From: Acidobacteriota bacterium
Lineage (GTDB): Bacteria; Acidobacteriota; UBA6911; RPQK01; JAJDTT01
Assembly: GCA_028874215.1 (NCBI GenBank)
Contig: JAPPLF010000028.1
Span: 1-64,000, forward strand
Direction of reading: 5' to 3'
DNA length: 64,000 bases
Below the pieces are notes generated by a model. It ran no database searches. It had not been told where the DNA came from and was given only the letters and a program-made list of their open reading frames with translations. Below, in pieces: positions 1 to 64,000 of the stretch. The position numbers and the translations under genes were made by a program. Within the stretch, counting starts at the first letter, position 1; each line of letters begins with the position of its first letter.

Positions 1-69
1 TGGAAGAATTATCGTGCAGAACGCTGACTCGACTTAATCAGACCTTCCTTAGCGTATTCCGCGTTCATC

Positions 70-723
70 TTGGACGACTGCGGCCTCTGTCCGCGCGAGC
101 CCAATATGGACTGGCGCTCGGACTTCTCTAACAGCTTTTTGGGTGCGGGGAATTCTTGTTCCTACGCGCCTTCGATGCTTGTTGACGGGGATCAGCTAAC
201 GGGCTGGGTGGAAGGCGACGAAGGCGACGGCATTGGGGTCGACGTGGTCGTCCCGTCGCTCCTCGATCTGACTAAGCCGGTCCGGATCTGGTCTGGCTAC
301 GGCAAGTCCCCCGAACTCTTCGCCGCGAACGGGAGACCCAAGAGGGTACGGGTGACCGTGCTCCGCTTGCGCGCGGCGGAGCCGGACCCGCATGACGCGA
401 CCGGCTGCAGCACTTCCAAATACGTGGAGCCTGTAGTGGTCGCCGGGCATGAGGTCGAGCTACGCGACTTCAACGGCTACCAAGCGCTTCCAGTTCCTGA
501 GTTTCAGCTCGAACACTATCTGGAGTATCCCATGGAGTGGTTGCTGATGGACGGTGACGAAAGGATGTTCTACCAGGAGAGGGTGGAGGCGGGGGAGGCA
601 GTGCCCATTGAGCAGGAACTCACGGAATACAGGTACCTGCTCAGGTTGACGCTCTTGGAAGTATACCCGGGAACCCGGTACGCCGACACTGTGATCACGG
701 AGATCGGCAACGGGCTGCCTTGA
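70..723 (+). CDS. Orphan NADase-type glycan-binding (discoidin-like) domain protein
   Basis: The product is a 217-residue protein read from a TTG at 70; an ATG at 106 is an alternative start and the frame is open only back to 28. Residues about 30-215 resemble the NADase-type glycan-binding domain, a discoidin-like beta-sandwich. The recognisable signature is a VDGDQLTGWVEG stretch around residues 38-50, followed by a GxGIGV segment and a 'GY-KS...NGRPKRVRV' strand. Such domains normally sit at the end of secreted proteins behind a signal peptide, but none is visible here and no convincing ribosome-binding site precedes either start. It may therefore be a 5'-truncated remnant or a gene with a misread start. 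No partner gene is adjacent, and the ligand is unknown. Confidence 0.5.
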   Translation: MDDCGLCPREPNMDWRSDFSNSFLGAGNSCSYAPSMLVDGDQLTGWVEGDEGDGIGVDVVVPSLLDLTKPVRIWSGYGKSPELFAANGRPKRVRVTVLRLRAAEPDPHDATGCSTSKYVEPVVVAGHEVELRDFNGYQALPVPEFQLEHYLEYPMEWLLMDGDERMFYQERVEAGEAVPIEQELTEYRYLLRLTLLEVYPGTRYADTVITEIGNGLP

Positions 724-843
724 GGGAGGACGGCGGGCCTGCCGGTCTACTACGATCGGAACGGTGGTTTCTTGCCAGGTGGACACGAGGGGACCAAGCC
801 GTCTATGGCGCAGAGTTCGCCCCGGCGGGCCGGCGGCCGGTGC

Positions 844-1686
844 TCAGAGTGAATACCGCAGAGAAAGCCGCAGACCGTGACCTCTGAGCCGCGCTTGGGT
901 CGGCGCGAGATCGAGCGGCATCGGCTCGCGGCTCCCGTCGCGCCACACGACCCGGCCGTCGCCCCGCTCCGTGCGGACCTCGCCGAGGTCGGCATAGCGC
1001 CAGGCCAGATCCAGGCTCAGCCGCTCGTTCAGCGGAACTGCGACACCGGCCGTCGCCATCCAAGCCAAATCCACCCGGCTTCCGCCCGGGACCGTCGTCG
1101 TGGTCGCCGGGAACGCCATGGTGGTCTCTCCGATCCGGGCACGAACGACACCGACACCGGACCCGATGAATGGCGCAACTGGCCCCAGCTTGGGAACACC
1201 AAGCACGGCCAGGTCAAGGTAGCCGGCCAGCATCCCGGACACCGACGACAATTCCGCCGAGACTGATTGGCGGCGCTCGGGGGCGAGGAAGTTGGCGCGT
1301 CCCTCGAAGGTGAAACGCGGCCGGTATTCCACCAGCACCTCGAAGCGCATGGCATTCCCAGTCGCGTAGCCGAGTCCGAGTTCGACGGCCGGCAGAGTCC
1401 CAAAATCCCCGTGCGAGCGGTAGGGCGCGCCGTCTCCGCCGGTTCCGCAGCCGTAGAGCGCCGCCGGGGCGGTGCTGGCACAGTCGGTGTCGGTGAACGC
1501 CATGTCGCCGGGCCGTTCGAATCCGATACCGCCGCGAAGGTAAAGGTCGCCCGCTTCCGCGGCGCCAATGAACAGCCACATCCCGGCCACCATCGCGCAA
1601 ACCGCAATCCGAAAACGTCCGCCGGGGACGCGCTGTTGGCGCGCTGACGCGCCCAGAATCCGAACGTTCGTGGAATGACAGCACAT
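844..1686 (-). CDS. Predicted outer-membrane beta-barrel protein
   Basis: The 280-residue product starts at the ATG at 1686; an in-frame TTG at 1722 would add 12 residues without improving the signal peptide. A hydrophobic segment at residues 27-42 ends in an AEA|G signal-peptidase I site near residue 45. The mature part has alternating hydrophobic and polar strands, Gly-rich turns, a 'FIGSGVGVV' strand and a final 'LSLDLAWRYADLGEVRTE...LRLSLRYSL' pattern. These are typical of small 8-stranded surface-antigen or OmpA-like porin barrels. It presumably sits in the outer membrane. No enzymatic motif is visible and the exact family is not identifiable by eye. It stands alone, convergent with the preceding gene. 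Confidence 0.65.
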   Translation of the reverse strand: MCCHSTNVRILGASARQQRVPGGRFRIAVCAMVAGMWLFIGAAEAGDLYLRGGIGFERPGDMAFTDTDCASTAPAALYGCGTGGDGAPYRSHGDFGTLPAVELGLGYATGNAMRFEVLVEYRPRFTFEGRANFLAPERRQSVSAELSSVSGMLAGYLDLAVLGVPKLGPVAPFIGSGVGVVRARIGETTMAFPATTTTVPGGSRVDLAWMATAGVAVPLNERLSLDLAWRYADLGEVRTERGDGRVVWRDGSREPMPLDLAPTQARLRGHGLRLSLRYSL

Positions 1687-2047
1687 GGCGCGGACGCTAC
1701 CACGGCACAGAGGTGAATCCAACCTGCACCCGGCAACGCCAACGCGCCGCTCCTTTCGCTGCTTGCCGGCCTTTCAGTCCAGTCCTCCAGTCCGTCTGAG
1801 GGCGTCTTTTTTTCCGGATTCGACCGAAATCGCCCCGGGAGCCGAATCGGGCGCAATCCGGACCAACCCGGCGTGGCCGGCCCAGCCGCCAACGTGGCAG
1901 AAGCCGTCTATGGGGCCGGAGGCGTAAAATCTGCACGGCGGCGAGATCCGAAAATCAGCTACAACGAATCCCCGAGCAGAGATCTTGCTCGGTCTCGGAC
2001 GTTAGGTACAACGAGGCTTCGGAACCCGTCATCAGCTCTCGGCCGAA
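1687..2047. other. Gene-free stretch
   Basis: I see no credible coding region, RNA gene or clear promoter here. Open frames are short and GC-driven, without family resemblance. Together with the decayed fragment that follows, it looks like eroded sequence. Confidence 0.5.
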
Positions 2048-2302
2048 TCACTCGTAGCCGACGGACTGTGACAACGCTTCGGCTGTCTCTGCGAACTTTC
2101 GGAGCCACGACCCGAAGATAAACGGTCCAAAACCGACGCGGTTAATCCCGATCGCCGCCATCCTTTCCAACGGAACCGCATCCGGGGTCGCGAGGGCGTT
2201 CAACGGCAGGGTGATCCGTGACCGGAGGACGGTGAGAGTCTCGGCATCACCAGGACCGATCGGGTAAATGCAGTCTACTACTTCGTCACGCCCGGCACCG
2301 CA
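2048..2302 (-). pseudogene. C-terminal remnant of an isocitrate lyase/PEP mutase family enzyme
   Basis: Reading the minus strand from 2302 to the stop at 2048-2050 gives 84 residues. They match the C-terminal part of the isocitrate lyase/phosphoenolpyruvate mutase (PrpB-like) family. Segments seen are a 'VVDCIYPIGPGDAETL' strand, 'LPLNALATPDAVPLERM', and 'IGINRVGFGPFIFGSWLRKFA'. An in-frame stop (2303-2305) cuts the frame just before the fragment, and no upstream part of the enzyme is found. The catalytic N-terminal two thirds with the KKCGH-type loop are missing, so this cannot be a working enzyme. It was identified by direct translation. It indicates gene decay in the left accessory region. 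Confidence 0.65.
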
Positions 2303-2473
2303 TCAGCCGGAACAAATTGAGAGGAAAATCGGGATCACCAGTTGAAAAGAAAGTGCCAATCCCGTATCTCATCTGGACAGAGTAACGGATTTCCAATCGC
2401 CGACTCAGGACGGATGAAGGGACGAAGAGAAGTCGCTCCACCGGACAGATTGTTTCTTGGAGGAGAAAGAATC

Positions 2474-3379
2474 ATGTTGTATCGACTCACCTGTCTCAGA
2501 GGGTATCTTTCCGGCCTCCTGCTCGTGATGGGGATCGCAGGCTGTTCCGTTTCGGACCCGGCCGAGGTGCCGAAAGAGCCGTCGCCGCCAACGGACGGTC
2601 TGAGTGCGGCCCTCAGCTTTCATGCCTCCTTTGACCAGGGGCCGACCGCCGATTTCGCCCGAGGCGATTCGCAGATCTACACCGCGCCCAAGTACGACCA
2701 GCTCGATCAAGCGTCGCCGGGCATCGACGCCCCCGAAGTCACCATCGAGGCCAACGCGGGCCACATCGGAAGCGCGCTCAGATTCAGCCGGAGCTACAAA
2801 CGCGCCCTGTTCTACAGGACGGAGAAGAACCTGGATTACTCGACCGAAGACTGGGCCGGCACCATCTCCTTCTGGCTCAATCTGGATCCGGATGAAGATC
2901 TGGAGTCCGGCTATTGCGACCCCATCCAGGTGACGGACACCGCCTACAACGACGCCTCAATCTGGGTGGACTTCAGCAAGGACCCGCCGCGCGAATTCAG
3001 GCTCGGGGTCTTCGGCGATCTCGAGGTATGGAATCCCCAGAATATCTCCCCCAATGACAACCCCGATTTCATGGGGCGCCTGGTGTCGGTCAAGCGGCCT
3101 CCATTCAAACGCGGCAGTTGGACCCACATCATGATCACCTGGACCGGCCTGAACAGCCCTGCCGGCGGCACGGCACGGCTCTATCTCGATGGTGAAAACC
3201 AGGGCGCCACCGAAGGGATTCGCGAACCGTTCACCTGGGATCTTTCCGCCAGCACGATCCGGCTGGGAATCAACTACGTCGGCCTGTTCGACGAGCTGGC
3301 GGTGTTTGACAGAGCCCTCGGCGACGAAGAAGTCCGGACTCTCCACCACCTCGACAGCGGCATCGCCTCTCTCTACTAG
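2474..3379 (+). CDS. LamG-domain lipoprotein
   Basis: The start is the ATG at 2474, preceded by a strong AGGAGAAAG ribosome-binding site; a longer open frame back to 2342 lacks one. The 301-residue product has a lipoprotein signal peptide with lipobox IAGC at Cys24, so it is probably anchored to a membrane, most likely the outer one. Residues about 75-300 form a concanavalin A-like/LamG jelly roll. Features are 'GSALRFSRSYKRALFY', 'TISFWLNLDPDEDL', 'WTHIMITWTG', 'ARLYLDGENQG' and 'GLFDELAVFDRALGDEEV', the usual LamG ending. It likely binds polysaccharide or host glycan. Neighbours give no functional link. Confidence 0.8.
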   Translation: MLYRLTCLRGYLSGLLLVMGIAGCSVSDPAEVPKEPSPPTDGLSAALSFHASFDQGPTADFARGDSQIYTAPKYDQLDQASPGIDAPEVTIEANAGHIGSALRFSRSYKRALFYRTEKNLDYSTEDWAGTISFWLNLDPDEDLESGYCDPIQVTDTAYNDASIWVDFSKDPPREFRLGVFGDLEVWNPQNISPNDNPDFMGRLVSVKRPPFKRGSWTHIMITWTGLNSPAGGTARLYLDGENQGATEGIREPFTWDLSASTIRLGINYVGLFDELAVFDRALGDEEVRTLHHLDSGIASLY

Positions 3380-3819
3380 CTCCTGGGAAACCGCTCAATG
3401 GGAGGGGACAGTCTTGCCCCCGTTTGGGAGAGAATTCCCCACCCTTCGTCAAGCGGGAGGAGAAGCCCTCCCAGGGTGACCCTTTGTGTGGTCGCCCGCG
3501 CCTATCGGTAAGCGTCAGGATGAAACATACGGCATGGCCATCCGATCCGGCGGGTTGCCGGAACGGACACTCAGGTTTTATACCATGTGTCCAATACGAC
3601 CCACCGGGCTACCGCCCAGACAGGGAGATACGGGGTCCGGTTCTTGTTACCCCAGGGACGCCTTGTGCGTCCCTGTGTCCTTTTACAATGTGAAATGCTC
3701 GGTGATGACTCCACATTTGGAAGACGCCACCGCGTTCGGGTATTCGTCCGCTTCTGGAACTACACTCTCTCCATGCGGGACGTCGATGAAGACTTTCGCA
3801 CGGATTGGTCGAAGCAGCT
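3380..3819. other. Intergenic region between LamG gene and enolase-superfamily gene
   Basis: This 440-base gap separates the LamG gene (plus) from the tail of the enolase-superfamily gene (minus). The only clear structure is a perfect 9-bp hairpin at 3653-3675, listed separately. Open frames in the gap are short and resemble no known family. Confidence 0.6.
3653..3683 (+). terminator. Perfect 9-bp hairpin followed by a T-rich tract
   Basis: CAGGGACGC (3653-3661) pairs perfectly with GCGTCCCTG (3667-3675) across a 5-base loop, and TGTCCTTTT follows. This has the form of a Rho-independent terminator reading on the plus strand, but it lies about 270 bases past the LamG stop codon. It could instead end a small unrecognised transcript. 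Confidence 0.45.
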
Positions 3820-4965
3820 TCAAATTGAAGAAGGCGTCAACTGCAGTCCCCCGGTGAACCGGGCGATGCCGTCCGGATTCCACTCCAGGCCGAGTCCGGG
3901 GCCGTCCGGGATCGGAATCATCCCGTCTTCGTCGGGACGAATCGGAACCGCCAACAGGTCTTCAATGTAGGGTGCCGGCGTGATGTATTCGACCCAGCTT
4001 GCACACGGGACCGCCGCGACGAGTTGCAGGTCGGCGGCCAGCCCGACGGCCGTATTCCAGCCGTGAGGGACGAAACGGATCGAGTGGTCGTCCGCGTATT
4101 GGGCGATCCGGAATTCCTCGCTGATCCCTCCGACTTTGGTGACGTCGGGCTGGATGTAGTCCACAGCTCGCCGTTCGATCCACTCGATGAATGACTGCCG
4201 CCGGGTGAAGACCTCGCAGCCGGAAATGGGCAGCGGCGCATTTTCGGTCAGTTTTACGTATCCGTCGAGATCATCCGGACGCAACGGTTCCTCGAACCAG
4301 GCGATTTCGTAGTCGGAGAGCATCCGCGAGGTCTGCAGCCCCCACTTGTAGCCGTGGGGCCAGAAGGCATCCGAACCTCCGGCGTCCACCATCAATTCGA
4401 CCTCAGCCCCCACCGTTTCGCGCGCGGCCTTGACGATGGCCTCGTCGGTCTTCCGGTCGCGGCGGCCGAACGGGCCCCAACCGATCTTGAAGGCGCGGAA
4501 TCCCCGGTTGAGCCCGTCTTCCAGCGAAGCTCGAAGGATTTCGGGTTCATCCATCAGCAGGGACCCGTACGGTTTGATCTTTTCCCGGTAGCGGCCTCCC
4601 AGCAGCCGGCTGACGGGTTGGCCGGTGACCTTCCCGAGAATGTCCCAGAGAGCGATGTCGATACCTGAAATGGCATGGGTGACTGCCCCGCCGCGGCCCT
4701 GCCAGAAGGTCTGCTGGTGGCAGGTCTCGGTCGTCACCGCCGGGTCCAGGGCGGAAGCGCCGATGAGGAAGGGCCGCATCACGTCGATGGCGCCCCGGAT
4801 CAGCCGTTCCGAGGTGAAGACGCTGCCCAGTCCGGTGACCCCTTCATCGGTGATGACCTCGACCAGAGTGTGAAGGTTGTTTTCGAGGTCGGAGAACTTT
4901 TCGTCCCACCCTCCATCGGGGGTTTCACCGCGGAGCGGGAGGAGACGGATGTCTCGAATCTTCAT
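3820..4965 (-). CDS. Mandelate racemase/muconate lactonizing enzyme family protein
   Basis: The start is the ATG at 4965 (MKIRDIRLLPL), typical for the family; an open frame to 5070 is unsupported. The 381-residue product is full length for the enolase superfamily, with an N-terminal capping domain (about 1-125) and a C-terminal barrel. Candidate catalytic residues are Lys160 (FKIGWG), metal ligands Asp194 (VDAGG), Glu225 (WFEEP) and Glu251 (GCE), plus His301 (VPHGWNT) as general acid/base. The members abstract a proton alpha to a carboxylate, usually to dehydrate or racemise sugar acids or related acids; the substrate cannot be named. It is the last gene of a minus-strand group with hyuA and hyuB, which suggests a shared catabolic route. 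Confidence 0.85.
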   Translation of the reverse strand: MKIRDIRLLPLRGETPDGGWDEKFSDLENNLHTLVEVITDEGVTGLGSVFTSERLIRGAIDVMRPFLIGASALDPAVTTETCHQQTFWQGRGGAVTHAISGIDIALWDILGKVTGQPVSRLLGGRYREKIKPYGSLLMDEPEILRASLEDGLNRGFRAFKIGWGPFGRRDRKTDEAIVKAARETVGAEVELMVDAGGSDAFWPHGYKWGLQTSRMLSDYEIAWFEEPLRPDDLDGYVKLTENAPLPISGCEVFTRRQSFIEWIERRAVDYIQPDVTKVGGISEEFRIAQYADDHSIRFVPHGWNTAVGLAADLQLVAAVPCASWVEYITPAPYIEDLLAVPIRPDEDGMIPIPDGPGLGLEWNPDGIARFTGGLQLTPSSI

Positions 4966-5134
4966 TGAGATCACAACCCCTGGACTGCCCGCCAGGATGC
5001 GTCTACCAGCAGACGCTGAATGGGAGCGGCGGCTTTCTTGCCGCCGAACTCCGGATGAGCAATTCGGCAACGATGACCGGGTAACAAGAAGGTCACGCCA
5101 GCCAAGCTTTACTCAGAAACCGTGACTTGCCACG

Positions 5135-6880
5135 TCACACTTCGTGGCCCGCAGCTACCGGCTCATGGCGGAGCTGCTGACGCCGGGATTCCGTGGCCTC
5201 ACGGTCCACGGCCAGATGGTCGCCGATCACCACGCCGTATTCATCTCGAGCCGCCTGCACCGACACTTTCTCGTTCCTGACGTCCCGCTGAACGGTTTCG
5301 GCAGGCCGATCGAGAGGTTCGCCCCAGCCGCCGCCCCCGGGTTGCCGATGGTAGAGGACGTCCCCTTCCTTCAGCGTGCTGGAGATCATGACGGGAAGCA
5401 CTTCCTGGTCCCCATCCCGGGTCAAGATGGTAAGAGAACCGGTTCCAGGTTTCCCCGAGTAGAGTCCATAGGGAAGGTGGTCGCGCCGATCGGAACGGAT
5501 GGCCAGGTGAGTTTCGCCCTCCAGCAACTCCCATTCCCGTTCGACGGCCAGGCCGCCCCGGTACTTTCCGGCGCCTCCCGAGTCTCCCACCAGCCCGTAA
5601 CGCCGGATCCGGAGCGGGTACTCGGTTTCGGCATGCTCCACGGGGATGTTGCTGGCGACGTTGATGGGATTGCAAAGGCCGTCGTTGCCGTCCCGGTCGG
5701 GGCGGCCGCCCCAGGTCCCGGTCATCAGTTCGTAGTAGACATAGGGCGAGCGGTCCTTTCGCAAACCTCCGATCACCACCAAGGTGTTGCCCCCTTCGCC
5801 GGCCGCCAGGATCCGATCGGGCAGCAGGCCGGCCAGCGCGCCGAAGATGGTATCGACCATGCGAAACCCGGTCACCCCGCGCATGGAGGAGGCCCCGGGC
5901 ATCACGACGTCGACCACGGTGCCGGGCTCGGTGATGATGCTCAGGGGTCTGAACATGCCGGCGGTATTGGGCACCTCCTCCCGCATGGCGCACCGGACAC
6001 AGACGGCGACGGCGCCTTCGGTGAAGGAGAGCGTGCTGTTGAGCGCACCCCGGACCTGCGGATCGGTGCCGGTGAAGTCGGCGGTCAGGGAATCGCCTTC
6101 GACAGTGATCTTCACCTGTATGCGCACCCTCGGCCCGTCGACCCCGTCGCTGTCCATGTAGTCGGTAAAGGTGTTGCTGCCGTCGGGCCAAGTGGCGATC
6201 TCGGCCCGCATGAGACGCTCGGTGTATGCGATGAGATCGTCGGCACAGTCGGCAAAGGTCTGAGGGCCGTGCCGCTCCACGAGGGCCTGCACCGCGCGGG
6301 CGCCGATATTGCAGGCGGCGACCTGCGCCCGGAGATCGCCGATGGTCTGTTCGGGAACCCGGACGTTGGTTCGCATCAACTCGAAGATCGACACATCCGG
6401 TTCCCCCCGGTGGAAGAGCTTGAGCCACGGGATGCGGAATCCCTCCTGAAAAATCTCCGTGTTGTCACAAGCCGAGCTTCCGGGCAGGCGTCCGCCCAGA
6501 TCCAGGTGGTGGGCCGTGCTGACGGCGAAGGAGACCAAGTGGCCCTCGATGAATACCGGTTTGACGACATAGATGTCGGGGATGTGCATTCCGCCGCCGA
6601 AAGGATCGTTCATGATGAAAACGTCCTCCGGCTCCATGTCGTCACCGTACTTTTCCAACAGCGTCTCCATGGCGTGAGGAACCGATCCCAGATGGAGGGG
6701 AATCGTGACGCCTTGCGCGATCATCTCGCCCTGGGCGTTGCACAGCGAGGTGGAATAGTCGAGACAGTCCCGGACGATGGTGGAGTATGCCGTGCGATAG
6801 AGCGCCAGAGACATCTCGTCGGCGGCCGACGAGAGGGCGTTCTGGATGATCTCACGAGTGATGGGATCGATTTCAGCCAT
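5135..6880 (-). CDS. hyuB: Hydantoinase B/oxoprolinase family protein
   Basis: The 581-residue product begins MAEIDPITREIIQNAL, the canonical start of the HyuB family, and continues with 'RTAYSTIVRDCLDYS', 'NDPFGGGMHIPDI' and 'DLGGRLPGSSACDNTEIFQEG'. Near the C-terminus is 'GGGGWGEPLDR'. HyuB pairs with HyuA to form ATP-dependent amidohydrolases such as 5-oxoprolinase, N-methylhydantoinase or acetophenone carboxylase-like enzymes. The ring or amide substrate cannot be inferred from sequence. It overlaps the end of hyuA by 8 bases, so the two are translationally coupled. Length and motifs look intact. Confidence 0.93.
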   Translation of the reverse strand: MAEIDPITREIIQNALSSAADEMSLALYRTAYSTIVRDCLDYSTSLCNAQGEMIAQGVTIPLHLGSVPHAMETLLEKYGDDMEPEDVFIMNDPFGGGMHIPDIYVVKPVFIEGHLVSFAVSTAHHLDLGGRLPGSSACDNTEIFQEGFRIPWLKLFHRGEPDVSIFELMRTNVRVPEQTIGDLRAQVAACNIGARAVQALVERHGPQTFADCADDLIAYTERLMRAEIATWPDGSNTFTDYMDSDGVDGPRVRIQVKITVEGDSLTADFTGTDPQVRGALNSTLSFTEGAVAVCVRCAMREEVPNTAGMFRPLSIITEPGTVVDVVMPGASSMRGVTGFRMVDTIFGALAGLLPDRILAAGEGGNTLVVIGGLRKDRSPYVYYELMTGTWGGRPDRDGNDGLCNPINVASNIPVEHAETEYPLRIRRYGLVGDSGGAGKYRGGLAVEREWELLEGETHLAIRSDRRDHLPYGLYSGKPGTGSLTILTRDGDQEVLPVMISSTLKEGDVLYHRQPGGGGWGEPLDRPAETVQRDVRNEKVSVQAARDEYGVVIGDHLAVDREATESRRQQLRHEPVAAGHEV

Positions 6881-8966
6881 CGGCGAACTCCAGGTTCAGA
6901 TTTCCCTGCGGGTCCAGCGAGGCCCGCGCGTCGGGCGGCACGACGATGGTGGAATCGTATTCGTCGATCAACAGGGGACCATTCCGGGGGTCTTTCAGGT
7001 CGCTTCGGCCCACAACGGGCGTGTCCATGACGTTTCCGGAAAAACAGGCCCTGCGGCTGGGCGCCCGGGTGCCCAGGTACTCGGCGGGCTTCAAGGCCCC
7101 CTCCTGGCGCGGTTCCCCGGCCCGGCCGATCAAGCGGACGGCCACCACCTCGATGGGGTTGTCGGGGTCGGAACGATGTCCGTAGAGTTTCTCGTGCTCC
7201 GCCACGAAATCGCTGCACAGATCCTGGACGGTCTGGTCTCCGATCCGGTCCGCGGTGACCTCCAAGCGGATCTCGGAGGTCTGTCCCTTGAAGCGCACGT
7301 CGCAGGCAGCCGACAGCCGGACCTGTTCGGCGGGGAAGCCCTCGGCCTTGAACTGCGCCAGCATGTTCCGGCGCATCTCGTCTCGCACGTTGCGCAGCGC
7401 CGCCGCCGTCAAATCCGGACCCGAAAGCAGACAACTCCGAACGTCGTGGTGCTCGATTCCGGAGAAGAGGAGCCCCAAGGCGCTGAAAAGGCCCGGCAGC
7501 GCAGGAACGATCACCCGGCTGATGCCCAGTTCACGCGCCAACCCCGCAGCATGGATCGGTCCCGACCCCCCGAACGCCATCAACACGAAACTTCTCGGGT
7601 CGCGGCCTCGTTCGGTGGAGACAGCCCGCAATGCCCGCATGGTGCGGGCATTTCCGATGCGGTGGATGCCTTCCGCCGCCTGGATGAGATCCAGGTCCAA
7701 GGGTGTTGCGATCATGTCCGTGATCGCTCTCTCGGCGGATTCGCGGTCGATGCTGACCTGGCCGTCCGCCAGGTCGCCGGGCCGGATGTAGCCCAGGACT
7801 ACGTTGGCGTCCGTCAGGGTGGGCGCCTGGCCACCCCGCTGGTAGCAGACGGGGCCGGGCACGGCGCCGGCGCTGCGCGGACCGACCCGAAGGCCTCCGG
7901 CCCGGTCCAGGTAGGCAATGCTTCCGCCGCCGGCTCCCACCTCGGCAATGTCGATGCTGGGCGCCCGAATCAATTCTCCCCCGCCCCCCACCAGCCGGCT
8001 GACGACCGACAATGAGGAGCCGACCTCGTATTCCGGACTGTAGTCGATCTTCCCGCCTTCGATCATGGAGGCCTTGGCCGTGGTTCCCCCCATGTCCAGG
8101 GTGATGACGTTGCCGATCCCGAGACGGCGGGCGGTGAAACCCGCGGCCAGGACTCCGGCCGCCGGACCCGATTCCAGCACGAAGACGGGCCGCCGCGCCG
8201 CGTTGTCGTCCGGCGTCAATCCACCCGCCGACTGCATGATGTGCAGCGGCGCTTCGATCTCCAGATCGTTGAGTCCGTGGCGCAGGGCATTCAGGTAGAC
8301 GTGCATGATGGGCCGCACGTAAGCGTTGACCACTGTGGTTGCCGTCCGTTCGTACTCCTTGCGCTCCGGCAGGACTTCGTGGGAAAGGGACACGGGCGTG
8401 TCGGGAAAGTGCCGGCGCAGGAACCGGCCCACGGCAACCTCATGCTGCGGAAAGGCGTAGGAATGCAGGAAACAGACGGCGATGGACTCCACCGCCTCGG
8501 CCTCCAACCGCTCCTTGATGCGCCACAGATCGGATTCGTCCAGCGGCGTCAGGACGGTGCCGTCAGCCGCGATCCGTTCGTCGATTTCGAACCTCAGATA
8601 GCGTTCGACCAGGATCTCCGGTTTGTCGAAGAACACGTCGTAGATCTGGGGAGCCCGGATGCGGCGCAACTCGAGGACGTCCCGGAAGCCTTTGGTGGTG
8701 ATCAGGGCCGTCTTGGCGCCCCGATGTTCCAGGACGGCGTTGGTGGCCACGGTGGTCCCGTGGGCGACCTGCCTCACCGCCGGACCGCCGGTCTGGCTCT
8801 GGCGCAAGAGACTCTCGCTGGCGAGCAGGACCGCCTGCTCGAAATCGGGAGGGGTCGACGGTACCTTGTGACTCCAGATTCTGCCTTCGGCGTCCAGGAG
8901 GATCACGTCCGTGAAGGTTCCGCCGACATCGGCGCCAATCCGGATCTGTTCTTGTTGCTGGCTCAC
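6873..8966 (-). CDS. hyuA: Hydantoinase/oxoprolinase family protein, subunit A
   Basis: This 697-residue ATP-binding subunit carries the N-terminal phosphate-binding signature GADVGGTFTDV at residues 11-21. Also seen are 'HGTTVATNAVLEHRGAKTALITTKGFRDVLELRR', 'VLESGPAAGVLAAGF', 'ITLDMGGTTAKASMI' and 'AFGGSGPIHA', all diagnostic of HyuA of the ASKHA fold. It presumably activates the amide carbonyl by phosphorylation for its partner HyuB, encoded immediately downstream with an 8-base overlap. The gene opens a three-gene minus-strand group ending with the enolase-superfamily enzyme. The upstream gap to the divergent dehydrogenase gene should hold its promoter. Confidence 0.93.
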   Translation of the reverse strand: MSQQQEQIRIGADVGGTFTDVILLDAEGRIWSHKVPSTPPDFEQAVLLASESLLRQSQTGGPAVRQVAHGTTVATNAVLEHRGAKTALITTKGFRDVLELRRIRAPQIYDVFFDKPEILVERYLRFEIDERIAADGTVLTPLDESDLWRIKERLEAEAVESIAVCFLHSYAFPQHEVAVGRFLRRHFPDTPVSLSHEVLPERKEYERTATTVVNAYVRPIMHVYLNALRHGLNDLEIEAPLHIMQSAGGLTPDDNAARRPVFVLESGPAAGVLAAGFTARRLGIGNVITLDMGGTTAKASMIEGGKIDYSPEYEVGSSLSVVSRLVGGGGELIRAPSIDIAEVGAGGGSIAYLDRAGGLRVGPRSAGAVPGPVCYQRGGQAPTLTDANVVLGYIRPGDLADGQVSIDRESAERAITDMIATPLDLDLIQAAEGIHRIGNARTMRALRAVSTERGRDPRSFVLMAFGGSGPIHAAGLARELGISRVIVPALPGLFSALGLLFSGIEHHDVRSCLLSGPDLTAAALRNVRDEMRRNMLAQFKAEGFPAEQVRLSAACDVRFKGQTSEIRLEVTADRIGDQTVQDLCSDFVAEHEKLYGHRSDPDNPIEVVAVRLIGRAGEPRQEGALKPAEYLGTRAPSRRACFSGNVMDTPVVGRSDLKDPRNGPLLIDEYDSTIVVPPDARASLDPQGNLNLEFADG

Positions 8967-9290
8967 ATCTCAATCATCAGGTGACGTGCCGGTTTTTCGC
9001 GTACTCCTCCGGAGTTGGACGTGCGGGAACTGGTCACCTCCGAAGTGTCTTCTCCGTGGGAAAGTAGCCTAACTTGCACTGTTTACTGGTTCAAGAGTCC
9101 AACGCTCCATCTTCCCCTGCTTGGGTGCTGGGAAAGGTCGGCTCCAGGGCTTCATGCGGGGCCGGACAACGCGTAGTCGGTTCGAGGCATTTGGGCTATC
9201 CTTTTTCTCAGGGCAGCAGGGACCGTGTCCAGTCCCGAAAGGGTACTGGTTCGACGCTACAACAGACCGATCACTGGAAGCTGACCTGAC
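8967..9290. promoter_or_regulatory. Divergent control region between hyuA and the E1 gene
   Basis: This 324-base gap between divergently read genes must carry both promoters, but I see no consensus -35/-10 pair. It does contain an inverted AGGTGAC...GTCACCT pair (from about 8980 and 9032), the 8-bp palindrome CTCCGGAG near 9006, and one copy of a 13-bp direct repeat (9265-9277) whose second copy lies inside the E1 coding start. Open frames here are short and not family-like. Confidence 0.35.
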
Positions 9291-11267
9291 ATGGAAGAGA
9301 TGGACCGATCACTGGTCCTGAAGGCCTACGAAGACATGTTGGTCATTCGGGCGTTCGAGGAGGAGGTGACTCGCCAGTTTCGGGGCGGCAATTTCCCTCG
9401 CCATGCCCACACCTGCCAGGGACAGGAGGCGGTCGCGGTCGGAGTCTGCCAAGCCCTGGAGCCGGACGATTTCATCACCAGCACTCACCGGGGCCATGGC
9501 CACCTCATCGCCAAAGGGGCGGACCTGCGCCGCTCAATGGCCGAATTTGCCGGCAAAGCCACCGGGTATTGCAAGGGCAAGGGCGGCGAGATGCACGTCA
9601 TCGATCTCCAGATCGGGATGCTGGGGGCGGTCAGTGTCGTAGGTGGCGGAATTCCGCTCGCAGTGGGAAGCGGCCTGGCCAGCCAAGTGGGACGTGACAC
9701 CCGTGTCACCGTCTGCTTTTTCGGCGACGGAGCCGCCAACCAGGGGACTTTTCACGAGGGACTCAATCTCGCCGCGGCCTGGAAGCTCCCCGTCGTCTTC
9801 GTCTGCGAGAACAACGGTTATGCCATGACGGTGAAGTCGTCGAACGTCACTTCCGTCAGGGACCTGGCCGTCCGGGCCGTTTCCTATGGGATTCCCGGGT
9901 GCAGTGTCGACGGTAACGATTTCGCTGCCGTCCATGAGGCGGCCAAGAGGGCGGTGGGGGAGGCCCGGGACGGCAAGGGCCCGTCCCTGATCGTCTGCAA
10001 TACCTTCCGCTATGAGCCGCACGCCACCGTCTTTCCGCCTGCCCTGCATCCGGCGCCGGCGGATGAGGTCAAGGAATGGAAGGATCGAGATCCCATCACC
10101 CTTCTCCGTCGTGATCAGGCGCAAGTCCTGACGGAGGAAGAGGATTTGGCCGTTCGTGATCGTGTGCGTGTTCGTGTGGCGGACGCCCTTCGCTTTTCAT
10201 TGGATTCGGATTGGCCGGATCCGTCCGAAGCCGCCACGGATGTCTACGCGCCGGCATACGCTCCACCCCAGCCGGAGCCACCGGCAGGCGGCCGCGACAT
10301 CACCTGTACCGAGGCTCTCAACGAGGCGCTTCGGGAGGAGATGGAGCGTGACGATGGCCTGATCGTCATCGGAGAGGACGTCGAAATCCTGGGAGGCTTG
10401 TTCGGAGTCACGCGCGGACTGGCCCGTGAGTTCAAAGACCGCGTCCGGGATACGCCGATCTCGGAGAATTCCTTCACCGGAGTGGGGATCGGAGCGGCCG
10501 TGCGGGGCTATCGGGTCGTGGTGGAACTGATGTACGTGGACTTCACGACCCTGGCCATGGACCAGATCGTGAATCTTGGGGCCAAACTCCACTACATGAC
10601 CGGCGGCCAGGTCAAGGTGCCGGTGGTGATTCGGACGGCGACGGGCGCCGGCGGCAGCGGCAGCGCGACCCATTCCCAGAGCCTGGAGGCCTGGCTCTAC
10701 CACGTGCCTGGTTTGAAGTTGGTCATGCCGGCCACACCCTACGATGCCAAGGGTCTGATGAAGACCGCGATCCGGGACGACAACCCGGTCCTGTTCCTGG
10801 AGCATAAGCTTCTCTATCAGGCCAAGGGTCCGGTCCCCGGGATCGACTATGCGATTCCTTTCGGGGAAGCGGTCGTCCGCCGGCCCGGAAAGGATGTCAC
10901 CGTGGTGGCCACCGGAGCCATGGTCCAGGAGGCTCTCAAGGCAGCCGACGATATGTCCCGGCTGGAGAACGTCGAACTGGAGGTGATCGATCCCCGGACC
11001 ATCGTGCCCCTCGATCTGGAAACCATCGTCTCTTCGGTCAGAAAGACGCGCGCGGCGGTGGTTTTGAACGAGGCTCCGCGCCAGGGCTCCTTTGCGGCCT
11101 GCCTGGCCGGCCAAATCGGCGAAGCGGCATTCGACTGGCTGGACGCTCCCGTCGTCGCGTTGGGAATGCAACATACGCCCATTCCGTTTTCTCCTGCTTT
11201 GGAAAAAGAGTTGATTCCCAATGCCGAATTGCTGAAGGACACGGTCCGGGAACAGCTGGACCTTTGA
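9291..11267 (+). CDS. Fused E1 alpha-beta subunit of a 2-oxoacid (pyruvate/acetoin-type) dehydrogenase
   Basis: The 658-residue protein joins two usually separate subunits. Residues 1-320 are the thiamine-diphosphate-binding alpha part, with 'HTCQGQEAVAVGV', 'STHRGHGHLIAKG', and the TPP motif starting GDGAANQG at residue 145 and ending in Asn of ENNGYAM. A Pro-rich linker (about 320-340, 'APPQPEPPAGG') leads to the beta part, starting 'ITCTEALNEALREEM' and 'IGEDVEILGGLFGVTRGL'. It would decarboxylate a 2-oxoacid and transfer the acyl group to the E2 encoded 58 bases downstream. No E3 gene is in the window. The ATG at 9291 is used; an in-frame ATG at 9300 is possible. Pyruvate or acetoin are the likeliest substrates. 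Confidence 0.9.
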   Translation: MEEMDRSLVLKAYEDMLVIRAFEEEVTRQFRGGNFPRHAHTCQGQEAVAVGVCQALEPDDFITSTHRGHGHLIAKGADLRRSMAEFAGKATGYCKGKGGEMHVIDLQIGMLGAVSVVGGGIPLAVGSGLASQVGRDTRVTVCFFGDGAANQGTFHEGLNLAAAWKLPVVFVCENNGYAMTVKSSNVTSVRDLAVRAVSYGIPGCSVDGNDFAAVHEAAKRAVGEARDGKGPSLIVCNTFRYEPHATVFPPALHPAPADEVKEWKDRDPITLLRRDQAQVLTEEEDLAVRDRVRVRVADALRFSLDSDWPDPSEAATDVYAPAYAPPQPEPPAGGRDITCTEALNEALREEMERDDGLIVIGEDVEILGGLFGVTRGLAREFKDRVRDTPISENSFTGVGIGAAVRGYRVVVELMYVDFTTLAMDQIVNLGAKLHYMTGGQVKVPVVIRTATGAGGSGSATHSQSLEAWLYHVPGLKLVMPATPYDAKGLMKTAIRDDNPVLFLEHKLLYQAKGPVPGIDYAIPFGEAVVRRPGKDVTVVATGAMVQEALKAADDMSRLENVELEVIDPRTIVPLDLETIVSSVRKTRAAVVLNEAPRQGSFAACLAGQIGEAAFDWLDAPVVALGMQHTPIPFSPALEKELIPNAELLKDTVREQLDL

Positions 11268-11325
11268 GTCGCCATGGTGCAATCGGTTTGAAGTCAGGAA
11301 TGCCGCTCGGCTCGGGTTGTCGGCC

Positions 11326-12561
11326 ATGACCGATCTCAGAATGCCCGCATACGGAATCTCCGATGCTGGCGGCACCGTGATTCGGTGGCTGAAGCAGACC
11401 GGGGACGCCGTTCAAGCGGGCGAATCCCTCGTCCTGGTCGAGACCGAAAAGGCGGCGGTGGAGCTGGAGGCTCCGGCCACCGGGATCCTGCGGGAAATTC
11501 GTGTCTTGGAAGGTCATGTGTCCGTCGCACAACTCCTGGCCGTCATCGAGGACGAGACTGCCGCCGGCGAAACACTGATCTCGCGTCCGACTCCCGCCGA
11601 ACCGGCGAAAGCGGGATTCGCCGCGGTAGGTGCTCCGGAGGCTCCCACTGTGCCACGGGGCCGGTCCCGCCCGTCCGGGCTCTCGGCCGAACCCAACGTG
11701 CGCGCGGCGCCCGCAGCCCGGCGCCTGGCCCGGAAGCATGGCATCGATCTGGCCGGAATCCGCGGAACCGGGCCCAGAGGCCGGATCGTCCGGGCCGATG
11801 TGGAGCGACAGATTGGTGGCCGGAGGGTCGACCTTCAGTCACCGACCTCCCGGGGGCAAGTGGTCCAAGAAATGACCGGGCGACTGGAAGTCGCCCCTCC
11901 TGGCGCGGCGGAACGAGAGGAACTCTCGCAGATCAGGCGTGTGGTGGCTCAGCGAATGATTGAGAGCGCCACAATCCCCCAGTTCCATCTGACGGTGGAC
12001 GTCGACGCCGGTGTCCTGTTGAAAGCGCAACGAGAACGGCGGCAGGCGGGCCGGCGCGTCTCGATTACCGCATTCCTGGTGAAGGCGTTGGCGGAATCGC
12101 TGGAGCGCAATCGCCGTTTCAATGCCTCCTGGAAGGGGGATCACATCGAGATCCACCGCCAGGTGAATATCAATGTCGCCGTGGCCACTGATCGAGGCCT
12201 GCTGGTTCCCGTCCTTCGTGATTGCGCCTCCCAGACCATCGATGAGATCGACGAACAACTGAGCGGTCTGGTCGATCGTGCCCGAAAGGGAAGAACCCGT
12301 CCCGAAGAGTTCGCCGGAGGGACCTTCACTCTGAGCAACCTCGGCATGTACGGGATCCGTGAGTTCAACGGCCTGATCAATCCGCCCCAGAGTGCGTTGC
12401 TGGCCGTCGGCGAGATTCGTGAACGCCCCTTCGTGAACCAGGGTGTGATCGGCATCCGGTCCGAGATGTCCCTCACGCTGGCGGCGGATCATCGGGTTGT
12501 CGACGGCGCCGAGGCCGCCCAATTCCTGGACAGTTTGCGAAAAAGCCTGACTCGCCTGTAG
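11326..12561 (+). CDS. Dihydrolipoamide acyltransferase (E2) of 2-oxoacid dehydrogenase
   Basis: The 411-residue product starts at the ATG at 11326; an in-frame TTG at 11317 is possible. It has one lipoyl domain with the modified lysine at about residue 42 (VETEKAAVE) and a peripheral-subunit-binding domain at about 126-160 ('AAPAARRLARKHGIDLAGIRGTG'). The C-terminal catalytic domain ends with the DHRVVDG motif, His389 being catalytic. It forms the core that receives acyl groups from the fused E1 upstream and passes them to CoA. The linker before the catalytic domain contains a palindromic DNA element at 11878-11896 (listed separately) encoding TGRLEVAP. Operon structure with E1 is clear; the E3 partner must lie elsewhere. 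Confidence 0.92.
   Translation: MTDLRMPAYGISDAGGTVIRWLKQTGDAVQAGESLVLVETEKAAVELEAPATGILREIRVLEGHVSVAQLLAVIEDETAAGETLISRPTPAEPAKAGFAAVGAPEAPTVPRGRSRPSGLSAEPNVRAAPAARRLARKHGIDLAGIRGTGPRGRIVRADVERQIGGRRVDLQSPTSRGQVVQEMTGRLEVAPPGAAEREELSQIRRVVAQRMIESATIPQFHLTVDVDAGVLLKAQRERRQAGRRVSITAFLVKALAESLERNRRFNASWKGDHIEIHRQVNINVAVATDRGLLVPVLRDCASQTIDEIDEQLSGLVDRARKGRTRPEEFAGGTFTLSNLGMYGIREFNGLINPPQSALLAVGEIRERPFVNQGVIGIRSEMSLTLAADHRVVDGAEAAQFLDSLRKSLTRL
11878..11896 (+). repeat. Palindromic element inside the E2 linker, copy 1
   Basis: GGGCGACTGGAAGTCGCCC forms an 8-bp perfect stem with a GGA loop and is followed by CTCCT. It is read in frame and falls in the flexible linker of the E2 protein. A near-identical element occurs at 47703-47721 in front of hisD, with one base pair of the stem changed on both sides. 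Confidence 0.6.
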
Positions 12562-12789
12562 CGCCGGTCGCGGGAAACGGCCACTCCCTTCCGGAGCGGG
12601 TCAACCCATCGAATCGAGACTGGCTTCAATCCCGATTCGAATCATTCGGGAATGACCGGCAGGATCACATGAGACGGGTATCGGTCGTCGTGGTAGATGG
12701 TCTGCGTCCCGCCCAAGGTGGGGCTCCATCCCCCGAAAGTTCTCATTCCACACTCCTCGCTCCTGCGCCCAAGGACTATAATCCCCGGC

Positions 12790-13923
12790 ATGTCTTCCCT
12801 GGCGCCTTTCGCCATGAGAGTCGAAGACAGCGAGGGGCGGCGCTACCCCGAGCCGGAGCACCCCTATCGCAACCCGTTCCAGCGGGACCGGGACCGCATC
12901 GTTCACGCCAAGGCGTTTCGCCGGCTGGAGAAGAAGACCCAGGTCTTCAATCCCAACTATTCGGATCACTTCCGGAACCGGCTGACCCATACCCTCGAGG
13001 TCAGCCAGATCGCGCGCACCATCGCCTCGGCACTCCGTCTGAACAATGATCTATGCGAGGTCCTGGCGCTGAGTCACGACATCGGCCACCCCCCGTTCAG
13101 CCACGCCGGAGAGGAGGTTCTGGACCGTATCATGAGGTCGCACGGTTCGGGGTTCGAGCATAACCTCCATGCCTTGCGGATCATCGAAGATTTCGAAGAG
13201 CGCTACGCTCGATTCCCGGGTTTGAACCTGACGTTCGAGGTTCGCGAGGGGATCGTGAAGCACAGCCGCGACTACGCTCCCGGCGACCAACCCTACGTGG
13301 ACATCGATGGTTATCGAAAGGGGGAGCGCCCGCCCCTGGAGGCCCAATTGATCGATCTGGCCGACGAGGTGGCCTACAACACGGCGGACCTGGACGACGG
13401 CTACGGGTCCGGGCTGATCACTCTCGACCAGATGATGGAGGGATCGGCTCTCTTTCGGCGCCTGTACCTTCGGATCGAGGGGAATTTCCCCGGATCTTCC
13501 GAGGGAATTCTGGTCAGCGAGGCCATTCGCCGGCTCATCGACGTGCTGGTGACGGATCTGGTTCGAGCCACTCGTGACCGGATCCGCGCGGAGGCGCTCG
13601 ATTCGGTGGAAGCCGTCCGGAGATTTCCGAGCCGGGTGGTCCGGTTCGGCCCGGAAATCGGCGGTCTCAGCCGGCAGCTCAAGGGCTTTCTGCGCGACAA
13701 TCTTTATCACCATCCCGACTTGGAGCGTCCCCGGCGGCGCGCCAAGGCGCTGATCGCCGATCTCTTCCGTTACTATGAGGAAGATCCGGCAAAACTGCCT
13801 CCGCCCCATTTCGACCGGATCGGGGAGCGCGGAGTTCAGCGAGTCGTCTGCGACTACATCGCGGGCATGACGGATTCCTTCGCCCGCAAGATCCGGGGCC
13901 GGATCTCCAGTCATGCGGGATAG
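12790..13923 (+). CDS. dgt: Deoxyguanosinetriphosphate triphosphohydrolase-like protein
   Basis: The ATG at 12790 (MSSLAPFAMRVEDSEGRRYPE) is chosen; the open frame reaches back to 12697 without support. The 377-residue HD-domain protein has the family opening 'NPFQRDRDRIVHAKAFRRLEKKTQVF' in short blocks, H67 in 'RLTHTLEVSQIAR', and H96-D97 in 'LSHDIGHPPFSHAGE', the metal-binding HD pair. Dgt-type enzymes hydrolyse dNTPs to deoxynucleoside plus triphosphate and help control dNTP pools. The length fits the shorter, non-enterobacterial class. It is a single transcription unit followed by a weak hairpin and the fab-cluster promoter. Confidence 0.92.
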   Translation: MSSLAPFAMRVEDSEGRRYPEPEHPYRNPFQRDRDRIVHAKAFRRLEKKTQVFNPNYSDHFRNRLTHTLEVSQIARTIASALRLNNDLCEVLALSHDIGHPPFSHAGEEVLDRIMRSHGSGFEHNLHALRIIEDFEERYARFPGLNLTFEVREGIVKHSRDYAPGDQPYVDIDGYRKGERPPLEAQLIDLADEVAYNTADLDDGYGSGLITLDQMMEGSALFRRLYLRIEGNFPGSSEGILVSEAIRRLIDVLVTDLVRATRDRIRAEALDSVEAVRRFPSRVVRFGPEIGGLSRQLKGFLRDNLYHHPDLERPRRRAKALIADLFRYYEEDPAKLPPPHFDRIGERGVQRVVCDYIAGMTDSFARKIRGRISSHAG

Positions 13924-13939
13924 CGGAACATATTGAAAA

Positions 13940-13962
13940 GAAAAGGGTTGAGCCTTTTCTTC
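13940..13962 (+). terminator. Weak hairpin terminator after dgt
   Basis: GAAAAGG (13940-13946) pairs with CCTTTTC (13953-13959) across a 6-base loop, ending in TTTTCTT. It lies 17 bases after the dgt stop codon, which is the right place for a terminator, but the stem is short and AT-rich. Confidence 0.4.
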
Positions 13963-13976
13963 GGGATCGGCTCCCC

Positions 13977-14006
13977 TTGACAAGAAGGCGGTTTTTGGAG
14001 TAGATT
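13977..14006 (+). promoter_or_regulatory. Sigma-70 type promoter of the yceD-rpmF-fab cluster
   Basis: A perfect -35 box TTGACA (13977-13982) and a -10 box TAGATT (14001-14006) are separated by 18 bases and end 38 bases before the yceD start. The same boxes with the same spacing precede rplM at 32030, which strengthens the call. Confidence 0.65.
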
Positions 14007-14044
14007 CCCAAACTTCATTCCAATCTTCGTTTTGGGGACAGGAA

Positions 14045-14587
14045 ATGGTGGTGGACATCGGGCGGCTGAAAAAGACAGGAGAGCCCCGGTCGCTGGACTT
14101 GGCGATCACCAACCGGGACTTGGCTTTGGGTCCGTCGGTCTGCAATATGAACCGCCCGGCCCGGGCCCAGGTCAGCCTGGCGGTCGCCGGCGACGCCGTT
14201 CGGGTCGCGGGCGCCGTGAAGGCCGATCTGCAGGTCTCCTGCAGCCGCTGCCTCAAGCCCGTCGACTGGTCCCTGAACAAGGAGTTCGACCTGGAGTACC
14301 ACCCGGACCCGGAGGTCAGCCGGGAAGGGGAGGAAATCGAGCTCGAGTTTGGAGATCTGACGGTGGGGTTCTACCGGAACGAGCAATTGGACGTGGGCGC
14401 ATCGGTGGGCGAGCAGATCGTCCTGGAGCTCCCCATGAAGCCCGTATGCAAGGAGAGCTGCGAGGGCCTGTGCGACCAGTGCGGGCAGGATCTGAACGAA
14501 GGGGCCTGTTCCTGTTCCGGGCGTCCCCTGGATCCCCGGCTGGCCATGCTGGCCGATCTCAAGCTCAAGATGAACCGCAAACAGTGA
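14045..14587 (+). CDS. yceD: YceD/DUF177 family protein
   Basis: This 180-residue protein matches the DUF177/YceD family that almost always precedes rpmF. It has the expected acidic middle ('FDLEYHPDPEVSREGEEIEL') and Cys clusters likely to hold zinc: CSRC near residue 60 and 'CKESCEGLCDQCGQDLNEGACSC' near 137-159, in short blocks. The start ATG at 14045 has a GGACAGGAA ribosome-binding site. The family has been linked to 23S rRNA or ribosome assembly; the molecular role is not settled. It is first in the cluster and shares the promoter at 13977. Confidence 0.88.
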   Translation: MVVDIGRLKKTGEPRSLDLAITNRDLALGPSVCNMNRPARAQVSLAVAGDAVRVAGAVKADLQVSCSRCLKPVDWSLNKEFDLEYHPDPEVSREGEEIELEFGDLTVGFYRNEQLDVGASVGEQIVLELPMKPVCKESCEGLCDQCGQDLNEGACSCSGRPLDPRLAMLADLKLKMNRKQ

Positions 14588-14656
14588 AAGGCCGGAACGG
14601 GACCTCCGCCGCGTGAAGCGCGGGTGGAGCGCCCGGGCCCGCCAGAGGACAAGATT

Positions 14657-14842
14657 GTGGCCAATCCCAAGAGACGACATTCCAGGGCCCGCAGGGGACG
14701 AAGGAGATCTCACGATTTCCTGACGGCCCCGAGTCTGGCCACCTGCAGCCACCAATGCGGCAGCACCGTGCTTCCCCATCGCGTCTGTCCCGAGTGCGGA
14801 TATTACAAGGGGCGGCAGGTCATCAAGGCGGGGGAGGCGTAG
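14657..14842 (+). CDS. rpmF: 50S ribosomal protein L32
   Basis: A GTG at 14657 gives 61 residues starting VANPKRRHSRARRGRRRSHD, the basic N-terminus of L32; the open frame back to 14624 adds residues foreign to the family. The zinc ribbon is present, with CPEC as its second half. The first half reads C-S-H-Q-C, so one residue is inserted relative to the usual C-x2-C knuckle. The protein is a structural component of the large subunit. It lies between yceD and fabD, where many bacteria instead have plsX and fabH; both are missing here. Confidence 0.92.
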   Translation: MANPKRRHSRARRGRRRSHDFLTAPSLATCSHQCGSTVLPHRVCPECGYYKGRQVIKAGEA

Positions 14843-14889
14843 CCGGCCGTGGCGCCGCGTTGCCGTCCTGCTTCCCGTCTTGAGGTTTC

Positions 14890-15804
14890 ATGATCGCTTT
14901 CGTGTTTCCGGGTCAGGGGTCCCAGGCCCCCGGAATGGGCCGGGACGTGGCTGAGGCCTATCCGGCGGCCCGGGAGGTCTTCGCTCAGGCCGACGCCGCG
15001 TTGGGATTCGGCCTCAGCGAAATCTGCCACCGGGGCAGCCGCCAGGATCTGGCGCTGACCGCCAATACCCAGCCAGCGATTCTGAGCACGTCGGTTGCTC
15101 TCCTGAGGGCGTTGGGCGAGCGGGGACGCCGGCCCGATTTTGTCGCGGGTCACAGTTTGGGAGAGTATTCCGCGCTGGTTGCGGCCGGGGCCTTGGAGTT
15201 CACCGATGCCGTTCGCCTGGTGCGCCGGCGCGGCCGGTTCATGCAGGAGGCGGTCCCGGTGGGAAAGGGAAGCATGGCTGCGATTCTGGGGCTGGACGCC
15301 GGCCCCCTGGAGGAAGTCTGCCGCGAAGCCGCGCAGGGTCAGGTGGTCTCTGCCGCGAACCTCAACTCTCCTCAGCAGGTCGTCATTGCGGGGCACCGCG
15401 CCGCCGTGGATCGTGCCTGCCGGCTGGCGCGGTCGCGGGGCGCCCGGCGGGCGCTGCGGTTGCCGGTGAGCGCTCCGTTTCATTGTGCTCTGATGGAGCC
15501 GGCCCGGCAACGCCTGAAGCCGATACTCGAGGAGACCCGGTTTGCAGACCTGGCCTGTCCTCTGATCAATAACGTTGATGGACGGGCCGTTACTGCTGGC
15601 GCCGAGGCGCGGGACGGCCTGATTCGCCAGGTGACCGCCCCCGTCCAATGGCGCCGCTCGGTGGAGGCGCTCTGGGAAATGGGCGCCCGGACGTTCGTCG
15701 AGGTCGGGCCGGGCCGGGTGCTGAGCCGTCTGATACGGCAGATCGTGCCCGACGCCGAGGCGATGTGGATCGGGAACCGTGCCGAGGTGGAGGCCTATGT
15801 TTGA
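14890..15804 (+). CDS. fabD: Malonyl-CoA:ACP transacylase
   Basis: The 304-residue product opens with MIAFVFPGQGSQAPGMG, the family signature. The nucleophile is Ser89 in GHSLGE, and His198 in 'SAPFHCALM' completes the dyad; 'FVEVGPGRVLSRLI' is also conserved. It loads malonyl groups onto acyl carrier protein, encoded three genes downstream, for fatty-acid synthesis in the cytosol. Its last codons overlap the fabG start by 8 bases, implying coupled translation. Confidence 0.95.
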   Translation: MIAFVFPGQGSQAPGMGRDVAEAYPAAREVFAQADAALGFGLSEICHRGSRQDLALTANTQPAILSTSVALLRALGERGRRPDFVAGHSLGEYSALVAAGALEFTDAVRLVRRRGRFMQEAVPVGKGSMAAILGLDAGPLEEVCREAAQGQVVSAANLNSPQQVVIAGHRAAVDRACRLARSRGARRALRLPVSAPFHCALMEPARQRLKPILEETRFADLACPLINNVDGRAVTAGAEARDGLIRQVTAPVQWRRSVEALWEMGARTFVEVGPGRVLSRLIRQIVPDAEAMWIGNRAEVEAYV

Positions 15805-16540
15805 TTTTTCCGGGCAGGTCGCACTGGTGACAGGAGCCTCGCGTGGCATCGGCCGCCGCGTCGCGGAGGCCCTCTCGAACCACGGGGCAAGCGTCGCCCT
15901 CGTTTCCCGGACGCAGGCGGAAATCGAGAGTGTGGCGGCCACTGTTGGGGAGTCGGGCCAGCCCACGCTGGGGGTCGCCATGGATATCTCGTCGCCTCCC
16001 TCCGTTCAGGAGGGGGTGAAGCAGGTGCTGGACGAGTTCGGAAGGATCGATATTCTGGTGAACAACGCCGCAATCGTCCGGGACAAACTGTTGCTCCGAA
16101 TGACGGAGGAGGATTGGCGCCAGGTTCTCAACACCAACCTGGACGGCGTCTTTCGGGTCACCCGGGCGGTCGTCCGGAGCATGATCAGGCAGCGTTACGG
16201 CAGAATCGTAAACCTGACCTCCGTGGTGGGACAGACCGGAAACCCGGGTCAGATCAACTACGTCTCCAGCAAAGCGGGAATCATCGGTTTCACCAAGGCG
16301 TTGGCCAGGGAGGTTGCCGCGCGAAACATCACTGTGAATGCCGTTTCCCCGGGATTCATCGACACCGATATGACTCGCAGCCTTCCTTCCCGAGCCCGTT
16401 CCGGACTGGAAGCCACCATCCCCCTGCGGCGGCCCGGAACCGTCGGGGAAGTGGCTTACGGAGTGCAGTTTCTGGCTTCAAGGGACGCTGGATATGTAAC
16501 GGGGCATGTGCTAAACGTAAACGGCGGCATGTATATGTAG
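15797..16540 (+). CDS. fabG: 3-oxoacyl-ACP reductase
   Basis: The ATG at 15797, overlapping the fabD stop, gives 247 residues. It has the NAD(P)-binding TGASRGIG loop at residues 12-19, 'LVNNAA', the catalytic Tyr155 and Lys159 in YVSSK, and the 'NAVSPGFIDTDMT' segment. The C-terminus 'TGHVLNVNGGMYM' is FabG-like. It reduces 3-oxoacyl-ACP with NADPH in each elongation cycle. The position between fabD and acpP supports assignment to FabG rather than another short-chain dehydrogenase. Confidence 0.94.
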   Translation: MFDFSGQVALVTGASRGIGRRVAEALSNHGASVALVSRTQAEIESVAATVGESGQPTLGVAMDISSPPSVQEGVKQVLDEFGRIDILVNNAAIVRDKLLLRMTEEDWRQVLNTNLDGVFRVTRAVVRSMIRQRYGRIVNLTSVVGQTGNPGQINYVSSKAGIIGFTKALAREVAARNITVNAVSPGFIDTDMTRSLPSRARSGLEATIPLRRPGTVGEVAYGVQFLASRDAGYVTGHVLNVNGGMYM

Positions 16541-16605
16541 TTCACTCCGCGTTCGCGAGCCTCATACGGCGCGGGCCCGGTGCCACCGGTCCCCATTAAA
16601 AACTT

Positions 16606-16656
16606 GGTGGAGGAACCAGGTCATCGGTCGAGGATAACGCGGTATCGATCATTATC
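16606..16656 (+). repeat. Degenerate copy of the acpP ribosome-binding site and first codons
   Basis: This stretch repeats the region at 16666-16716 with an offset of exactly 60 bases. Both copies contain GGAGGA(A/G)CCA followed by TCATCGGTCGAGGA, and later CGATCATT. In this copy the start codon ATG reads AGG (16618-16620), so it cannot start acpP. The frame stays open through the true start. It looks like a partial tandem duplication that lost its start codon. Confidence 0.6.
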
Positions 16657-16677
16657 GGAAACACGATTGGAGGAGCC

Positions 16678-16914
16678 ATGTCATCGGTCGAGGAGCAAGT
16701 GAAAGCGATCATTGTGGACCAGCTTGGAGTCAACGATTCGGACGTGAGCGCCGACGCCCGCTTCATTGAGGATCTGGGCGCCGACTCGCTGGACACGGTG
16801 GAGTTGGTCATGAAGTTCGAAGAGGACTTCGAGCTGGAAATACCCGATGAAGACGCGGAAAAGATCCGCACCGTCCGTGACGCCATAGACTATATCGACG
16901 CTCAGCAGAAGTGA
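16678..16914 (+). CDS. acpP: Acyl carrier protein
   Basis: This 78-residue acidic protein carries Ser37 in the [12 protein letters not shown] motif, the attachment site of 4'-phosphopantetheine. It carries growing acyl chains in fatty-acid synthesis. The start ATG at 16678 has a strong TTGGAGGAGCC ribosome-binding site. A degenerate duplicate of that site and of the first codons lies 60 bases upstream. fabG precedes by 137 bases and fabF follows by 49. Confidence 0.97.
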
Positions 16915-16963
16915 TTCCAATTTAACGCGAAGCCCCACCGGGGACTTCGGGAGCGACGGCATC

Positions 16964-18205
16964 TTGAAGAGAAGGGTCGCGGTAACGGGCGTGGGCATGG
17001 TTTCGCCCGTCGGTTTGGACACGCGCGAAACCTGGGAGGCGCTGCTACACGGCAGGAGTGGTGTCGGATACGTCACCCGATTCGACACTTCCAAATTTCC
17101 CACCAAGATTGCCGCTGAAGTCAAGGGTTTCGATCCCCTCCTTTACCTGAGCCGCAAGGAGGTCCGGAAGATGGACCTCTTCATTCAATACGCCATTTCG
17201 GCCAGTGACTATGCCGTGGATGTTTCGGGACTCCGGATCACGCCCGAAAACGGCGAGCGAGTCGGCGTCTACATCGGATCGGGCATCGGCGGATTCGGCA
17301 TCATCGAACGCGAGCACAACAATTTTCTGGCCCGGGGGCCGCGGCGGATTTCCCCCTTCTTCATTCCCTCGACCATCGTGAATCTGGCGGCGGGTCAAGT
17401 GTCCATCCGGATCGGCGCCATGGGACCCAATTCCGCCACTTGCACCGCCTGTTCAGCCGGTTCCCACGCGCTGGGGGACTCCTTCCGCATGATCCAGCGC
17501 GGTGAAACCGACGCCATGATTGCCGGAGGCACAGAAGCCGCCATCACCCCCATGGGCATGGGAGGCTTCTCCGCCATGAGAGCCCTTTCGAAGCGAAATG
17601 ACGCTCCGGAGAAGGCCAGCCGCCCCTTTGACCGGAACCGGGATGGATTCGTCATGGGCGAGGGGGCGGGAATCCTGGTTCTGGAGGAATTGGAACAGGC
17701 CCGCAAGCGGGGAGCTGAAATCCTGGCTGAAGTCGTGGGTTACGGCATGAGCGGCGACGCTCACCACATCACGTCTCCTCCGGAAGATGGCGCGGGTGCT
17801 GTCCGGGCCATGAGGAAGACCTTGGAAGATGCCCAGGTTTCTCCGGAAGAGGTGGACTACATCAATGCCCACGGAACCAGTACCCCTCCAAACGATCGGA
17901 TCGAGACTCTGGCGATCAAGACGGTCTTTGGGGATCATGCCCGCAAGCTGGCTGTCAGCGCCACCAAATCCATGACCGGCCATCTGCTGGGAGCGGCCGG
18001 CGGATTGGAAGGGGGCGTTGCGGTGCAGACCCTGAAGGACCAGGTCATTCCTCCTACCATCAACCTGGAAACTCCCGACCCGGACTGCGACCTGGATTAT
18101 GTTCCCCACCAGGCACGGAAGGCGGATATTCGGTATGCTATGTCCAATTCTTTCGGCTTCGGGGGAACCAATGCCTGCCTGCTGTTCAAGCGGCACGAGC
18201 CTTGA
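16964..18205 (+). CDS. fabF: Beta-ketoacyl-ACP synthase II
   Basis: It starts at a TTG at 16964 (MKRRVAVTGVGMVSPVG), with GGGAG 10 bases upstream. The 413-residue thiolase-fold enzyme has the full Cys-His-His triad of the FabF/FabB class: Cys163 (TACSAGSHA), His303 (NAHGTSTPPND) and His340 (KSMTGHLLGAAGG). It condenses malonyl-ACP with acyl-ACP for chain elongation. It is the last gene of the fab cluster. Length matches E. coli FabF. Confidence 0.95.
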   Translation: MKRRVAVTGVGMVSPVGLDTRETWEALLHGRSGVGYVTRFDTSKFPTKIAAEVKGFDPLLYLSRKEVRKMDLFIQYAISASDYAVDVSGLRITPENGERVGVYIGSGIGGFGIIEREHNNFLARGPRRISPFFIPSTIVNLAAGQVSIRIGAMGPNSATCTACSAGSHALGDSFRMIQRGETDAMIAGGTEAAITPMGMGGFSAMRALSKRNDAPEKASRPFDRNRDGFVMGEGAGILVLEELEQARKRGAEILAEVVGYGMSGDAHHITSPPEDGAGAVRAMRKTLEDAQVSPEEVDYINAHGTSTPPNDRIETLAIKTVFGDHARKLAVSATKSMTGHLLGAAGGLEGGVAVQTLKDQVIPPTINLETPDPDCDLDYVPHQARKADIRYAMSNSFGFGGTNACLLFKRHEP

Positions 18206-18280
18206 ATAGGCCTGCTTTTCAGGGGTATCGGCGGATGAAATGGCCGGGGTGCGGAACTGCGACAGTTCCGGGACTCTCCC

Positions 18281-20650
18281 ATGGAACATAGAAAAAAGAC
18301 GAAGACGGTCACCGGATCCAGCCGGAGAAGTCTGCTGGCAAGGCGGTTTCTCGGTCTCAAGCATTGGCGCAATGGCCCCTTGGGGCAACTGACGGTGCGG
18401 CAGGTCGTGGCCGGTCTGATTCTCTCCGTGGTTGTCGCGGGTGTCCTGGCCGGTTACCAGTTTCAATCCATTCCCGACTACAACCAGGGCGACATTGCGG
18501 ACCGGACCATCGAAGCGCCCCGCGACTTCCAGGTCGTGGACCTGGAAGCGACCGATGAGATGAAGCGGGAGATCATGGAGGGTGTGCCCGGTGTCTTCGA
18601 TCTGGATCTGTCCGTCAACCATCGGTTGGAATCGGAGCTGAAGAGCGCCTTTGCGGACGCCCGGCGAATCATTTCGGCAGTCCGGACGCGGTACCAACTG
18701 GGGAATGGGCAGTCTTTCCCCACGCGGGTGAAAGCCGAGTTGCTGTCCGAGTTGAGCCGCGGCCTCCCCCGGTTTGCCCAGGGGAAGGTGCTGGAGATCT
18801 GCCTCGCACAGAGTTTCTCCACCGAACTGGAGGATCAGATGCTGGCCGTACTCCGGGAATCGATGAAATCTCCCGGCGTCATTCTCAACCGCCAGATTCT
18901 GCTCAACTACCGCGATCGGGGAATCATTCTCCAGAATGCCATTACCGGCCGTCAGGAACCCTTGGACGATTGGATCGCGATCCGGGATCTGGGCCAGGCT
19001 CGGGACATCCTGCGGCAGAACGAATACGAACTCACGGCGGTGGGCCGGGTGGCGAAGAAGCGGGTCATCAGCTTTCTGGATACCTGGGTGGTTCCCAACG
19101 TCAGCTTCAACGAGAGAGCCACCCGGGACTTGGAGGATCTGGCGTCCGAGGAAGTGGATCAGGTTCTTGTCCAGGTCCGCAAGGGCCGGACCCTCGTCCG
19201 GAGCGGCGACGAAATCGGGGCTCGGGAGATTCTGTTGCTCAGTGGCCTCAAGAGCATGGAGCAGCCGAGCCGGGTCGCGGGCAAGTTCTTCGGAGTCCTG
19301 ATCATGGCCGGGTTCTTCCTGTTCGCTCTGGGCCACTACGCCGTCACGGTTAAGGAGGCCAAGACGGAGACTTCCAGATATCACGTCCTGTTGCCGCTGG
19401 TGCTGCTCTCCACGCTGGTGGTCTGCAAGGTCTTCGTGGTATTCGCAGACTTCGTCGTGGAGGGCATCGGGTTCGAGAGATTCCAGGACCCCGTGGATTT
19501 CTATCTTGTGGTACCCGTGGCGACCGGCGCCATCATTGCCGTCCTGCTGACAAACGTCCCGCTGACCGTATTCTTCGCTCTGACCTTTGCGGTCTTCATG
19601 GGACTCATGACGGGCGAAGGTCTCATGATCGTCTACACGCTGGCCGGCTCTCTGGCTGCCGTCCACGCACTGGACCAGTATCGCGAGCGATCGGCCGTCA
19701 CCCGTGCCGGTTTGATCATCGGCTTGGTCAACGTGGCGGTCGCCTTGGGTTATCAGTTGATTTACATGGACGTGGGGTTTGATTGGCTGCTCTTTCTCCT
19801 GCGTTCGGCCAGTGGACTCGTGAGTGGAGTCATTGCCGCCATGCTGGCCTCGCTGCTGCTCCCCATACTGGAGTCTCTTTTTCGGATCACCACTGACGTC
19901 CGCCTGCTCGAGCTCTCGAACCTGAACAATCCCGTCCTGCGGCGACTGGCCCTGGAAGCCCCGGGGACCTATCACCACAGCATCACCGTCGGCACCCTGG
20001 CCGAAGCCGGGGCGGAAGCCATCGGAGCCAACAATCTCCTGGTTCGTGTGGGGGCCTACTACCACGACATCGGCAAGCTCAAGGCGCCCGAATACTACGT
20101 CGAGAACCAGATCTACACCGGCAACAAGCACGACAACCTGACTCCGAACATGTCCAGCCTCATCCTGGGCAGTCACGTGAAGGACGGACTCGCCATCGCC
20201 GACGAGATCAAGCTGATTCCCAAGGTCCGTGACCTCATCCCGCAGCACCATGGGACGCGGGTGATGAAGTATTTCTACGAGAAGGCCAAGGAGGCCGCCC
20301 GGCCAAAGGGCATGGAGGTCAGCGAGAGTGAGTTCCGCTATCCCGGCCCCAAACCGCAGAGTCGAGAGGCGGCGATCCTCATGCTGGCCGACCAGGTGGA
20401 GGCGGCGTCGCGCACCCTGGAAGATCCGGGACCGGGACAGATCCGGAGCATGATCCAACGTTTGACCCAGGCCACCGTCGAGGACGGACAGTTCGACGAG
20501 TGCGACGTCACCATCAAGGAGCTGGGCCGGATCGGCAACGCCTTCGAACGGGTCCTCAGGGGAATGTATCACCATCGGGTGGAGTACCCCGGATTCGAGT
20601 TCAACAAGCGAATTGAGGAAGAGCAACTCCCGCATCCACGTATTCAATAG
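18281..20650 (+). CDS. pgpH: 7TM-HD family cyclic-di-AMP phosphodiesterase (PgpH-like)
   Basis: The 789-residue membrane protein has one N-terminal transmembrane helix (about 43-62) and a large extracytoplasmic 7TMR-HDED domain. A block of hydrophobic helices follows at about 345-535, then a cytosolic HD domain with 'HHSITVGTLAEAGA' (about 565) and 'AYYHDIGKLKAPEYY' (about 590-605), and later 'IPQHHGT'. PgpH proteins hydrolyse cyclic di-AMP to pApA. The gene sits directly upstream of ybeY, overlapping it by 38 bases, an arrangement common in many phyla. The substrate is inferred from family membership. Confidence 0.9.
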   Translation: MEHRKKTKTVTGSSRRSLLARRFLGLKHWRNGPLGQLTVRQVVAGLILSVVVAGVLAGYQFQSIPDYNQGDIADRTIEAPRDFQVVDLEATDEMKREIMEGVPGVFDLDLSVNHRLESELKSAFADARRIISAVRTRYQLGNGQSFPTRVKAELLSELSRGLPRFAQGKVLEICLAQSFSTELEDQMLAVLRESMKSPGVILNRQILLNYRDRGIILQNAITGRQEPLDDWIAIRDLGQARDILRQNEYELTAVGRVAKKRVISFLDTWVVPNVSFNERATRDLEDLASEEVDQVLVQVRKGRTLVRSGDEIGAREILLLSGLKSMEQPSRVAGKFFGVLIMAGFFLFALGHYAVTVKEAKTETSRYHVLLPLVLLSTLVVCKVFVVFADFVVEGIGFERFQDPVDFYLVVPVATGAIIAVLLTNVPLTVFFALTFAVFMGLMTGEGLMIVYTLAGSLAAVHALDQYRERSAVTRAGLIIGLVNVAVALGYQLIYMDVGFDWLLFLLRSASGLVSGVIAAMLASLLLPILESLFRITTDVRLLELSNLNNPVLRRLALEAPGTYHHSITVGTLAEAGAEAIGANNLLVRVGAYYHDIGKLKAPEYYVENQIYTGNKHDNLTPNMSSLILGSHVKDGLAIADEIKLIPKVRDLIPQHHGTRVMKYFYEKAKEAARPKGMEVSESEFRYPGPKPQSREAAILMLADQVEAASRTLEDPGPGQIRSMIQRLTQATVEDGQFDECDVTIKELGRIGNAFERVLRGMYHHRVEYPGFEFNKRIEEEQLPHPRIQ

Positions 20651-21026
20651 GCAGAAAAAGATCCTGGTCGAGACACGGCGTCTCGAGGAGTTCTTGGGCC
20701 GTCTGGCTCACAGGCTGGGGATCACGGGGGAGTTCTCCACCGTCCTCGTCAGCGACCGCGGAATCCGGCTCTACAACCGTCGCTTCCGGGGGGTGCCTGA
20801 ACCGACTGACGTTCTCGCATTCCCCATGGGCGAGGAGTCCTACCTGGGTGATATCCTGATTTCGGTGGAAACCGCCGACCGGCAGCGCCGAGGGCTTCTG
20901 CAGACGGAACTGAAAGTGTTGGCTCTCCATGGTCTTCTCCATCTCATGGGGCATGACCATGAGGTCGACTCAGGTGAAATGGAATCAATGGAAGTGCAGT
21001 TGAGAAGGGAGTATCAACTTCTTTGA
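20613..21026 (+). CDS. ybeY: Endoribonuclease YbeY (16S rRNA maturation)
   Basis: The 137-residue product contains the zinc site His106-x3-His110-x5-His116 in 'LHGLLHLMGHDH', and the 'PTDVLAFPM' and 'LGDILIS' blocks, all standard for YbeY. It acts in 16S rRNA 3'-end processing and late ribosome quality control. The TTG at 20613 is the only reasonable start and makes it overlap the end of the pgpH-like gene by 38 bases. It is followed by the CBS-domain gene through a 4-base TTGA overlap. Confidence 0.92.
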   Translation: MRKSNSRIHVFNRQKKILVETRRLEEFLGRLAHRLGITGEFSTVLVSDRGIRLYNRRFRGVPEPTDVLAFPMGEESYLGDILISVETADRQRRGLLQTELKVLALHGLLHLMGHDHEVDSGEMESMEVQLRREYQLL

Positions 21027-22300
21027 GTTGGGCGGTCGCCCTGTTGTTGGCGCTCTCTCTTCTGATTCTCCTCTTTCTCTCGGTGGTTGAGACTGCCGTC
21101 ATTCGAATCTCCCGCCTCACTCTCAGGATACTCTCGATGCGGGGGGCGTCTCAGGCGCCGGGTCTTGTGGAGACCATCACCTCGGACCGGAGCCGCTTCC
21201 TGCTTCCGGTTCGCCTCGTGCTCCTTTGCATTCAGATTGCGCTGGTCGTTTTCGCGACCGGGTTCTTCCTTGAGCTCCGGCCGATTCAGGGCGCCTGGTG
21301 GGCGTTGCTGGCGATTCTGTCGACCTTTGTGTTGGTGTTGCTGGTGCTTCCCATCATGGCGACCCGGTATCCGGAACAGGCCCTTCTGCGCCTGGTGCCG
21401 GTGCTGTCACGGTGTTACCCCTTCATGGCCTGGATCAGTCGTCCCATGGCGTCCTTGCTCAAGCCCTTCGACCGAGTGTCCGCCAACGGTGACGAAACGG
21501 GAGGCCAGGAGGAAGAATCGACGGAAGGCGAGTTTGAAGCCTATGTGGACGTCGGGGAGGAGGAGGGGATCATCGAGGGCCGGGAGGGTGATCTGATCCT
21601 TTCGGCGCTGGAGTTCGGGAACACGCGTGTCAAGGAGATCATGACCCCCCGGACCCAGGTCGTGGCGACTCCTCAGACCACCACCATCTCCGAGATGCGG
21701 GATCTCATCGTCTCCCGGAAGCATTCCCGAATACCGGTCTATCGAAGGGACCTGGATGAAATCGTGGGCATCGTCTATGTGCGGAACCTGCTTTCCTATC
21801 TCACCGCGGAGAGTGGTGACGCACCGGTGACGCGGCTGATGACGCCGCCATTGTTCGTTCCTGAGACCAAGAAGGTGGCGGACCTCTTTCGAGAGATGCA
21901 AAGGAGCGCCGAGCACATTGCCATCGTCATCAACGAGCATGGAGCGGTCAGTGGACTGGTCAGCATCGAGGATCTGATCGAGGAGATCGTGGGCGAGATT
22001 CGAGATGAGGACGAGATGCAGTTGGTGGACCTGATTGCCGAGGGGGACGGAAGCTATATCGTCCGGGGCGCGGCCGAAATCGAGAACCTGGAGAAGGCTC
22101 TGGGTCTGAGCTTGGGGGTCACCCACTTTACGACGGTTTCCGGCGTCGTCGTCTCCCAGATGGGCCGGGTTCCGCATCCGGGCGAGACGACCGATATCAA
22201 CGGCATCCGAGTCGAGGTTCTCGCCGCCGATCAGAGAAGGATCAACACCCTTCGGATCCGCCTGGCGCTGGCGGAGACTCCTGCCCAGTCCGGGGCGTGA
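21023..22300 (+). CDS. CNNM/CorC family CBS-domain transporter (hemolysin-like)
   Basis: The 425-residue protein has an N-terminal DUF21-type membrane region with about four hydrophobic helices (to about residue 150). A CBS pair follows (about 195-325; 'MTPRTQVVATPQTTTISEMRDLI', 'HSRIPVYRRDLDEIVGIV'), ending with a CorC_HlyC domain ('GVVVSQMGRVPHPGE'). Such proteins are linked to magnesium or cobalt export. The TTG start at 21023 overlaps the ybeY stop. The position after ybeY matches the conserved ybeY-corC pairing. Specific ion unknown. Confidence 0.9.
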   Translation: MSWAVALLLALSLLILLFLSVVETAVIRISRLTLRILSMRGASQAPGLVETITSDRSRFLLPVRLVLLCIQIALVVFATGFFLELRPIQGAWWALLAILSTFVLVLLVLPIMATRYPEQALLRLVPVLSRCYPFMAWISRPMASLLKPFDRVSANGDETGGQEEESTEGEFEAYVDVGEEEGIIEGREGDLILSALEFGNTRVKEIMTPRTQVVATPQTTTISEMRDLIVSRKHSRIPVYRRDLDEIVGIVYVRNLLSYLTAESGDAPVTRLMTPPLFVPETKKVADLFREMQRSAEHIAIVINEHGAVSGLVSIEDLIEEIVGEIRDEDEMQLVDLIAEGDGSYIVRGAAEIENLEKALGLSLGVTHFTTVSGVVVSQMGRVPHPGETTDINGIRVEVLAADQRRINTLRIRLALAETPAQSGA

Positions 22301-22446
22301 CCTGGACCGTCCGATTTCCGACGCGGCAGTGCCTGCGGATCAGACCCGATTCGTCATACACTCGGTGACCCGGTAAGGATTCCGGGCGCGCATTCCGTGC
22401 AGGCCACAGGCCGGCGCGAACGATGAAGGACCGGTGACAACATCCC

Positions 22447-23535
22447 ATGCCTGCCTCCGACTCGGACGTCCGTTTCATGCGCCGCGCACTCCAACTTGCC
22501 CGGCGAGGTGCCGGCCGGGTCAGCCCCAACCCCATGGTGGGAGCCGTGGTCGTGCGGGACGGACATGTAGTGGGCGAGGGCTATCATCTCTATCGGAAAC
22601 TGCATCACGCCGAGGTGGTCGCTCTGGACCGGGCCGGAAGCCGCGCCCGGGGAGCCACCCTGTACGTCACCTTGGAGCCCTGTGCGCATTGGGGCCGGAC
22701 CCCTCCCTGCATGCAGAGAGTCGCCGAAGCCGGGATCCGGGAGGTCTTCGTGGCCGTGACGGACCCTTCGCCCCAAGTCGCGGGCAAGGGGATGCAATAC
22801 CTTCGTTCCCGCGGGATTCGAATCCACGAAGGGTTGTGCGGGGAGGAGGCTCGCCGGCTCAACGAAGTCTTCTTTTTCTTCGTCCGGCACCGGAAACCTT
22901 TCTGCCTGCTCAAGCTGGCGCTCACCCTGGATGGCAGGATCGCCGCGCCGGGAGGCGATTCCAAGTGGATCACGGGCGAGAAGGCGAGGCGGCACGTGCA
23001 CCGTCGCCGTTTTCTCTACGACGCCATTCTGGTGGGAATAGAGACGGTCCTGACGGACGATCCGTCGCTGGATGTGCGGTGGAGGTCGAGGAAGCGGATC
23101 CGGAAGATCGTTCTGGACTCCCAGTTGCGGACGCCGGTGAAGTCCAGGCTCTTCCTGTCAGGCGATCCCGTATGGATCTTTCACAGTAGTCCGTGTCCGC
23201 CCGGCAGTCCCCTCGCGGGCAAAGCCCGCCTGGTGCGAGTCCCGCAAGAAGGACCGTTCCTTTCCTGGCCGGCGGTGCTGGAGTCTCTGGGCGGGGATTC
23301 CATAACCAGTCTCATCGTGGAGGGGGGCGGCCGAGTCGCCGGATCGTCCCTGCAGGCGGGCGTCATCCAGCGGGTCCACTTCTACTACGGTCCCAAGATT
23401 CTCGGCAGCTCAGGCATACCGGGGGTGGGAGAGCTCCAGGTCAACCGCCTCGCCGATGCCCTCGCCGTTTCGAGTCTCAAGGTCAGGAGACTGGGCCGGG
23501 ATTTCCTGTTGGACGGATATTTGGCCCCAACCTGA
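22447..23535 (+). CDS. ribD: Bifunctional riboflavin deaminase/reductase
   Basis: The 362-residue enzyme joins an N-terminal cytidine-deaminase-like domain (about 1-150) and a C-terminal reductase domain. The first holds the zinc ligands in HHAEV (about residue 53) and 'EPCAHWGRTPPC' (about 77-88). The second starts at 'KPFCLLKLALTLDGRIA'. It deaminates the pyrimidine intermediate and reduces its ribose side chain in riboflavin synthesis. No FMN riboswitch is visible upstream and the other rib genes are not in the window. Confidence 0.94.
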   Translation: MPASDSDVRFMRRALQLARRGAGRVSPNPMVGAVVVRDGHVVGEGYHLYRKLHHAEVVALDRAGSRARGATLYVTLEPCAHWGRTPPCMQRVAEAGIREVFVAVTDPSPQVAGKGMQYLRSRGIRIHEGLCGEEARRLNEVFFFFVRHRKPFCLLKLALTLDGRIAAPGGDSKWITGEKARRHVHRRRFLYDAILVGIETVLTDDPSLDVRWRSRKRIRKIVLDSQLRTPVKSRLFLSGDPVWIFHSSPCPPGSPLAGKARLVRVPQEGPFLSWPAVLESLGGDSITSLIVEGGGRVAGSSLQAGVIQRVHFYYGPKILGSSGIPGVGELQVNRLADALAVSSLKVRRLGRDFLLDGYLAPT

Positions 23536-23551
23536 GCCTCGCTGCCGGAAG

Positions 23552-24148
23552 TCAGCGCCGGGTCCCCCCGGAAAAAAGGCGCCGTTCCAATTCTGTCAGG
23601 TTGTACCGCCGCTCCAGTTGGACCAGTAACGGACGGATGTCTTCGATTCGATCCATGTTCGCCTGAACCTGGTCGATCAGGGGCTCGGCCACAAACGACG
23701 ACCGATCCAGCCTGGCTGGATCCCGCACTCCCCGGAGCGCCGTGTAGTGGCCGAATGCCCGGATGGCCGGATAGAAGAAAAAGACGTTGGGTCCCGGAAT
23801 GGGAGTGAGGACGCTGCCCAGTGCGGCGAGGACCAGATCCACCTTGAGCCACGCGGAATGCTTCAGGCGCTGCCGCTTGAAAAAGCGATGCAGCAGGTTT
23901 CGCGCGGCCTCTCCACCCAGGCGGCTGGAGTGGCGCACCGTCAGTTCGGGAACGTGGTGAAGCGCCGAGCAGAGCCTCTCGTCGTAATCGAAACGCTCTT
24001 CCAATCGGCGATACGTGGAACGGACCCGGCCCTGCAGCCGAGACCACCGCGTCGTCTCCTTCCGCCGCTGGCGATAGGCCTCCTTCGGAAGGGGTTCCAG
24101 CACGGGCAGTGCATGGCCTCGCCGAGACTCGAACAGCAGGAGATTCAT
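23552..24148 (-). CDS. Mit_KHE1-like conserved protein (putative K+/H+ exchange-related)
   Basis: The 198-residue product starts at 24148 (MNLLLFESRRGHALPVL), overlapping the thiE stop by 4 bases (ATGA). It is rich in Arg and Lys in the first half. In the middle it has a hydrophobic stretch, 'KVDLVLAALGSVLTPIPGPNVFFFYPAIRAFGHY'-like, given here in pieces: PIPGPNVFFFYPAIRA near residue 125. That segment resembles the mitochondrial K+-H+ exchange-related family (Mit_KHE1). The role in bacteria is undefined. The resemblance was judged by eye and is moderate. It ends the long minus-strand train that begins with pilN. Confidence 0.5.
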   Translation of the reverse strand: MNLLLFESRRGHALPVLEPLPKEAYRQRRKETTRWSRLQGRVRSTYRRLEERFDYDERLCSALHHVPELTVRHSSRLGGEAARNLLHRFFKRQRLKHSAWLKVDLVLAALGSVLTPIPGPNVFFFYPAIRAFGHYTALRGVRDPARLDRSSFVAEPLIDQVQANMDRIEDIRPLLVQLERRYNLTELERRLFSGGTRR

Positions 24149-24789
24149 GTCGCCCCGACCCGTACCCGCGACCGTTCCAGGTAGGCTCGAATCCGGCGCT
24201 CCGGACTCTCGGCACCGGCGACGTCGGAGATCACCGCCACCGAACGGGCCCCGGACTGCCACGCGCCGGGGGCCTTCTCCACCGAGATTCCGCCAATGGC
24301 GACCAAGGGAAGATCGGTGCTGCGGGAGGCCCTTTGGAGCAGATCCAGGCCCAGGACAGGAGCCGCATCCTCCTTAGTCTGGGTGGGGAAAACGGGGCCC
24401 AACGCGAGGTAGTCTACCGGCTCCTCCAGTCCCCTTCTGAACTGGTCCCAATTGTGGGTGGAAAGTCCGATGACCGCTCCGTCTCCCAGGAGTCGCCGGG
24501 CGGCCGCCGCCGGAAGGTCGTCCTGGCCCAGATGGACGCCATCGGCCTCGACCGCCAGAGCCATGTCCACCCGGTCATTGACCACGAAACAGGCTCCCGC
24601 CTCCCGGCACAGTAAACGGATCTTCAGGAGCTGCCGGTAGAGATGGCCGTCCGGTAGCGTCTTGTCCCGGACCTGGAAAAACCGGATCCCGCAACGGATC
24701 AGGCAGTCGGAGAAGGCCACGTGATCCCAGCCCTGCGGGTTGGGGCAGTGAGTGATGGGATAGAGGGGACCGGGCAGGGACTTGGGCAT
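24145..24789 (-). CDS. thiE: Thiamine-phosphate synthase
   Basis: The 214-residue TIM-barrel protein has the expected motifs: 'FFQVRDKTLPD', 'FVVNDRVDMALAVEADGVHLGQDDLP', 'IGLSTHN', 'YLALGPVFPTQTKED' and 'LVAIGGIS', given as separate blocks. It joins the pyrimidine and thiazole halves of thiamine. thiC lies 32 kb away with its own TPP riboswitch; no riboswitch precedes thiE, which sits 6 bases after the transporter gene. Confidence 0.93.
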   Translation of the reverse strand: MPKSLPGPLYPITHCPNPQGWDHVAFSDCLIRCGIRFFQVRDKTLPDGHLYRQLLKIRLLCREAGACFVVNDRVDMALAVEADGVHLGQDDLPAAAARRLLGDGAVIGLSTHNWDQFRRGLEEPVDYLALGPVFPTQTKEDAAPVLGLDLLQRASRSTDLPLVAIGGISVEKAPGAWQSGARSVAVISDVAGAESPERRIRAYLERSRVRVGAT

Positions 24790-24795
24790 GGAGCC

Positions 24796-26142
24796 TTATC
24801 CCCTGAGGAGCTGAAAGAGGATCGTGAGGATGGCCAGCGGGCAGACGAACCGGATCAGGAATCCCCAGGCCTTTCCCAAGCGGAAAGTGCCGCGGCCCCG
24901 CTCCAACTCCGCGACGGCGTTGCCGATACCCCACTTCCAGCCCACGAAGAGGCTCACCAGCAGAGCACCCAAGACCAATCCCATCCCGCCAAAATATTCG
25001 TTCACGAAATCGAGGGTTCCGGAAAACAGCGGAACGGCTCCGTTGCCCAACGCACTGGGGATTCCCAGGAGGAAGATCACGCTGCCGACTCCGATGGCCG
25101 ATCGGCGGCGGTCCCATCCCAACTCGTCGATGGTGAAGGAGACGACCACCTCCAACATGGAGATGGCGGAAGTCAGCGCGGCTATGGCCAGCAGGATGAA
25201 AAAAGCCGCTCCGAAGAGGTGTCCCAGGGGGATGGCATTGAAGATGTTGGGAAGAACCACGAAGATCAGCCCCGGCCCGGCGTCGGGTTCCAGGCCCGGA
25301 ACCGAAAAGATCGCCGGGAATATGGCCAGGCCGGCCAGGAATGCGATCAGGAAGTCGGCGCAGCTCACCCATACGGCGCTGGACACCAAATTCTGCTTGG
25401 GCGACAGGTAGCTTCCAAAAGTGATGATGGCGCCCATTCCCAGGCTCAGCGAGAAGAAGGCATGACTCACGGCTTTCAGGATCACCTTGACATCCAGCAT
25501 TCCGAAGTCGGGCATGAGGTAGAAGCGGAGGCCTTCGGCGGCTCCCGGGAGTGTCAATGAACGGACCACCAGGAGAATCAGAAGCACGAACAGCACGGGC
25601 ATGAGGATCTTGGCGGCTCGTTCGATCCCATGCCGTATGCCCCCCATGACAATCCGGACGGTGATGAGCATGAAGAGAAGGTGGCAGCCGAGCACCGGTA
25701 CCGGATCCTGGATGAAATTCTTGAAAGTCGCGCTGATGGCCTCCGGAGTGGCGCCGTGCAGGGAGCCGCTGAATGCGATCCAAGTGTATTTGAGTGTCCA
25801 GCCGGCGACCACGCTGTAGTAGCTCAGGATGATCAAGCCGGTGAAGACGGCGAACCCTCCGGCCAGTCCCCAGCCGCTTCCGGGAGCCAGGCTCCGGTAG
25901 GCTCCGACCGGATTTCGCTGGGTTCTTCGGCCCACGGCCAACTCGGCCAGCATGACCGGGACCCCGATCATAAAAGTAGCGATCACGTAGACCAGAACGA
26001 AGGCGCCCCCTCCGCTCTGTCCCGCCTCGGTGGGGAACCGCCAGATATTGCCGAGCCCGATGGCTGAACCGACCACAGCCAGGACGAAACCGAGCCCGGA
26101 GCCCCAGTAGCCTCTTTGATTGGCCCCGGCGGGTTCGCTCAT
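24796..26142 (-). CDS. Sodium-dependent transporter of the SNF (neurotransmitter:sodium symporter) family
   Basis: The start at 26142 ([18 protein letters not shown]) overlaps the accC stop by 4 bases. The 448-residue product has about 11-12 hydrophobic helices and the family's sodium-site helix '[27 protein letters not shown]'-type sequence at about 20-45 (key: [11 protein letters not shown]). '[18 protein letters not shown]' and '[16 protein letters not shown]' also fit. It is a LeuT-like amino-acid or related solute symporter; the substrate is unknown. Its place in the acc/thiE train gives no hint of the substrate. Confidence 0.92.
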
Positions 26143-27485
26143 GCCGCGCCTCCCGAGAACTCCTCCAGGAACGAGGTCCCATAGTTTCCCTTCAGGAAGT
26201 CGGGGTGGCGGATCACCCTTCGGTGGAAGGGCAGGGTGGTCTCGATCCCCTCCACGATGAAGGTGTCCAAGGCCCGGTTCAGCCGGGAGATGGCCTCTTC
26301 CCGGTCGTTGCCGTGGGCGATGAGTTTGGCGATGAGGGAATCGTAGTGAGGTGAAATGACGCAATCCGTATAGGCTGCGGAATCGACCCGGATACCGGGC
26401 CCTCCCGGAGCATGGTAGGCATGGATTCGGCCTGGCGACGGAGTGAAGGTCTCGGACGATTCGGCGTTGAGCCGGCATTCGATGCTGCTTCCCCGGAAGG
26501 CCACGTCCTCCTGGGAAAAGTCCAGAGGAAAGCCCGCGGCGATCAGGATCTGCTGTTTCACGATGTCGATTCCCGTAATCATCTCCGTCACCGGATGCTC
26601 GACCTGGATCCTGGTGTTCATCTCGATGAAGTAATGGTTGCCCTCCTGGTCGAACAGAAACTCCACCGTCCCGGCGTTCTGATAGCCGATCTGCTTCAGG
26701 GCCTGCACCACCTGGCTTCCCAGCTCCATTCGCCTGCCGGGGCTGAGAAACGGGCTGGGAGACTCCTCCACCAGTTTCTGGTGCCGCCGCTGGATGGAAC
26801 AGTCACGCTCCCCCAGGTGGACGATGTTTCCTTGCTCGTCGGCCAGGACCTGGAACTCGATATGGCGCGGGTTCTCGAGATACCGCTCCAGATAGACCTG
26901 GGAGTTGCCGAATGCGCTTTCCGCCTCGGACTGGACCAGTGACAGGGAATCCAGGAATTCCTGTTCCCGGCGAATGATACGCATCCCTTTCCCGCCGCCT
27001 CCGGCTGCCGCCTTGATGATGAGGGGAAAGCCGACCTGCCGCGCCAATGCGGTAGGATCCGGGGTTTTCCGGTCAATGACTCCGGTGCCGGGAATGGTGG
27101 GAATTCCCAGGTCCTGAATCGTCTCCCGTGCCCGGGACTTGTCTCCCATGAGGCTGATGGCAGACGCCGAGGGGCCGATGAACCGAATGCCGCAGTTGTC
27201 GCAGACCTCCGCGAAGTGGGAACTCTCGGCCAGATAGCCGTAACCTGGATGGATGGCGTCGACGTTGGTGATTTCGGCCGCGCTGATGATGCTGGGGATG
27301 TTCAGATAGCTGTCGTAGCTTCGGGGCGGGCCGATGCAGACGGCCTCGTCGGAGAAGCGGACATGGAGCAGGTCCCGATCCGCTTCCGAGTAGACTGCGA
27401 CCGTGCGAATGCCCAATTCCTTGCAGGCGGCGACGACACGGAGCGCGATCTCACCCCGGTTGGCGATGAGGATTTTTCTGAACAT
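26139..27485 (-). CDS. accC: Acetyl-CoA carboxylase biotin carboxylase subunit
   Basis: The ATG at 27485 ([17 protein letters not shown]) starts 2 bases beyond the accB stop. The 448-residue product shows the ATP-grasp motifs '[13 protein letters not shown]' and '[16 protein letters not shown]' and the family opening. It carboxylates biotin carried on AccB using ATP and bicarbonate, the first half of malonyl-CoA formation. The accA and accD subunits are not in the window. Confidence 0.96.
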
Positions 27486-27486
27486 G

Positions 27487-27924
27487 CTAGGTGCGGACTT
27501 CGAACAGTGGCTCACCGTATTCGACGGGCTGGCCGTTCTCAACCAGGATGCGAACGATCTGGCCATCCACGTCGCTCTCGATCTGATTGAAGATCTTCAT
27601 GGCCTCGATGATGCAGAGAGTGTCCCCTTCGCGGATGGTGGCTCCGACTTGGACGAAGGAGTCTGCGTCAGGCTTGGGTGAAGAGTAGTAGGTCCCCACC
27701 ATGGGTGCGGTGAAGACGTGAAGGTTTTCCGGGGCGGACACGGGCTCGGCGGGAGCAGTTTCGACGGGAGGGGCCTCCTGAACGGTGGGAGCCGCGGGTT
27801 CAGGCGGCGAGTCGGCACCGCCGCGAAGAATCCGGAGCCGGACTCCTTCCCGTTCCAACTCGAACTCCGCCACATCGAACTCGTCGATGAGCTTCAGTAA
27901 AGATCGGATCTCCCTGGTATTCAT
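27487..27924 (-). CDS. accB: Biotin carboxyl carrier protein of acetyl-CoA carboxylase
   Basis: The 145-residue protein has an N-terminal helical part ([18 protein letters not shown]), a Pro/Ala/Glu-rich linker (about 40-68) and a biotinyl domain with the EAMK motif carrying the biotinylated lysine ('[15 protein letters not shown]'). It shuttles carboxyl groups from AccC to the carboxyltransferase. Adjacent to accC with essentially no gap. Confidence 0.96.
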
Positions 27925-28082
27925 CCTTTTTCCTGCGCCGGCTTCTCCCCGCGCCGTGTAAGTTTAGTCTCCACGGCCCCGCGGGAACAAGTCGGAACGG
28001 CCCAATGCGCCTGGCGACCCACTGTGCGCGCCAGTCGGGGCCGCTCCTCTGCCGGATGGGAAATTTCCCCTTCCTCACTCTT

Positions 28083-29153
28083 TCAGCGGTCCGGGTCGGA
28101 CAACAGCCGGTACCCGGTTTCGGTCACGGCAACCACGTCCTCGATCCGGACGCCCAGACGTCCGGGAAGATAGATCCCCGGTTCCACGGTGAAGACCATG
28201 CCGGGCTCGAGGGTTTGGGGCCGGATCGGTGAGATTCGGGGCAGTTCGTGGACTTCCAGGCCCAGTCCGTGTCCCGTGCCGTGTTGGAAGTGGTTCCCAT
28301 GGCCGGCTTCTTCGATGACGCGTCGAGCCGCCCGATCCACGTCGCTGGACCGGACGCCGGGACGGATGGAGTCCAGCGCCGCGCGCTGCGCTTCCGAGAC
28401 AATGTCGAAGATCTCCGGCTTGCCGACTCCGCGAGGAAGGTGGATGCGGGTGAGATCGCTCAGATACCCTCCCGAGCGGATCCCGAAGTCGATCAGGAGG
28501 AGTTCCTCCTCTCCCCAGATTCGGCCGCCGGCCACGCCGTGGGGCAGGGACGATCGAGGCCCGCTGGCCACGATCGTGGGGAAAGCGGTGCCCTCGCCTC
28601 CGGCCTCGCGCATCTCCATTTCCAGGATGCCCGCCATCCTGACCTCGGCCAGCCCGGGGGAGATTCGGTCGAGAAAGCGGGCGTAGGCCCCCTGCGCCAG
28701 CTCGAAGGCATGGACCAACGCCTCGATTTCGCTGGGTTCCTTGATGGTGCGCAGGGTCTCGATCAGGTCGTGTTCCGGTGCCCACTCGACGGCTGCCGAC
28801 CAGGTCTGGATCCGCAGCCAGAGGTCGCAACTGGCGTGAGTGGCCTCCAACCCGAGTCGTTGCCGAGTGCTCCCGCCGGGAAAATGGTCGTTCAACAGCT
28901 CTTCCAGGGCCTGTTCGAACGAACCCCGAATCAGCCGGGGGGTGCAGTTCGCGGCCGTGGCCCGAGCCTGTTCATGATACCGGGAGTCCACCAGGAGTAT
29001 GGTTTCGTGGCCCAGGCAGCATGCCAGTCCCGCCGAGCCGGTGAAGTTGAAGAGGTAGGCGAGATTGGGCCTGTGCTGGACCAGAAATCCGTCCAGGCCG
29101 CGGCCCTCGATCGCGGTCAGAAAGCGGCCATAGCGGCCCCGAAAGTCGTGCAT
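28083..29153 (-). CDS. M24-family Xaa-Pro aminopeptidase
   Basis: The 356-residue 'pita-bread' metallopeptidase has the five metal ligands: Asp in LLIDFG, Asp in YLSDLTR, His in HGTGHGLG, Glu in FTVEPGIY and Glu in RIEDVV. The N-terminal domain (about 1-125) is of the creatinase/prolidase type. It removes N-terminal residues preceding proline or cleaves Xaa-Pro dipeptides. The pepP-type gene upstream of accB/accC is a conserved arrangement, although efp, often found between them, is absent. Confidence 0.93.
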   Translation of the reverse strand: MHDFRGRYGRFLTAIEGRGLDGFLVQHRPNLAYLFNFTGSAGLACCLGHETILLVDSRYHEQARATAANCTPRLIRGSFEQALEELLNDHFPGGSTRQRLGLEATHASCDLWLRIQTWSAAVEWAPEHDLIETLRTIKEPSEIEALVHAFELAQGAYARFLDRISPGLAEVRMAGILEMEMREAGGEGTAFPTIVASGPRSSLPHGVAGGRIWGEEELLLIDFGIRSGGYLSDLTRIHLPRGVGKPEIFDIVSEAQRAALDSIRPGVRSSDVDRAARRVIEEAGHGNHFQHGTGHGLGLEVHELPRISPIRPQTLEPGMVFTVEPGIYLPGRLGVRIEDVVAVTETGYRLLSDPDR

Positions 29154-29169
29154 CCCCGGACTCTACCAT

Positions 29170-30435
29170 CTACCTGATCCGGGGCGTGATGAAGAAAATA
29201 ATTTCCCGGGTTTCCCGGCTTTGGGAGTTCCTCCGAAAGAGCCTGCCCAGGACCGGGATGCGGCTCAGACCGGGGACCCTCTGCTCCAGCGTACGGTCGA
29301 TGTCCAGGAGGATCCCCCCGATTACGGCCGTACCTTCATGGGGGATCAGAACTACGGTCTGGGATTCGCTGGTGAGGATGGTGGGGATGCCTTGAACGGT
29401 CCGGCTGAAATCGGGGACGTTGTTTTCCACCTTGATTTTCAACAGGACCGTCTTCTCGCGCGTGATCTGCGGCGTCACCAGAAGTCGCAGGGCGGCAGTC
29501 TCGAAGCGGACCGTGGTCGTGAAGTCGTGCTCGACTGGAATCGGAATCCGGGCTCCCTGGGTGATGATGGCCTCTACGTTGTTCAGGGCGGTGACCCGGG
29601 GCTTGGAAAGGATGCGAACTTCTCCGTCTGATTCGGCGGCCGTGAGAAGAGCATCCAGGCGCACGGTGTCCAGCACCGGCACGGCCGCCACGCCGGGAGA
29701 ACCCGATGCCGGCCCCACCGGGGTGCTCATGCGGATGGAGCCCGAGGCGCCCCGGCCGCTCCCCCCCGCCAGCAGGTCGAGCTGGAGGCCCAGGTTCCGG
29801 GCGAAGGTGGTGGTGGCCTCGATGATTCTGGCCTCGATCTCGACTTGACGCTCGGCAACGTCCAGGCGGTCGAGGAGTCGATTCATCTCCGCGACTCGAG
29901 GGGGGATGTCGGTCATCAACACGGTATTGGTCCGGGTGTCCACATCCAACCGGCCCTTCTGACCCAGTTGGTTCTTCAGGCTCTTGGCCGCCTCCTCGGC
30001 GGAGGCGTAGTTCAGGGACCGGGCCACGGTCGCCGGCTCCTGGCTCTCATGTTCCAGTTCCAGCATCTTCCGTTCCCGCTCCTTCTCCGCCCGGAGAGTC
30101 TCTTGACGGGAAATGCGGATCAGGTCGTCCTGTACCGTCCGGGTCAGGGAATGGCTCTTGAGGACCATCTCCACGATCCGGTCCAGGGCCAGCCGCTCCA
30201 CGCGCAGTGTCACGTTTCCCGACACGTCGGAATCGATCACCATGTTGAGGTCGCTCAACTCCGCGACGGTGCGAAAGAAATCCACCAGGGAGGCGTCGAC
30301 CAGGCTCATGGAAACCGGCTGACGCAACGGATCGGGAACCTCTGGGACTTCGGGTCCTGAACCTCTCGTTGAGGAGGCGGCCAGGACCCAGAAGATGAGA
30401 ACCCATCTGCACCGGAGTCGCGGACTGATCGGCAT
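29170..30435 (-). CDS. pilQ: Type IV pilus secretin
   Basis: The 421-residue product begins with a signal peptide (hydrophobic residues 11-20). It has a STN/secretin N0-like domain (about 40-100; 'SLVDASLVDFFRTVAELSDLNMVID'), an N1-type domain ('ADTRTNTVLMTDIPP'-like, about 125-190) and the C-terminal secretin core ('VRILSKPRVTALNNVEAIITQG', 'VPGLSRIPVLGRLFRR', 'EIIFFITPRI'). It forms the outer-membrane pore for pili. It is short for PilQ and lacks AMIN domains. It is the last pil gene in the pilN-O-P-Q order. Confidence 0.9.
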   Translation of the reverse strand: MPISPRLRCRWVLIFWVLAASSTRGSGPEVPEVPDPLRQPVSMSLVDASLVDFFRTVAELSDLNMVIDSDVSGNVTLRVERLALDRIVEMVLKSHSLTRTVQDDLIRISRQETLRAEKERERKMLELEHESQEPATVARSLNYASAEEAAKSLKNQLGQKGRLDVDTRTNTVLMTDIPPRVAEMNRLLDRLDVAERQVEIEARIIEATTTFARNLGLQLDLLAGGSGRGASGSIRMSTPVGPASGSPGVAAVPVLDTVRLDALLTAAESDGEVRILSKPRVTALNNVEAIITQGARIPIPVEHDFTTTVRFETAALRLLVTPQITREKTVLLKIKVENNVPDFSRTVQGIPTILTSESQTVVLIPHEGTAVIGGILLDIDRTLEQRVPGLSRIPVLGRLFRRNSQSRETREIIFFITPRIR

Positions 30436-30443
30436 GGTCTCGG

Positions 30444-30836
30444 CTACCCTCCGGCGGAACGAATTCGCTTCGTGACCCAGGACCGGCCCGTGCCGCTCCC
30501 ATCGACCCGGAAAATCACCCAGTCTCCCGAGACCTCCACCAAGTATCCGTCGGCGAATCGGGCTTTCATGGGAGCCAGGTGGGTCAAGCGGTCGGCTCCT
30601 TGGACCAGGACGAAAACGCCGAGTTTCCCCACGGCTGTCCCTACAATCACCAATTCGGAAATCGCGAGTTGCCGCAAGGGTGCCGTCAATGGAGTCTCCA
30701 TCGTGTGGCGATGCTCCTGGTTTCGAGGCTCGAACGGGTCCGGCTTTCCTTGTGGCGAGTAGACGGCCGGACCTTTTGGGCTGACAACCGCCAGGCTGAG
30801 GATCACGCCGAACTGGAGGAGCGGGACCAGGATCAT
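30444..30836 (-). CDS. pilP: Type IV pilus assembly protein PilP-like
   Basis: The 130-residue protein has an N-terminal hydrophobic segment and the PilP hallmark 'KPDPFEP' (about residue 32), then 'APLRQLAISELVIVGTAVG', typical of the PilP beta-sandwich. PilP is an inner-membrane lipoprotein that links PilN/PilO to the secretin; a clear lipobox cysteine is not visible here. Overlap of 4 bases with pilO and 8 bases from pilQ supports the assignment. Confidence 0.85.
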   Translation of the reverse strand: MILVPLLQFGVILSLAVVSPKGPAVYSPQGKPDPFEPRNQEHRHTMETPLTAPLRQLAISELVIVGTAVGKLGVFVLVQGADRLTHLAPMKARFADGYLVEVSGDWVIFRVDGSGTGRSWVTKRIRSAGG

Positions 30837-31432
30837 GGCGCCTCCTCCTGCTCCGGCTCTTGGTCCGGGTCGAAGTCCTGCAGGTTGATCCGGAAGAAGG
30901 TCAGGGAGATGGAAGCGTCCAGAGTCATCGCCGGAAGGGAAGGGTCCCGGCGGCTGATGGACAGTCTTCGGACGTTGACGATCTCATCCAGTTCCGCGAG
31001 ATCCTGAAAGAATCGGCCCAGACCGTGAAATCCTCCCGCCACGACCAGGTCCAATGGCCAATGGGTCAGGAATTCCTCCACGACCGGGGTCGAGGGAGAG
31101 ACTCGTGTGGGACGCAGACCACGTTGGAGAGCCAGCCGTACGATTTGACTGATGGCCTCGGAACCGGAAGTCTCCCCCTCGACCGGTCCTCCCTCGTCCT
31201 GGAGGAGCGTGCGGTGCTCGCCGAATTCTTCCTTGAGCCTCGTGAGGCGATCCAGGGCCGAGTCGGTCTGATTTTGATGGGTCCGTGCCCGCAGAAATTC
31301 CTGCTCCAGCCCCTCGAGGCGGAATTGGAGCGGACGGATCGTCGAAGCATAGATGGAACCCGCCAGGAGAAGTCCCATGACGGACAGGGAAAGGGCAGGT
31401 TTTTGGCGGACCTTTCGACGAAGCCTCTCCAT
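30833..31432 (-). CDS. pilO: Type IV pilus inner-membrane component PilO
   Basis: The 199-residue product has a single N-terminal transmembrane helix (about 14-32), a coiled-coil stretch (about 35-75) and a ferredoxin-like periplasmic domain ('FLTHWPLDLVVAGGFHGLGRFFQDLAELDEIVNVRRLSI' region). This is the PilO layout. PilO pairs with PilN to form the alignment complex. It shares a 4-base ATGA overlap with pilP and lies 15 bases from pilN. Confidence 0.87.
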   Translation of the reverse strand: MERLRRKVRQKPALSLSVMGLLLAGSIYASTIRPLQFRLEGLEQEFLRARTHQNQTDSALDRLTRLKEEFGEHRTLLQDEGGPVEGETSGSEAISQIVRLALQRGLRPTRVSPSTPVVEEFLTHWPLDLVVAGGFHGLGRFFQDLAELDEIVNVRRLSISRRDPSLPAMTLDASISLTFFRINLQDFDPDQEPEQEEAP

Positions 31433-31447
31433 ACTCGCGTATCCCGG

Positions 31448-31972
31448 TCAGTGCCCGGTTCGGGCAGTGACGGCGAATTGGACGGTGTTCCCTGTTTGTT
31501 CCATGGATCGCAGTTCCACTTTGGAAAATCCGGCGTCCGGATCCAGACGGTCCAGCAGAGTCCCGGCGGCGGAGGGGGTCGCGGCGGTTCCCTCGAGAGT
31601 CAGTGTTCCGTCCTCCCAATCCAGACGGTGCAGGGATAGTTCCTCCCCGGACGGGAACCGGTCCATGAGCCGGTTCCACAGCGAAAGAGGGGATGCCTGG
31701 CGGATCTTGAGTTCCCGGATGCGGTCGCGGCACCGGATCAGGTCTTCGACCGCTTCTTCCCAGCGCCGGACCCTCTTCAGAACTGCTTCCAGTCTCCCTC
31801 GACCGTCGCCGATCGCCGCCAGCCGGGTTTCGCCCGCGTCTGTCCGGGAGTCCAGCGACTGGTGCCAGACGGCGGTTCCCACGAGGATGCAGCATGCGGC
31901 CGCCAGGATCAGCAGTTCGCGTCCCGGCGCCGCCAGAATCGCCGATCGTTTGTGGGTTCCGTTCATCTTCAA
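31448..31972 (-). CDS. pilN: Type IV pilus inner-membrane component PilN-like
   Basis: The 174-residue protein has an N-terminal transmembrane helix (about 19-36), a coiled-coil region (about 45-85) and a PilN-type C-terminal domain with 'LSLWNRLMDRFPSGEELSLHRLDWEDGTLTLEGTA' features in short blocks. PilN usually binds PilM, but no pilM gene lies upstream: the next gene is the divergent rplM. It heads the minus-strand train, so its promoter should lie in 31973-32096. The start at 31972 or the next Met (31966) are both possible. Confidence 0.82.
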   Translation of the reverse strand: MKMNGTHKRSAILAAPGRELLILAAACCILVGTAVWHQSLDSRTDAGETRLAAIGDGRGRLEAVLKRVRRWEEAVEDLIRCRDRIRELKIRQASPLSLWNRLMDRFPSGEELSLHRLDWEDGTLTLEGTAATPSAAGTLLDRLDPDAGFSKVELRSMEQTGNTVQFAVTARTGH

Positions 31973-32029
31973 TGTCCTGAACGTCCCAACTGCCTGGAAC
32001 GCGAACCCAAAGTTCGACAGGGCGCTGCC

Positions 32030-32059
32030 TTGACAAGGAACGGGTCCGTTCGGTAGATT
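32030..32059 (+). promoter_or_regulatory. Sigma-70 type promoter of the rplM cluster
   Basis: TTGACA (32030-32035) and TAGATT (32054-32059) are separated by 18 bases, ending 37 bases before the rplM start codon. Box sequences and spacing are identical to those in front of yceD at 13977. Confidence 0.7.
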
Positions 32060-32096
32060 TCCAGACTCTTGGACTCGTGGGGCGTAGTGTAGCGAG

Positions 32097-32537
32097 ATGA
32101 AGAATTCGAATAAGACGTTTCTTCCTGGTTTCGACGAAATCGACAGGAAGTGGTTCGTCGTGGACGCCAGCGATCAGGTTCTGGGACGCTTGGCGACTCG
32201 TCTGGCTACCCTTCTCATGGGTAAGGACCGGCCGAACTACACCGATTTTCTCGATACCGGCGCATTCGTGATCGTCGTCAACGCCGACAAAGTGCGCCTG
32301 ACCGGGAAGAAGTGGTCCCAGAAGGTCTACTATTCCCACAGCCGTTACCCGGGGGGGCTTAAGGAGATAACGGCCGAGAATCTGCTGCGCCGGTATCCGG
32401 ATCGTCTCGTACGCCTGGCGGTTCGAGGTATGCTGCCGAAGAACAAGTTGGGCAAGAGGATGATCCGGAAACTCAAGATCTATGCTGGCGCCGACCATCC
32501 GCATCAAGCTCAGAAGCCGGAGCCGCTGGCCCTTTAG
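32097..32537 (+). CDS. rplM: 50S ribosomal protein L13
   Basis: The 146-residue product has the L13 features 'WFVVDASDQVLGRLATRLATLL', 'DTGAFVIVVNADKVRLTGKK', 'YSHSRYPGGL' and 'RLVRLAVRGMLPKNKLGKRM' in separate blocks. It is a core large-subunit protein. It heads the translation cluster rplM-rpsI-rpsB-tsf-pyrH-frr, with rpsI 30 bases downstream, and has a consensus promoter upstream. Confidence 0.97.
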   Translation: MKNSNKTFLPGFDEIDRKWFVVDASDQVLGRLATRLATLLMGKDRPNYTDFLDTGAFVIVVNADKVRLTGKKWSQKVYYSHSRYPGGLKEITAENLLRRYPDRLVRLAVRGMLPKNKLGKRMIRKLKIYAGADHPHQAQKPEPLAL

Positions 32538-32567
32538 TTCGTCCCCGCCGACCACAGGAGATCTTCC

Positions 32568-32960
32568 TTGAACGAGGTTCAATACTACGGAACGGGCAAG
32601 AGGAAGTCCGCCACTGCACGAGTGTTCCTGATGCCCGGGGAAGGGCAGATCGTCGTCAACCACGTCGATTTCCAGGAGTACTTCCGCAACCGGACGCAAC
32701 AGGTTGTCGTTCTGCAACCTCTGGCGCAGACGGAGAACAACGACAAGTTCGACGTGTACATCAACGTCAAGGGCGGGGGATATTCCGGACAGGCCGGCGC
32801 CGTCCGGCTGGGAATAGCCCGTGCCCTGCTCCAGTTCGATCCCGATCTCCGCGCTACGCTGAAGAAGGCCGGGCTTCTCAGGCGCGATCAGCGGGTCAAG
32901 GAACGGAAGAAATACGGGCAACCCGGGGCGCGTAAGCGGTTCCAATTTTCCAAGAGGTAG
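32568..32960 (+). CDS. rpsI: 30S ribosomal protein S9
   Basis: Starts at a TTG at 32568 with ACAGGAG upstream. The 130-residue product has '[16 protein letters not shown]', '[21 protein letters not shown]' and the C-terminal '[16 protein letters not shown]' tail that reaches the P-site tRNA. Paired with rplM as in nearly all bacteria. Confidence 0.97.
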
Positions 32961-32974
32961 CCAGGGAGGAATCG

Positions 32975-33886
32975 GTGAGTTCCATTCCCATCAAGCAACT
33001 GCTGGACGCCGGTGTCCATTTCGGGCATCAGACAAGGCGCTGGAATCCGAAGATGAAGCCGTTCATTTTCGGCCAGCGAAACGGCATCCACATCGTCGAT
33101 CTCCGTACCACGCTCCGGTATTTCAAACGGGCCATCGATTTTCTCGTCGAGCGGAGCATCCGGGGGAGTTCCGTGCTGTTCGTCGGCACCAAGAGACAGG
33201 CCCAGGACACCATTGAACGGGAAGCCGAGAGATGCGAGGCCCACTATGTCAACAACCGTTGGCTCGGTGGTCTCCTGACCAATTTTGCGACCGTCCGGAA
33301 CAGCATCAAGCGATACAAGGATCTGGAAGAAAAACGGGTCAACGGCTTCTACGACAAGCTCTCCAAGAAGGAAGTGGCGCGGCTGGAGCGGGAACGCAAA
33401 AAGCTGGACAAGAATCTGCGCGGCATCAGGGACATGGAGCGGCTCCCCGACATCCTCTTCGTGGTGGACACGAACCGGGAGGTCATCGCCGTCAAGGAAG
33501 CCGCCAAGCTGGGCATTCCGGTGATCGCCGTGGTGGACACCAACAGCGATCCTGACGATGTCGACTTCGTGATTCCGGGAAACGACGACGCATTGCGATC
33601 GGTGAGGCTGTTCACTTCCACCATCGCGGATGCGATCCTGGCCGGAAAGGCGATCCGGGAAGCTCGTCTGGCAGAGGCCCGGGAAAAAGCGGCCCGGGAA
33701 AAGGCGGCCCGCGAGAAAGCGGCCCGGGAAAAGGCGGCTCGCGAGAGGGCTCTGCGAGAAAAGGTGCTCCAGGAGAAGGCCGCGCAGGAGCAGGCGGCGC
33801 AGCAGACCTCGACACCGCCCGATGCCGCCGTGGCGGCCACTCCCGCGCCCGCGGTGCCGGCCGCGACTGCCCCCACCTCCGAATAA
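32975..33886 (+). CDS. rpsB: 30S ribosomal protein S2 with Ala/Lys/Glu-rich C-terminal extension
   Basis: The GTG start at 32975 has an AGGGAGGA ribosome-binding site. Residues 1-about 230 are a standard S2 ('[25 protein letters not shown]', '[13 protein letters not shown]', '[19 protein letters not shown]', '[21 protein letters not shown]' in blocks). From about 232 the protein adds some 70 residues: repeated REKAA-type units predicted to form a helix, then an Ala/Pro-rich tail. S2 binds the 30S platform and S1. The extension is encoded by a 15-bp tandem repeat and is probably lineage-specific. Confidence 0.96.
33677..33781 (+). repeat. Tandem 15-bp repeat in the 3' end of rpsB
   Basis: Seven consecutive 15-base units of the type GCCCGGGAAAAGGCG lie between 33677 and 33781. 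The first four are nearly identical and the last three degenerate. They encode REKAA-type pentapeptides, which form a highly charged helix. The unit count could vary between strains through slippage. Confidence 0.8.
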
Positions 33887-33947
33887 CAACCAGGGCGTCC
33901 GACAGGAAGCGGCGCACCAAGCGTTTCAGCGGGAAGGTCGATCGAAA

Positions 33948-34547
33948 ATGAGTGTAACCGCAGCACAGGTCAAGGCGCTCCGGGACCGGACCGGCGCCGG
34001 AATGATGGAGTGCAAGAGGGCGCTGGTCGAGGCCGATGGAGACTTGGATCGAGGCGTGGTCATCCTTCGCGAACGGGGCCTGGCCGCAGCCGCCAAGAGG
34101 TCTGGCCGCGCCACCAGCGAGGGGACGGTGGGTCAGTACATCCATGCCGGCGGCAAGCTGGGTGTTCTCCTGGAAGTGAATTGTGAGACCGATTTCGTGG
34201 CACGCACCGATGAATTCCAGGAACTCGTCCGGGACCTGGCCATGCAGGTGGCTGCTTCCAACCCCCTTTACGTGCGGCGGGAAGAGGTGGGTTCCGAGGA
34301 GGTCGATCGGGAGAAGGAGATCTACCGAAACCAGGCGCTGGCAACGGGCAAACCTGAATTTATCGTCGAGAGAATCGTCGAGGGCCGCTTGGAAAAGTAC
34401 TACTCCGCCGTGTGCCTTTACGAGCAGCCCTTCGTCAAGGACCCTTCGATCACCGTCGAGCAGTTCATCAAGTCCAAGATCGCCACTTTGAAGGAAAACA
34501 TCACGGCCCGTCGCTTTTGCCGGTTCAAGGTGGGAGAAGAACTCTAG
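33948..34547 (+). CDS. tsf: Elongation factor Ts
   Basis: The ATG at 33948 ([26 protein letters not shown]) is the canonical family start. The 199-residue product has the UBA-like N-domain, the '[22 protein letters not shown]' core signature in blocks, and a short C-terminus. This is the compact form of EF-Ts lacking much of the coiled-coil subdomain of the 283-residue E. coli protein. It exchanges GDP for GTP on EF-Tu. Conserved position after rpsB. Confidence 0.96.
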
Positions 34548-34588
34548 CACCGACGCCGGGGAGTTCCTCGCATTCACAGGAGGCGGTT

Positions 34589-35347
34589 TTGCCCCAGGAG
34601 AGCCAGGCGCCGTTGGGAGACCCGGTCAAGCTGGAACGACCCGCCTACCGGCGGCTTCTCGTCAAGCTCAGCGGCGAGATGCTCATGGGCGAGGGCCACT
34701 TCGGCGTCGATCCCGCCATGATGGAGGGTGTCGCCCTCCAGGTTAAAGAAGTTCACGAACTGGGTGTGGAGACTGCCGTCGTAGTCGGCGGCGGCAACAT
34801 CATTCGCGGTGTGAATGTCAGTGAGGCCGGGTTCGACCGGGCCACGGGCGACTACATGGGCATGCTGGCCACCATCATCAACTCTCTGGCTTTGCAGAAC
34901 GCCCTCGAGAAAAACGACGTCGACACCCGGGTCCTGAGTGCCATCCATGTCTCGGAACTGGCGGAGCCCTTCATTCGGCGGCGAGCTATCCGGCACCTGG
35001 AGAAGAAACGGGTCGTCATCTTCGCGGCCGGCACCGGCAGTCCCTATTTCTCCACCGACACGGCGGCGGCCCTGCGAGCGATGGAAATCCGGGCCGACGC
35101 GATCTTGAAGGGGACCAAAGTCGACGGCGTTTACGATTCGGATCCCCAAGTCAATGCGGATGCCAAACGCTACGACCGGCTGACCTATCTTCAGGTTCTG
35201 GAAAAAGGTCTCAAGGTGATGGACGCAACGGCCATATCGTTGTGCATGGATCACGATCTGCCCATCGTTGTGTTCAGTCTCCGGCAGAAGGGGAACATCA
35301 CGAACGCGGTCCTGGGCAAGAAGGTTGGTTCCGTCATCAGCCACTGA
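34589..35347 (+). CDS. pyrH: UMP kinase
   Basis: A TTG at 34589 with AGGAGG 5 bases upstream gives 252 residues (about 15 before the usual [11 protein letters not shown] start). Motifs are 'LVKLSGEML', '[11 protein letters not shown]', '[19 protein letters not shown]', '[17 protein letters not shown]' and '[11 protein letters not shown]'. It phosphorylates UMP to UDP. Conserved between tsf and frr. Confidence 0.95.
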
Positions 35348-35399
35348 AACGCCGTTCCCGGTTGGCCCGGGACGCCGAGCGGCTCAAGGGGGGGACAGC

Positions 35400-35969
35400 A
35401 TGAACGGAAACTCCGTCGAGCAGGTGTTGACTGAAACCCGGACCCGGATGCGAAAGTCCGTGGAGGATCTGAGCCGGGAGTTGGCGACGGTCCGCACGGG
35501 ACGCGCCTCCCTCCATCTGTTCGATCCCATCAGGGTGGATTACTACGGGACGTTGACGCCCATCAGCCAGCTCGCCACCCTGCACGTGGCGGAAGCGACC
35601 ATGGTGACCATCCAGCCCTGGGACCCGACCCAGATCGAGAACATCACCCGGGCGATTCTGGCCTCCAATCTGGGCCTTAATCCTTCCAACGACGGACGGC
35701 TCATCCGGGTGCCCATCCCTCCGCTGACCGAGGAGCGGCGCAAGCAGTTGGCCAGGCATGTCCGCAAGGTGACCGAACAGCACCGGACCGCGGTCAGAAA
35801 CATCCGGCGCAGCTCCAACGACCGGTTGAAGAAACTTTCCAGGAGCAAGGCCATCTCCGAGGATGACGAGCACCGCGGGTACGATAAGGTCCAGAAGATC
35901 ACCGACGACTTCATCGCCCAGGCGGATGATCTGGGCCGGCTGAAAGAGAGTGAGGTCCTGGAGGTCTGA
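35400..35969 (+). CDS. frr: Ribosome recycling factor
   Basis: The ATG at 35400 with AAGGGGGGGA upstream gives 189 residues. Typical motifs are 'LATVRTGRASLHLFDPIRVDYYG', 'TIQPWDPTQIENITRAI', 'LGLNPSNDGRLIRVPIPPLTEERRKQL' and 'VRNIRRSSNDRLKKL', in blocks. With EF-G it splits post-termination ribosomes. It closes the translation cluster. Confidence 0.96.
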   Translation: MNGNSVEQVLTETRTRMRKSVEDLSRELATVRTGRASLHLFDPIRVDYYGTLTPISQLATLHVAEATMVTIQPWDPTQIENITRAILASNLGLNPSNDGRLIRVPIPPLTEERRKQLARHVRKVTEQHRTAVRNIRRSSNDRLKKLSRSKAISEDDEHRGYDKVQKITDDFIAQADDLGRLKESEVLEV

Positions 35970-36036
35970 GCCGAGCGCCCATCCCTTCCGGCGTGGCTGA
36001 TTCGGTTGCCACGTCGCGACCCTCTTCCCCAGCGGA

Positions 36037-36582
36037 TCACGGCAGCAGGACTGCGGCCGCGACGACGGTCGTCCACAGACCGCCCCGGTCACCGGTGGCG
36101 CACTGGGCGATACTGGTGGTTTCGGCGAACTCGCCGCATCGTTCCCGGCGCCGCGTCCTGCCATTGTCGGCGTCATCCTCGCCCGAGGGCAGGCCCAGGC
36201 TCGCGGACAGCATCTGAACGGCCACGTTTTCGGCGTGGTTTCCCGCTGTCGCCGCGGTTTCTCCGAAGCTGTGGTGCTCGCTCAGGTAGCCATGCCGGTC
36301 CGAATCCCGGGGCGCGGCCAAACCGATGGACGCGGCAATCATTCGGCCGGGCTCCGAAGTCGTATTCTTGCTGAGCACGGCGAACACCACTTGACCGGGA
36401 ACCAACGCTTTCAGTCCTTCCTGGCTGCTGACCAGCCTGCATCGGGGAGGAAAGATGCTGGAGACGCGAACCAGGTTGAAGGAGGAGATCCCGGCGTCAT
36501 GGAGCGCCAATTCCCAGCTGATCAGTTTTTCGCGGTGGCGTCCGGAACCACGCGTCAGGAACAGTCGGCCGGGCACCAGCAT
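36037..36582 (-). CDS. pdaD: Pyruvoyl-dependent arginine decarboxylase
   Basis: The start at 36582 (MLVPGRLFLTRGSGRHREKL) is family-typical; the open frame extends to 36657 without support. The 181-residue product contains the self-cleavage site in 'NLVRVSSIFPP', where chain splitting between Ser41 and Ser42 creates the pyruvoyl cofactor. 'LVPGQVVFAVLSKNTTSEPGRMIAASIG', 'YLSEHHSFGET' and 'GLWTTVVAAAVLL' also match, in blocks. It makes agmatine from arginine without PLP, feeding polyamine synthesis. It lies alone on the minus strand between frr and lepB. Confidence 0.9.
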   Translation of the reverse strand: MLVPGRLFLTRGSGRHREKLISWELALHDAGISSFNLVRVSSIFPPRCRLVSSQEGLKALVPGQVVFAVLSKNTTSEPGRMIAASIGLAAPRDSDRHGYLSEHHSFGETAATAGNHAENVAVQMLSASLGLPSGEDDADNGRTRRRERCGEFAETTSIAQCATGDRGGLWTTVVAAAVLLP

Positions 36583-36610
36583 GCGGCGTACTCCTGTTTC
36601 CGGTCCGCAA

Positions 36611-36629
36611 CCCGCCGGTACCCGGCGGG
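36611..36629 (-). other. GC-rich perfect hairpin in the pdaD leader
   Basis: CCCGCCGG and CCGGCGGG flank the triplet TAC, forming an 8-bp perfect stem 29 bases ahead of the pdaD start on the minus strand. It may affect translation or simply reflect GC-rich chance pairing. Confidence 0.3.
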
Positions 36630-36650
36630 GTCCTCGGCGGATTCCGGGGG

Positions 36651-36680
36651 TTGTCAACGAAGTGCTAGACGCGGTTTATC
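36651..36680 (+). promoter_or_regulatory. Candidate promoter of lepB-carA-carB
   Basis: TTGTCA (36651-36656) and TTTATC (36675-36680) are 18 bases apart, the same spacing as in the two better promoters of this window. They end 87 bases before the lepB start. Confidence 0.4.
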
Positions 36681-36767
36681 ATGCCTCGACCACCAAGGAA
36701 ACTACGGGCGTGGGGCTCGCTGGCCCGGTTGAGTTCGCTTTCCGGACTATGGTATCAATGAGCCTCG

Positions 36768-37388
36768 TTGGAGGGAGCGGTCCAGGAGGAGATGCCGGAA
36801 GAGCAACCGCCGGAAACCGCGGTCCGACAGGAACGGACAGAGGCCCGGGACAGCGAGAATCAGGGATCTCTGGCCGGCGTTTTCAACGAGTTGCGCGGTT
36901 GGGCTCGAGACATCCTCGTCGCCGCAGTCGCCGCCGTCCTCATCGTCGTATTCGTGGTCCAGCCGGTCAAGGTGGAGGGGACCAGCATGGCCCCCCGCCT
37001 GGCTGATCAGGAACGAATTTTTGTCAGCAAGCTTTCCTATCGTTTCTCGAACATCGAACGCGGCGATATCGTGGTCTTCTGGTACCCTAGGAACCCGGCC
37101 AAGTCTTTCATCAAACGGGTCATTGGGATTCCCGGTGAAACCGTGGAGATCAAAGGAGGTGTCGTATTCGTCGACGGCCGGCGCTTGGAGGAACCTTATT
37201 TGCGGCCTGAGTACCTGGACCACGACTATCACACGGCCAAGGTTCCTGAGGACCAGTTCTTTGTACTGGGAGATCGGAGAAATTCCAGCAACGACAGTCG
37301 AAACTGGGGATGCGTGCCGCGCCGGAATATTTTCGGGAAGGCCGTGTTCCGATACTGGCCCGTCTCCAAGGCGGGCATGATCGAATAG
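36768..37388 (+). CDS. lepB: Signal peptidase I
   Basis: Read from a TTG at 36768 (206 residues); an ATG at 36792 preceded closely by AGGAGG is an alternative. After an acidic N-terminal tail there is one transmembrane helix (about 48-66). Catalytic Ser73 lies in 'VEGTSMAP' and Lys116 in 'SFIKRVIGIPGE'; the C-terminal 'FFVLGDRRNSSNDSRNWG' block is diagnostic. It removes signal peptides from exported proteins at the cytoplasmic membrane. Followed 54 bases later by carA. Confidence 0.94.
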   Translation: MEGAVQEEMPEEQPPETAVRQERTEARDSENQGSLAGVFNELRGWARDILVAAVAAVLIVVFVVQPVKVEGTSMAPRLADQERIFVSKLSYRFSNIERGDIVVFWYPRNPAKSFIKRVIGIPGETVEIKGGVVFVDGRRLEEPYLRPEYLDHDYHTAKVPEDQFFVLGDRRNSSNDSRNWGCVPRRNIFGKAVFRYWPVSKAGMIE

Positions 37389-37442
37389 CCGGGAGACGGG
37401 CCCGGCACGACCAGACCTCCCTGATTCGAGGATCCAAGAGAC

Positions 37443-38531
37443 GTGGACAAACGGGCGATTCTATATCTGGAAGATGGGACCGTGTACGAAGGCGTCGCCT
37501 TCGGCGCAGACACGGAAACATTGGGCGAGGTGGTCTTCAACACCTCCATGACGGGATACCAGGAAATTCTGACCGACCCCTCCTATGCCGGTCAGATCGT
37601 GGTGATGACCCAGCCCCAAATCGGAAACTACGGTACGAACTCTGAAGATGGCGAGTCCTCCAAGCCCCAGGTGGAAGGCTTCGTCCTCCGTGAATGCAGT
37701 CCCATCTTCAGCAACTGGCGTGGGGAGCGAACGCTGGACGCCTATCTGAAGCAGCATGGAATCAGCGGCATCTCCGAGATCGACACCCGCGCCCTGGTTC
37801 GCCGCATCCGGGAGAAGGGGGCCATGCGGGGCGGAATCTCCACGTCGTCGGTCGATTCCATACGGAGGAAAGTCCTGGCCCATCCGACGATGGCCGGACT
37901 GGATTGCGTGAAGTTCGTCACCACCACCGAGTCCTATTCCTGGCCGGTGGAGGAGTCCAAATTCCGAGTGGTGGCCTACGATTTCGGGATCAAACACAAT
38001 ATCCTTCGATGCCTCGCGTCCCGTGGGTGCAACGTCACCGTGGTCCCGGCAACCACGCCTGCCGAGGATGTTCTGGCCATGGACCCGGACGGGGTCTTCC
38101 TGTCGAATGGTCCCGGTGACCCGGAACCCCTCGACTACATTGTCGCCAACGTCAAGAAACTGCTGGGACGCAGACCCGTCTTCGGAATCTGCCTGGGTCA
38201 TCAGCTTTTGGGATTGGCCCTCGGAGGCCGGACCTTCAAGTTGAAGTTCGGGCATCGAGGCGGCAATCAGCCGGTCCAAAACTTGGTGACTCGAAAGATC
38301 GAGATCACGTCCCAGAATCACGGATTCGCCGTGGACCCCGATTCCTTGGACGAAGACATCGTCGAGTTGACCCATGTCAACCTCAACGACCGGACTCTGG
38401 AAGGCATGCGGCACCGGTCGCTGCCGGCTTTTTCCGTGCAGTATCATCCCGAGGCTTCTCCGGGCCCCCATGATTCCATGTACCTGTTCGACGATTTCCT
38501 CGACCTGATGCGAGCCCATCGGCCAGGTTGA
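37443..38531 (+). CDS. carA: Carbamoyl-phosphate synthase small subunit
   Basis: The GTG start at 37443 gives 362 residues. The N-terminal domain has '[15 protein letters not shown]' and '[17 protein letters not shown]'. The C-terminal glutamine amidotransferase domain has the nucleophile Cys250 in '[16 protein letters not shown]' and '[11 protein letters not shown]' with the catalytic His and Glu. It supplies ammonia from glutamine to CarB for pyrimidine and arginine synthesis. carB follows 33 bases downstream. Confidence 0.97.
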
Positions 38532-38564
38532 GTTCCGCGAACCAAGCCCTCGAGCACAGCAGGC

Positions 38565-41500
38565 ATGCCCAGGCGAGACGACATTGAGAAGATCCTGATC
38601 ATCGGCTCGGGCCCCATTGTCATCGGCCAGGCCTGCGAGTTCGATTATTCCGGGACCCAGGCCTGCAAGGCCCTGATGCAGGACGGGTTCCAGGTCATCC
38701 TGGTCAACTCCAACCCCGCCACCATCATGACCGACCCGGAAGTCGCGGTCCGGACCTACGTGGAGCCGCTGACGCCGGAATACGTCGGCGAAATCATCAG
38801 GCGGGAACGCCCCGATGCCATATTGCCCACCGTGGGCGGGCAGACCGGCCTCAATGTCTCGGTTCAACTCAGCGAGAGCGGCCTGCTCCGGGAGATGGGC
38901 GTCGACATGATCGGCGCCAATCTGGATGCGATTCAGATGGCGGAGGACCGGCGCCTTTTCCGCGCGGCCATGGAGGAAATCGGGCTCCAGGTCCCCAGTT
39001 CCGGTTTTGCCACCAGTTTGAAGGAGAGCCAGGAGATTCTGGAAAAGGTGGGGCTTCCCGCCGTGATCCGTCCCTCCTTTACGTTGGGAGGCACCGGCGG
39101 CGGCATCGCCTTCAACACCGAGGAATTTCAGGAGATCTCGGACCGGGGAATCCAGCTTTCGCCCATCGGCGAGATCCTGGTCGAAGAATCGGTTCTGGGA
39201 TGGAAGGAATTCGAGCTGGAGGTGATGCGCGACCTGAACGACAACGTGGTCATCATCTGCTCCATCGAGAATTTCGATCCCATGGGTGTCCACACCGGGG
39301 ATTCCATCACCGTGGCTCCCGCACAGACCCTCACCGACCGGGAATACCAGACGATGCGGGATGCGGCCATCCAAATCATCCGCAAGATCGGAGTGGACAC
39401 GGGCGGCTCGAACATCCAGTTCGCCGTCAATCCGGACGACGGGCGAATGGTGGTCATCGAGATGAATCCCCGGGTGAGCCGGAGTTCGGCGCTGGCTTCC
39501 AAGGCCACCGGCTTTCCCATTGCCAAGGTCGCTGCGAAGCTGGCGGTGGGTTACACGCTGGATGAGATTCCCAACGACATCACCCTCAAGACGCCCGCCT
39601 CCTTCGAGCCCACCTTGGACTACGTGGTCGTGAAGATTCCGCGCTGGAATTTCGAGAAGTTTCCCCAATCCGAACCGTTGCTGGGGACGCAGATGAAGTC
39701 GGTCGGGGAAGTGATGGCCATCGGCAGGACCTTCCGCGAAGCCCTTCTCAAAGGAGTCCGGTCCCTGGAGACGGACAAGACGCTGTTTGCCGAGCAGACC
39801 TGTCCCACGCGCATCAACGAGCACTTGGTTCGTCCCAATCCGAGCCGTCTCGCTCACGTTTTCCTGGCCTTCGAGCATGGATACACCCGGGACCGGATCT
39901 TCGAGCTCACCGGCATCGATCACTGGTTTCTGCAGCAGATCGAGCGGCTGCTGAACCAGATCAAGGAACTCGAGGGGAACCGTCCGGAGACCCTCGGTCC
40001 GGCCAGGCTGGCTCGCGCCAAGAAAAACGGCTTCTCCGACCTTTGGCTTTCTCAGATCCTGAGCCGCAACCGGGAATCCGGGAGTCGCGCCGTTACCGAA
40101 CGAGACGTCTGGAAATTCAGGAGAGACCACGGAATCGGTCCTGTCTTCAAGCGCGTCGACACCTGTGCGGCCGAGTTTGAGTCCTACACGCCTTACATGT
40201 ATTCCAGTTACGAGTTCGAGGATGAAGCGGACCCGGGCGACGGCAAGAAGATCGTGATCCTGGGGAGTGGACCCAACCGGATCGGTCAGGGGATCGAGTT
40301 CGACTACTGCTGCTGCCACGCCTCCTTCGCTCTCAAGGAGGAGGGGTACGAGACCATCATGGTCAACTGCAACCCGGAGACGGTTTCCACCGACTACGAC
40401 ACCTCGGACCGCCTCTACTTCGAGCCCTTGACCTTCGAGGACGTGATGGCGGTGGTGCAGCGGGAACAACCGGACGGCGTCGTGGTTCAGTTGGGCGGTC
40501 AGACCCCTCTGAAATTGGCGCTGCCCCTTTTCGAGGCCGGGGTTCCCATCGTCGGAACCTCTCCCCAGTCCATCGACCTGGCCGAGGATCGGGAGCGTTT
40601 CGAGCGGCTCCTTCGGGAACTGAGCATCAACCGGCCCGAGAACGGCACCGCCCTGTCCATCGAGCAGGCGCGCAAGATCGGCCGCCGTATCGGTTACCCG
40701 CTCCTGGTTCGACCCTCCTACGTGCTGGGCGGGCGAGCCATGGCCATCGTCTATGACGAGGCCTCTCTGGACGGGTACGTCAGCTCAGCCGTGGACGTCT
40801 CGCCCCAACGCCCCATCCTGATCGACAAGTTCCTGGAAGATGCCCGGGAATATGACGTGGACGCCCTGGCCGACGGCGAGAACGTGATCATCGCCGGGAT
40901 CATGGAGCACATCGAGGAGGCGGGCATCCACTCGGGGGACAGCACGTCGGTCCTGCCGCCCATCATCATCGAGGAAGAGCACCTGGAGACCATGCGGGAC
41001 TACACGCGGCGCCTGGGGGAAGCGCTCCAGGTCGTGGGCCTCATGAATATTCAGTTCGCGGTGGTGGAGGAGCGCGTCTACGTCCTGGAGGTGAACCCGC
41101 GGGCCAGCCGCACCATCCCCTTCGTGAGCAAGGCCACCGGAATCCCGCTGGCCAAGGTGGGCGCCAGGCTCATGATCGGAAGAAAGCTCTCCGAGCTGGG
41201 GCTGACTCGGGATCTGGACGTCACCAGTTGCTTCGTGAAGACCCCGGTTTTTCCCTTTGCCAAGTTTCCCGGCGTCGACACGATCCTGGGACCGGAAATG
41301 CGGTCGACGGGGGAGGTCATGGGGGGAGACGAGTCCTTCGGATACGCTTACGCCAAGGCTCAGACCAGCGCCGGCAACCACCTGCCAAAGTCCGGAGTCG
41401 TCTTCCTGAGCGTCAACGAGCGGGACAAGCGCTACGTCATCACCATCGCCCAGGATTTTCAGCGCCTGGGTTTCCAGGTGGTGGCCACCAGCGGCACTGC

Positions 41501-41822
41501 CAAGGTCCTGGCGCTGTCGGGAATGGAAGTGGAGACGGTCTACAAGGTGAACGAGGGGCGGCCCAACGTGGTGGATCTGATCAAGAGCAAGAAGATCCAC
41601 CTGGTGGTGAACACCCCCTTGGGCCGGGAGTCCTTCTTCGACGAAAAGGCCATTCGGCGGGCATGCATCCAGTACGGCACCCCCTGCATCACCACGCTCT
41701 CTGCCGCGGCCGCGGCCGTCAGCGCCATCCGGGCACTGCAGCGGGAAGAGATCCGGATCAAGAGCCTTCAGGAGTACCATGAACTCCGCAACAATCCGGC
41801 GGAATCCCTGTTCCAGCGCTGA
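38565..41822 (+). CDS. carB: Carbamoyl-phosphate synthase large subunit
   Basis: The 1085-residue product is full length, starting [22 protein letters not shown]. It has two duplicated ATP-grasp halves; each starts with a GSGP nucleotide loop ('[19 protein letters not shown]' and '[19 protein letters not shown]'). The first carries '[16 protein letters not shown]', the second '[16 protein letters not shown]'. The C-terminal MGS-like domain (about 940-1085) usually binds allosteric effectors. It forms carbamoyl phosphate from bicarbonate, ammonia and two ATP. Confidence 0.98.
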
Positions 41823-41939
41823 CAGTCCCGGGGTCGGGGAGGGCATGGGGTGAAGAGTCAAGGAGATAAAACCGGATAGAGGGGCCGGCAGGGGCGCCCC
41901 GACGCCGTTCTCCTCCCTTTTTTGTTACATTAACGCTTT

Positions 41940-43301
41940 GTGAGCCCACGCCTGGATCTGGTCGAATCGCTGGCCGCGAAATATCGGGACCTGCCGCGCG
42001 AAGTCGTCATCAAAGAGGACCTCCTGCGAACGGGGATCGCTTTTTCCAAGGATGCCCTGGCCATCGCGTCCGGGTACAAACCCAAGGCCTATTTCATCTT
42101 CTCCTTCGATCTCGTGCCCATCACCGCGATGGAGCAGCAGGAGAACCTGCATGCGCCCGAAGAGATCTGCCTGACCGGCGGGGCGGGGAATTTCCGGCGA
42201 ACCATCGTTTCGGTCCGGCTGAATCCGGGGTCCCCCTACCGCATCGACTGCTCAGAGGACGGGAGGCTGATCCTGATCCTGGATGGAGTGGAGATCTGCG
42301 GCGTGGAGTTTCCGGCGGTTCCCGAGTATTACAAGTCCACACTTGCCAGCGGCAAGCCCATAACCGACATCGCGCCGAGCATCGAATGGGGGTATCTCCT
42401 CTATCTCACCGTCTTCCGGATCTGCCAGTACTTCGGACGCAAGGTGGAGTGCCAGTTCTGCGACATCAACGAGAACTATCGGCAGCAGCGAAGGTCGGGC
42501 CGTTCCTATACCGGCGTGAAGACGATTGAGGAGATTCTGGAGGCGCTCGAGATCATTCAGGACACCGATTCGATCAGCAAGGCCTACACGGTGACCGGGG
42601 GCAGCATCACCTCAAAGTTGGATGGCCAGGAGGAGATCGACTTTTACGTCCGCTACCCGGAAGCCATCGAAGAGCGGTTTCCGGGCCGCTGGCTGGGCAA
42701 GGTGGTGGTCCAGGCGCTGTCCCGGGAGTCGGTCCGGCGCTTCAAGGATGCCGGCGTCCGGATCTACCATCCCAACTACGAGGTGTGGGACGCCAGGCTC
42801 TTCGAGATCATCTGTCCGGGCAAGGCCCAATACATCGGACGGGACGAGTGGATTCGGCGGATCCTGGATGCGGCCGAGGTGTTCGGCCCGTCCCACGTCA
42901 TCCCCAATTTCGTCGCCGGAATCGAGATGGCTCAGCCCGCCGGATTCACCAGCGTCGAGGAGGCGCTGGCCTCCACCGGCGAGGGTCTCGATTTCTTCAT
43001 GAGCCGAGGCGTGGCGCCCCGTTTTACCACTTGGTGTCCGGAACCGCTGAGCGTTCTGGGGAAGTCCAATCCCGGAGGAGCCCCTCTCGAGTATCACCTG
43101 GGGCTGTTGAGGGTCTGGCGGGACACCCATGAACGTTACCGGCTCCCGGTCCCGCCGGGTTACGGCAAACCGGGCATCGGCAATGCCGTTTTTTCCGTCT
43201 CTTCCTTCATGGACGTCATTCGTGAAGCGCCTGCGGTCCGGCCCGGCGATTCCCCCGACGGGAACGGGAAACCAGGGTCAGCAAACTCCTCAGCAGCTTG
43301 A
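41940..43301 (+). CDS. Radical SAM protein with a non-canonical Cys-x8-Cys-x2-Cys motif
   Basis: The 453-residue product, read from a GTG at 41940 with no evident ribosome-binding site, is unassigned. The likely iron-sulfur motif is Cys162-x8-Cys171-x2-Cys174 in 'RICQYFGRKVECQFCDIN'; the C-x2-C-D ending and the following 'TVTGGSITSK' glycine-rich strand fit radical SAM enzymes, whose usual spacing is C-x3-C-x2-C. A separate N-terminal domain (about 1-145, with 'EEICLTGGAGNFRRT') precedes it. A cysteine in 'FTTWCPEPLSVLG' near 360 is also notable. Its 3' end overlaps the convergent trmJ gene by 86 bases. The function cannot be named; neighbours are carB and trmJ. Confidence 0.8.
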   Translation: MSPRLDLVESLAAKYRDLPREVVIKEDLLRTGIAFSKDALAIASGYKPKAYFIFSFDLVPITAMEQQENLHAPEEICLTGGAGNFRRTIVSVRLNPGSPYRIDCSEDGRLILILDGVEICGVEFPAVPEYYKSTLASGKPITDIAPSIEWGYLLYLTVFRICQYFGRKVECQFCDINENYRQQRRSGRSYTGVKTIEEILEALEIIQDTDSISKAYTVTGGSITSKLDGQEEIDFYVRYPEAIEERFPGRWLGKVVVQALSRESVRRFKDAGVRIYHPNYEVWDARLFEIICPGKAQYIGRDEWIRRILDAAEVFGPSHVIPNFVAGIEMAQPAGFTSVEEALASTGEGLDFFMSRGVAPRFTTWCPEPLSVLGKSNPGGAPLEYHLGLLRVWRDTHERYRLPVPPGYGKPGIGNAVFSVSSFMDVIREAPAVRPGDSPDGNGKPGSANSSAA

Positions 43302-43962
43302 CGTCCTCCTTTTCCAACTGCGCGCGTCCCAGGATTCTGTTCAAGCGGGCCAGGATCCGCTGCCGGGACAGGTGCGGGGGGAGGCCGGCCGATCTGAGGA
43401 CGATCTCCAGGCGAGCGATCAACGACCGGAATTCCGCCGGGTCTGCGAGGTTCAGAAACGGAGAATCATCCGGCTCAAGACCCGCCATGTGGAGGTCGTA
43501 GGCCACGAGGCCCACTGCCTGAGCCAGATTCAGGACCGGATAGTCCCCGGACGTGGGGATTTCCACCAGCCATTCACAGAGCCGGAGCTCGTCCCTCGAC
43601 AGGCCGTTGTCTTCGGGTCCGAAAACGATGCCCAGCGGTGCGGACCCGTATCGGGGGGCCAGTTCGCCGGCCAGCGTGCGGCTGCCGACGCGGCGGGTTC
43701 CTGTCTTCGGCGATCTCGCCGTGGTCCCTGCCATAATCCGAATCTCCCGCTTCGCCTCGCGGAGGGAGGGATAGTAGACGGCGTGGTCCACCAGATCGGC
43801 TCCCTTCATGGCCATCATGCGGGCCTCGGCCCCGACCTCGCAACGGGGCCGGATCAGGACCAGGCGGCTGAATCCCATGTTCTTCAGGATGCGGGCGGCC
43901 GCGCCCAGATTGGAGGCGAACCGGGTTCGGACCAGAATGAAGTGGAGATGGTCCCTGGGCAT
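43216..43962 (-). CDS. trmJ: TrmJ-type RNA methyltransferase (SpoU/TrmH superfamily)
   Basis: The 248-residue SPOUT protein has the three family motifs: 'NLGAAARILKNMGF', 'GIVFGPEDNGLSRDEL', and 'IPTSGDYPVLNLAQAVGLVAYDL', the last forming the SAM-binding knot. A C-terminal helical tail is present. TrmJ makes 2'-O-methyl nucleotides at position 32 of tRNA; other members act on rRNA, so the exact target is inferred. It is convergent with, and overlaps, the radical SAM gene. Confidence 0.88.
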   Translation of the reverse strand: MPRDHLHFILVRTRFASNLGAAARILKNMGFSRLVLIRPRCEVGAEARMMAMKGADLVDHAVYYPSLREAKREIRIMAGTTARSPKTGTRRVGSRTLAGELAPRYGSAPLGIVFGPEDNGLSRDELRLCEWLVEIPTSGDYPVLNLAQAVGLVAYDLHMAGLEPDDSPFLNLADPAEFRSLIARLEIVLRSAGLPPHLSRQRILARLNRILGRAQLEKEDVKLLRSLLTLVSRSRRGNRRAGPQALHE

Positions 43963-44022
43963 CCTGGCCCGAAAGTCTACAACAAAGAAGAATGCGTATT
44001 CCGAGTGCTTTGTCCTGGTAGT

Positions 44023-44031
44023 TTGCTAAAA
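44023..44031 (+). promoter_or_regulatory. Extended -10 promoter of korA
   Basis: TGCTAAAAT (44023-44031) is an extended -10 element (TGn followed by TAAAAT). It lies in the divergent gap between trmJ and korA, about 50 bases ahead of the korA start. No good -35 box accompanies it, as expected for this promoter class. Confidence 0.5.
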
Positions 44032-44083
44032 TGATCGGGCGTTTGCGGGGTAGAGGCTGCCCCCGGTTTCGGTGGAGATCAAT

Positions 44084-45925
44084 TTGGCCATCGCACAGAC
44101 CCAAACCTTCGTTCCCCAGCAGGAAGGCGTCCAGACCAGCGTGGTGAACGACCTCAGTATTCAGGTCGCCACGGTGAACGGTTCCGGAAGCCAGAGCTCC
44201 AACAACGTGCTGATGCGGTCCATCTTCCAGATGGGCATCCCCACCAGCGGCAAGAACCTATTCCCCTCCAATATCGCGGGACTGCCCACGTGGTTCACCA
44301 TTCGCGCATCCAAACGAGGCTACGTCGGCTGCAAGCGGGAAGTGGACATCCTGATTGCGATGAACGTGCAGACGGCCCGTGAGGACGTGGAAACGCTGGA
44401 CCCGGGCCGGGTCGTGCTCTACGAAGAGCGTCTCAAGCTCTCCGGGATCCGGGATGACTTGATCTATTATCCCGTTCCGTTCAGCAAGTTGGCGGCGGAA
44501 GTGGTTCGGATTCCCAGACTGCGCAAGTTGGTGGCCAACATGGCCTACGTGGGTTCCGTGGCCGAGTTGCTGGGCATCGAGATGGAACAGGTGGAGGTGG
44601 CGATCGCCAAGTGGTTCAAGAAGAAGCAGAAAGCCATCGACCTGAACATCCGGATTGCCCACATGGGGGCTCAGTATGTGAGGGATCATCTTCCCAAGCG
44701 CGATCCGTACCGGCTGGAAAGGATGGACAAGACCCGGGGCAAGATCATCATCGACGGAAATTCCGCCTGCGCCCTCGGCGCCATGTTCGGTGGAGTCACC
44801 GTGGTGACCTGGTATCCCATCACCCCGGCCAGCAGTCTGGGAGAAGCTCTCACCAATTACCTGCAGCAGTATCGAACCGACCCCGAGACGGGAAAAGCCA
44901 CCTTTGCAGTCGTCCAGGCCGAGGATGAGTTGGCGGCCCTCGGTATGGCCATCGGGGCCGGATGGTCGGGCGCCAGATCCATGACTTCGACCTCGGGTCC
45001 GGGCATCTCGTTGATGAGCGAATTTACGGGACTGGCCTATTTTGCCGAGATCCCGTGCGTTATTTTCGACGTTCAGCGGGTCGGTCCCAGCACGGGCCTG
45101 CCGACACGCACCGCCCAGGGCGACATCCTGGCGTTGCACAGCCTCTCGCACGGGGACACGGCTCATCCTGTCCTGCTGCCCGGGGACATGGAGGAGTGTT
45201 TCGAGATGGCCCGGCAGGCTTTCGACCTGGCGGAGCGGCTGCAGCAGCCGGTCTTCGTCGGCTCGGATCTGGATCTGGGCATGAACAACTGGATGTGCGA
45301 TCCCTTCGAATATCCCACCGAGCCACCGGACAGGGGGAAGGTCCTGACGGCGGCCGACTTGGAGCGCGCCGGGGAGTTTGCCCGTTACCGCGACTTGGAC
45401 GGGGACGGAATCCCCTATCGCACGCTTCCGGGCACGGAACATCCCCTGGCCTCCTATTTCACCCGCGGGAGCGGCCACAACGACAGTGCCGGCTACAGTG
45501 AGCGGCCCGAGGACTACGTCCAGCTCATGGACCGTCTGAAGCGAAAGTACGATACGGCGAGGGAGCTGGTGCCGCAGCCCGTGGTCGACTTGCGAGAAGA
45601 GGCGGTGATCGGCATCATCGCCTACGGGTCGTCGGACTCGGCCATGGGGGAGTGCCGGGACCAGCTTCTTGAGGAGTTTGGGATCGAGATCAATTACCTC
45701 CGGCTTAGAGCCCTGCCGTTGAGTTCCGCGTTGAAGGACTTCGTCGCCGTTTGCCGGAGGGTATACGTCGTCGAGCAGAATCGGGACGGCCAGATGGCCG
45801 ATCTGATCCAACTGGAGTTGGGAGAGGCGGGCACCAAGATTCGCAAAATCTGTCACTACACCGGACTTCCGCTGGATGCCCGTTTCGTCACCGAACAGGT
45901 GATCGCTGCAGAGCGTCCATCCTGA
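44084..45925 (+). CDS. korA: 2-oxoacid:ferredoxin oxidoreductase, fused gamma-alpha subunit
   Basis: The TTG at 44084 is preferred because GGTGGAG stands 6 bases upstream; a GTG at 44072 is possible. The protein of about 613 residues begins with the gamma domain ('GSGSQSSNNVLMRSIFQMGIPTSGKNLFPSNI', about 25-60, in blocks). The alpha domain follows from about 215 ('DGNSACALGAMFGGVTVVTWYPITPASSLGEAL', 'STSGPGISLMSEFTGLAYFAEIP', 'GPSTGLPTRTAQGD'). With KorB it oxidatively decarboxylates 2-oxoacids, probably 2-oxoglutarate, reducing ferredoxin. The substrate is inferred from gene order only. Confidence 0.92.
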   Translation: MAIAQTQTFVPQQEGVQTSVVNDLSIQVATVNGSGSQSSNNVLMRSIFQMGIPTSGKNLFPSNIAGLPTWFTIRASKRGYVGCKREVDILIAMNVQTAREDVETLDPGRVVLYEERLKLSGIRDDLIYYPVPFSKLAAEVVRIPRLRKLVANMAYVGSVAELLGIEMEQVEVAIAKWFKKKQKAIDLNIRIAHMGAQYVRDHLPKRDPYRLERMDKTRGKIIIDGNSACALGAMFGGVTVVTWYPITPASSLGEALTNYLQQYRTDPETGKATFAVVQAEDELAALGMAIGAGWSGARSMTSTSGPGISLMSEFTGLAYFAEIPCVIFDVQRVGPSTGLPTRTAQGDILALHSLSHGDTAHPVLLPGDMEECFEMARQAFDLAERLQQPVFVGSDLDLGMNNWMCDPFEYPTEPPDRGKVLTAADLERAGEFARYRDLDGDGIPYRTLPGTEHPLASYFTRGSGHNDSAGYSERPEDYVQLMDRLKRKYDTARELVPQPVVDLREEAVIGIIAYGSSDSAMGECRDQLLEEFGIEINYLRLRALPLSSALKDFVAVCRRVYVVEQNRDGQMADLIQLELGEAGTKIRKICHYTGLPLDARFVTEQVIAAERPS

Positions 45926-45934
45926 AATTACACC

Positions 45935-46987
45935 ATGGCATTACGTACAAGGGCGCCAAGGAAGCCAAAGAAAACCAACCGTATCGGGTTGTCCCGCTCC
46001 GCCTACCGGGGTCACCCGTCGACGCTGTGCTCGGGGTGTGGCCACGACGCCATCACCAACCAGATTATCCGGGCCTTCTACGAGATCGGCGTCAACCCGT
46101 ACTCCGTGGCCAAGATGAGCGGCATCGGCTGCTCCAGCAAGACGCCGGCGTATTTCATGAACGCGTCGCATGGCTTCAACAGCGTCCACGGACGCATGCC
46201 TTCAGTCGCCACGGGAACCATGTTGGCGAATCGTGGTCTCGTCTGCATCGGGGTGAGCGGAGACGGGGACACGGCCTCCATCGGTCTGGGCCAGTTCTGC
46301 CATCTGCTGCGCCGCAACGTGCCAATGATCTACGTCATTGAGAACAATGGCGTCTACGGCCTCACCAAGGGGCAGTTCTCGGCGACCGCCGACGACGGCT
46401 CCACGCTCAAGACCGGTGTGGTCAACGAATTGCCGGCCATGGACTGCTGTTCGCTGGCGATCGAGATGGGGTGCTCCTACGTGGCTCGTTCGTTTGCCGG
46501 AGACCCCAAGCAACTGGTGGCGCTCTTGAAGGGGGCGCTCAGCCACAGTGGAACCGCCATGCTCGACGTGATCAGCCCCTGTGTGACCTTCAACAATCAT
46601 CCCGGATCGACCAAGAGTTACTCCTGGGCCAAGGAACATGAGGAGTTGCTGCACCAGATCGATTTCATCCCCGGCTTCGAGCCCATCGCCGCGGTGGATT
46701 ACCCGGAGGGTGAAGCGAGGGATGTGGAGATGCATGACGGGTCCGTCATCCGGCTGCGCAAGTTGGACATGGACTACGATCCCATGAATCGCCGGGAGGC
46801 CGTGCGCCTGCTCCACAGTTCCGCCGCTGACTCGGAACTGTTGACCGGTCTCATCTACGTCAATCCGGTGGCCAAGTCGTTCCTGGACACGCTGAACCTG
46901 TGTGACGAACCTCTGGTGTCGCTGCCCCACGAAAAGGTCAAGCCGGGTCCGGAGGTCCTGCAACAGGTCATGCAGGACCTGATGTAG
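45935..46987 (+). CDS. korB: 2-oxoacid:ferredoxin oxidoreductase, beta subunit
   Basis: The 350-residue protein holds thiamine diphosphate through 'GVSGDGDTASIGLGQFCHLLRRN' and 'YVIENNGVYGLTKGQ' in blocks. The N-terminal 'TLCSGCGHDAI' is the usual beta-subunit cysteine motif, with further cysteines (IGCSS) near residue 66 that can bind an iron-sulfur cluster. It lies 9 bases after korA, so the pair forms one operon and one enzyme. Confidence 0.94.
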   Translation: MALRTRAPRKPKKTNRIGLSRSAYRGHPSTLCSGCGHDAITNQIIRAFYEIGVNPYSVAKMSGIGCSSKTPAYFMNASHGFNSVHGRMPSVATGTMLANRGLVCIGVSGDGDTASIGLGQFCHLLRRNVPMIYVIENNGVYGLTKGQFSATADDGSTLKTGVVNELPAMDCCSLAIEMGCSYVARSFAGDPKQLVALLKGALSHSGTAMLDVISPCVTFNNHPGSTKSYSWAKEHEELLHQIDFIPGFEPIAAVDYPEGEARDVEMHDGSVIRLRKLDMDYDPMNRREAVRLLHSSAADSELLTGLIYVNPVAKSFLDTLNLCDEPLVSLPHEKVKPGPEVLQQVMQDLM

Positions 46988-47117
46988 TTCGCCCTCCGGC
47001 GGTCCGGCCGCTATCCGGTCCCTGACTTTCGAGCACCCCCCACTGTCGGCTCAGCCCTGGTCACAGGTCCGGCGGGTTCCCCCGGTCAATGCCAAGAGTC
47101 GGGCAAGGTCCGGTCGA

Positions 47118-47162
47118 TGTTCCACAACCCAAATCCGATCTCTGTGGAAAAGCTGTGGAAAA
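47118..47162 (+). promoter_or_regulatory. Cluster of DnaA-box matches upstream of the his regulator
   Basis: TGTGGAAAA occurs at 47143-47151 and again at 47154-47162, 11 bases apart, and matches the reverse complement of the DnaA-box consensus TTWTNCACA. A third, one-mismatch and inverted site TGTTCCACA lies at 47118-47126. The two perfect copies lie on the same face of the helix. The gap 46988-47282 holds no gene. Confidence 0.4.
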
Positions 47163-47232
47163 CCCTTTGGTCTACGCAAGAGGGGCAATGGCGCGCCGGT
47201 TCGGGACGGCCAGTGTCCGGTCATGAGGCGAC

Positions 47233-47261
47233 TTGCACGCCCCGCTGGTCTTCCGTGTTAT
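47233..47261 (+). promoter_or_regulatory. Candidate promoter of the his-operon regulator
   Basis: TTGCAC (47233-47238) and TGTTAT (47256-47261) are 17 bases apart. A transcript from here would begin within the operator-like palindrome at 47265-47282. Confidence 0.4.
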
Positions 47262-47264
47262 TTT

Positions 47265-47282
47265 GTGTTAACATGTTATCAC
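47265..47282 (+). promoter_or_regulatory. 18-bp operator-like palindrome abutting the regulator start codon
   Basis: GTGTTAACATGTTATCAC pairs with its own reverse complement at 8 of 9 positions, and the ATG of the TrpR/YerC-like gene follows at once (47283). It lies where transcription would start. TrpR-type repressors bind such palindromes, so autoregulation is a plausible reading. No Shine-Dalgarno sequence fits between it and the start codon. Confidence 0.55.
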
Positions 47283-47636
47283 ATGGAAACCATATTGGAG
47301 GAGAACGAGGCTCTCTGGGAGCTCTTCGACGCCATGTCCCGTCTCAAGGGCAGAGAGGAGTACGCCCTCTTCTTTCGAGATCTCTGTACCATGGGGGAAC
47401 TCACGGCCATGGCCGAACGTTGGCAGGTCGCCCGGTTGGTGGCGCGGGAGATCCCCTACCGGGAGATCCATCGGCTCACGGGAGTCAGCACGGCGACCAT
47501 CACCCGGATCGCCCATTGGCTTCGATACGGCGAAGGCGGCTACCGGTTGATGATCCGGCGATTGGGTGGAATCGAACCGCCGCAAGCGGGGTCCAAGGAG
47601 ATTCCCCACCGGCCCGGTCCGCCGGACGCCCGATAG
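47283..47636 (+). CDS. TrpR/YerC-YecD family transcriptional regulator
   Basis: The 117-residue product matches the TrpR-like YerC/YecD family: 'FFRDLCTMGELTAMAERWQVARLVAREIPYREI' then the helix-turn-helix 'HRLTGVSTATITRIAHWLRYGEGGY' (about 60-85), shown as separate blocks. The ATG at 47283 follows a palindrome and lacks a ribosome-binding site; an open frame back to 47223 is unsupported. The gene stands 138 bases before hisD on the same strand, so it probably regulates histidine genes or itself; the co-repressor is unknown. Confidence 0.85.
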   Translation: METILEENEALWELFDAMSRLKGREEYALFFRDLCTMGELTAMAERWQVARLVAREIPYREIHRLTGVSTATITRIAHWLRYGEGGYRLMIRRLGGIEPPQAGSKEIPHRPGPPDAR

Positions 47637-47650
47637 AAGAAGCAAAGGAG

Positions 47651-47740
47651 CGGCGGTTTCCGATCGCCGAACTCCAATGTGACAAACTTGGCGACGAAGA
47701 CTGGGCGATTGGAAATCGCCCCTCCTTTCTCTTGGAGGGG
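47651..47740 (+). repeat. Palindromic element cluster in front of hisD, including copy 2
   Basis: Three hairpins lie here. The first is CGGCGGTTTCCGATCGCCG (47651-47669). The second, GGGCGATTGGAAATCGCCC (47703-47721), is a near copy of the element in the E2 gene at 11878. The third pairs CCCCTCC (47719-47725) with GGAGGGG (47734-47740). The second and third share bases 47719-47721, so they exclude each other. This fits a dispersed palindromic repeat or an attenuator-like leader of hisD. Confidence 0.55.
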
Positions 47741-47774
47741 AGCGGAAACGACGGCAGAGCGCAGGTGCGTTGAG

Positions 47775-49088
47775 ATGAACGTTTACGACTATTCGCGGTT
47801 GTCCGGCAGACAGATCTCGAATCTTTGCCGCCGCAACCCCGTAGGAGACCCGGACCTTCTCAAGGTCTGCAGCCGGATTTTCTCGGCTGTCGAAGAGAAG
47901 GGTGACGATGCCGTCCGGGAGTACACCCTCCGATTCGACAGGGCGGAGATCCGGGAGCCCCGGGTCGCGAGGACGGAGTTCGAATCGGCCCTGGGACAGG
48001 TGTCGCCCGTCCGGCTGGAGGCCCTGCAACGGGCGGCGTCCAACATACGGGCGTTTCACGCCGCCCAGGGTCTGAGGGAAGGCATCCTGGAGGTGGAGCC
48101 GGGAATCACCTGCTGGCGGGAACAGCGGCCCATCGAAAGAGTCGGCCTCTATGTGCCGGGTGGAACGGCCGTCCTCCCTTCCACCGTTCTGATGCTTGGA
48201 GTCCCCGCAATGTTGGCCGGTTGTCCGCGAGTGGTCCTCTGCACGCCCCCGCGCGGCGACGGCTCGGTGACTCCCGAGGTTCTGGCGGCCGCGTCCATTG
48301 CCGGGGTCCGCGAGGTGTTCCGGATTGGCGGCGCCCAGGCCATCGCGGCCCTCTGTTTCGGCACCTCTTCGGTGCCCCGGGTGGACAAGATCCTGGGACC
48401 CGGCAGTCCCGTCGTTCAAACGGCCAAGCTGTTGGCCCAACAGCGGGGAGTCGCCATCGACATGGTGGCTGGTCCCAGCGAGGTCCTGGTGGTGGCGGAC
48501 GATACGGCTCGACCCGGCTTCGTGGCCGCGGACCTCATCTCCCAGGCCGAGCACGGAGCCGACAGCCTGGCCATTCTGGTCTCACCTTCGCTTGAGGTCA
48601 TCGATCGAGTCAAACGGGAATTGGACCTCCGCCTCGGGGACCTCCCACGGCGGGATATGGCAGCGGCGGCTCTGGGATCGAGTTTCGCAGTGCGGACCTC
48701 GTCGCTGGAGGAGGCCTTGGAGTTCGCCAATCGGTATGCGCCGGAGCACCTGATCCTTCAGGTGCGCGAGCCGAAACGATGGGTTGCACGGGTTCAAGCC
48801 GCCGGATCGGTCTTCCTGGGTCCCTGGTCTCCCGAGGTGGCGGGGGACTACGCCTCGGGGACCAACCACACGCTGCCCACCTCGGGTCTGGCCCGGAGTT
48901 TTTCGGGAGTCTCCCTGGACAGTTTCGTCAAGCAGATCACATTCCAGGAATTGAGCCGGCAAGGGCTCCGCTCGCTGGCCCCCACCTTGGAGGTGATGGC
49001 CGAGCTGGAACAGTTGGAGGGACATCGGCGGGCGGTCGAGGTGCGGATCGGAAGCGGGGAAGCCGGGCGGATTCCGGCGGGAGACTGA
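47775..49088 (+). CDS. hisD: Histidinol dehydrogenase
   Basis: The ATG at 47775 (MNVYDYSRLSGRQISNL) gives 437 residues; the open frame back to 47679 is not family-like. Motifs are 'GLYVPGGTAVLPSTVLML', 'RIGGAQAIAALCFGT', 'MVAGPSEVLVVAD', the zinc-site 'LISQAEHGADS' and 'ASGTNHTLPTSG', in blocks. It performs the last two oxidations of histidine synthesis. hisC follows 1 base after its stop. Confidence 0.95.
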   Translation: MNVYDYSRLSGRQISNLCRRNPVGDPDLLKVCSRIFSAVEEKGDDAVREYTLRFDRAEIREPRVARTEFESALGQVSPVRLEALQRAASNIRAFHAAQGLREGILEVEPGITCWREQRPIERVGLYVPGGTAVLPSTVLMLGVPAMLAGCPRVVLCTPPRGDGSVTPEVLAAASIAGVREVFRIGGAQAIAALCFGTSSVPRVDKILGPGSPVVQTAKLLAQQRGVAIDMVAGPSEVLVVADDTARPGFVAADLISQAEHGADSLAILVSPSLEVIDRVKRELDLRLGDLPRRDMAAAALGSSFAVRTSSLEEALEFANRYAPEHLILQVREPKRWVARVQAAGSVFLGPWSPEVAGDYASGTNHTLPTSGLARSFSGVSLDSFVKQITFQELSRQGLRSLAPTLEVMAELEQLEGHRRAVEVRIGSGEAGRIPAGD

Positions 49089-49089
49089 G

Positions 49090-50133
49090 ATGCAGGTACG
49101 CGAACTGGTGAGACGGAACATCCTGGAACTCAAGGCCTACCGGTCGGCCCGCGACGAAGTGCAGGAGGGTGTTCTGCTGGACGCCAACGAGAGTCCTTTC
49201 CCAGTGGACTGGCGGGGGATCCAACTGAACCGCTATCCGGATCCCAACCAGACCCGACTGAGGGAAGCGCTGGCGGCCTACACCGGCGCCCGTCCCGAGC
49301 AGGTGGTGGCCGGTTGCGGATCGGACGAGGTGTTGGACTGGATCTTCAAGATCTTCTGCCAGCCCGGTGAGGACCAGGTTGCCGTCGTCGAGCCCACCTA
49401 CGGGATGTACCGGGTCATGGCGCAGACCTTCGGAGTCTCTCTCGTCGAGTCGCGCCTGGACCGGGCCCAACGTCTCGATGCCGACGCCTTCCTGAAGGAG
49501 GTGCCGGCTTCGGTGAAGGTGGCGTTTCTCTGTTCCCCCAACAATCCGACCGGCGATCTTCTGGGAACCGGGCAGATTCTGAAGCTGTGCCGGGAATGGA
49601 AGGGGATCGTCGTGCTGGACGAGGCCTACGTGGAGTTCTCCGAGACTCCGTCTCTGGTCGAACAGGTGGAGGTCTATCCGAATCTGGTGGTGATGAGGAC
49701 GCTGTCGAAGGCGTTCGGCAGGGCGGCCCTGAGGCTGGGATACGCGGTGGCGAGCCCCCTGGTGACCTCTTTTTTCCTCAAGGTCAAGGCGCCCTACAAT
49801 CTCAGCTCGCTGGTGATGCAAAAGGGGTTGGAAGCCCTGGATGGTTGGGAGCGGCACAGGGACACCTGGCGGGGGATCCGCCGGGAGCGGGAGCGGTTGG
49901 CTCGAGAGCTGGCCGCGATTCCGGGCCTGGGGCGGATCTTTCCGTCTCAAAGCAATTTTCTCCTGTTCGACTGCCCTGGAGCCGGCTCCATCTGCAGGAA
50001 GCTCCGGGAGGCGGGTATCGTGGTCCGGGACCGCAGCGATCTGCCCGGGTTGTCCGAATGCATCCGGGTGAGCGTCGGCACTCGGGAGGAAAACGACCTG
50101 TTTCTGAGGGAGTTGCGTCGAATTCTGCCCTGA
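49090..50133 (+). CDS. hisC: Histidinol-phosphate aminotransferase
   Basis: The 347-residue fold-type I PLP enzyme has 'LDANESPFP', 'CGSDEVLDWIFKIFC', 'SPNNPTGDLL', 'VVLDEAYVEF' and the PLP lysine near residue 207 in 'RTLSKAFGRAALRLGY'. It transfers the amino group from glutamate to imidazole-acetol phosphate. The start at 49090 immediately follows hisD. Confidence 0.94.
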   Translation: MQVRELVRRNILELKAYRSARDEVQEGVLLDANESPFPVDWRGIQLNRYPDPNQTRLREALAAYTGARPEQVVAGCGSDEVLDWIFKIFCQPGEDQVAVVEPTYGMYRVMAQTFGVSLVESRLDRAQRLDADAFLKEVPASVKVAFLCSPNNPTGDLLGTGQILKLCREWKGIVVLDEAYVEFSETPSLVEQVEVYPNLVVMRTLSKAFGRAALRLGYAVASPLVTSFFLKVKAPYNLSSLVMQKGLEALDGWERHRDTWRGIRRERERLARELAAIPGLGRIFPSQSNFLLFDCPGAGSICRKLREAGIVVRDRSDLPGLSECIRVSVGTREENDLFLRELRRILP

Positions 50134-50174
50134 GTCTCCAGTCGTCCTCAGGGATCAACAGCGGAGAAAAAACG

Positions 50175-50768
50175 GTGAAGAGAACAGCATTGGTCGATCG
50201 AAAAACCAGAGAAACCCAGGTTCGGATCGAGCTGAATCTGGACGGCCAGGGCCGCTTCTCGGCCCGGTTGGAGGCCGGCTTCCTGAGTCACATGCTGGAG
50301 CTGTTGGCCTTGCACTCTTCCATGGATCTCCGGGTCCGGGGCGACGGAGACCTGCAGGTCGACGGCCATCACCTGATCGAGGACGTGGGGATCGTCCTGG
50401 GTCAGGCGTTGAAACAGGCCTTGGGAGAGAAGCGGGGAATCCGCCGCTACGGGTGGACATTGCTGCCCATGGACGAGGTCCTGGTGGCGGTGGCCCTGGA
50501 TCTGGGAGGCCGCTTCGCTTTCCATACCGACTACCGCCCCGCGAGAGAGAAAGTGGGAGACCTGGCCACCGAAATGGCGCCGCATTTCTTCCGGTCACTC
50601 GCCGTCGAGGCGGGCGCCAACCTCCACATCCAGTTCCTCAATCCGGGAGAGAACGAACACCATCGGATCGAGGCCATGTTCAAAGGATTCGGCCGGGCTC
50701 TGCGCACTGCCGTGAGTCTCGATCCCGACGCCGGAGGGAAGATCCCCTCCACCAAGGGGAGTCTATGA
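50175..50768 (+). CDS. hisB: Imidazoleglycerol-phosphate dehydratase
   Basis: A GTG at 50175 with GGAG 9 bases upstream gives 197 residues (monofunctional form). Both metal-binding repeats are present: 'VDGHHLIEDVGIVLGQAL' and 'GENEHHRIEAMFKGFGRAL'. It dehydrates imidazoleglycerol phosphate to imidazole-acetol phosphate. The phosphatase domain found in E. coli HisB is absent. It overlaps hisH by 4 bases (ATGA). Confidence 0.95.
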   Translation: MKRTALVDRKTRETQVRIELNLDGQGRFSARLEAGFLSHMLELLALHSSMDLRVRGDGDLQVDGHHLIEDVGIVLGQALKQALGEKRGIRRYGWTLLPMDEVLVAVALDLGGRFAFHTDYRPAREKVGDLATEMAPHFFRSLAVEAGANLHIQFLNPGENEHHRIEAMFKGFGRALRTAVSLDPDAGGKIPSTKGSL

Positions 50769-51388
50769 TCGTCGTCGTGGATTACGAGGCTGGAAATCTC
50801 TACAACGTGGGCAACGCCTTGGCCTATCTGGGTGTGGACTTCGTCTTTTCCGGGAATCCCGAGCGGGTCGCAAGGGCTTCCAAGGTGATCCTTCCCGGAG
50901 TGGGCTCGGCCCGGGCCGCCATGGATTCCTTGCGGGAGCAGGGACTGGTCCCGGTCATTCAACGGCTCCGGGTTCCGTTCCTGGGGATCTGCCTGGGTCT
51001 GCAGATCCTGTTCGACGTCTCCGACGAGGAGGACACCCCCTGTCTGGGGGTCATGGGCGGCCGCGTGCGGAGCTTCGACGATTCCAGGGTCAAGGTGCCT
51101 CATATCGGATGGAACCAGATCCGGCGCAGCGGTTCTTCGCCGGCCGAGGCGGGTGCAGGCAGGTTGCTCGACGGCATTCCTGACGATTCCTACTTCTATT
51201 TCGTGCACAGCTACTACGCTCCTTCCGGTTCGGCCGAGACGGTGGCGGTCACCGACTATTCCGGTTCCTTCGCCTCCATGGTTTCCCGGAAGAATTTCTG
51301 GGGCGTCCAGTTTCATCCGGAGCGGTCAGGCGAGCCGGGGCTCCGGGTGCTCAAGAACTTTGTCGCGGTGGGTGAGCCATGCTCGTAA
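50765..51388 (+). CDS. hisH: Imidazole glycerol phosphate synthase, glutaminase subunit
   Basis: The 207-residue class I amidotransferase has Cys76 in 'FLGICLGLQILF' and the 'GVQFHPERS' His-Glu pair. It delivers ammonia to HisF. The start ATG at 50765 overlaps the hisB stop, and the 3' end overlaps hisA by 10 bases, so the three are translationally coupled. Confidence 0.95.
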   Translation: MIVVVDYEAGNLYNVGNALAYLGVDFVFSGNPERVARASKVILPGVGSARAAMDSLREQGLVPVIQRLRVPFLGICLGLQILFDVSDEEDTPCLGVMGGRVRSFDDSRVKVPHIGWNQIRRSGSSPAEAGAGRLLDGIPDDSYFYFVHSYYAPSGSAETVAVTDYSGSFASMVSRKNFWGVQFHPERSGEPGLRVLKNFVAVGEPCS

Positions 51389-52098
51389 TCCCGGCCATCG
51401 ATCTGGTGGATGGAAAATGCGTGCGCCTGGTTCGAGGCGAATTCCATCGCCAGAAGGTCTACTCGGGGGACCCGGTGGACCAGGCCCTGGAGTTCCAGGA
51501 GGCGGGTCTGACGCGAATTCACGTGGTGGACCTGGAAGGCGCCCGCTTTGGGGAAGGCCGCAACCGGAATTCGATCCGCAGGATTCTCTCCCGAGTGCGG
51601 GCCACCGTCCAGATCGGCGGCGGCATTCGTGAGGAAGCGGATGTCTCCCAGCTCCTGGACTGGGGCGCCGGCCATCTGATCCTCGGCACGTCGGTCCTGG
51701 AGACCCCGGAAAGGGTGGAGGGATGGATCTCCAAATGGGGACCCTCTCCCTTCATCGTGAGTGTCGACCTGCGCCGCGGCCGCCTCCAGGCGCAGGGTTG
51801 GGAGCGGGAGAGCAGCCTGGCGTTGGAGGCCGTGCTCCGGAGAATTCTGGACTGGGGCATCGAGCAGATCATCTGCACCGACGTGGAACAGGACGGAATG
51901 CTCAAACGCCCCGGGTACGCAGCCTGCCGGACAATCTTGGGATTGTTGCCTGCTCACGTGTTGCTGGTGGCGGCCGGCGGCGTCACGACACCCGGGCACC
52001 TTTCCAGGCTCGACGGAATGGGTGTGGGGGGAGCCATTATCGGCCGGGCGTTCTACGAGGGGAAGATCTCATTGGAGGAGATGGCTCGTGTTGGCTAA
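51379..52098 (+). CDS. hisA: ProFAR isomerase
   Basis: The 239-residue beta/alpha barrel starts '[17 protein letters not shown]' with the catalytic Asp8. It also has 'TVQIGGGIR', 'GTSVLETPE', '[13 protein letters not shown]' (second catalytic Asp) and '[12 protein letters not shown]'. It isomerises the aminoaldose of ProFAR to the aminoketose. Coupled with hisH and hisF by overlaps. Confidence 0.95.
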
Positions 52099-52864
52099 GC
52101 GCATCATTCCGTGCCTCGACGTCGCTGGCGGGCGCGTGGTCAAAGGCATCCATTTCGTGGACCTGAGGGATGCCGGGGACCCGGTGGAGCTGGGCCGGCG
52201 GTATTACCGGGAGGGAGCGGACGAGTTGGTGTTCCTGGACATCACCGCAACCGTCGAGGAGCGGAAGACGACCCTGCACTGGGTCCGAAGAGTCGCCGAC
52301 TCCATCTTCATACCCTTTACCGTCGGAGGAGGGATCACCTCGCTGGCGCGAATCCGGGAACTGCTTCGGGCGGGGGCCGACAAGGTGTCCATGAACAGCG
52401 CGGCGGTCAAGCGGCCGGAACTGATCCGGGAATCCTCCCGGGCCTTCGGCGCCCAATGCATCGTGCTGGCGGTGGACGTGAAACGGCACGGAAAGTCGTG
52501 GAAGGTCTACATCGGGGGCGGACGCTACGAGACCGATTGGGACGGTTTGGAATGGATCCGGCGAGGCGCCGAGCTGGGGGCCGGCGAGATTCTCCTCACC
52601 TCCATGGATCGTGACGGGACCCAGTCCGGATACGACCTGGAGTTGTTGCAGAAGGTCGATTCACTGGTCCGGATTCCGGTCATCGCCTCGGGCGGAGCCG
52701 GTTCTCCGCAACATCTCTTGGACGGGGTCCGGATCGGACGGGCCGACGCCATCCTCGCGGCCAGCATCTTCCATTACGACCAGTACTCCATCGCCGCCGT
52801 GAAGGAGTTCCTGGCGGAACGCGGAATCCCGGTTCGTCCGGTTCCCCGGGTCGCCGCCAAGTGA
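52088..52864 (+). CDS. hisF: Imidazole glycerol phosphate synthase, cyclase subunit
   Basis: Reading starts at a GTG at 52088, with GGAGGAG 7 bases upstream. The 258-residue barrel has the first catalytic Asp11 in '[16 protein letters not shown]'; the second is in '[14 protein letters not shown]'. '[11 protein letters not shown]' and '[13 protein letters not shown]' also match. With HisH it forms imidazoleglycerol phosphate and AICAR. It is the last his gene here; the hisI/hisE functions are not adjacent. Confidence 0.96.
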
Positions 52865-52865
52865 C

Positions 52866-53771
52866 TCAGTTCTCAATCATCCCGTCCGGATGCCGGCCCG
52901 TGATGAACGCCTGCACGAAGGGGTCGGATGAGGAGTAAAGCGCCTCCAGGTCTCCTTCGAAATGGATACGGCCGTCCTTGAGCAGAATGATCCGGTCGGA
53001 CACGGTGGCCAGACACTGCAGGTCGTGGGTGACCACCACCGAGGTGAGGTTGTTCTGGAGGTTCAGCTTGCGGATCAGGCGGGACAGCGTCTTGCCGATC
53101 ATGGGGTCCACCCCCGTGGTGGGCTCGTCGTAAAGGATCGCCTCAGGATTGGTGGCGATGGCGCGAGCGATCGCCACCTGCTTCTTGGAGCCCAAGCTCA
53201 ACTCGTCGTACTCCTGGTCTCCCATCCCTTCCAGCTCCACGGCGTCCAACAACTCTTCGACACGCCGGTCGATCTGCTCCTCGTCCGCCATGCCCCGTTC
53301 CCGCAAGGGAAAGGCGATGTTCTCGCCCACGCTGAGAAAATCGAAGACGGCGCCGCTTTGGAAGACGTAGGAGACCCGTCTGCGAACGTCCAGCAGGTCA
53401 CTTTCACTCATCTCTTCCAGACTCCGGCCCTTGAAACGAATTTCGCCCTGGTCCGGCCAGAGCAACCCGACGATGAGCTGGAGCATGACGCTCTTGCCGC
53501 CCCCGCTCATCCCCAGGATCCCCAGGGTTTCGGCGCGTTGGATCTTCAAGCTCACCCGGTTCAGGACTTTCTGTGAGCCAAAGGATTTGTAGACGTCGTT
53601 CAACTCGATGAGGGGGAGGGAGGACTCCTGCGGCGCCGGCTCGGAAGGACTCGAGGCGACGCCAGCGGAAACGGTCCGTGCCCACCGGCGCCTTCTGATC
53701 GCCAGGATCAGCAAAGCGAGAGCCAGCGCCAGAAGGCTGCAGACAAGAACAAGAAGGGGGCTGTTGAACAT
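52866..53771 (-). CDS. MlaF-like ABC transporter ATPase with an N-terminal membrane anchor
   Basis: The 301-residue ATPase starts with a hydrophobic helix (about 5-25) and an Arg-rich turn, unusual for an ATPase subunit. The nucleotide domain follows: Walker A at 87-94 (GMSGGGKS), Q-loop 'VFQSGAVFDFLSVGENIAFPL', and Walker B 'AILYDEP' at 211-217. The signature reads LSLGS (191-195) instead of LSGGx. The Q-loop sequence is that of the MlaF/Ttg2A family, which moves phospholipids between membranes. The MlaE and MlaD partners are not in the window. It is convergent with hisF, 1 base away. Confidence 0.82.
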   Translation of the reverse strand: MFNSPLLVLVCSLLALALALLILAIRRRRWARTVSAGVASSPSEPAPQESSLPLIELNDVYKSFGSQKVLNRVSLKIQRAETLGILGMSGGGKSVMLQLIVGLLWPDQGEIRFKGRSLEEMSESDLLDVRRRVSYVFQSGAVFDFLSVGENIAFPLRERGMADEEQIDRRVEELLDAVELEGMGDQEYDELSLGSKKQVAIARAIATNPEAILYDEPTTGVDPMIGKTLSRLIRKLNLQNNLTSVVVTHDLQCLATVSDRIILLKDGRIHFEGDLEALYSSSDPFVQAFITGRHPDGMIEN

Positions 53772-53884
53772 ATCAGCCCCAGGCCAAAATGGTCACCGTA
53801 TTCAACGGCGTCCGCACAGGCGCGGACGGTGCTGCTTCCCGGTCACATGCTCCCGGCATGCTCCGATTCGGTGCTCGGCGGAAA

Positions 53885-54223
53885 CTAATGGCGGATCTGA
53901 AAGCGGGTCAGCTTTCGCGCCATTTCCCGCTGCTGATCCTGGTCGCAACTGTTGTACAGGTCCAGCCACTCCCGCAGTTCCTTGGGGCTCAAGGCCAGGA
54001 CGTCGCAGACCCACAAGAAGCTTCCCGGATCTTTCTCTTCGGACGAGAACCAATCCAGGGCATCCTGGCGCCAGAGTTTCCATTCTTTGCTGGCAGACTT
54101 CTTGGGAGCTACGATATCTCGGAATGCCTGCAGCAGAATTCCCAGAGCGAGATTCCTGAGGGAGGCATCCGGCTTTCTGGTCTTGGGGTACAAACCCTCG
54201 CTTTCGATTACCGAAGTCTTCAT
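53885..54223 (-). CDS. Conserved hypothetical small protein
   Basis: The 112-residue product starts at the ATG at 54223; a GTG at 54235 would add four residues. It has no signal peptide or membrane helix and is predicted to be helical. 'NLALGILLQAFRDIVAP' (about 25-40), 'WRQDALDWFSSEEKDPGSFLWVCDVLALSP' region and 'LREWLDLY' are the notable parts. The layout (helix, Trp-rich 'DALDWF...FLWVCD', then a short helix) recalls small conserved proteins of many bacteria whose role is unknown. Not adjacent to an obvious partner. Confidence 0.6.
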   Translation of the reverse strand: MKTSVIESEGLYPKTRKPDASLRNLALGILLQAFRDIVAPKKSASKEWKLWRQDALDWFSSEEKDPGSFLWVCDVLALSPKELREWLDLYNSCDQDQQREMARKLTRFQIRH

Positions 54224-54567
54224 TGCTAACGCCACTTTCTATCCAAGCCGCCCGTGGGCGAAACCGCTTCTAATATCTTATTTGATGCAATTTTGAGTAA
54301 AAAAGTTTCGTTATTTCAAATACTCGGGTCGGACCGGGGCAATGGGGCCCGGTGGCTCCCCCTCAATCCGTTAAGACAGCGGGACCTTGATTCGGGTCCC
54401 GCGACCAGCGCCTGCGATTCTACCGATCGGGGGTGACGGGCCGGACGGGGAGCCATGGATGGAATGAAAGCGGGGGGACGTAAAGGGCTTTTCTCCGGCC
54501 GGCTTTCTTCCTTGCTCCCACTTCTTCACCGGCGTGTTAGAATGCCCCCTCCACCAAGGAGGCGAAT
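54224..54567. other. AT-rich intergenic control region upstream of tpx
   Basis: The 344-base gap holds no recognisable gene. Bases 54285-54325 are unusually AT-rich for this window and probably include promoters for one or both flanking genes. A GCGGGACC...GGTCCCGC hairpin with an 8-base loop lies at 54379-54402 without a T-run. Confidence 0.5.
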
Positions 54568-55083
54568 ATGACGGTTGAAAGATCCAATGCAGTGACGCTC
54601 AAAGGCAATCCCTTCACCCTGGTGGGACCTGAACTCGAAGCGGGAAGCCCAGCTCCCGATTTCCAGGCCCTCTCTACCGACCTGACCCCGGTCACACTTT
54701 CCGACACCGGGAATTCCGTGCGCGTGTTCAGCGTGGTCCCCTCGCTGGATACGCCCGTCTGCGACACGCAGACCAGGCGCTTCAACGAGGAAGCAGCGAA
54801 ACTGCCGGGCGTGAAGATCTACACCATCAGCATGGATCTTCCCTTTGCCCAGAGCCGCTGGTGTTCCGCCGCCGGCGTCAAGAACCTCTCCATGCTTTCC
54901 GATCACCGAGAGGCGTCGTTCACGCAGAACTACGGGACCTTGATCAAGGAGTTGCGCTTGGCCAGCCGCGCCCTGTTCGTGGTCGATGCCGAAGGGGTGA
55001 TCCGGCACGTCGAATATGTCGGTGAGGTGACCGAGCAGCCGGACTACGACGCTGCTCTGGACGCCATCGCCGGCGCCGGTTAG
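54568..55083 (+). CDS. tpx: Thiol peroxidase
   Basis: The 171-residue Prx-type protein has the peroxidatic Cys65 in 'PSLDTPVCDTQTRRF' and the resolving Cys99 in 'SRWCSAAG', the classic Tpx pair. The start ATG at 54568 follows AAGGAGG. It reduces hydroperoxides using thioredoxin. It is a single gene with its own control region. Confidence 0.95.
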   Translation: MTVERSNAVTLKGNPFTLVGPELEAGSPAPDFQALSTDLTPVTLSDTGNSVRVFSVVPSLDTPVCDTQTRRFNEEAAKLPGVKIYTISMDLPFAQSRWCSAAGVKNLSMLSDHREASFTQNYGTLIKELRLASRALFVVDAEGVIRHVEYVGEVTEQPDYDAALDAIAGAG

Positions 55084-55130
55084 GCGCGTAGAATTGCGAC
55101 TAGGTTTCCGGACCGCTGCCGCGGTGCCCG

Positions 55131-56780
55131 CTACGGGTTTAGCCGGGGTTTCGAGACTGCGTCGGCCGTCCTCCTGGCCGTGAGATACACGAGTCGCGTC
55201 ACCTTTTCCATCTTGGCGAAATTGAGTTTGTCGACCGTGTCCGAAGTCCGGTGGTAGTCCGGATGGAGTCCGGTGTGGAACAAGGCCGCCGGAACCCCGT
55301 GGGCCAGGAAGGGCCAGTGATCGCTGCGCCGAATCAGGCTCATGGCGTGATCGTCGTAGCGGAAACGCAGCTCCAACCCGACCCGGCGGTTGGCTTCCCG
55401 GACCCGGTCCCGCAGATCGCTGCTTCGGCTGTAGCCCAGGACGTTCACCGAGTTCCGGTTCTGTTTCGCACTCTGCTGCTCCAGGCCCTGAAATCGGCGG
55501 TCCTGGGAGTCGGGGACCTCCTGGTCGCGGCCGATCATGTCCATTTGGAACTTGGCGACGGTCCGTTCCAGGGGATAGGTGGGCCGCGCCACATAGTAGT
55601 AGGAGCCCAGCAAGCCTGATTCTTCGGCGTCCCAACCGGCGAAGAGGACGGAGCGCCGGGGCCCCTGCGTGTTCCGGGCGAAGGCTTCCGCAATTTCCAG
55701 AAGACCCGCCGTGCCGCTGGCATTGTCGTCGGCGCCGTAGTAGACCTCTCCTTGGTCGGCGCCGAGATGGTCAAAATGGGCTCCCACCACCACCACCTCC
55801 TGGTTGAGCCGGGGATCGACTCCCGGGAGAGTGGCCAGGACGTTGCGAACCTCCGTCGTATGGGGCGCCGTTTCCGATTCCAGGCGCGCTTCCACGCCCT
55901 CCAAAACCAGGCTCTGAGGCCGATAGTCCCGATCGATCTTCTGCTGGATTTCCTTCAGAGTCGTTCCCTGCGTTTCCAACATGGAATCCGCCAACTCGGC
56001 GGAGACGTAATGCACCGGGATGGTGACGGCGTCAGACCAGATCTCCAGGGAATGCCGGCGGGTGAGACCCTGCTCGGGCCAGAAGTACCGGGCCAATCGC
56101 TTGAGCCCTCTCCGTTGGGTGTGATGGAGCGCGTGCGGCGCCAGGAGAACGCCGGCAGCCCCCCGTTCCTGAGCCCTGAGGATTTTTTCGCGCGTCAAGC
56201 TGTGCTCGGTGGCGACGACTCCCTGGAAGGGACTCTCCGGATCCTTCTCGCCGGGCTCGTGACGCACCACCATGACGACCCTGTCCCTGACGTCGAGACC
56301 GTCGTAGTCGTCATATCCCAACTCGGGTGCCACGATGCCGTAGCCGGCGAAGACCACCGGGCCGCGGGACGGGCCCCGGGCCGACAGGGGGTCCGGGCAG
56401 AATTCTGAGAACAGCTCGGGCTTCCTTGGGGAAGCGCCGTCCGGTAGCCGGATCTCCAGGGAGTTGCGCTCGCCCAGCTCCATCCGCACCAGCCTGAAGT
56501 GCTGGAAGTAGGAATCCCCGTCACCGGCCGGTTCCAGACCCAACAGTTGGAACCGGTGGGCGAGGTACCGCGACGCGACCCGGCCGAACGGAGATCCGGG
56601 GCGGCGCCCCTGGAGTTCCTCCGAGGCCAGAAACGCGACCGTCGACCTCAGGTCGGATTCGCTGATGCTGGAAACGCCCCCCTCGCCGAGATCGTCGGTG
56701 AGGCCGGCGATACAAAAGGAAATGGCCAGGAGGGAGCCGGTTGCCAGAAGCACCAGATTCGACGCCCGGAATCGGGTCAC
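55131..56780 (-). CDS. M28-family metallopeptidase with PA domain
   Basis: The GTG at 56780 gives 549 residues with a signal peptide (hydrophobic about 9-26); the open frame reaches further into thiC but has no support. A protease-associated domain ('VVFAGYGIVAPELGYDDYDGLDV', 'AGVLLAPHALHH') interrupts the peptidase. Zinc ligands are in 'VVGAHFDHLG', 'YYGADDNASGTAGLLEIA', 'FAGWDAEESGLLGS' and the C-terminal 'HTGLHPDYHRTSDTVDKL'. It is probably an exported aminopeptidase. It is read in the same direction as thiC, 88 bases downstream of it. Confidence 0.9.
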   Translation of the reverse strand: MTRFRASNLVLLATGSLLAISFCIAGLTDDLGEGGVSSISESDLRSTVAFLASEELQGRRPGSPFGRVASRYLAHRFQLLGLEPAGDGDSYFQHFRLVRMELGERNSLEIRLPDGASPRKPELFSEFCPDPLSARGPSRGPVVFAGYGIVAPELGYDDYDGLDVRDRVVMVVRHEPGEKDPESPFQGVVATEHSLTREKILRAQERGAAGVLLAPHALHHTQRRGLKRLARYFWPEQGLTRRHSLEIWSDAVTIPVHYVSAELADSMLETQGTTLKEIQQKIDRDYRPQSLVLEGVEARLESETAPHTTEVRNVLATLPGVDPRLNQEVVVVGAHFDHLGADQGEVYYGADDNASGTAGLLEIAEAFARNTQGPRRSVLFAGWDAEESGLLGSYYYVARPTYPLERTVAKFQMDMIGRDQEVPDSQDRRFQGLEQQSAKQNRNSVNVLGYSRSSDLRDRVREANRRVGLELRFRYDDHAMSLIRRSDHWPFLAHGVPAALFHTGLHPDYHRTSDTVDKLNFAKMEKVTRLVYLTARRTADAVSKPRLNP

Positions 56781-56868
56781 GTTCGAACCAGCCTGGAGAG
56801 GGAGCCGCCCAGGCGCAAGCGGCAAACCCGATGCCCTCGGATGACCACTCGTTCCCGGTGCGCGGCGG

Positions 56869-58907
<2,039 letters not shown>

Positions 58908-59189
58908 GTTTCGGGCCCGCAAGCCGGGACTCGACCGGTCATGTTATCGGAGGGCCGGTGCGCTTTCAAGAGACCGCCGCGGGCGCTAACCGCATAACCT
59001 CCGATTTATCAGTCCTCTGCAAGACGATGACGTCCGCTGGACGGACATGGAGACACGTCTCGTTCGTATTCGTTTCGTCGTCTCCGCTCTTTTGTGACCG
59101 TTTCACTCCATGTATATGATTTTTGTGACCAGGGCCTGGAGGGTCCCGGACAATGGGGCTGGATTTCGGTATTATATTTGAAGCCGACG

Positions 59190-60632
59190 ATGACGCAGCG
59201 TAGCACTCGCCCGCGCCAAAATGCACTCTGGCTCGTCACCCTCGCCATTCTGACCGCATTTCAACTCGGAACCGTCGGCGCCCAGGACCTGGAAGAGTTG
59301 CGCAAGGCCGCCGAAGAGGGAGACGTCGGCGCTCAGTTCAACCTGGGCTTCAGATACGCCACGGGCCGGGGCGTGCCGAGGGACCCTGAGGAGGCCGCGA
59401 ATTGGTATCGAAGAGCGGCCGAACAAGGAGACGCTCTGGCTCAATACAACCTGGGCGTCATGTACGTCACGGGCCGGGGCGTGCCGAGGGATGCCGCCGA
59501 GGCCGCAAAGTGGTACCTGAAGGCGGCGGAGCAGGGAGACGCCCGCGCTCAGTACAACATGGGAGTCAGGTATGCCAACGGCCGGGGTGTGTTGAAGGAT
59601 GCCGCCGAGGCGGCGAAGTGGTACCTGAAAGCTGCCGAGCAGGGCCATGGCCGCGCGCAATACAACCTGGGCGTCATGTACCTCATCGGCCGGGGCGTGG
59701 CGAAGGACCCGGGCGAGGCGGTGAAGTGGTATCTGAAGGCGGCGGAGCAGGGAGACGCCCGGGCCCAATACAACCTTGGGTTCCGGTACGCCAACGGTTG
59801 GGACGTGCCGGAGGACGCCGCCGAGGCGGCGAAGTGGTACCAGATGGCCGCCGAGCAGGGCCACGCCCGCGCGCAACTGTTCCTGGGCGACATGTACTCG
59901 GAAGGCCGCGGCGTGCCGGAGGATGTTGCGGAGGCGGTCAAGTGGTATCGGAGTTCCGCCGAGAAAGGCCAGGCCCGCGCCCAGAACAACCTCGGCGTCA
60001 TGTACGCCAGCGGCCGCGGCGTCTCGAAGGACGACCAGGAAGCCGTGAAGTGGTATCAGATGGCCGCCGATCAGGGAGACGCCGGCGGCCAATTCAACCT
60101 AGGCGACATGTACGCCTCGGGCCGGGGAGTGCCCAAAGATGTGGGCGAAGCCGCGAATTGGTACCGGAAGGCCGCCGAGCAGGGCGAAGCCGGCGCTCAA
60201 TTCAGTCTGGGCGACATGTACTCGGAAGGCCGCGGCGTGCAGGCGGACGCCGGTGAGGCCCTCAAGTGGTTTCGGCGGGCCGCCGAGCGGGGAGACGCCG
60301 GCGCTCAATACAACCTGGGCTTCAGATACGCCAATGGCTGGGGAGTTCCGGAGGACGATCGCGAAGCCGTGACCTGGTACCGGAAAGCCGCACGGCAGGG
60401 CGAGGCCCGGGCCCAAAACAACCTGGGAGTCATGTACGCCAACGGTTGGGGGGTGCCGAAGGACGAGGTTCAGGCCTATGCCTGGATTATCCTGGCCTCG
60501 GAGAATGGCAACGAGAATGCAATCCGGACCAAGAACTGGCTCAGTCCCAAGATGTCCGACGATCAGGTGTCGGAAGCGCAGAAGGTCGCCGCCGGCCTGT
60601 CCCAGCGCATCGAAACCGCGGAACCTGAATAG
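59190..60632 (+). CDS. Sel1-repeat (SLR) secreted protein
   Basis: The ATG at 59190 gives 480 residues with a signal peptide (hydrophobic 13-30, cleavage near VGA|QD); the open frame back to 59094 lacks a ribosome-binding site. The rest consists of 11 Sel1 repeats of 36 residues ('AQYNLGVMY...GRGVPKD...EAAKWYRKAAEQG' units) forming an alpha-alpha superhelix. Such proteins act as exported scaffolds or interaction modules. The repeats are encoded by nearly identical 108-bp units. Confidence 0.92.
   Translation: MTQRSTRPRQNALWLVTLAILTAFQLGTVGAQDLEELRKAAEEGDVGAQFNLGFRYATGRGVPRDPEEAANWYRRAAEQGDALAQYNLGVMYVTGRGVPRDAAEAAKWYLKAAEQGDARAQYNMGVRYANGRGVLKDAAEAAKWYLKAAEQGHGRAQYNLGVMYLIGRGVAKDPGEAVKWYLKAAEQGDARAQYNLGFRYANGWDVPEDAAEAAKWYQMAAEQGHARAQLFLGDMYSEGRGVPEDVAEAVKWYRSSAEKGQARAQNNLGVMYASGRGVSKDDQEAVKWYQMAADQGDAGGQFNLGDMYASGRGVPKDVGEAANWYRKAAEQGEAGAQFSLGDMYSEGRGVQADAGEALKWFRRAAERGDAGAQYNLGFRYANGWGVPEDDREAVTWYRKAARQGEARAQNNLGVMYANGWGVPKDEVQAYAWIILASENGNENAIRTKNWLSPKMSDDQVSEAQKVAAGLSQRIETAEPE
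59317..60509 (+). repeat. 11 tandem 108-bp Sel1 units
   Basis: The coding region holds 11 consecutive units of 108 bases, each coding 36 residues. Conserved blocks such as GCGAAGTGGTA and GCCGAGCAGGG recur with high identity, so recombination between units could change their number. Confidence 0.8.
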
Positions 60633-60701
60633 GGGCTAGACCGCCCCGCACCAATCCGGGTCAAACCCACTGAAATCTCCGTCAGGTCCCGCCTGATTCC
60701 C

Positions 60702-62252
60702 CTACTCGGCTGGCTCGGCCGCTTCGTTGGCCGGATATCCTGGATTGGGAGGATCGAAATATCCGTTCCCGTCGAAATCCACCCAGATAGGATTGGTGAA
60801 GGCGAACGAGCTGAAATGGGAGAACGGCTTCTCCCAGGGGCGGTCGGAGGTGGCCAGCACCAGTAGCCAGGTGTCTTGATCGGCTTTGACCTCGATGTCC
60901 CAATGGTGCCGCGTGCCCTCCGGCGCCTCCTCGGTCGAGAGTGTCTTGAGCACCTTGCCGTTGGCCACGATCTCCACCCGGTCCAGCGGAATCCAGGGGG
61001 CCCTCTGGACATTGACGTGCACCATCACCGAGCCGTCCCGGGCGGTGTGTGTGGAGCCCATCTGGACGCCGTCGTCGACGGTGAAGCGGATGAAGGGGCC
61101 CAGCGAAGCGGATGACGCGCCCCGCTTCAACGCATCGACCACCTCGTAGGGATCGATCTCCCAGGGTTTGTCCGTGTCCGAGAGGACGTAGTTGCGCGGA
61201 TATCCGGGCAACTCGCTGGGATAGCGGTGGGCGTCGGTGTTGCCCACGCCGGTGATGGCGATCCCCCGGTTGAGCAGGCTGTACCAGTCCTTCAGATTCT
61301 GGTCCAGCCTGTGGTTGCGGCCGAATCGAGGATTCTCCCGGTCCTCCAATACGGTGAGTGCGTTGTAGACCTCGACCTGATTGAAGCTGGTCTCGAAGAA
61401 GGGATACTCGATCTCTCCGGTGTCCCGGTTGAGCCGCGTGTTGAAGTAGCCTCCCTTGGTCGTGCCGTACCGGGGATGATTGATCTGCACGATCTCGTCG
61501 CCCGGGTTCTGCCGCATCAGCCGGAGGAATTCTCCCGGAGTATGAATGGAGTAGCGATACGATCGTTCCTGCCACCGGTTCAGCGACATGGGAAAGCTGT
61601 TGAAGTGACCGAACGCCGTGTCTATCTCCGACCCCACCACCGAGGACATGAACCGGCCCAGGTTCAACTCCTCGATGTAGGGAGAATAATCCTTGAGGAT
61701 GTTGTGATCGGTAGCGGTGAGCAGGTCCAGTCCGGCCGCCGCCGAGACGATGGCGCCGTCCCGCATGGCGAACTGGAGGTGCAGGTGGAAATCCGACGAG
61801 ATGAAACCGCTGGTGTCGATGGCCCGGGAGAGGGTGGAGGTGAAATGGGTCCGTTTCCCTTCCAGGATCTCCACCTCCTGGTGGTCCAGGGTGTATTCGA
61901 TGCCGCGGCTCACGTAGACGTCGTACCGGCCCACCGGTATGGTCTTCAGCTCCCGGCCGGAGGCCGTCACCAGGTAGTTCTCGAAGCGTCCCACCACGGG
62001 AGTTTCCGGCCGCCCGTCGGTATGGGCGAAGTAGAGCCTTGATGGGAGGTGGACGCCGGTCAGGTCCTCCAGAACCTCGAACGAGAGTTCACCCACCGGC
62101 TGACCCGTCTCCAGGACGAAGCGCTCGTCCGGGTCGGGTCCCTGGTCGTGTGAGGAGAAGGTCGCGCCCGGATCCTGCAGGAAGAACCAGCAGGCCGCGC
62201 CCGCCAGCAGGAAAGAGACTCGAAACAAGAACTTGGTTGAGAGCTTTTTCAA
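60702..62252 (-). CDS. CehA/McbA family PHP-domain metallohydrolase
   Basis: A TTG at 62252 with a TGGAGGATAACC ribosome-binding site is chosen over the ATG at 62309. The 516-residue product has a signal anchor/signal peptide (about 7-25), a beta-rich N-terminal domain and a PHP-type metal site: 'FHLHLQFAMRDG' (about 165), 'TATDHNIL', 'VGSEIDTAFGHFNSFP', 'INHPRYGTTKGGYF' and 'TGVGNTDAHRYP' in blocks. CehA/McbA enzymes hydrolyse carbaryl-type or other esters; the substrate is unknown. It is convergent with the Sel1 gene. Confidence 0.85.
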   Translation of the reverse strand: MKKLSTKFLFRVSFLLAGAACWFFLQDPGATFSSHDQGPDPDERFVLETGQPVGELSFEVLEDLTGVHLPSRLYFAHTDGRPETPVVGRFENYLVTASGRELKTIPVGRYDVYVSRGIEYTLDHQEVEILEGKRTHFTSTLSRAIDTSGFISSDFHLHLQFAMRDGAIVSAAAGLDLLTATDHNILKDYSPYIEELNLGRFMSSVVGSEIDTAFGHFNSFPMSLNRWQERSYRYSIHTPGEFLRLMRQNPGDEIVQINHPRYGTTKGGYFNTRLNRDTGEIEYPFFETSFNQVEVYNALTVLEDRENPRFGRNHRLDQNLKDWYSLLNRGIAITGVGNTDAHRYPSELPGYPRNYVLSDTDKPWEIDPYEVVDALKRGASSASLGPFIRFTVDDGVQMGSTHTARDGSVMVHVNVQRAPWIPLDRVEIVANGKVLKTLSTEEAPEGTRHHWDIEVKADQDTWLLVLATSDRPWEKPFSHFSSFAFTNPIWVDFDGNGYFDPPNPGYPANEAAEPAE

Positions 62253-62372
62253 GGTTATCCTCCACCAAGAGATTAGGGGCCGGACGGCGGGACTGCAAGA
62301 AGAGACCATGAGAAAAGTGTGTTTTCGCCAAGTCGGGATGGTCTTGGGGCCAACTGAGGGAGACGAAATCCG

Positions 62373-63104
62373 ATGAGTATTCTGGAGAATCAGGTGGCGG
62401 TGGTGACCGGGGCGGGTACAGGCATCGGCCGGGCCGTGGCCGAGACATTCGCCCGGGAGGGCGCCGCGGTGGCTCTGCTCGGGCGGCGGGAGGAGAAACT
62501 ACGGGAGGTGGCCGTCCGGTTGCCGGGAGACCGGGTCCTGACCTGTGCCTGCGACGTCTCGTCACGAGATCAGGTCGACGGCGTTTTCGCACGGATCCGG
62601 GACCGATTGGGGCCCGTGAACCTGCTGGTGAACAATGCCGGGATCAACACCGTCGTGAGAAGTCTGGCTCGGATCGATCCTTCGGATTGGGACCTGGTCG
62701 TGGCAGTCAACCTGACCGGCGCCTTCAATTGCATCCGCGCCGTCCTGCCGGGTATGCAGGAGCTGGGAGGGGGCGTCATCATCAATGTCTCCTCCATTGC
62801 CGGGAAGCGGGCCGCCAAAGTGGCGGGAGTGGCCTACGTGGCCTCCAAGCACGGGATGGTGGGACTGACCCACTCCACCAACCTGGAAGAAGGGGTCCAC
62901 GGGATCCGCTCCACCGTGATCTTTCCCGGCGAGGTGGATACGCCCATCCTGGACGTCCGACCGGAGCCGGTTCCCCGCGAGCGCCGGGAGCGGATCCTTC
63001 GCTCCGAGGACGTGGCGGCTTGCGCCCTGCTGGTGGCCGGGCTTCCGCCGCGAGCCTGCGTTCCTGAAATCGTTATCACACCCATGATTCAGGGCTATGC
63101 TTGA
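62373..63104 (+). CDS. Short-chain dehydrogenase/reductase
   Basis: The 243-residue product has the TGAGTGIG loop (12-19), 'LVNNAGIN', Tyr155 and Lys159 (YVASK), and a proline-rich C-terminal part ending 'VITPMIQGYA'. It is a classical SDR; the substrate is not inferable. It starts a plus-strand group with a cupin and an HpcH/HpaI aldolase. Confidence 0.9.
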   Translation: MSILENQVAVVTGAGTGIGRAVAETFAREGAAVALLGRREEKLREVAVRLPGDRVLTCACDVSSRDQVDGVFARIRDRLGPVNLLVNNAGINTVVRSLARIDPSDWDLVVAVNLTGAFNCIRAVLPGMQELGGGVIINVSSIAGKRAAKVAGVAYVASKHGMVGLTHSTNLEEGVHGIRSTVIFPGEVDTPILDVRPEPVPRERRERILRSEDVAACALLVAGLPPRACVPEIVITPMIQGYA

Positions 63105-63197
63105 CGACTCTTTCCGCCTGCTCGGCGGTGTAGACTGGACCCGCACCGGGGCGGACGTCAGATGAACCACTCGTAAAGACAGCAAAGGGGAGGATCC

Positions 63198-63533
63198 ATG
63201 AAGAAGCATTCGGTCGGTGGAGTTCAGGGAAACGACAGCATTCCGGGCATTCTGCGCAAGACGCTCGCCTTCAACGAGGAAGTCATGCTCTGCCACTTTT
63301 CCATGTCCAAAGGGGCCACCATTCCCCTGCACAATCACCGGGCCAGCCAAGTGGGATACGTGGTCAGCGGATCTCTCAAGTTCGTGGGCAAGGAGGAGTC
63401 GGATACCTTCCTGGCCGAAGGGGGCGATTCCTACGTCTTCGATCCCTACAAGTTTCACGGCTGCCAGGTCCAGGCGGATTCGGAGGTCGTGGAGGTCTTC
63501 TATCCGGTGCGGGACGAGTACAAGGACTCCTGA
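63198..63533 (+). CDS. Cupin-domain protein
   Basis: The 111-residue single-domain cupin shows 'MSKGATIPLHNHRASQVGYVVSGSLKFV' (metal-binding His pair HNH and Gln/Gly pattern) and the second motif 'YKFHGCQVQADSEVVEVF', in pieces. It is preceded by GGGGAGG. It probably binds a metal and a small ligand. It is 1 base from the aldolase gene. Confidence 0.88.
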   Translation: MKKHSVGGVQGNDSIPGILRKTLAFNEEVMLCHFSMSKGATIPLHNHRASQVGYVVSGSLKFVGKEESDTFLAEGGDSYVFDPYKFHGCQVQADSEVVEVFYPVRDEYKDS

Positions 63534-63534
63534 C

Positions 63535-64000
63535 ATGGTCAATGCTTCCCTGAAGCAGAAGCTGGCCCGGGGCGAGTTGGTGGTGGGGACCCTCATGACC
63601 TTCGACTTCTGGGCCGGATACCTGGAGATCTACAAGCAGGTGGGGATGGACTTCGTGTTCCTGGACATGGAGCATGGCGCCGCCGATCTGGCCAAGGCCG
63701 AAGAGCTGTGCCGCACCGCCCGCCTGTTGGATCTGCCCCTCATCCTGCGTCCCGAGGACAGCGTCTATCACCTGCTGCGCCGCTACGCGGACATGGGTCC
63801 GTCCGGATTCATGATTCCCTGGACCGAGAGGGAGGAGCAGCTCGAGACGGTCAAGAGCGCCATCTTCGTCCCGCCCCGGGGACGCCGCGGACCGGGAGGG
63901 CCATCGGTGATGCGCACCCGCAGCCTGGACCTGAAAGGCTGGCAGGAGGTGGAGGATGACTTCTTCGTCTGTTTCCAGGTGGAGACTCCCCGGGGAATCG
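63535..64000 (+). CDS. HpcH/HpaI aldolase/citrate lyase family protein (partial)
   Basis: The ATG at 63535 begins 'MVNASLKQKLARGELVVGTLMTF'; the gene runs off the window edge. About 155 residues are present, including 'DFVFLDMEHGAADLAKAEEL', 'LILRPEDSVYHLLRRYADMGPSGFMIPW' and 'VCFQVETPRGI', blocks that bind the divalent metal and the substrate in the family. These aldolases cleave or form C-C bonds of 4-hydroxy-2-oxoacids. Together with the cupin and SDR it suggests a small catabolic group. Confidence 0.88.
   Translation, partial: MVNASLKQKLARGELVVGTLMTFDFWAGYLEIYKQVGMDFVFLDMEHGAADLAKAEELCRTARLLDLPLILRPEDSVYHLLRRYADMGPSGFMIPWTEREEQLETVKSAIFVPPRGRRGPGGPSVMRTRSLDLKGWQEVEDDFFVCFQVETPRGI

What the first reader, a model, noticed from the sequence alone, without database searches (positions are those of the whole stretch)
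47265..47282. Near-perfect operator-like palindrome directly on the start of the his-linked TrpR/YerC regulator
GTGTTAACATGTTATCAC has 8 of 9 symmetric pairs, abuts the ATG at 47283, and overlaps the predicted transcription start of a TTGCAC-N17-TGTTAT promoter. No Shine-Dalgarno is seen, so the transcript may be nearly leaderless. Together this suggests an autorepressed gene. TrpR-family control of histidine genes is not a well-known pathway.
Basis: partly seen in the sequence, partly recalled or inferred. Interest (0 to 1): 0.55.

Follow-up and report, generated by a model that had tools for sequence, protein, structure and literature searches.

The report
Histidine repressor's own binding site
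The symmetric DNA sequence at the start of this gene is very probably the docking site of HisR, a repressor already described in other bacteria that is thought to shut down its own gene and the histidine-making genes behind it; here it turns up in an acidobacterium, so the finding is real but of a known kind.

Summary
The palindrome is real and one base longer on each side than reported: 47264-47283, TGTGTTAACATGTTATCACA, 9 of 10 pairs, including the A of the ATG. Such palindromes are not rare in themselves (3 in the window, 3.7 expected). Comparison makes it convincing: motif models trained only on sequence upstream of hisR in 35 gammaproteobacterial, 26 actinobacterial or 12 same-order (other genera) loci each rank this site first of 63,981 window positions. 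New details: HisR in an Acidobacteriota order; hisI-hisG lie elsewhere, without a detectable site, in this genus (4 of 4 genomes); a dispersed repeat sits between hisR and hisD in this genome and not in three congeners. DNA binding, effector and promoter were not tested; the promoter is weak by consensus.

The parts
47264..47283 (.). 20-bp palindromic HisR operator TGTGTTAACATGTTATCACA; includes the first base of the start codon
   Evidence: 9/10 pairs; ranked 1 of 63,981 by motif models trained on other taxa; identical in 2 of 3 congeners, 3 changes in the third
47283..47636 (+). hisR (YerC/YecD-type TrpR-family repressor), 117 aa
   Evidence: PF01371 82.5 bits and TIGR02531 82.4 bits, both over cut-off; start ATG aligns with the ATG of most relatives of the order; only Trp_repressor match in the genome
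47233..47238 (+). possible -35 (TTGCAC), 3 of 6 to consensus
   Evidence: sequence; not kept in two of three congeners
47256..47264 (+). possible -10: TGTTAT at 47256-47261, or extended -10 TG-T-TATTTT at 47256-47264 (TG-T-TATATT in two congeners)
   Evidence: sequence and alignment; inference
47775..49088 (+). hisD, first enzyme gene behind hisR
   Evidence: TIGR00069 491.6 bits, cut-off 243.8
49090..50133 (+). hisC
   Evidence: TIGR01141 345.1 bits, cut-off 276.55
50175..50768 (+). hisB
   Evidence: NF002111 240.2 bits, cut-off 231
50765..51388 (+). hisH
   Evidence: TIGR01855 198.5 bits, cut-off 105.4
51379..52098 (+). hisA
   Evidence: TIGR00007 229.6 bits, cut-off 228.95
52088..52864 (+). 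hisF
   Evidence: TIGR00735 369.2 bits, cut-off 294.55
47595..47716 (.). stretch between hisR and hisD absent from three congeners (borders approximate); holds most of a dispersed inverted-repeat element and goes with a hisR reading frame 12 codons longer than theirs
   Evidence: alignment A1; 61 matches to 47640-47745 in the genome, itself included, some of them overlapping or short; hairpin of 47630-47780, z -2.9

Best explanation
The palindrome is the operator of HisR, the histidine-responsive TrpR-family repressor encoded directly behind it. Two HisR subunits read the two half-sites (TGTnnTA and its complement, 6 bp apart). When histidine is plentiful, HisR with histidine bound would sit on the transcription start region and block transcription of hisR and the following hisDCBHAF genes, a simple negative feedback loop. 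Shown here: the site, its conservation and position, the family of the protein, the gene order. Inferred from the published HisR work and from position: DNA binding, histidine as corepressor, repression by blocking RNA polymerase, and co-transcription of hisR with hisD.
For: Palindromic motif models from hisR upstream regions of 35 gammaproteobacterial, 26 actinobacterial and 12 same-order loci each put 47264 first of 63,981 window positions (29.3, 19.0, 27.7 bits; best non-overlapping site -0.6, 13.2 and 8.0 bits). Of 5 control models (4 shuffled, 1 coding) none gives rank 1, though one shuffled model gives rank 2. The gammaproteobacterial motif found here, TGTAnTAgCgcGcTAnTACA, agrees in length and outer bases with the published proteobacterial HisR consensus TGTAnTArnnnnyTnTTACA. 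The site has no other match in the genome at up to 3 mismatches and is the sole match of TGTNNTAN6TANNACA in each of three congeners; the own genome has one further match. TIGR02531 over cut-off. All three PDB hits are TrpR-like proteins, one of them 3G1C, the structure the HisR paper uses. hisR has hisD downstream on the same strand in 26 of 26 actinobacterial and 30 of 35 gammaproteobacterial loci fetched. The R. gnavus HisR binds its 20-bp site better with histidine.
Against: No binding, expression or effector data for this organism. The promoter is weak by consensus (7/12), its -35 is not conserved in the genus, and the only promoter-like site listed by the scan lies elsewhere, across the start codon. 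In this genome a hairpin-forming repeat lies between hisR and hisD, so how far repression reaches the his genes is uncertain. hisG and hisI lie elsewhere without a detectable site. Genome-wide the pattern TGTNNTAN6TANNACA is hardly commoner than its reversed control in the 18 genomes of the order (17 vs 15 places; 8 of the 17 are hisR sites), so only the position at hisR carries weight. The sequences behind the motif models are related to one another, so their scores are not independent tests.
Confidence: 0.9

Rival explanations
1. HisR binds the site but controls only hisR itself in this genome; hisDCBHAF are transcribed mainly from another start, because the repeat element between hisR and hisD ends or cleaves the transcript.
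For: A stretch of about 122 bp absent from three congeners, a strong hairpin (-57.2 kcal/mol for 47630-47780, z -2.9) and a terminator-like site at 47703-47721.
Against: One terminator-like site is about what shuffles give (0.8 expected). No promoter-like site was listed between the element and hisD. In three congeners hisR and hisD lie about 45-60 bp apart without the element.
Confidence: 0.15
2. The site is a TrpR operator answering to tryptophan.
For: Same Pfam family and similar 20-bp operator geometry; weak TrpR model hit (28 bits).
Against: Below the TrpR cut-off of 67.25 and well over the YerC/YecD one; his genes follow; no second copy of the site in the genome at up to 3 mismatches. 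trp genes were not looked for.
Confidence: 0.03
3. A chance palindrome in an AT-rich promoter region.
For: Three 20-bp palindromes of this quality in 64 kb, 3.7 expected; local GC 46% against 63%.
Against: Similar motif at the same place in 4 of 4 genus members and in relatives of other phyla; rank 1 by three models that never saw it.
Confidence: 0.03

Closest known systems
HisR regulon of Proteobacteria (Ashniev et al. 2022, PMC9413887)
   Different: Here in an Acidobacteriota order; the paper's text holds no word beginning 'acidobacteri'. hisG and hisI are outside the hisR operon in this genus. The site includes the first base of the start codon
HisR of Firmicutes, Actinobacteria and Synergistetes (same paper)
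   Same: Inner TTTA-N6-TAAA resembles the motif of the other genera of this order (TGTTTTAaCatGtTAAAACA)
   Different: Published outer bases are cac/gtg, here TGT/ACA; in most Firmicutes genomes hisR is not clustered with his genes
TrpR and the trp operator of E. coli
   Same: Pfam family; dyad of about 20 bp; many hisR upstream regions in relatives carry three or four TA steps 8 bp apart, which recalls the tandem TrpR sites of the trp operator (recalled, no call)
   Different: Target pathway and presumed effector; fails the TrpR family cut-off

Membership tests
HisR (YerC/YecD TrpR-family histidine repressor) | Protein matches PF01371 / TIGR02531 over curated cut-off | tested here: met
   82.5 vs 27 bits and 82.4 vs 42.2 bits
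HisR (YerC/YecD TrpR-family histidine repressor) | 20-bp palindromic operator upstream of hisR or his genes | tested here: met
   47264-47283; rank 1 by models from other taxa
HisR (YerC/YecD TrpR-family histidine repressor) | Gene linked to histidine genes (proteobacterial arrangement) | tested here: met
   followed by hisD, C, B, H, A, F, each over an NCBIfam cut-off
HisR (YerC/YecD TrpR-family histidine repressor) | Recognition helix with the conserved Ala80, Thr81, Arg84 (TrpR numbering) | tested here: met
   STATITRI aligned without gap to STATISRV of 3G1C; residue numbers from the paper, register by eye
HisR (YerC/YecD TrpR-family histidine repressor) | Operator overlaps the promoter of the controlled gene | tested here: inconclusive
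   candidate promoter weak and not conserved; scan lists another one
HisR (YerC/YecD TrpR-family histidine repressor) | Histidine-dependent DNA binding | not testable with these tools
   Shown in the paper for the R. gnavus protein only
TrpR tryptophan repressor | TIGR01321 over cut-off | tested here: not met
   28 vs 67.25 bits
TrpR tryptophan repressor | Operator at trp genes | not tested
   trp genes were not located

The most novel reading that the evidence does not exclude
In this genus the histidine repressor has been cut off from the first enzyme of the pathway: hisG (with hisI) stands outside the HisR-controlled operon, so feedback by HisR acts only on later steps, and in this one genome a dispersed repeat has further separated hisR from hisD and changed the repressor's tail. 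The circuit may be turning into a repressor that mainly controls itself.
Probability: 0.2. Interest if true: 0.4.

Novelty: new member of a known kind. Interest (0 to 1): 0.22.

Why it matters
It extends a known amino-acid repressor and its operator type to an Acidobacteriota order and gives a ready motif (TGTnnTA-N6-TAnnACA at the start codon) for regulon prediction there. The split of hisG and hisI from the HisR operon in one genus is a small natural experiment on how feedback circuits are rewired.

Tried and rejected
Chance palindrome: rejected by cross-taxon motif models, although the palindrome count alone is at chance level. TrpR/tryptophan: rejected on family cut-offs. RNA regulator (T-box, his leader) near the operon: no Rfam match at gathering score in 46000-53000.

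Other HisR sites in the genome: the degenerate pattern YGTKWTAN6TAWMACR with one mismatch gave one further place (C80:160772; reversed control 4 places against 2), read in sequence; the best order-model score anywhere in that locus is 3.7 bits. TGTNNTAN6TANNACA gave one other (C80:153015; reversed control 1), 4.2 bits by the gammaproteobacterial model; 236 bp from it the order model finds a 12.1-bit site, which lies just before a gene pair that looks like an antitoxin-toxin pair by eye, not histidine genes. In that search of the 18 genomes of the order the pattern occurs at 17 places against 15 for the control, 8 of the 17 being hisR sites. hisI-hisG loci of the four genus members: best scores 0.8 bits or less by the order and gammaproteobacterial models in stretches of 5.0-5.5 kb.

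An origin near the DnaA-box-like pair: no clear GC-skew switch in the window. Tandem three-half-site array in the window itself: not present (two TA steps in 8-bp register; three in each of three congeners because of a TATA in the -10-like stretch). Literature: 44 papers held at least three of Acidobacteri-, HisR, histidine, TrpR; 12 were listed, none of the 12 holding 'acidobacteri'.

Controls that went partly the other way: of 4 motif models trained on shuffled gammaproteobacterial sequence, one ranked the window site second with 10.9 bits. TA steps at lags other than 8 and 16 (3, 5, 11, 19) are also over-represented in the gammaproteobacterial and actinobacterial groups, so the 8-bp period is clean only in the Acidobacteriota set. 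Chains of TA steps had no shuffle control of their own. A tree of 81 HisR rows joins genus, order and actinobacterial rows at weak support (80/81) and was not used.

Groups were set by record title and number: the 26 'actinobacterial' loci include L075, titled Acidobacteria, and the 35 'gammaproteobacterial' loci include L080, titled Klebsiella pneumoniae, and loci titled only Proteobacteria. Start codons outside the order were chosen by script; in seven actinobacterial loci it took a GTG inside the likely frame. L073 and L080 were left out of the tree.

Full report
Observation. The sequence GTGTTAACATGTTATCAC stands at 47265-47282 directly before the ATG at 47283. One more complementary pair flanks it, giving the 20-bp palindrome TGTGTTAACATGTTATCACA, 47264-47283, with 9 of 10 pairs; its last base is the A of the start codon. 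By number alone such palindromes are ordinary: three in the window with 3.7 expected from 20 dinucleotide shuffles. In the 313 bp from the end of the upstream gene to just past the ATG, 1.3% of 2000 shuffles hold one. The site has no second match at up to 3 mismatches in the held 5.7-Mb genome.

The gene. 47283-47636 encodes 117 residues matching PF01371 (82.5 bits, cut-off 27) and TIGR02531, YerC/YecD (82.4 bits, cut-off 42.2); the TrpR model gives 28 bits against a cut-off of 67.25. It is the only Trp_repressor match in the genome. Its three solved relatives at E up to 0.001 are TrpR-like proteins, among them 3G1C, which the HisR paper uses as the HisR structure. hisD, C, B, H, A and F follow on the same strand, each over the cut-off of an NCBIfam model.

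Comparison. Of 100 genomes searched, own included, 19 have a match: 17 of 18 in the same order (own included), 0 of 20 others in the same class, and 2 of 62 others in the phylum, one of these weak. The upstream regions of orthologues carry a similar element at or near the start codon. In 3 of 4 genus members, the window included, the 20 bp are identical; in the fourth there are three changes.

Independent test. A palindromic 20-bp motif model was trained without any genus member. From 35 gammaproteobacterial loci it gave TGTAnTAgCgcGcTAnTACA; from 26 actinobacterial loci CATAgTAGCATGCTAcTATG; from 12 other-genus loci of the same order TGTTTTAaCatGtTAAAACA. Each ranks 47264 first of 63,981 window positions, with 29.3, 19.0 and 27.7 bits; the best non-overlapping sites score -0.6, 13.2 and 8.0 bits. 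Models trained on shuffled sequence (4) gave ranks 2, 38064, 51789 and 22198, on coding sequence (1) rank 47152. The single unpaired position of the window site is an undetermined position of the gammaproteobacterial motif.

Architecture. TA steps 8 bp apart are strongly over-represented upstream of hisR in all three groups (17 Acidobacteriota loci: 33 vs 3.1 expected; 35 gammaproteobacterial: 89 vs 14.1; 26 actinobacterial: 43 vs 9.0), and so are steps 16 bp apart (16 vs 2.5, 36 vs 12.2, 20 vs 7.3); in the last two groups other lags are raised as well. Eight bp is the distance between the two half-sites of one palindrome; a chain of three or more such steps occurs in 9 of 12 same-order loci, 25 of 35 gammaproteobacterial and 12 of 26 actinobacterial ones, which suggests overlapping sites for more than one dimer. 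The window has a chain of two, that is one dimer site. No Shine-Dalgarno-like tetramer (GGAG, GAGG, AGGA) lies before the start in 17 of 17 Acidobacteriota, 26 of 26 actinobacterial and 31 of 35 gammaproteobacterial loci (starts as chosen by script). Within the window hisD, hisA and the upstream gene lack one too by the same test and hisC has one, so absence is weak evidence. The promoter TTGCAC-N17-TGTTAT is present but weak; an extended -10 (TG-T-TATATT in two congeners, TG-T-TATTTT here) is an alternative, and both would put the transcription start inside the operator (inference). The consensus scan lists neither and instead TTAACA-N17-CATATT across the start codon.

Regulon. In 13 of 13 hisR-bearing genomes of other genera of the order, hisG follows hisR on the same contig (one cut by the contig end; places). 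In 4 of 4 genus members it does not: hisI and hisG are together at another place, and no HisR-like site is found in the 5.0-5.5 kb around them. TGTNNTAN6TANNACA matches only the hisR site in each of three congeners and one other place in the own genome. HisR control in this genus thus appears confined to its own operon, as far as these patterns can see; transporters were not looked at.

The gap to hisD. Against three congeners the window carries about 122 extra bp between hisR and hisD, and a hisR frame of 117 instead of 105 codons. The DNA 47640-47745 has 61 matches in this genome, itself included, and folds strongly. Whether transcription passes it is unknown.

Known or new. The HisR system is published (PMC9413887; read: abstract, sections 5, 6, 9, 11 and term passages): TrpR family, 20-bp palindromes, histidine-stimulated binding shown for the R. 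[quoted passage not shown] The window is the same arrangement in an Acidobacteriota order, a phylum that the paper's text does not name. I therefore file it as a new member of a known kind, interest low.

Noticed in passing
window 47595-47774: About 122 bp between hisR and hisD are absent from three congeners; they hold most of an inverted-repeat element with 61 matches in this genome, some in tandem, and form a strong hairpin. The hisR frame here is 12 codons longer than in the congeners.
   Followed up: partly
window 47143-47162: Two DnaA-box-like TTTTCCACA sequences (minus strand) 11 bp apart; the pair has one exact copy in the genome, this one, and is kept with one to a few changes in three congeners. 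The window has no other TTWTCCACA.
   Followed up: partly
G000:C100:80902-81845 (L135): hisI-hisG locus away from the his operon, behind a gene for what looks by eye like a PLP-type enzyme; same in three congeners.
   Followed up: partly
L110 (G009), L111 (G005), L112 (G017): Three same-order genomes carry a second hisG-family gene or piece outside the hisR-hisG place, perhaps akin to the form kept in the window's genus.
   Followed up: no
L027-L050 (without L037), L075-L077: In actinobacterial loci hisA is divergent from hisR, so one operator region lies between both; the TTGCAT -35-like hexamer may overlap the hisA start on the other strand. The -10-like hexamer ends 6 nt before the chosen hisR start in 18 of 26, suggesting a leaderless hisR.
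   Followed up: no
window 44072-46987: The two genes upstream of hisR are 2-oxoacid:acceptor oxidoreductase subunits (alpha over the TIGR03710 cut-off, beta below the TIGR02177 one); relatives of them also lie upstream of hisR in three congeners and in L012, L014 (beta only in the stretch held) and L025.
   Followed up: partly
L139 1737-1756 (G000:C80): A 12.1-bit match to the order-level HisR motif just before a gene pair that looks like an antitoxin and a RES-type toxin by eye; probably chance.
   Followed up: partly
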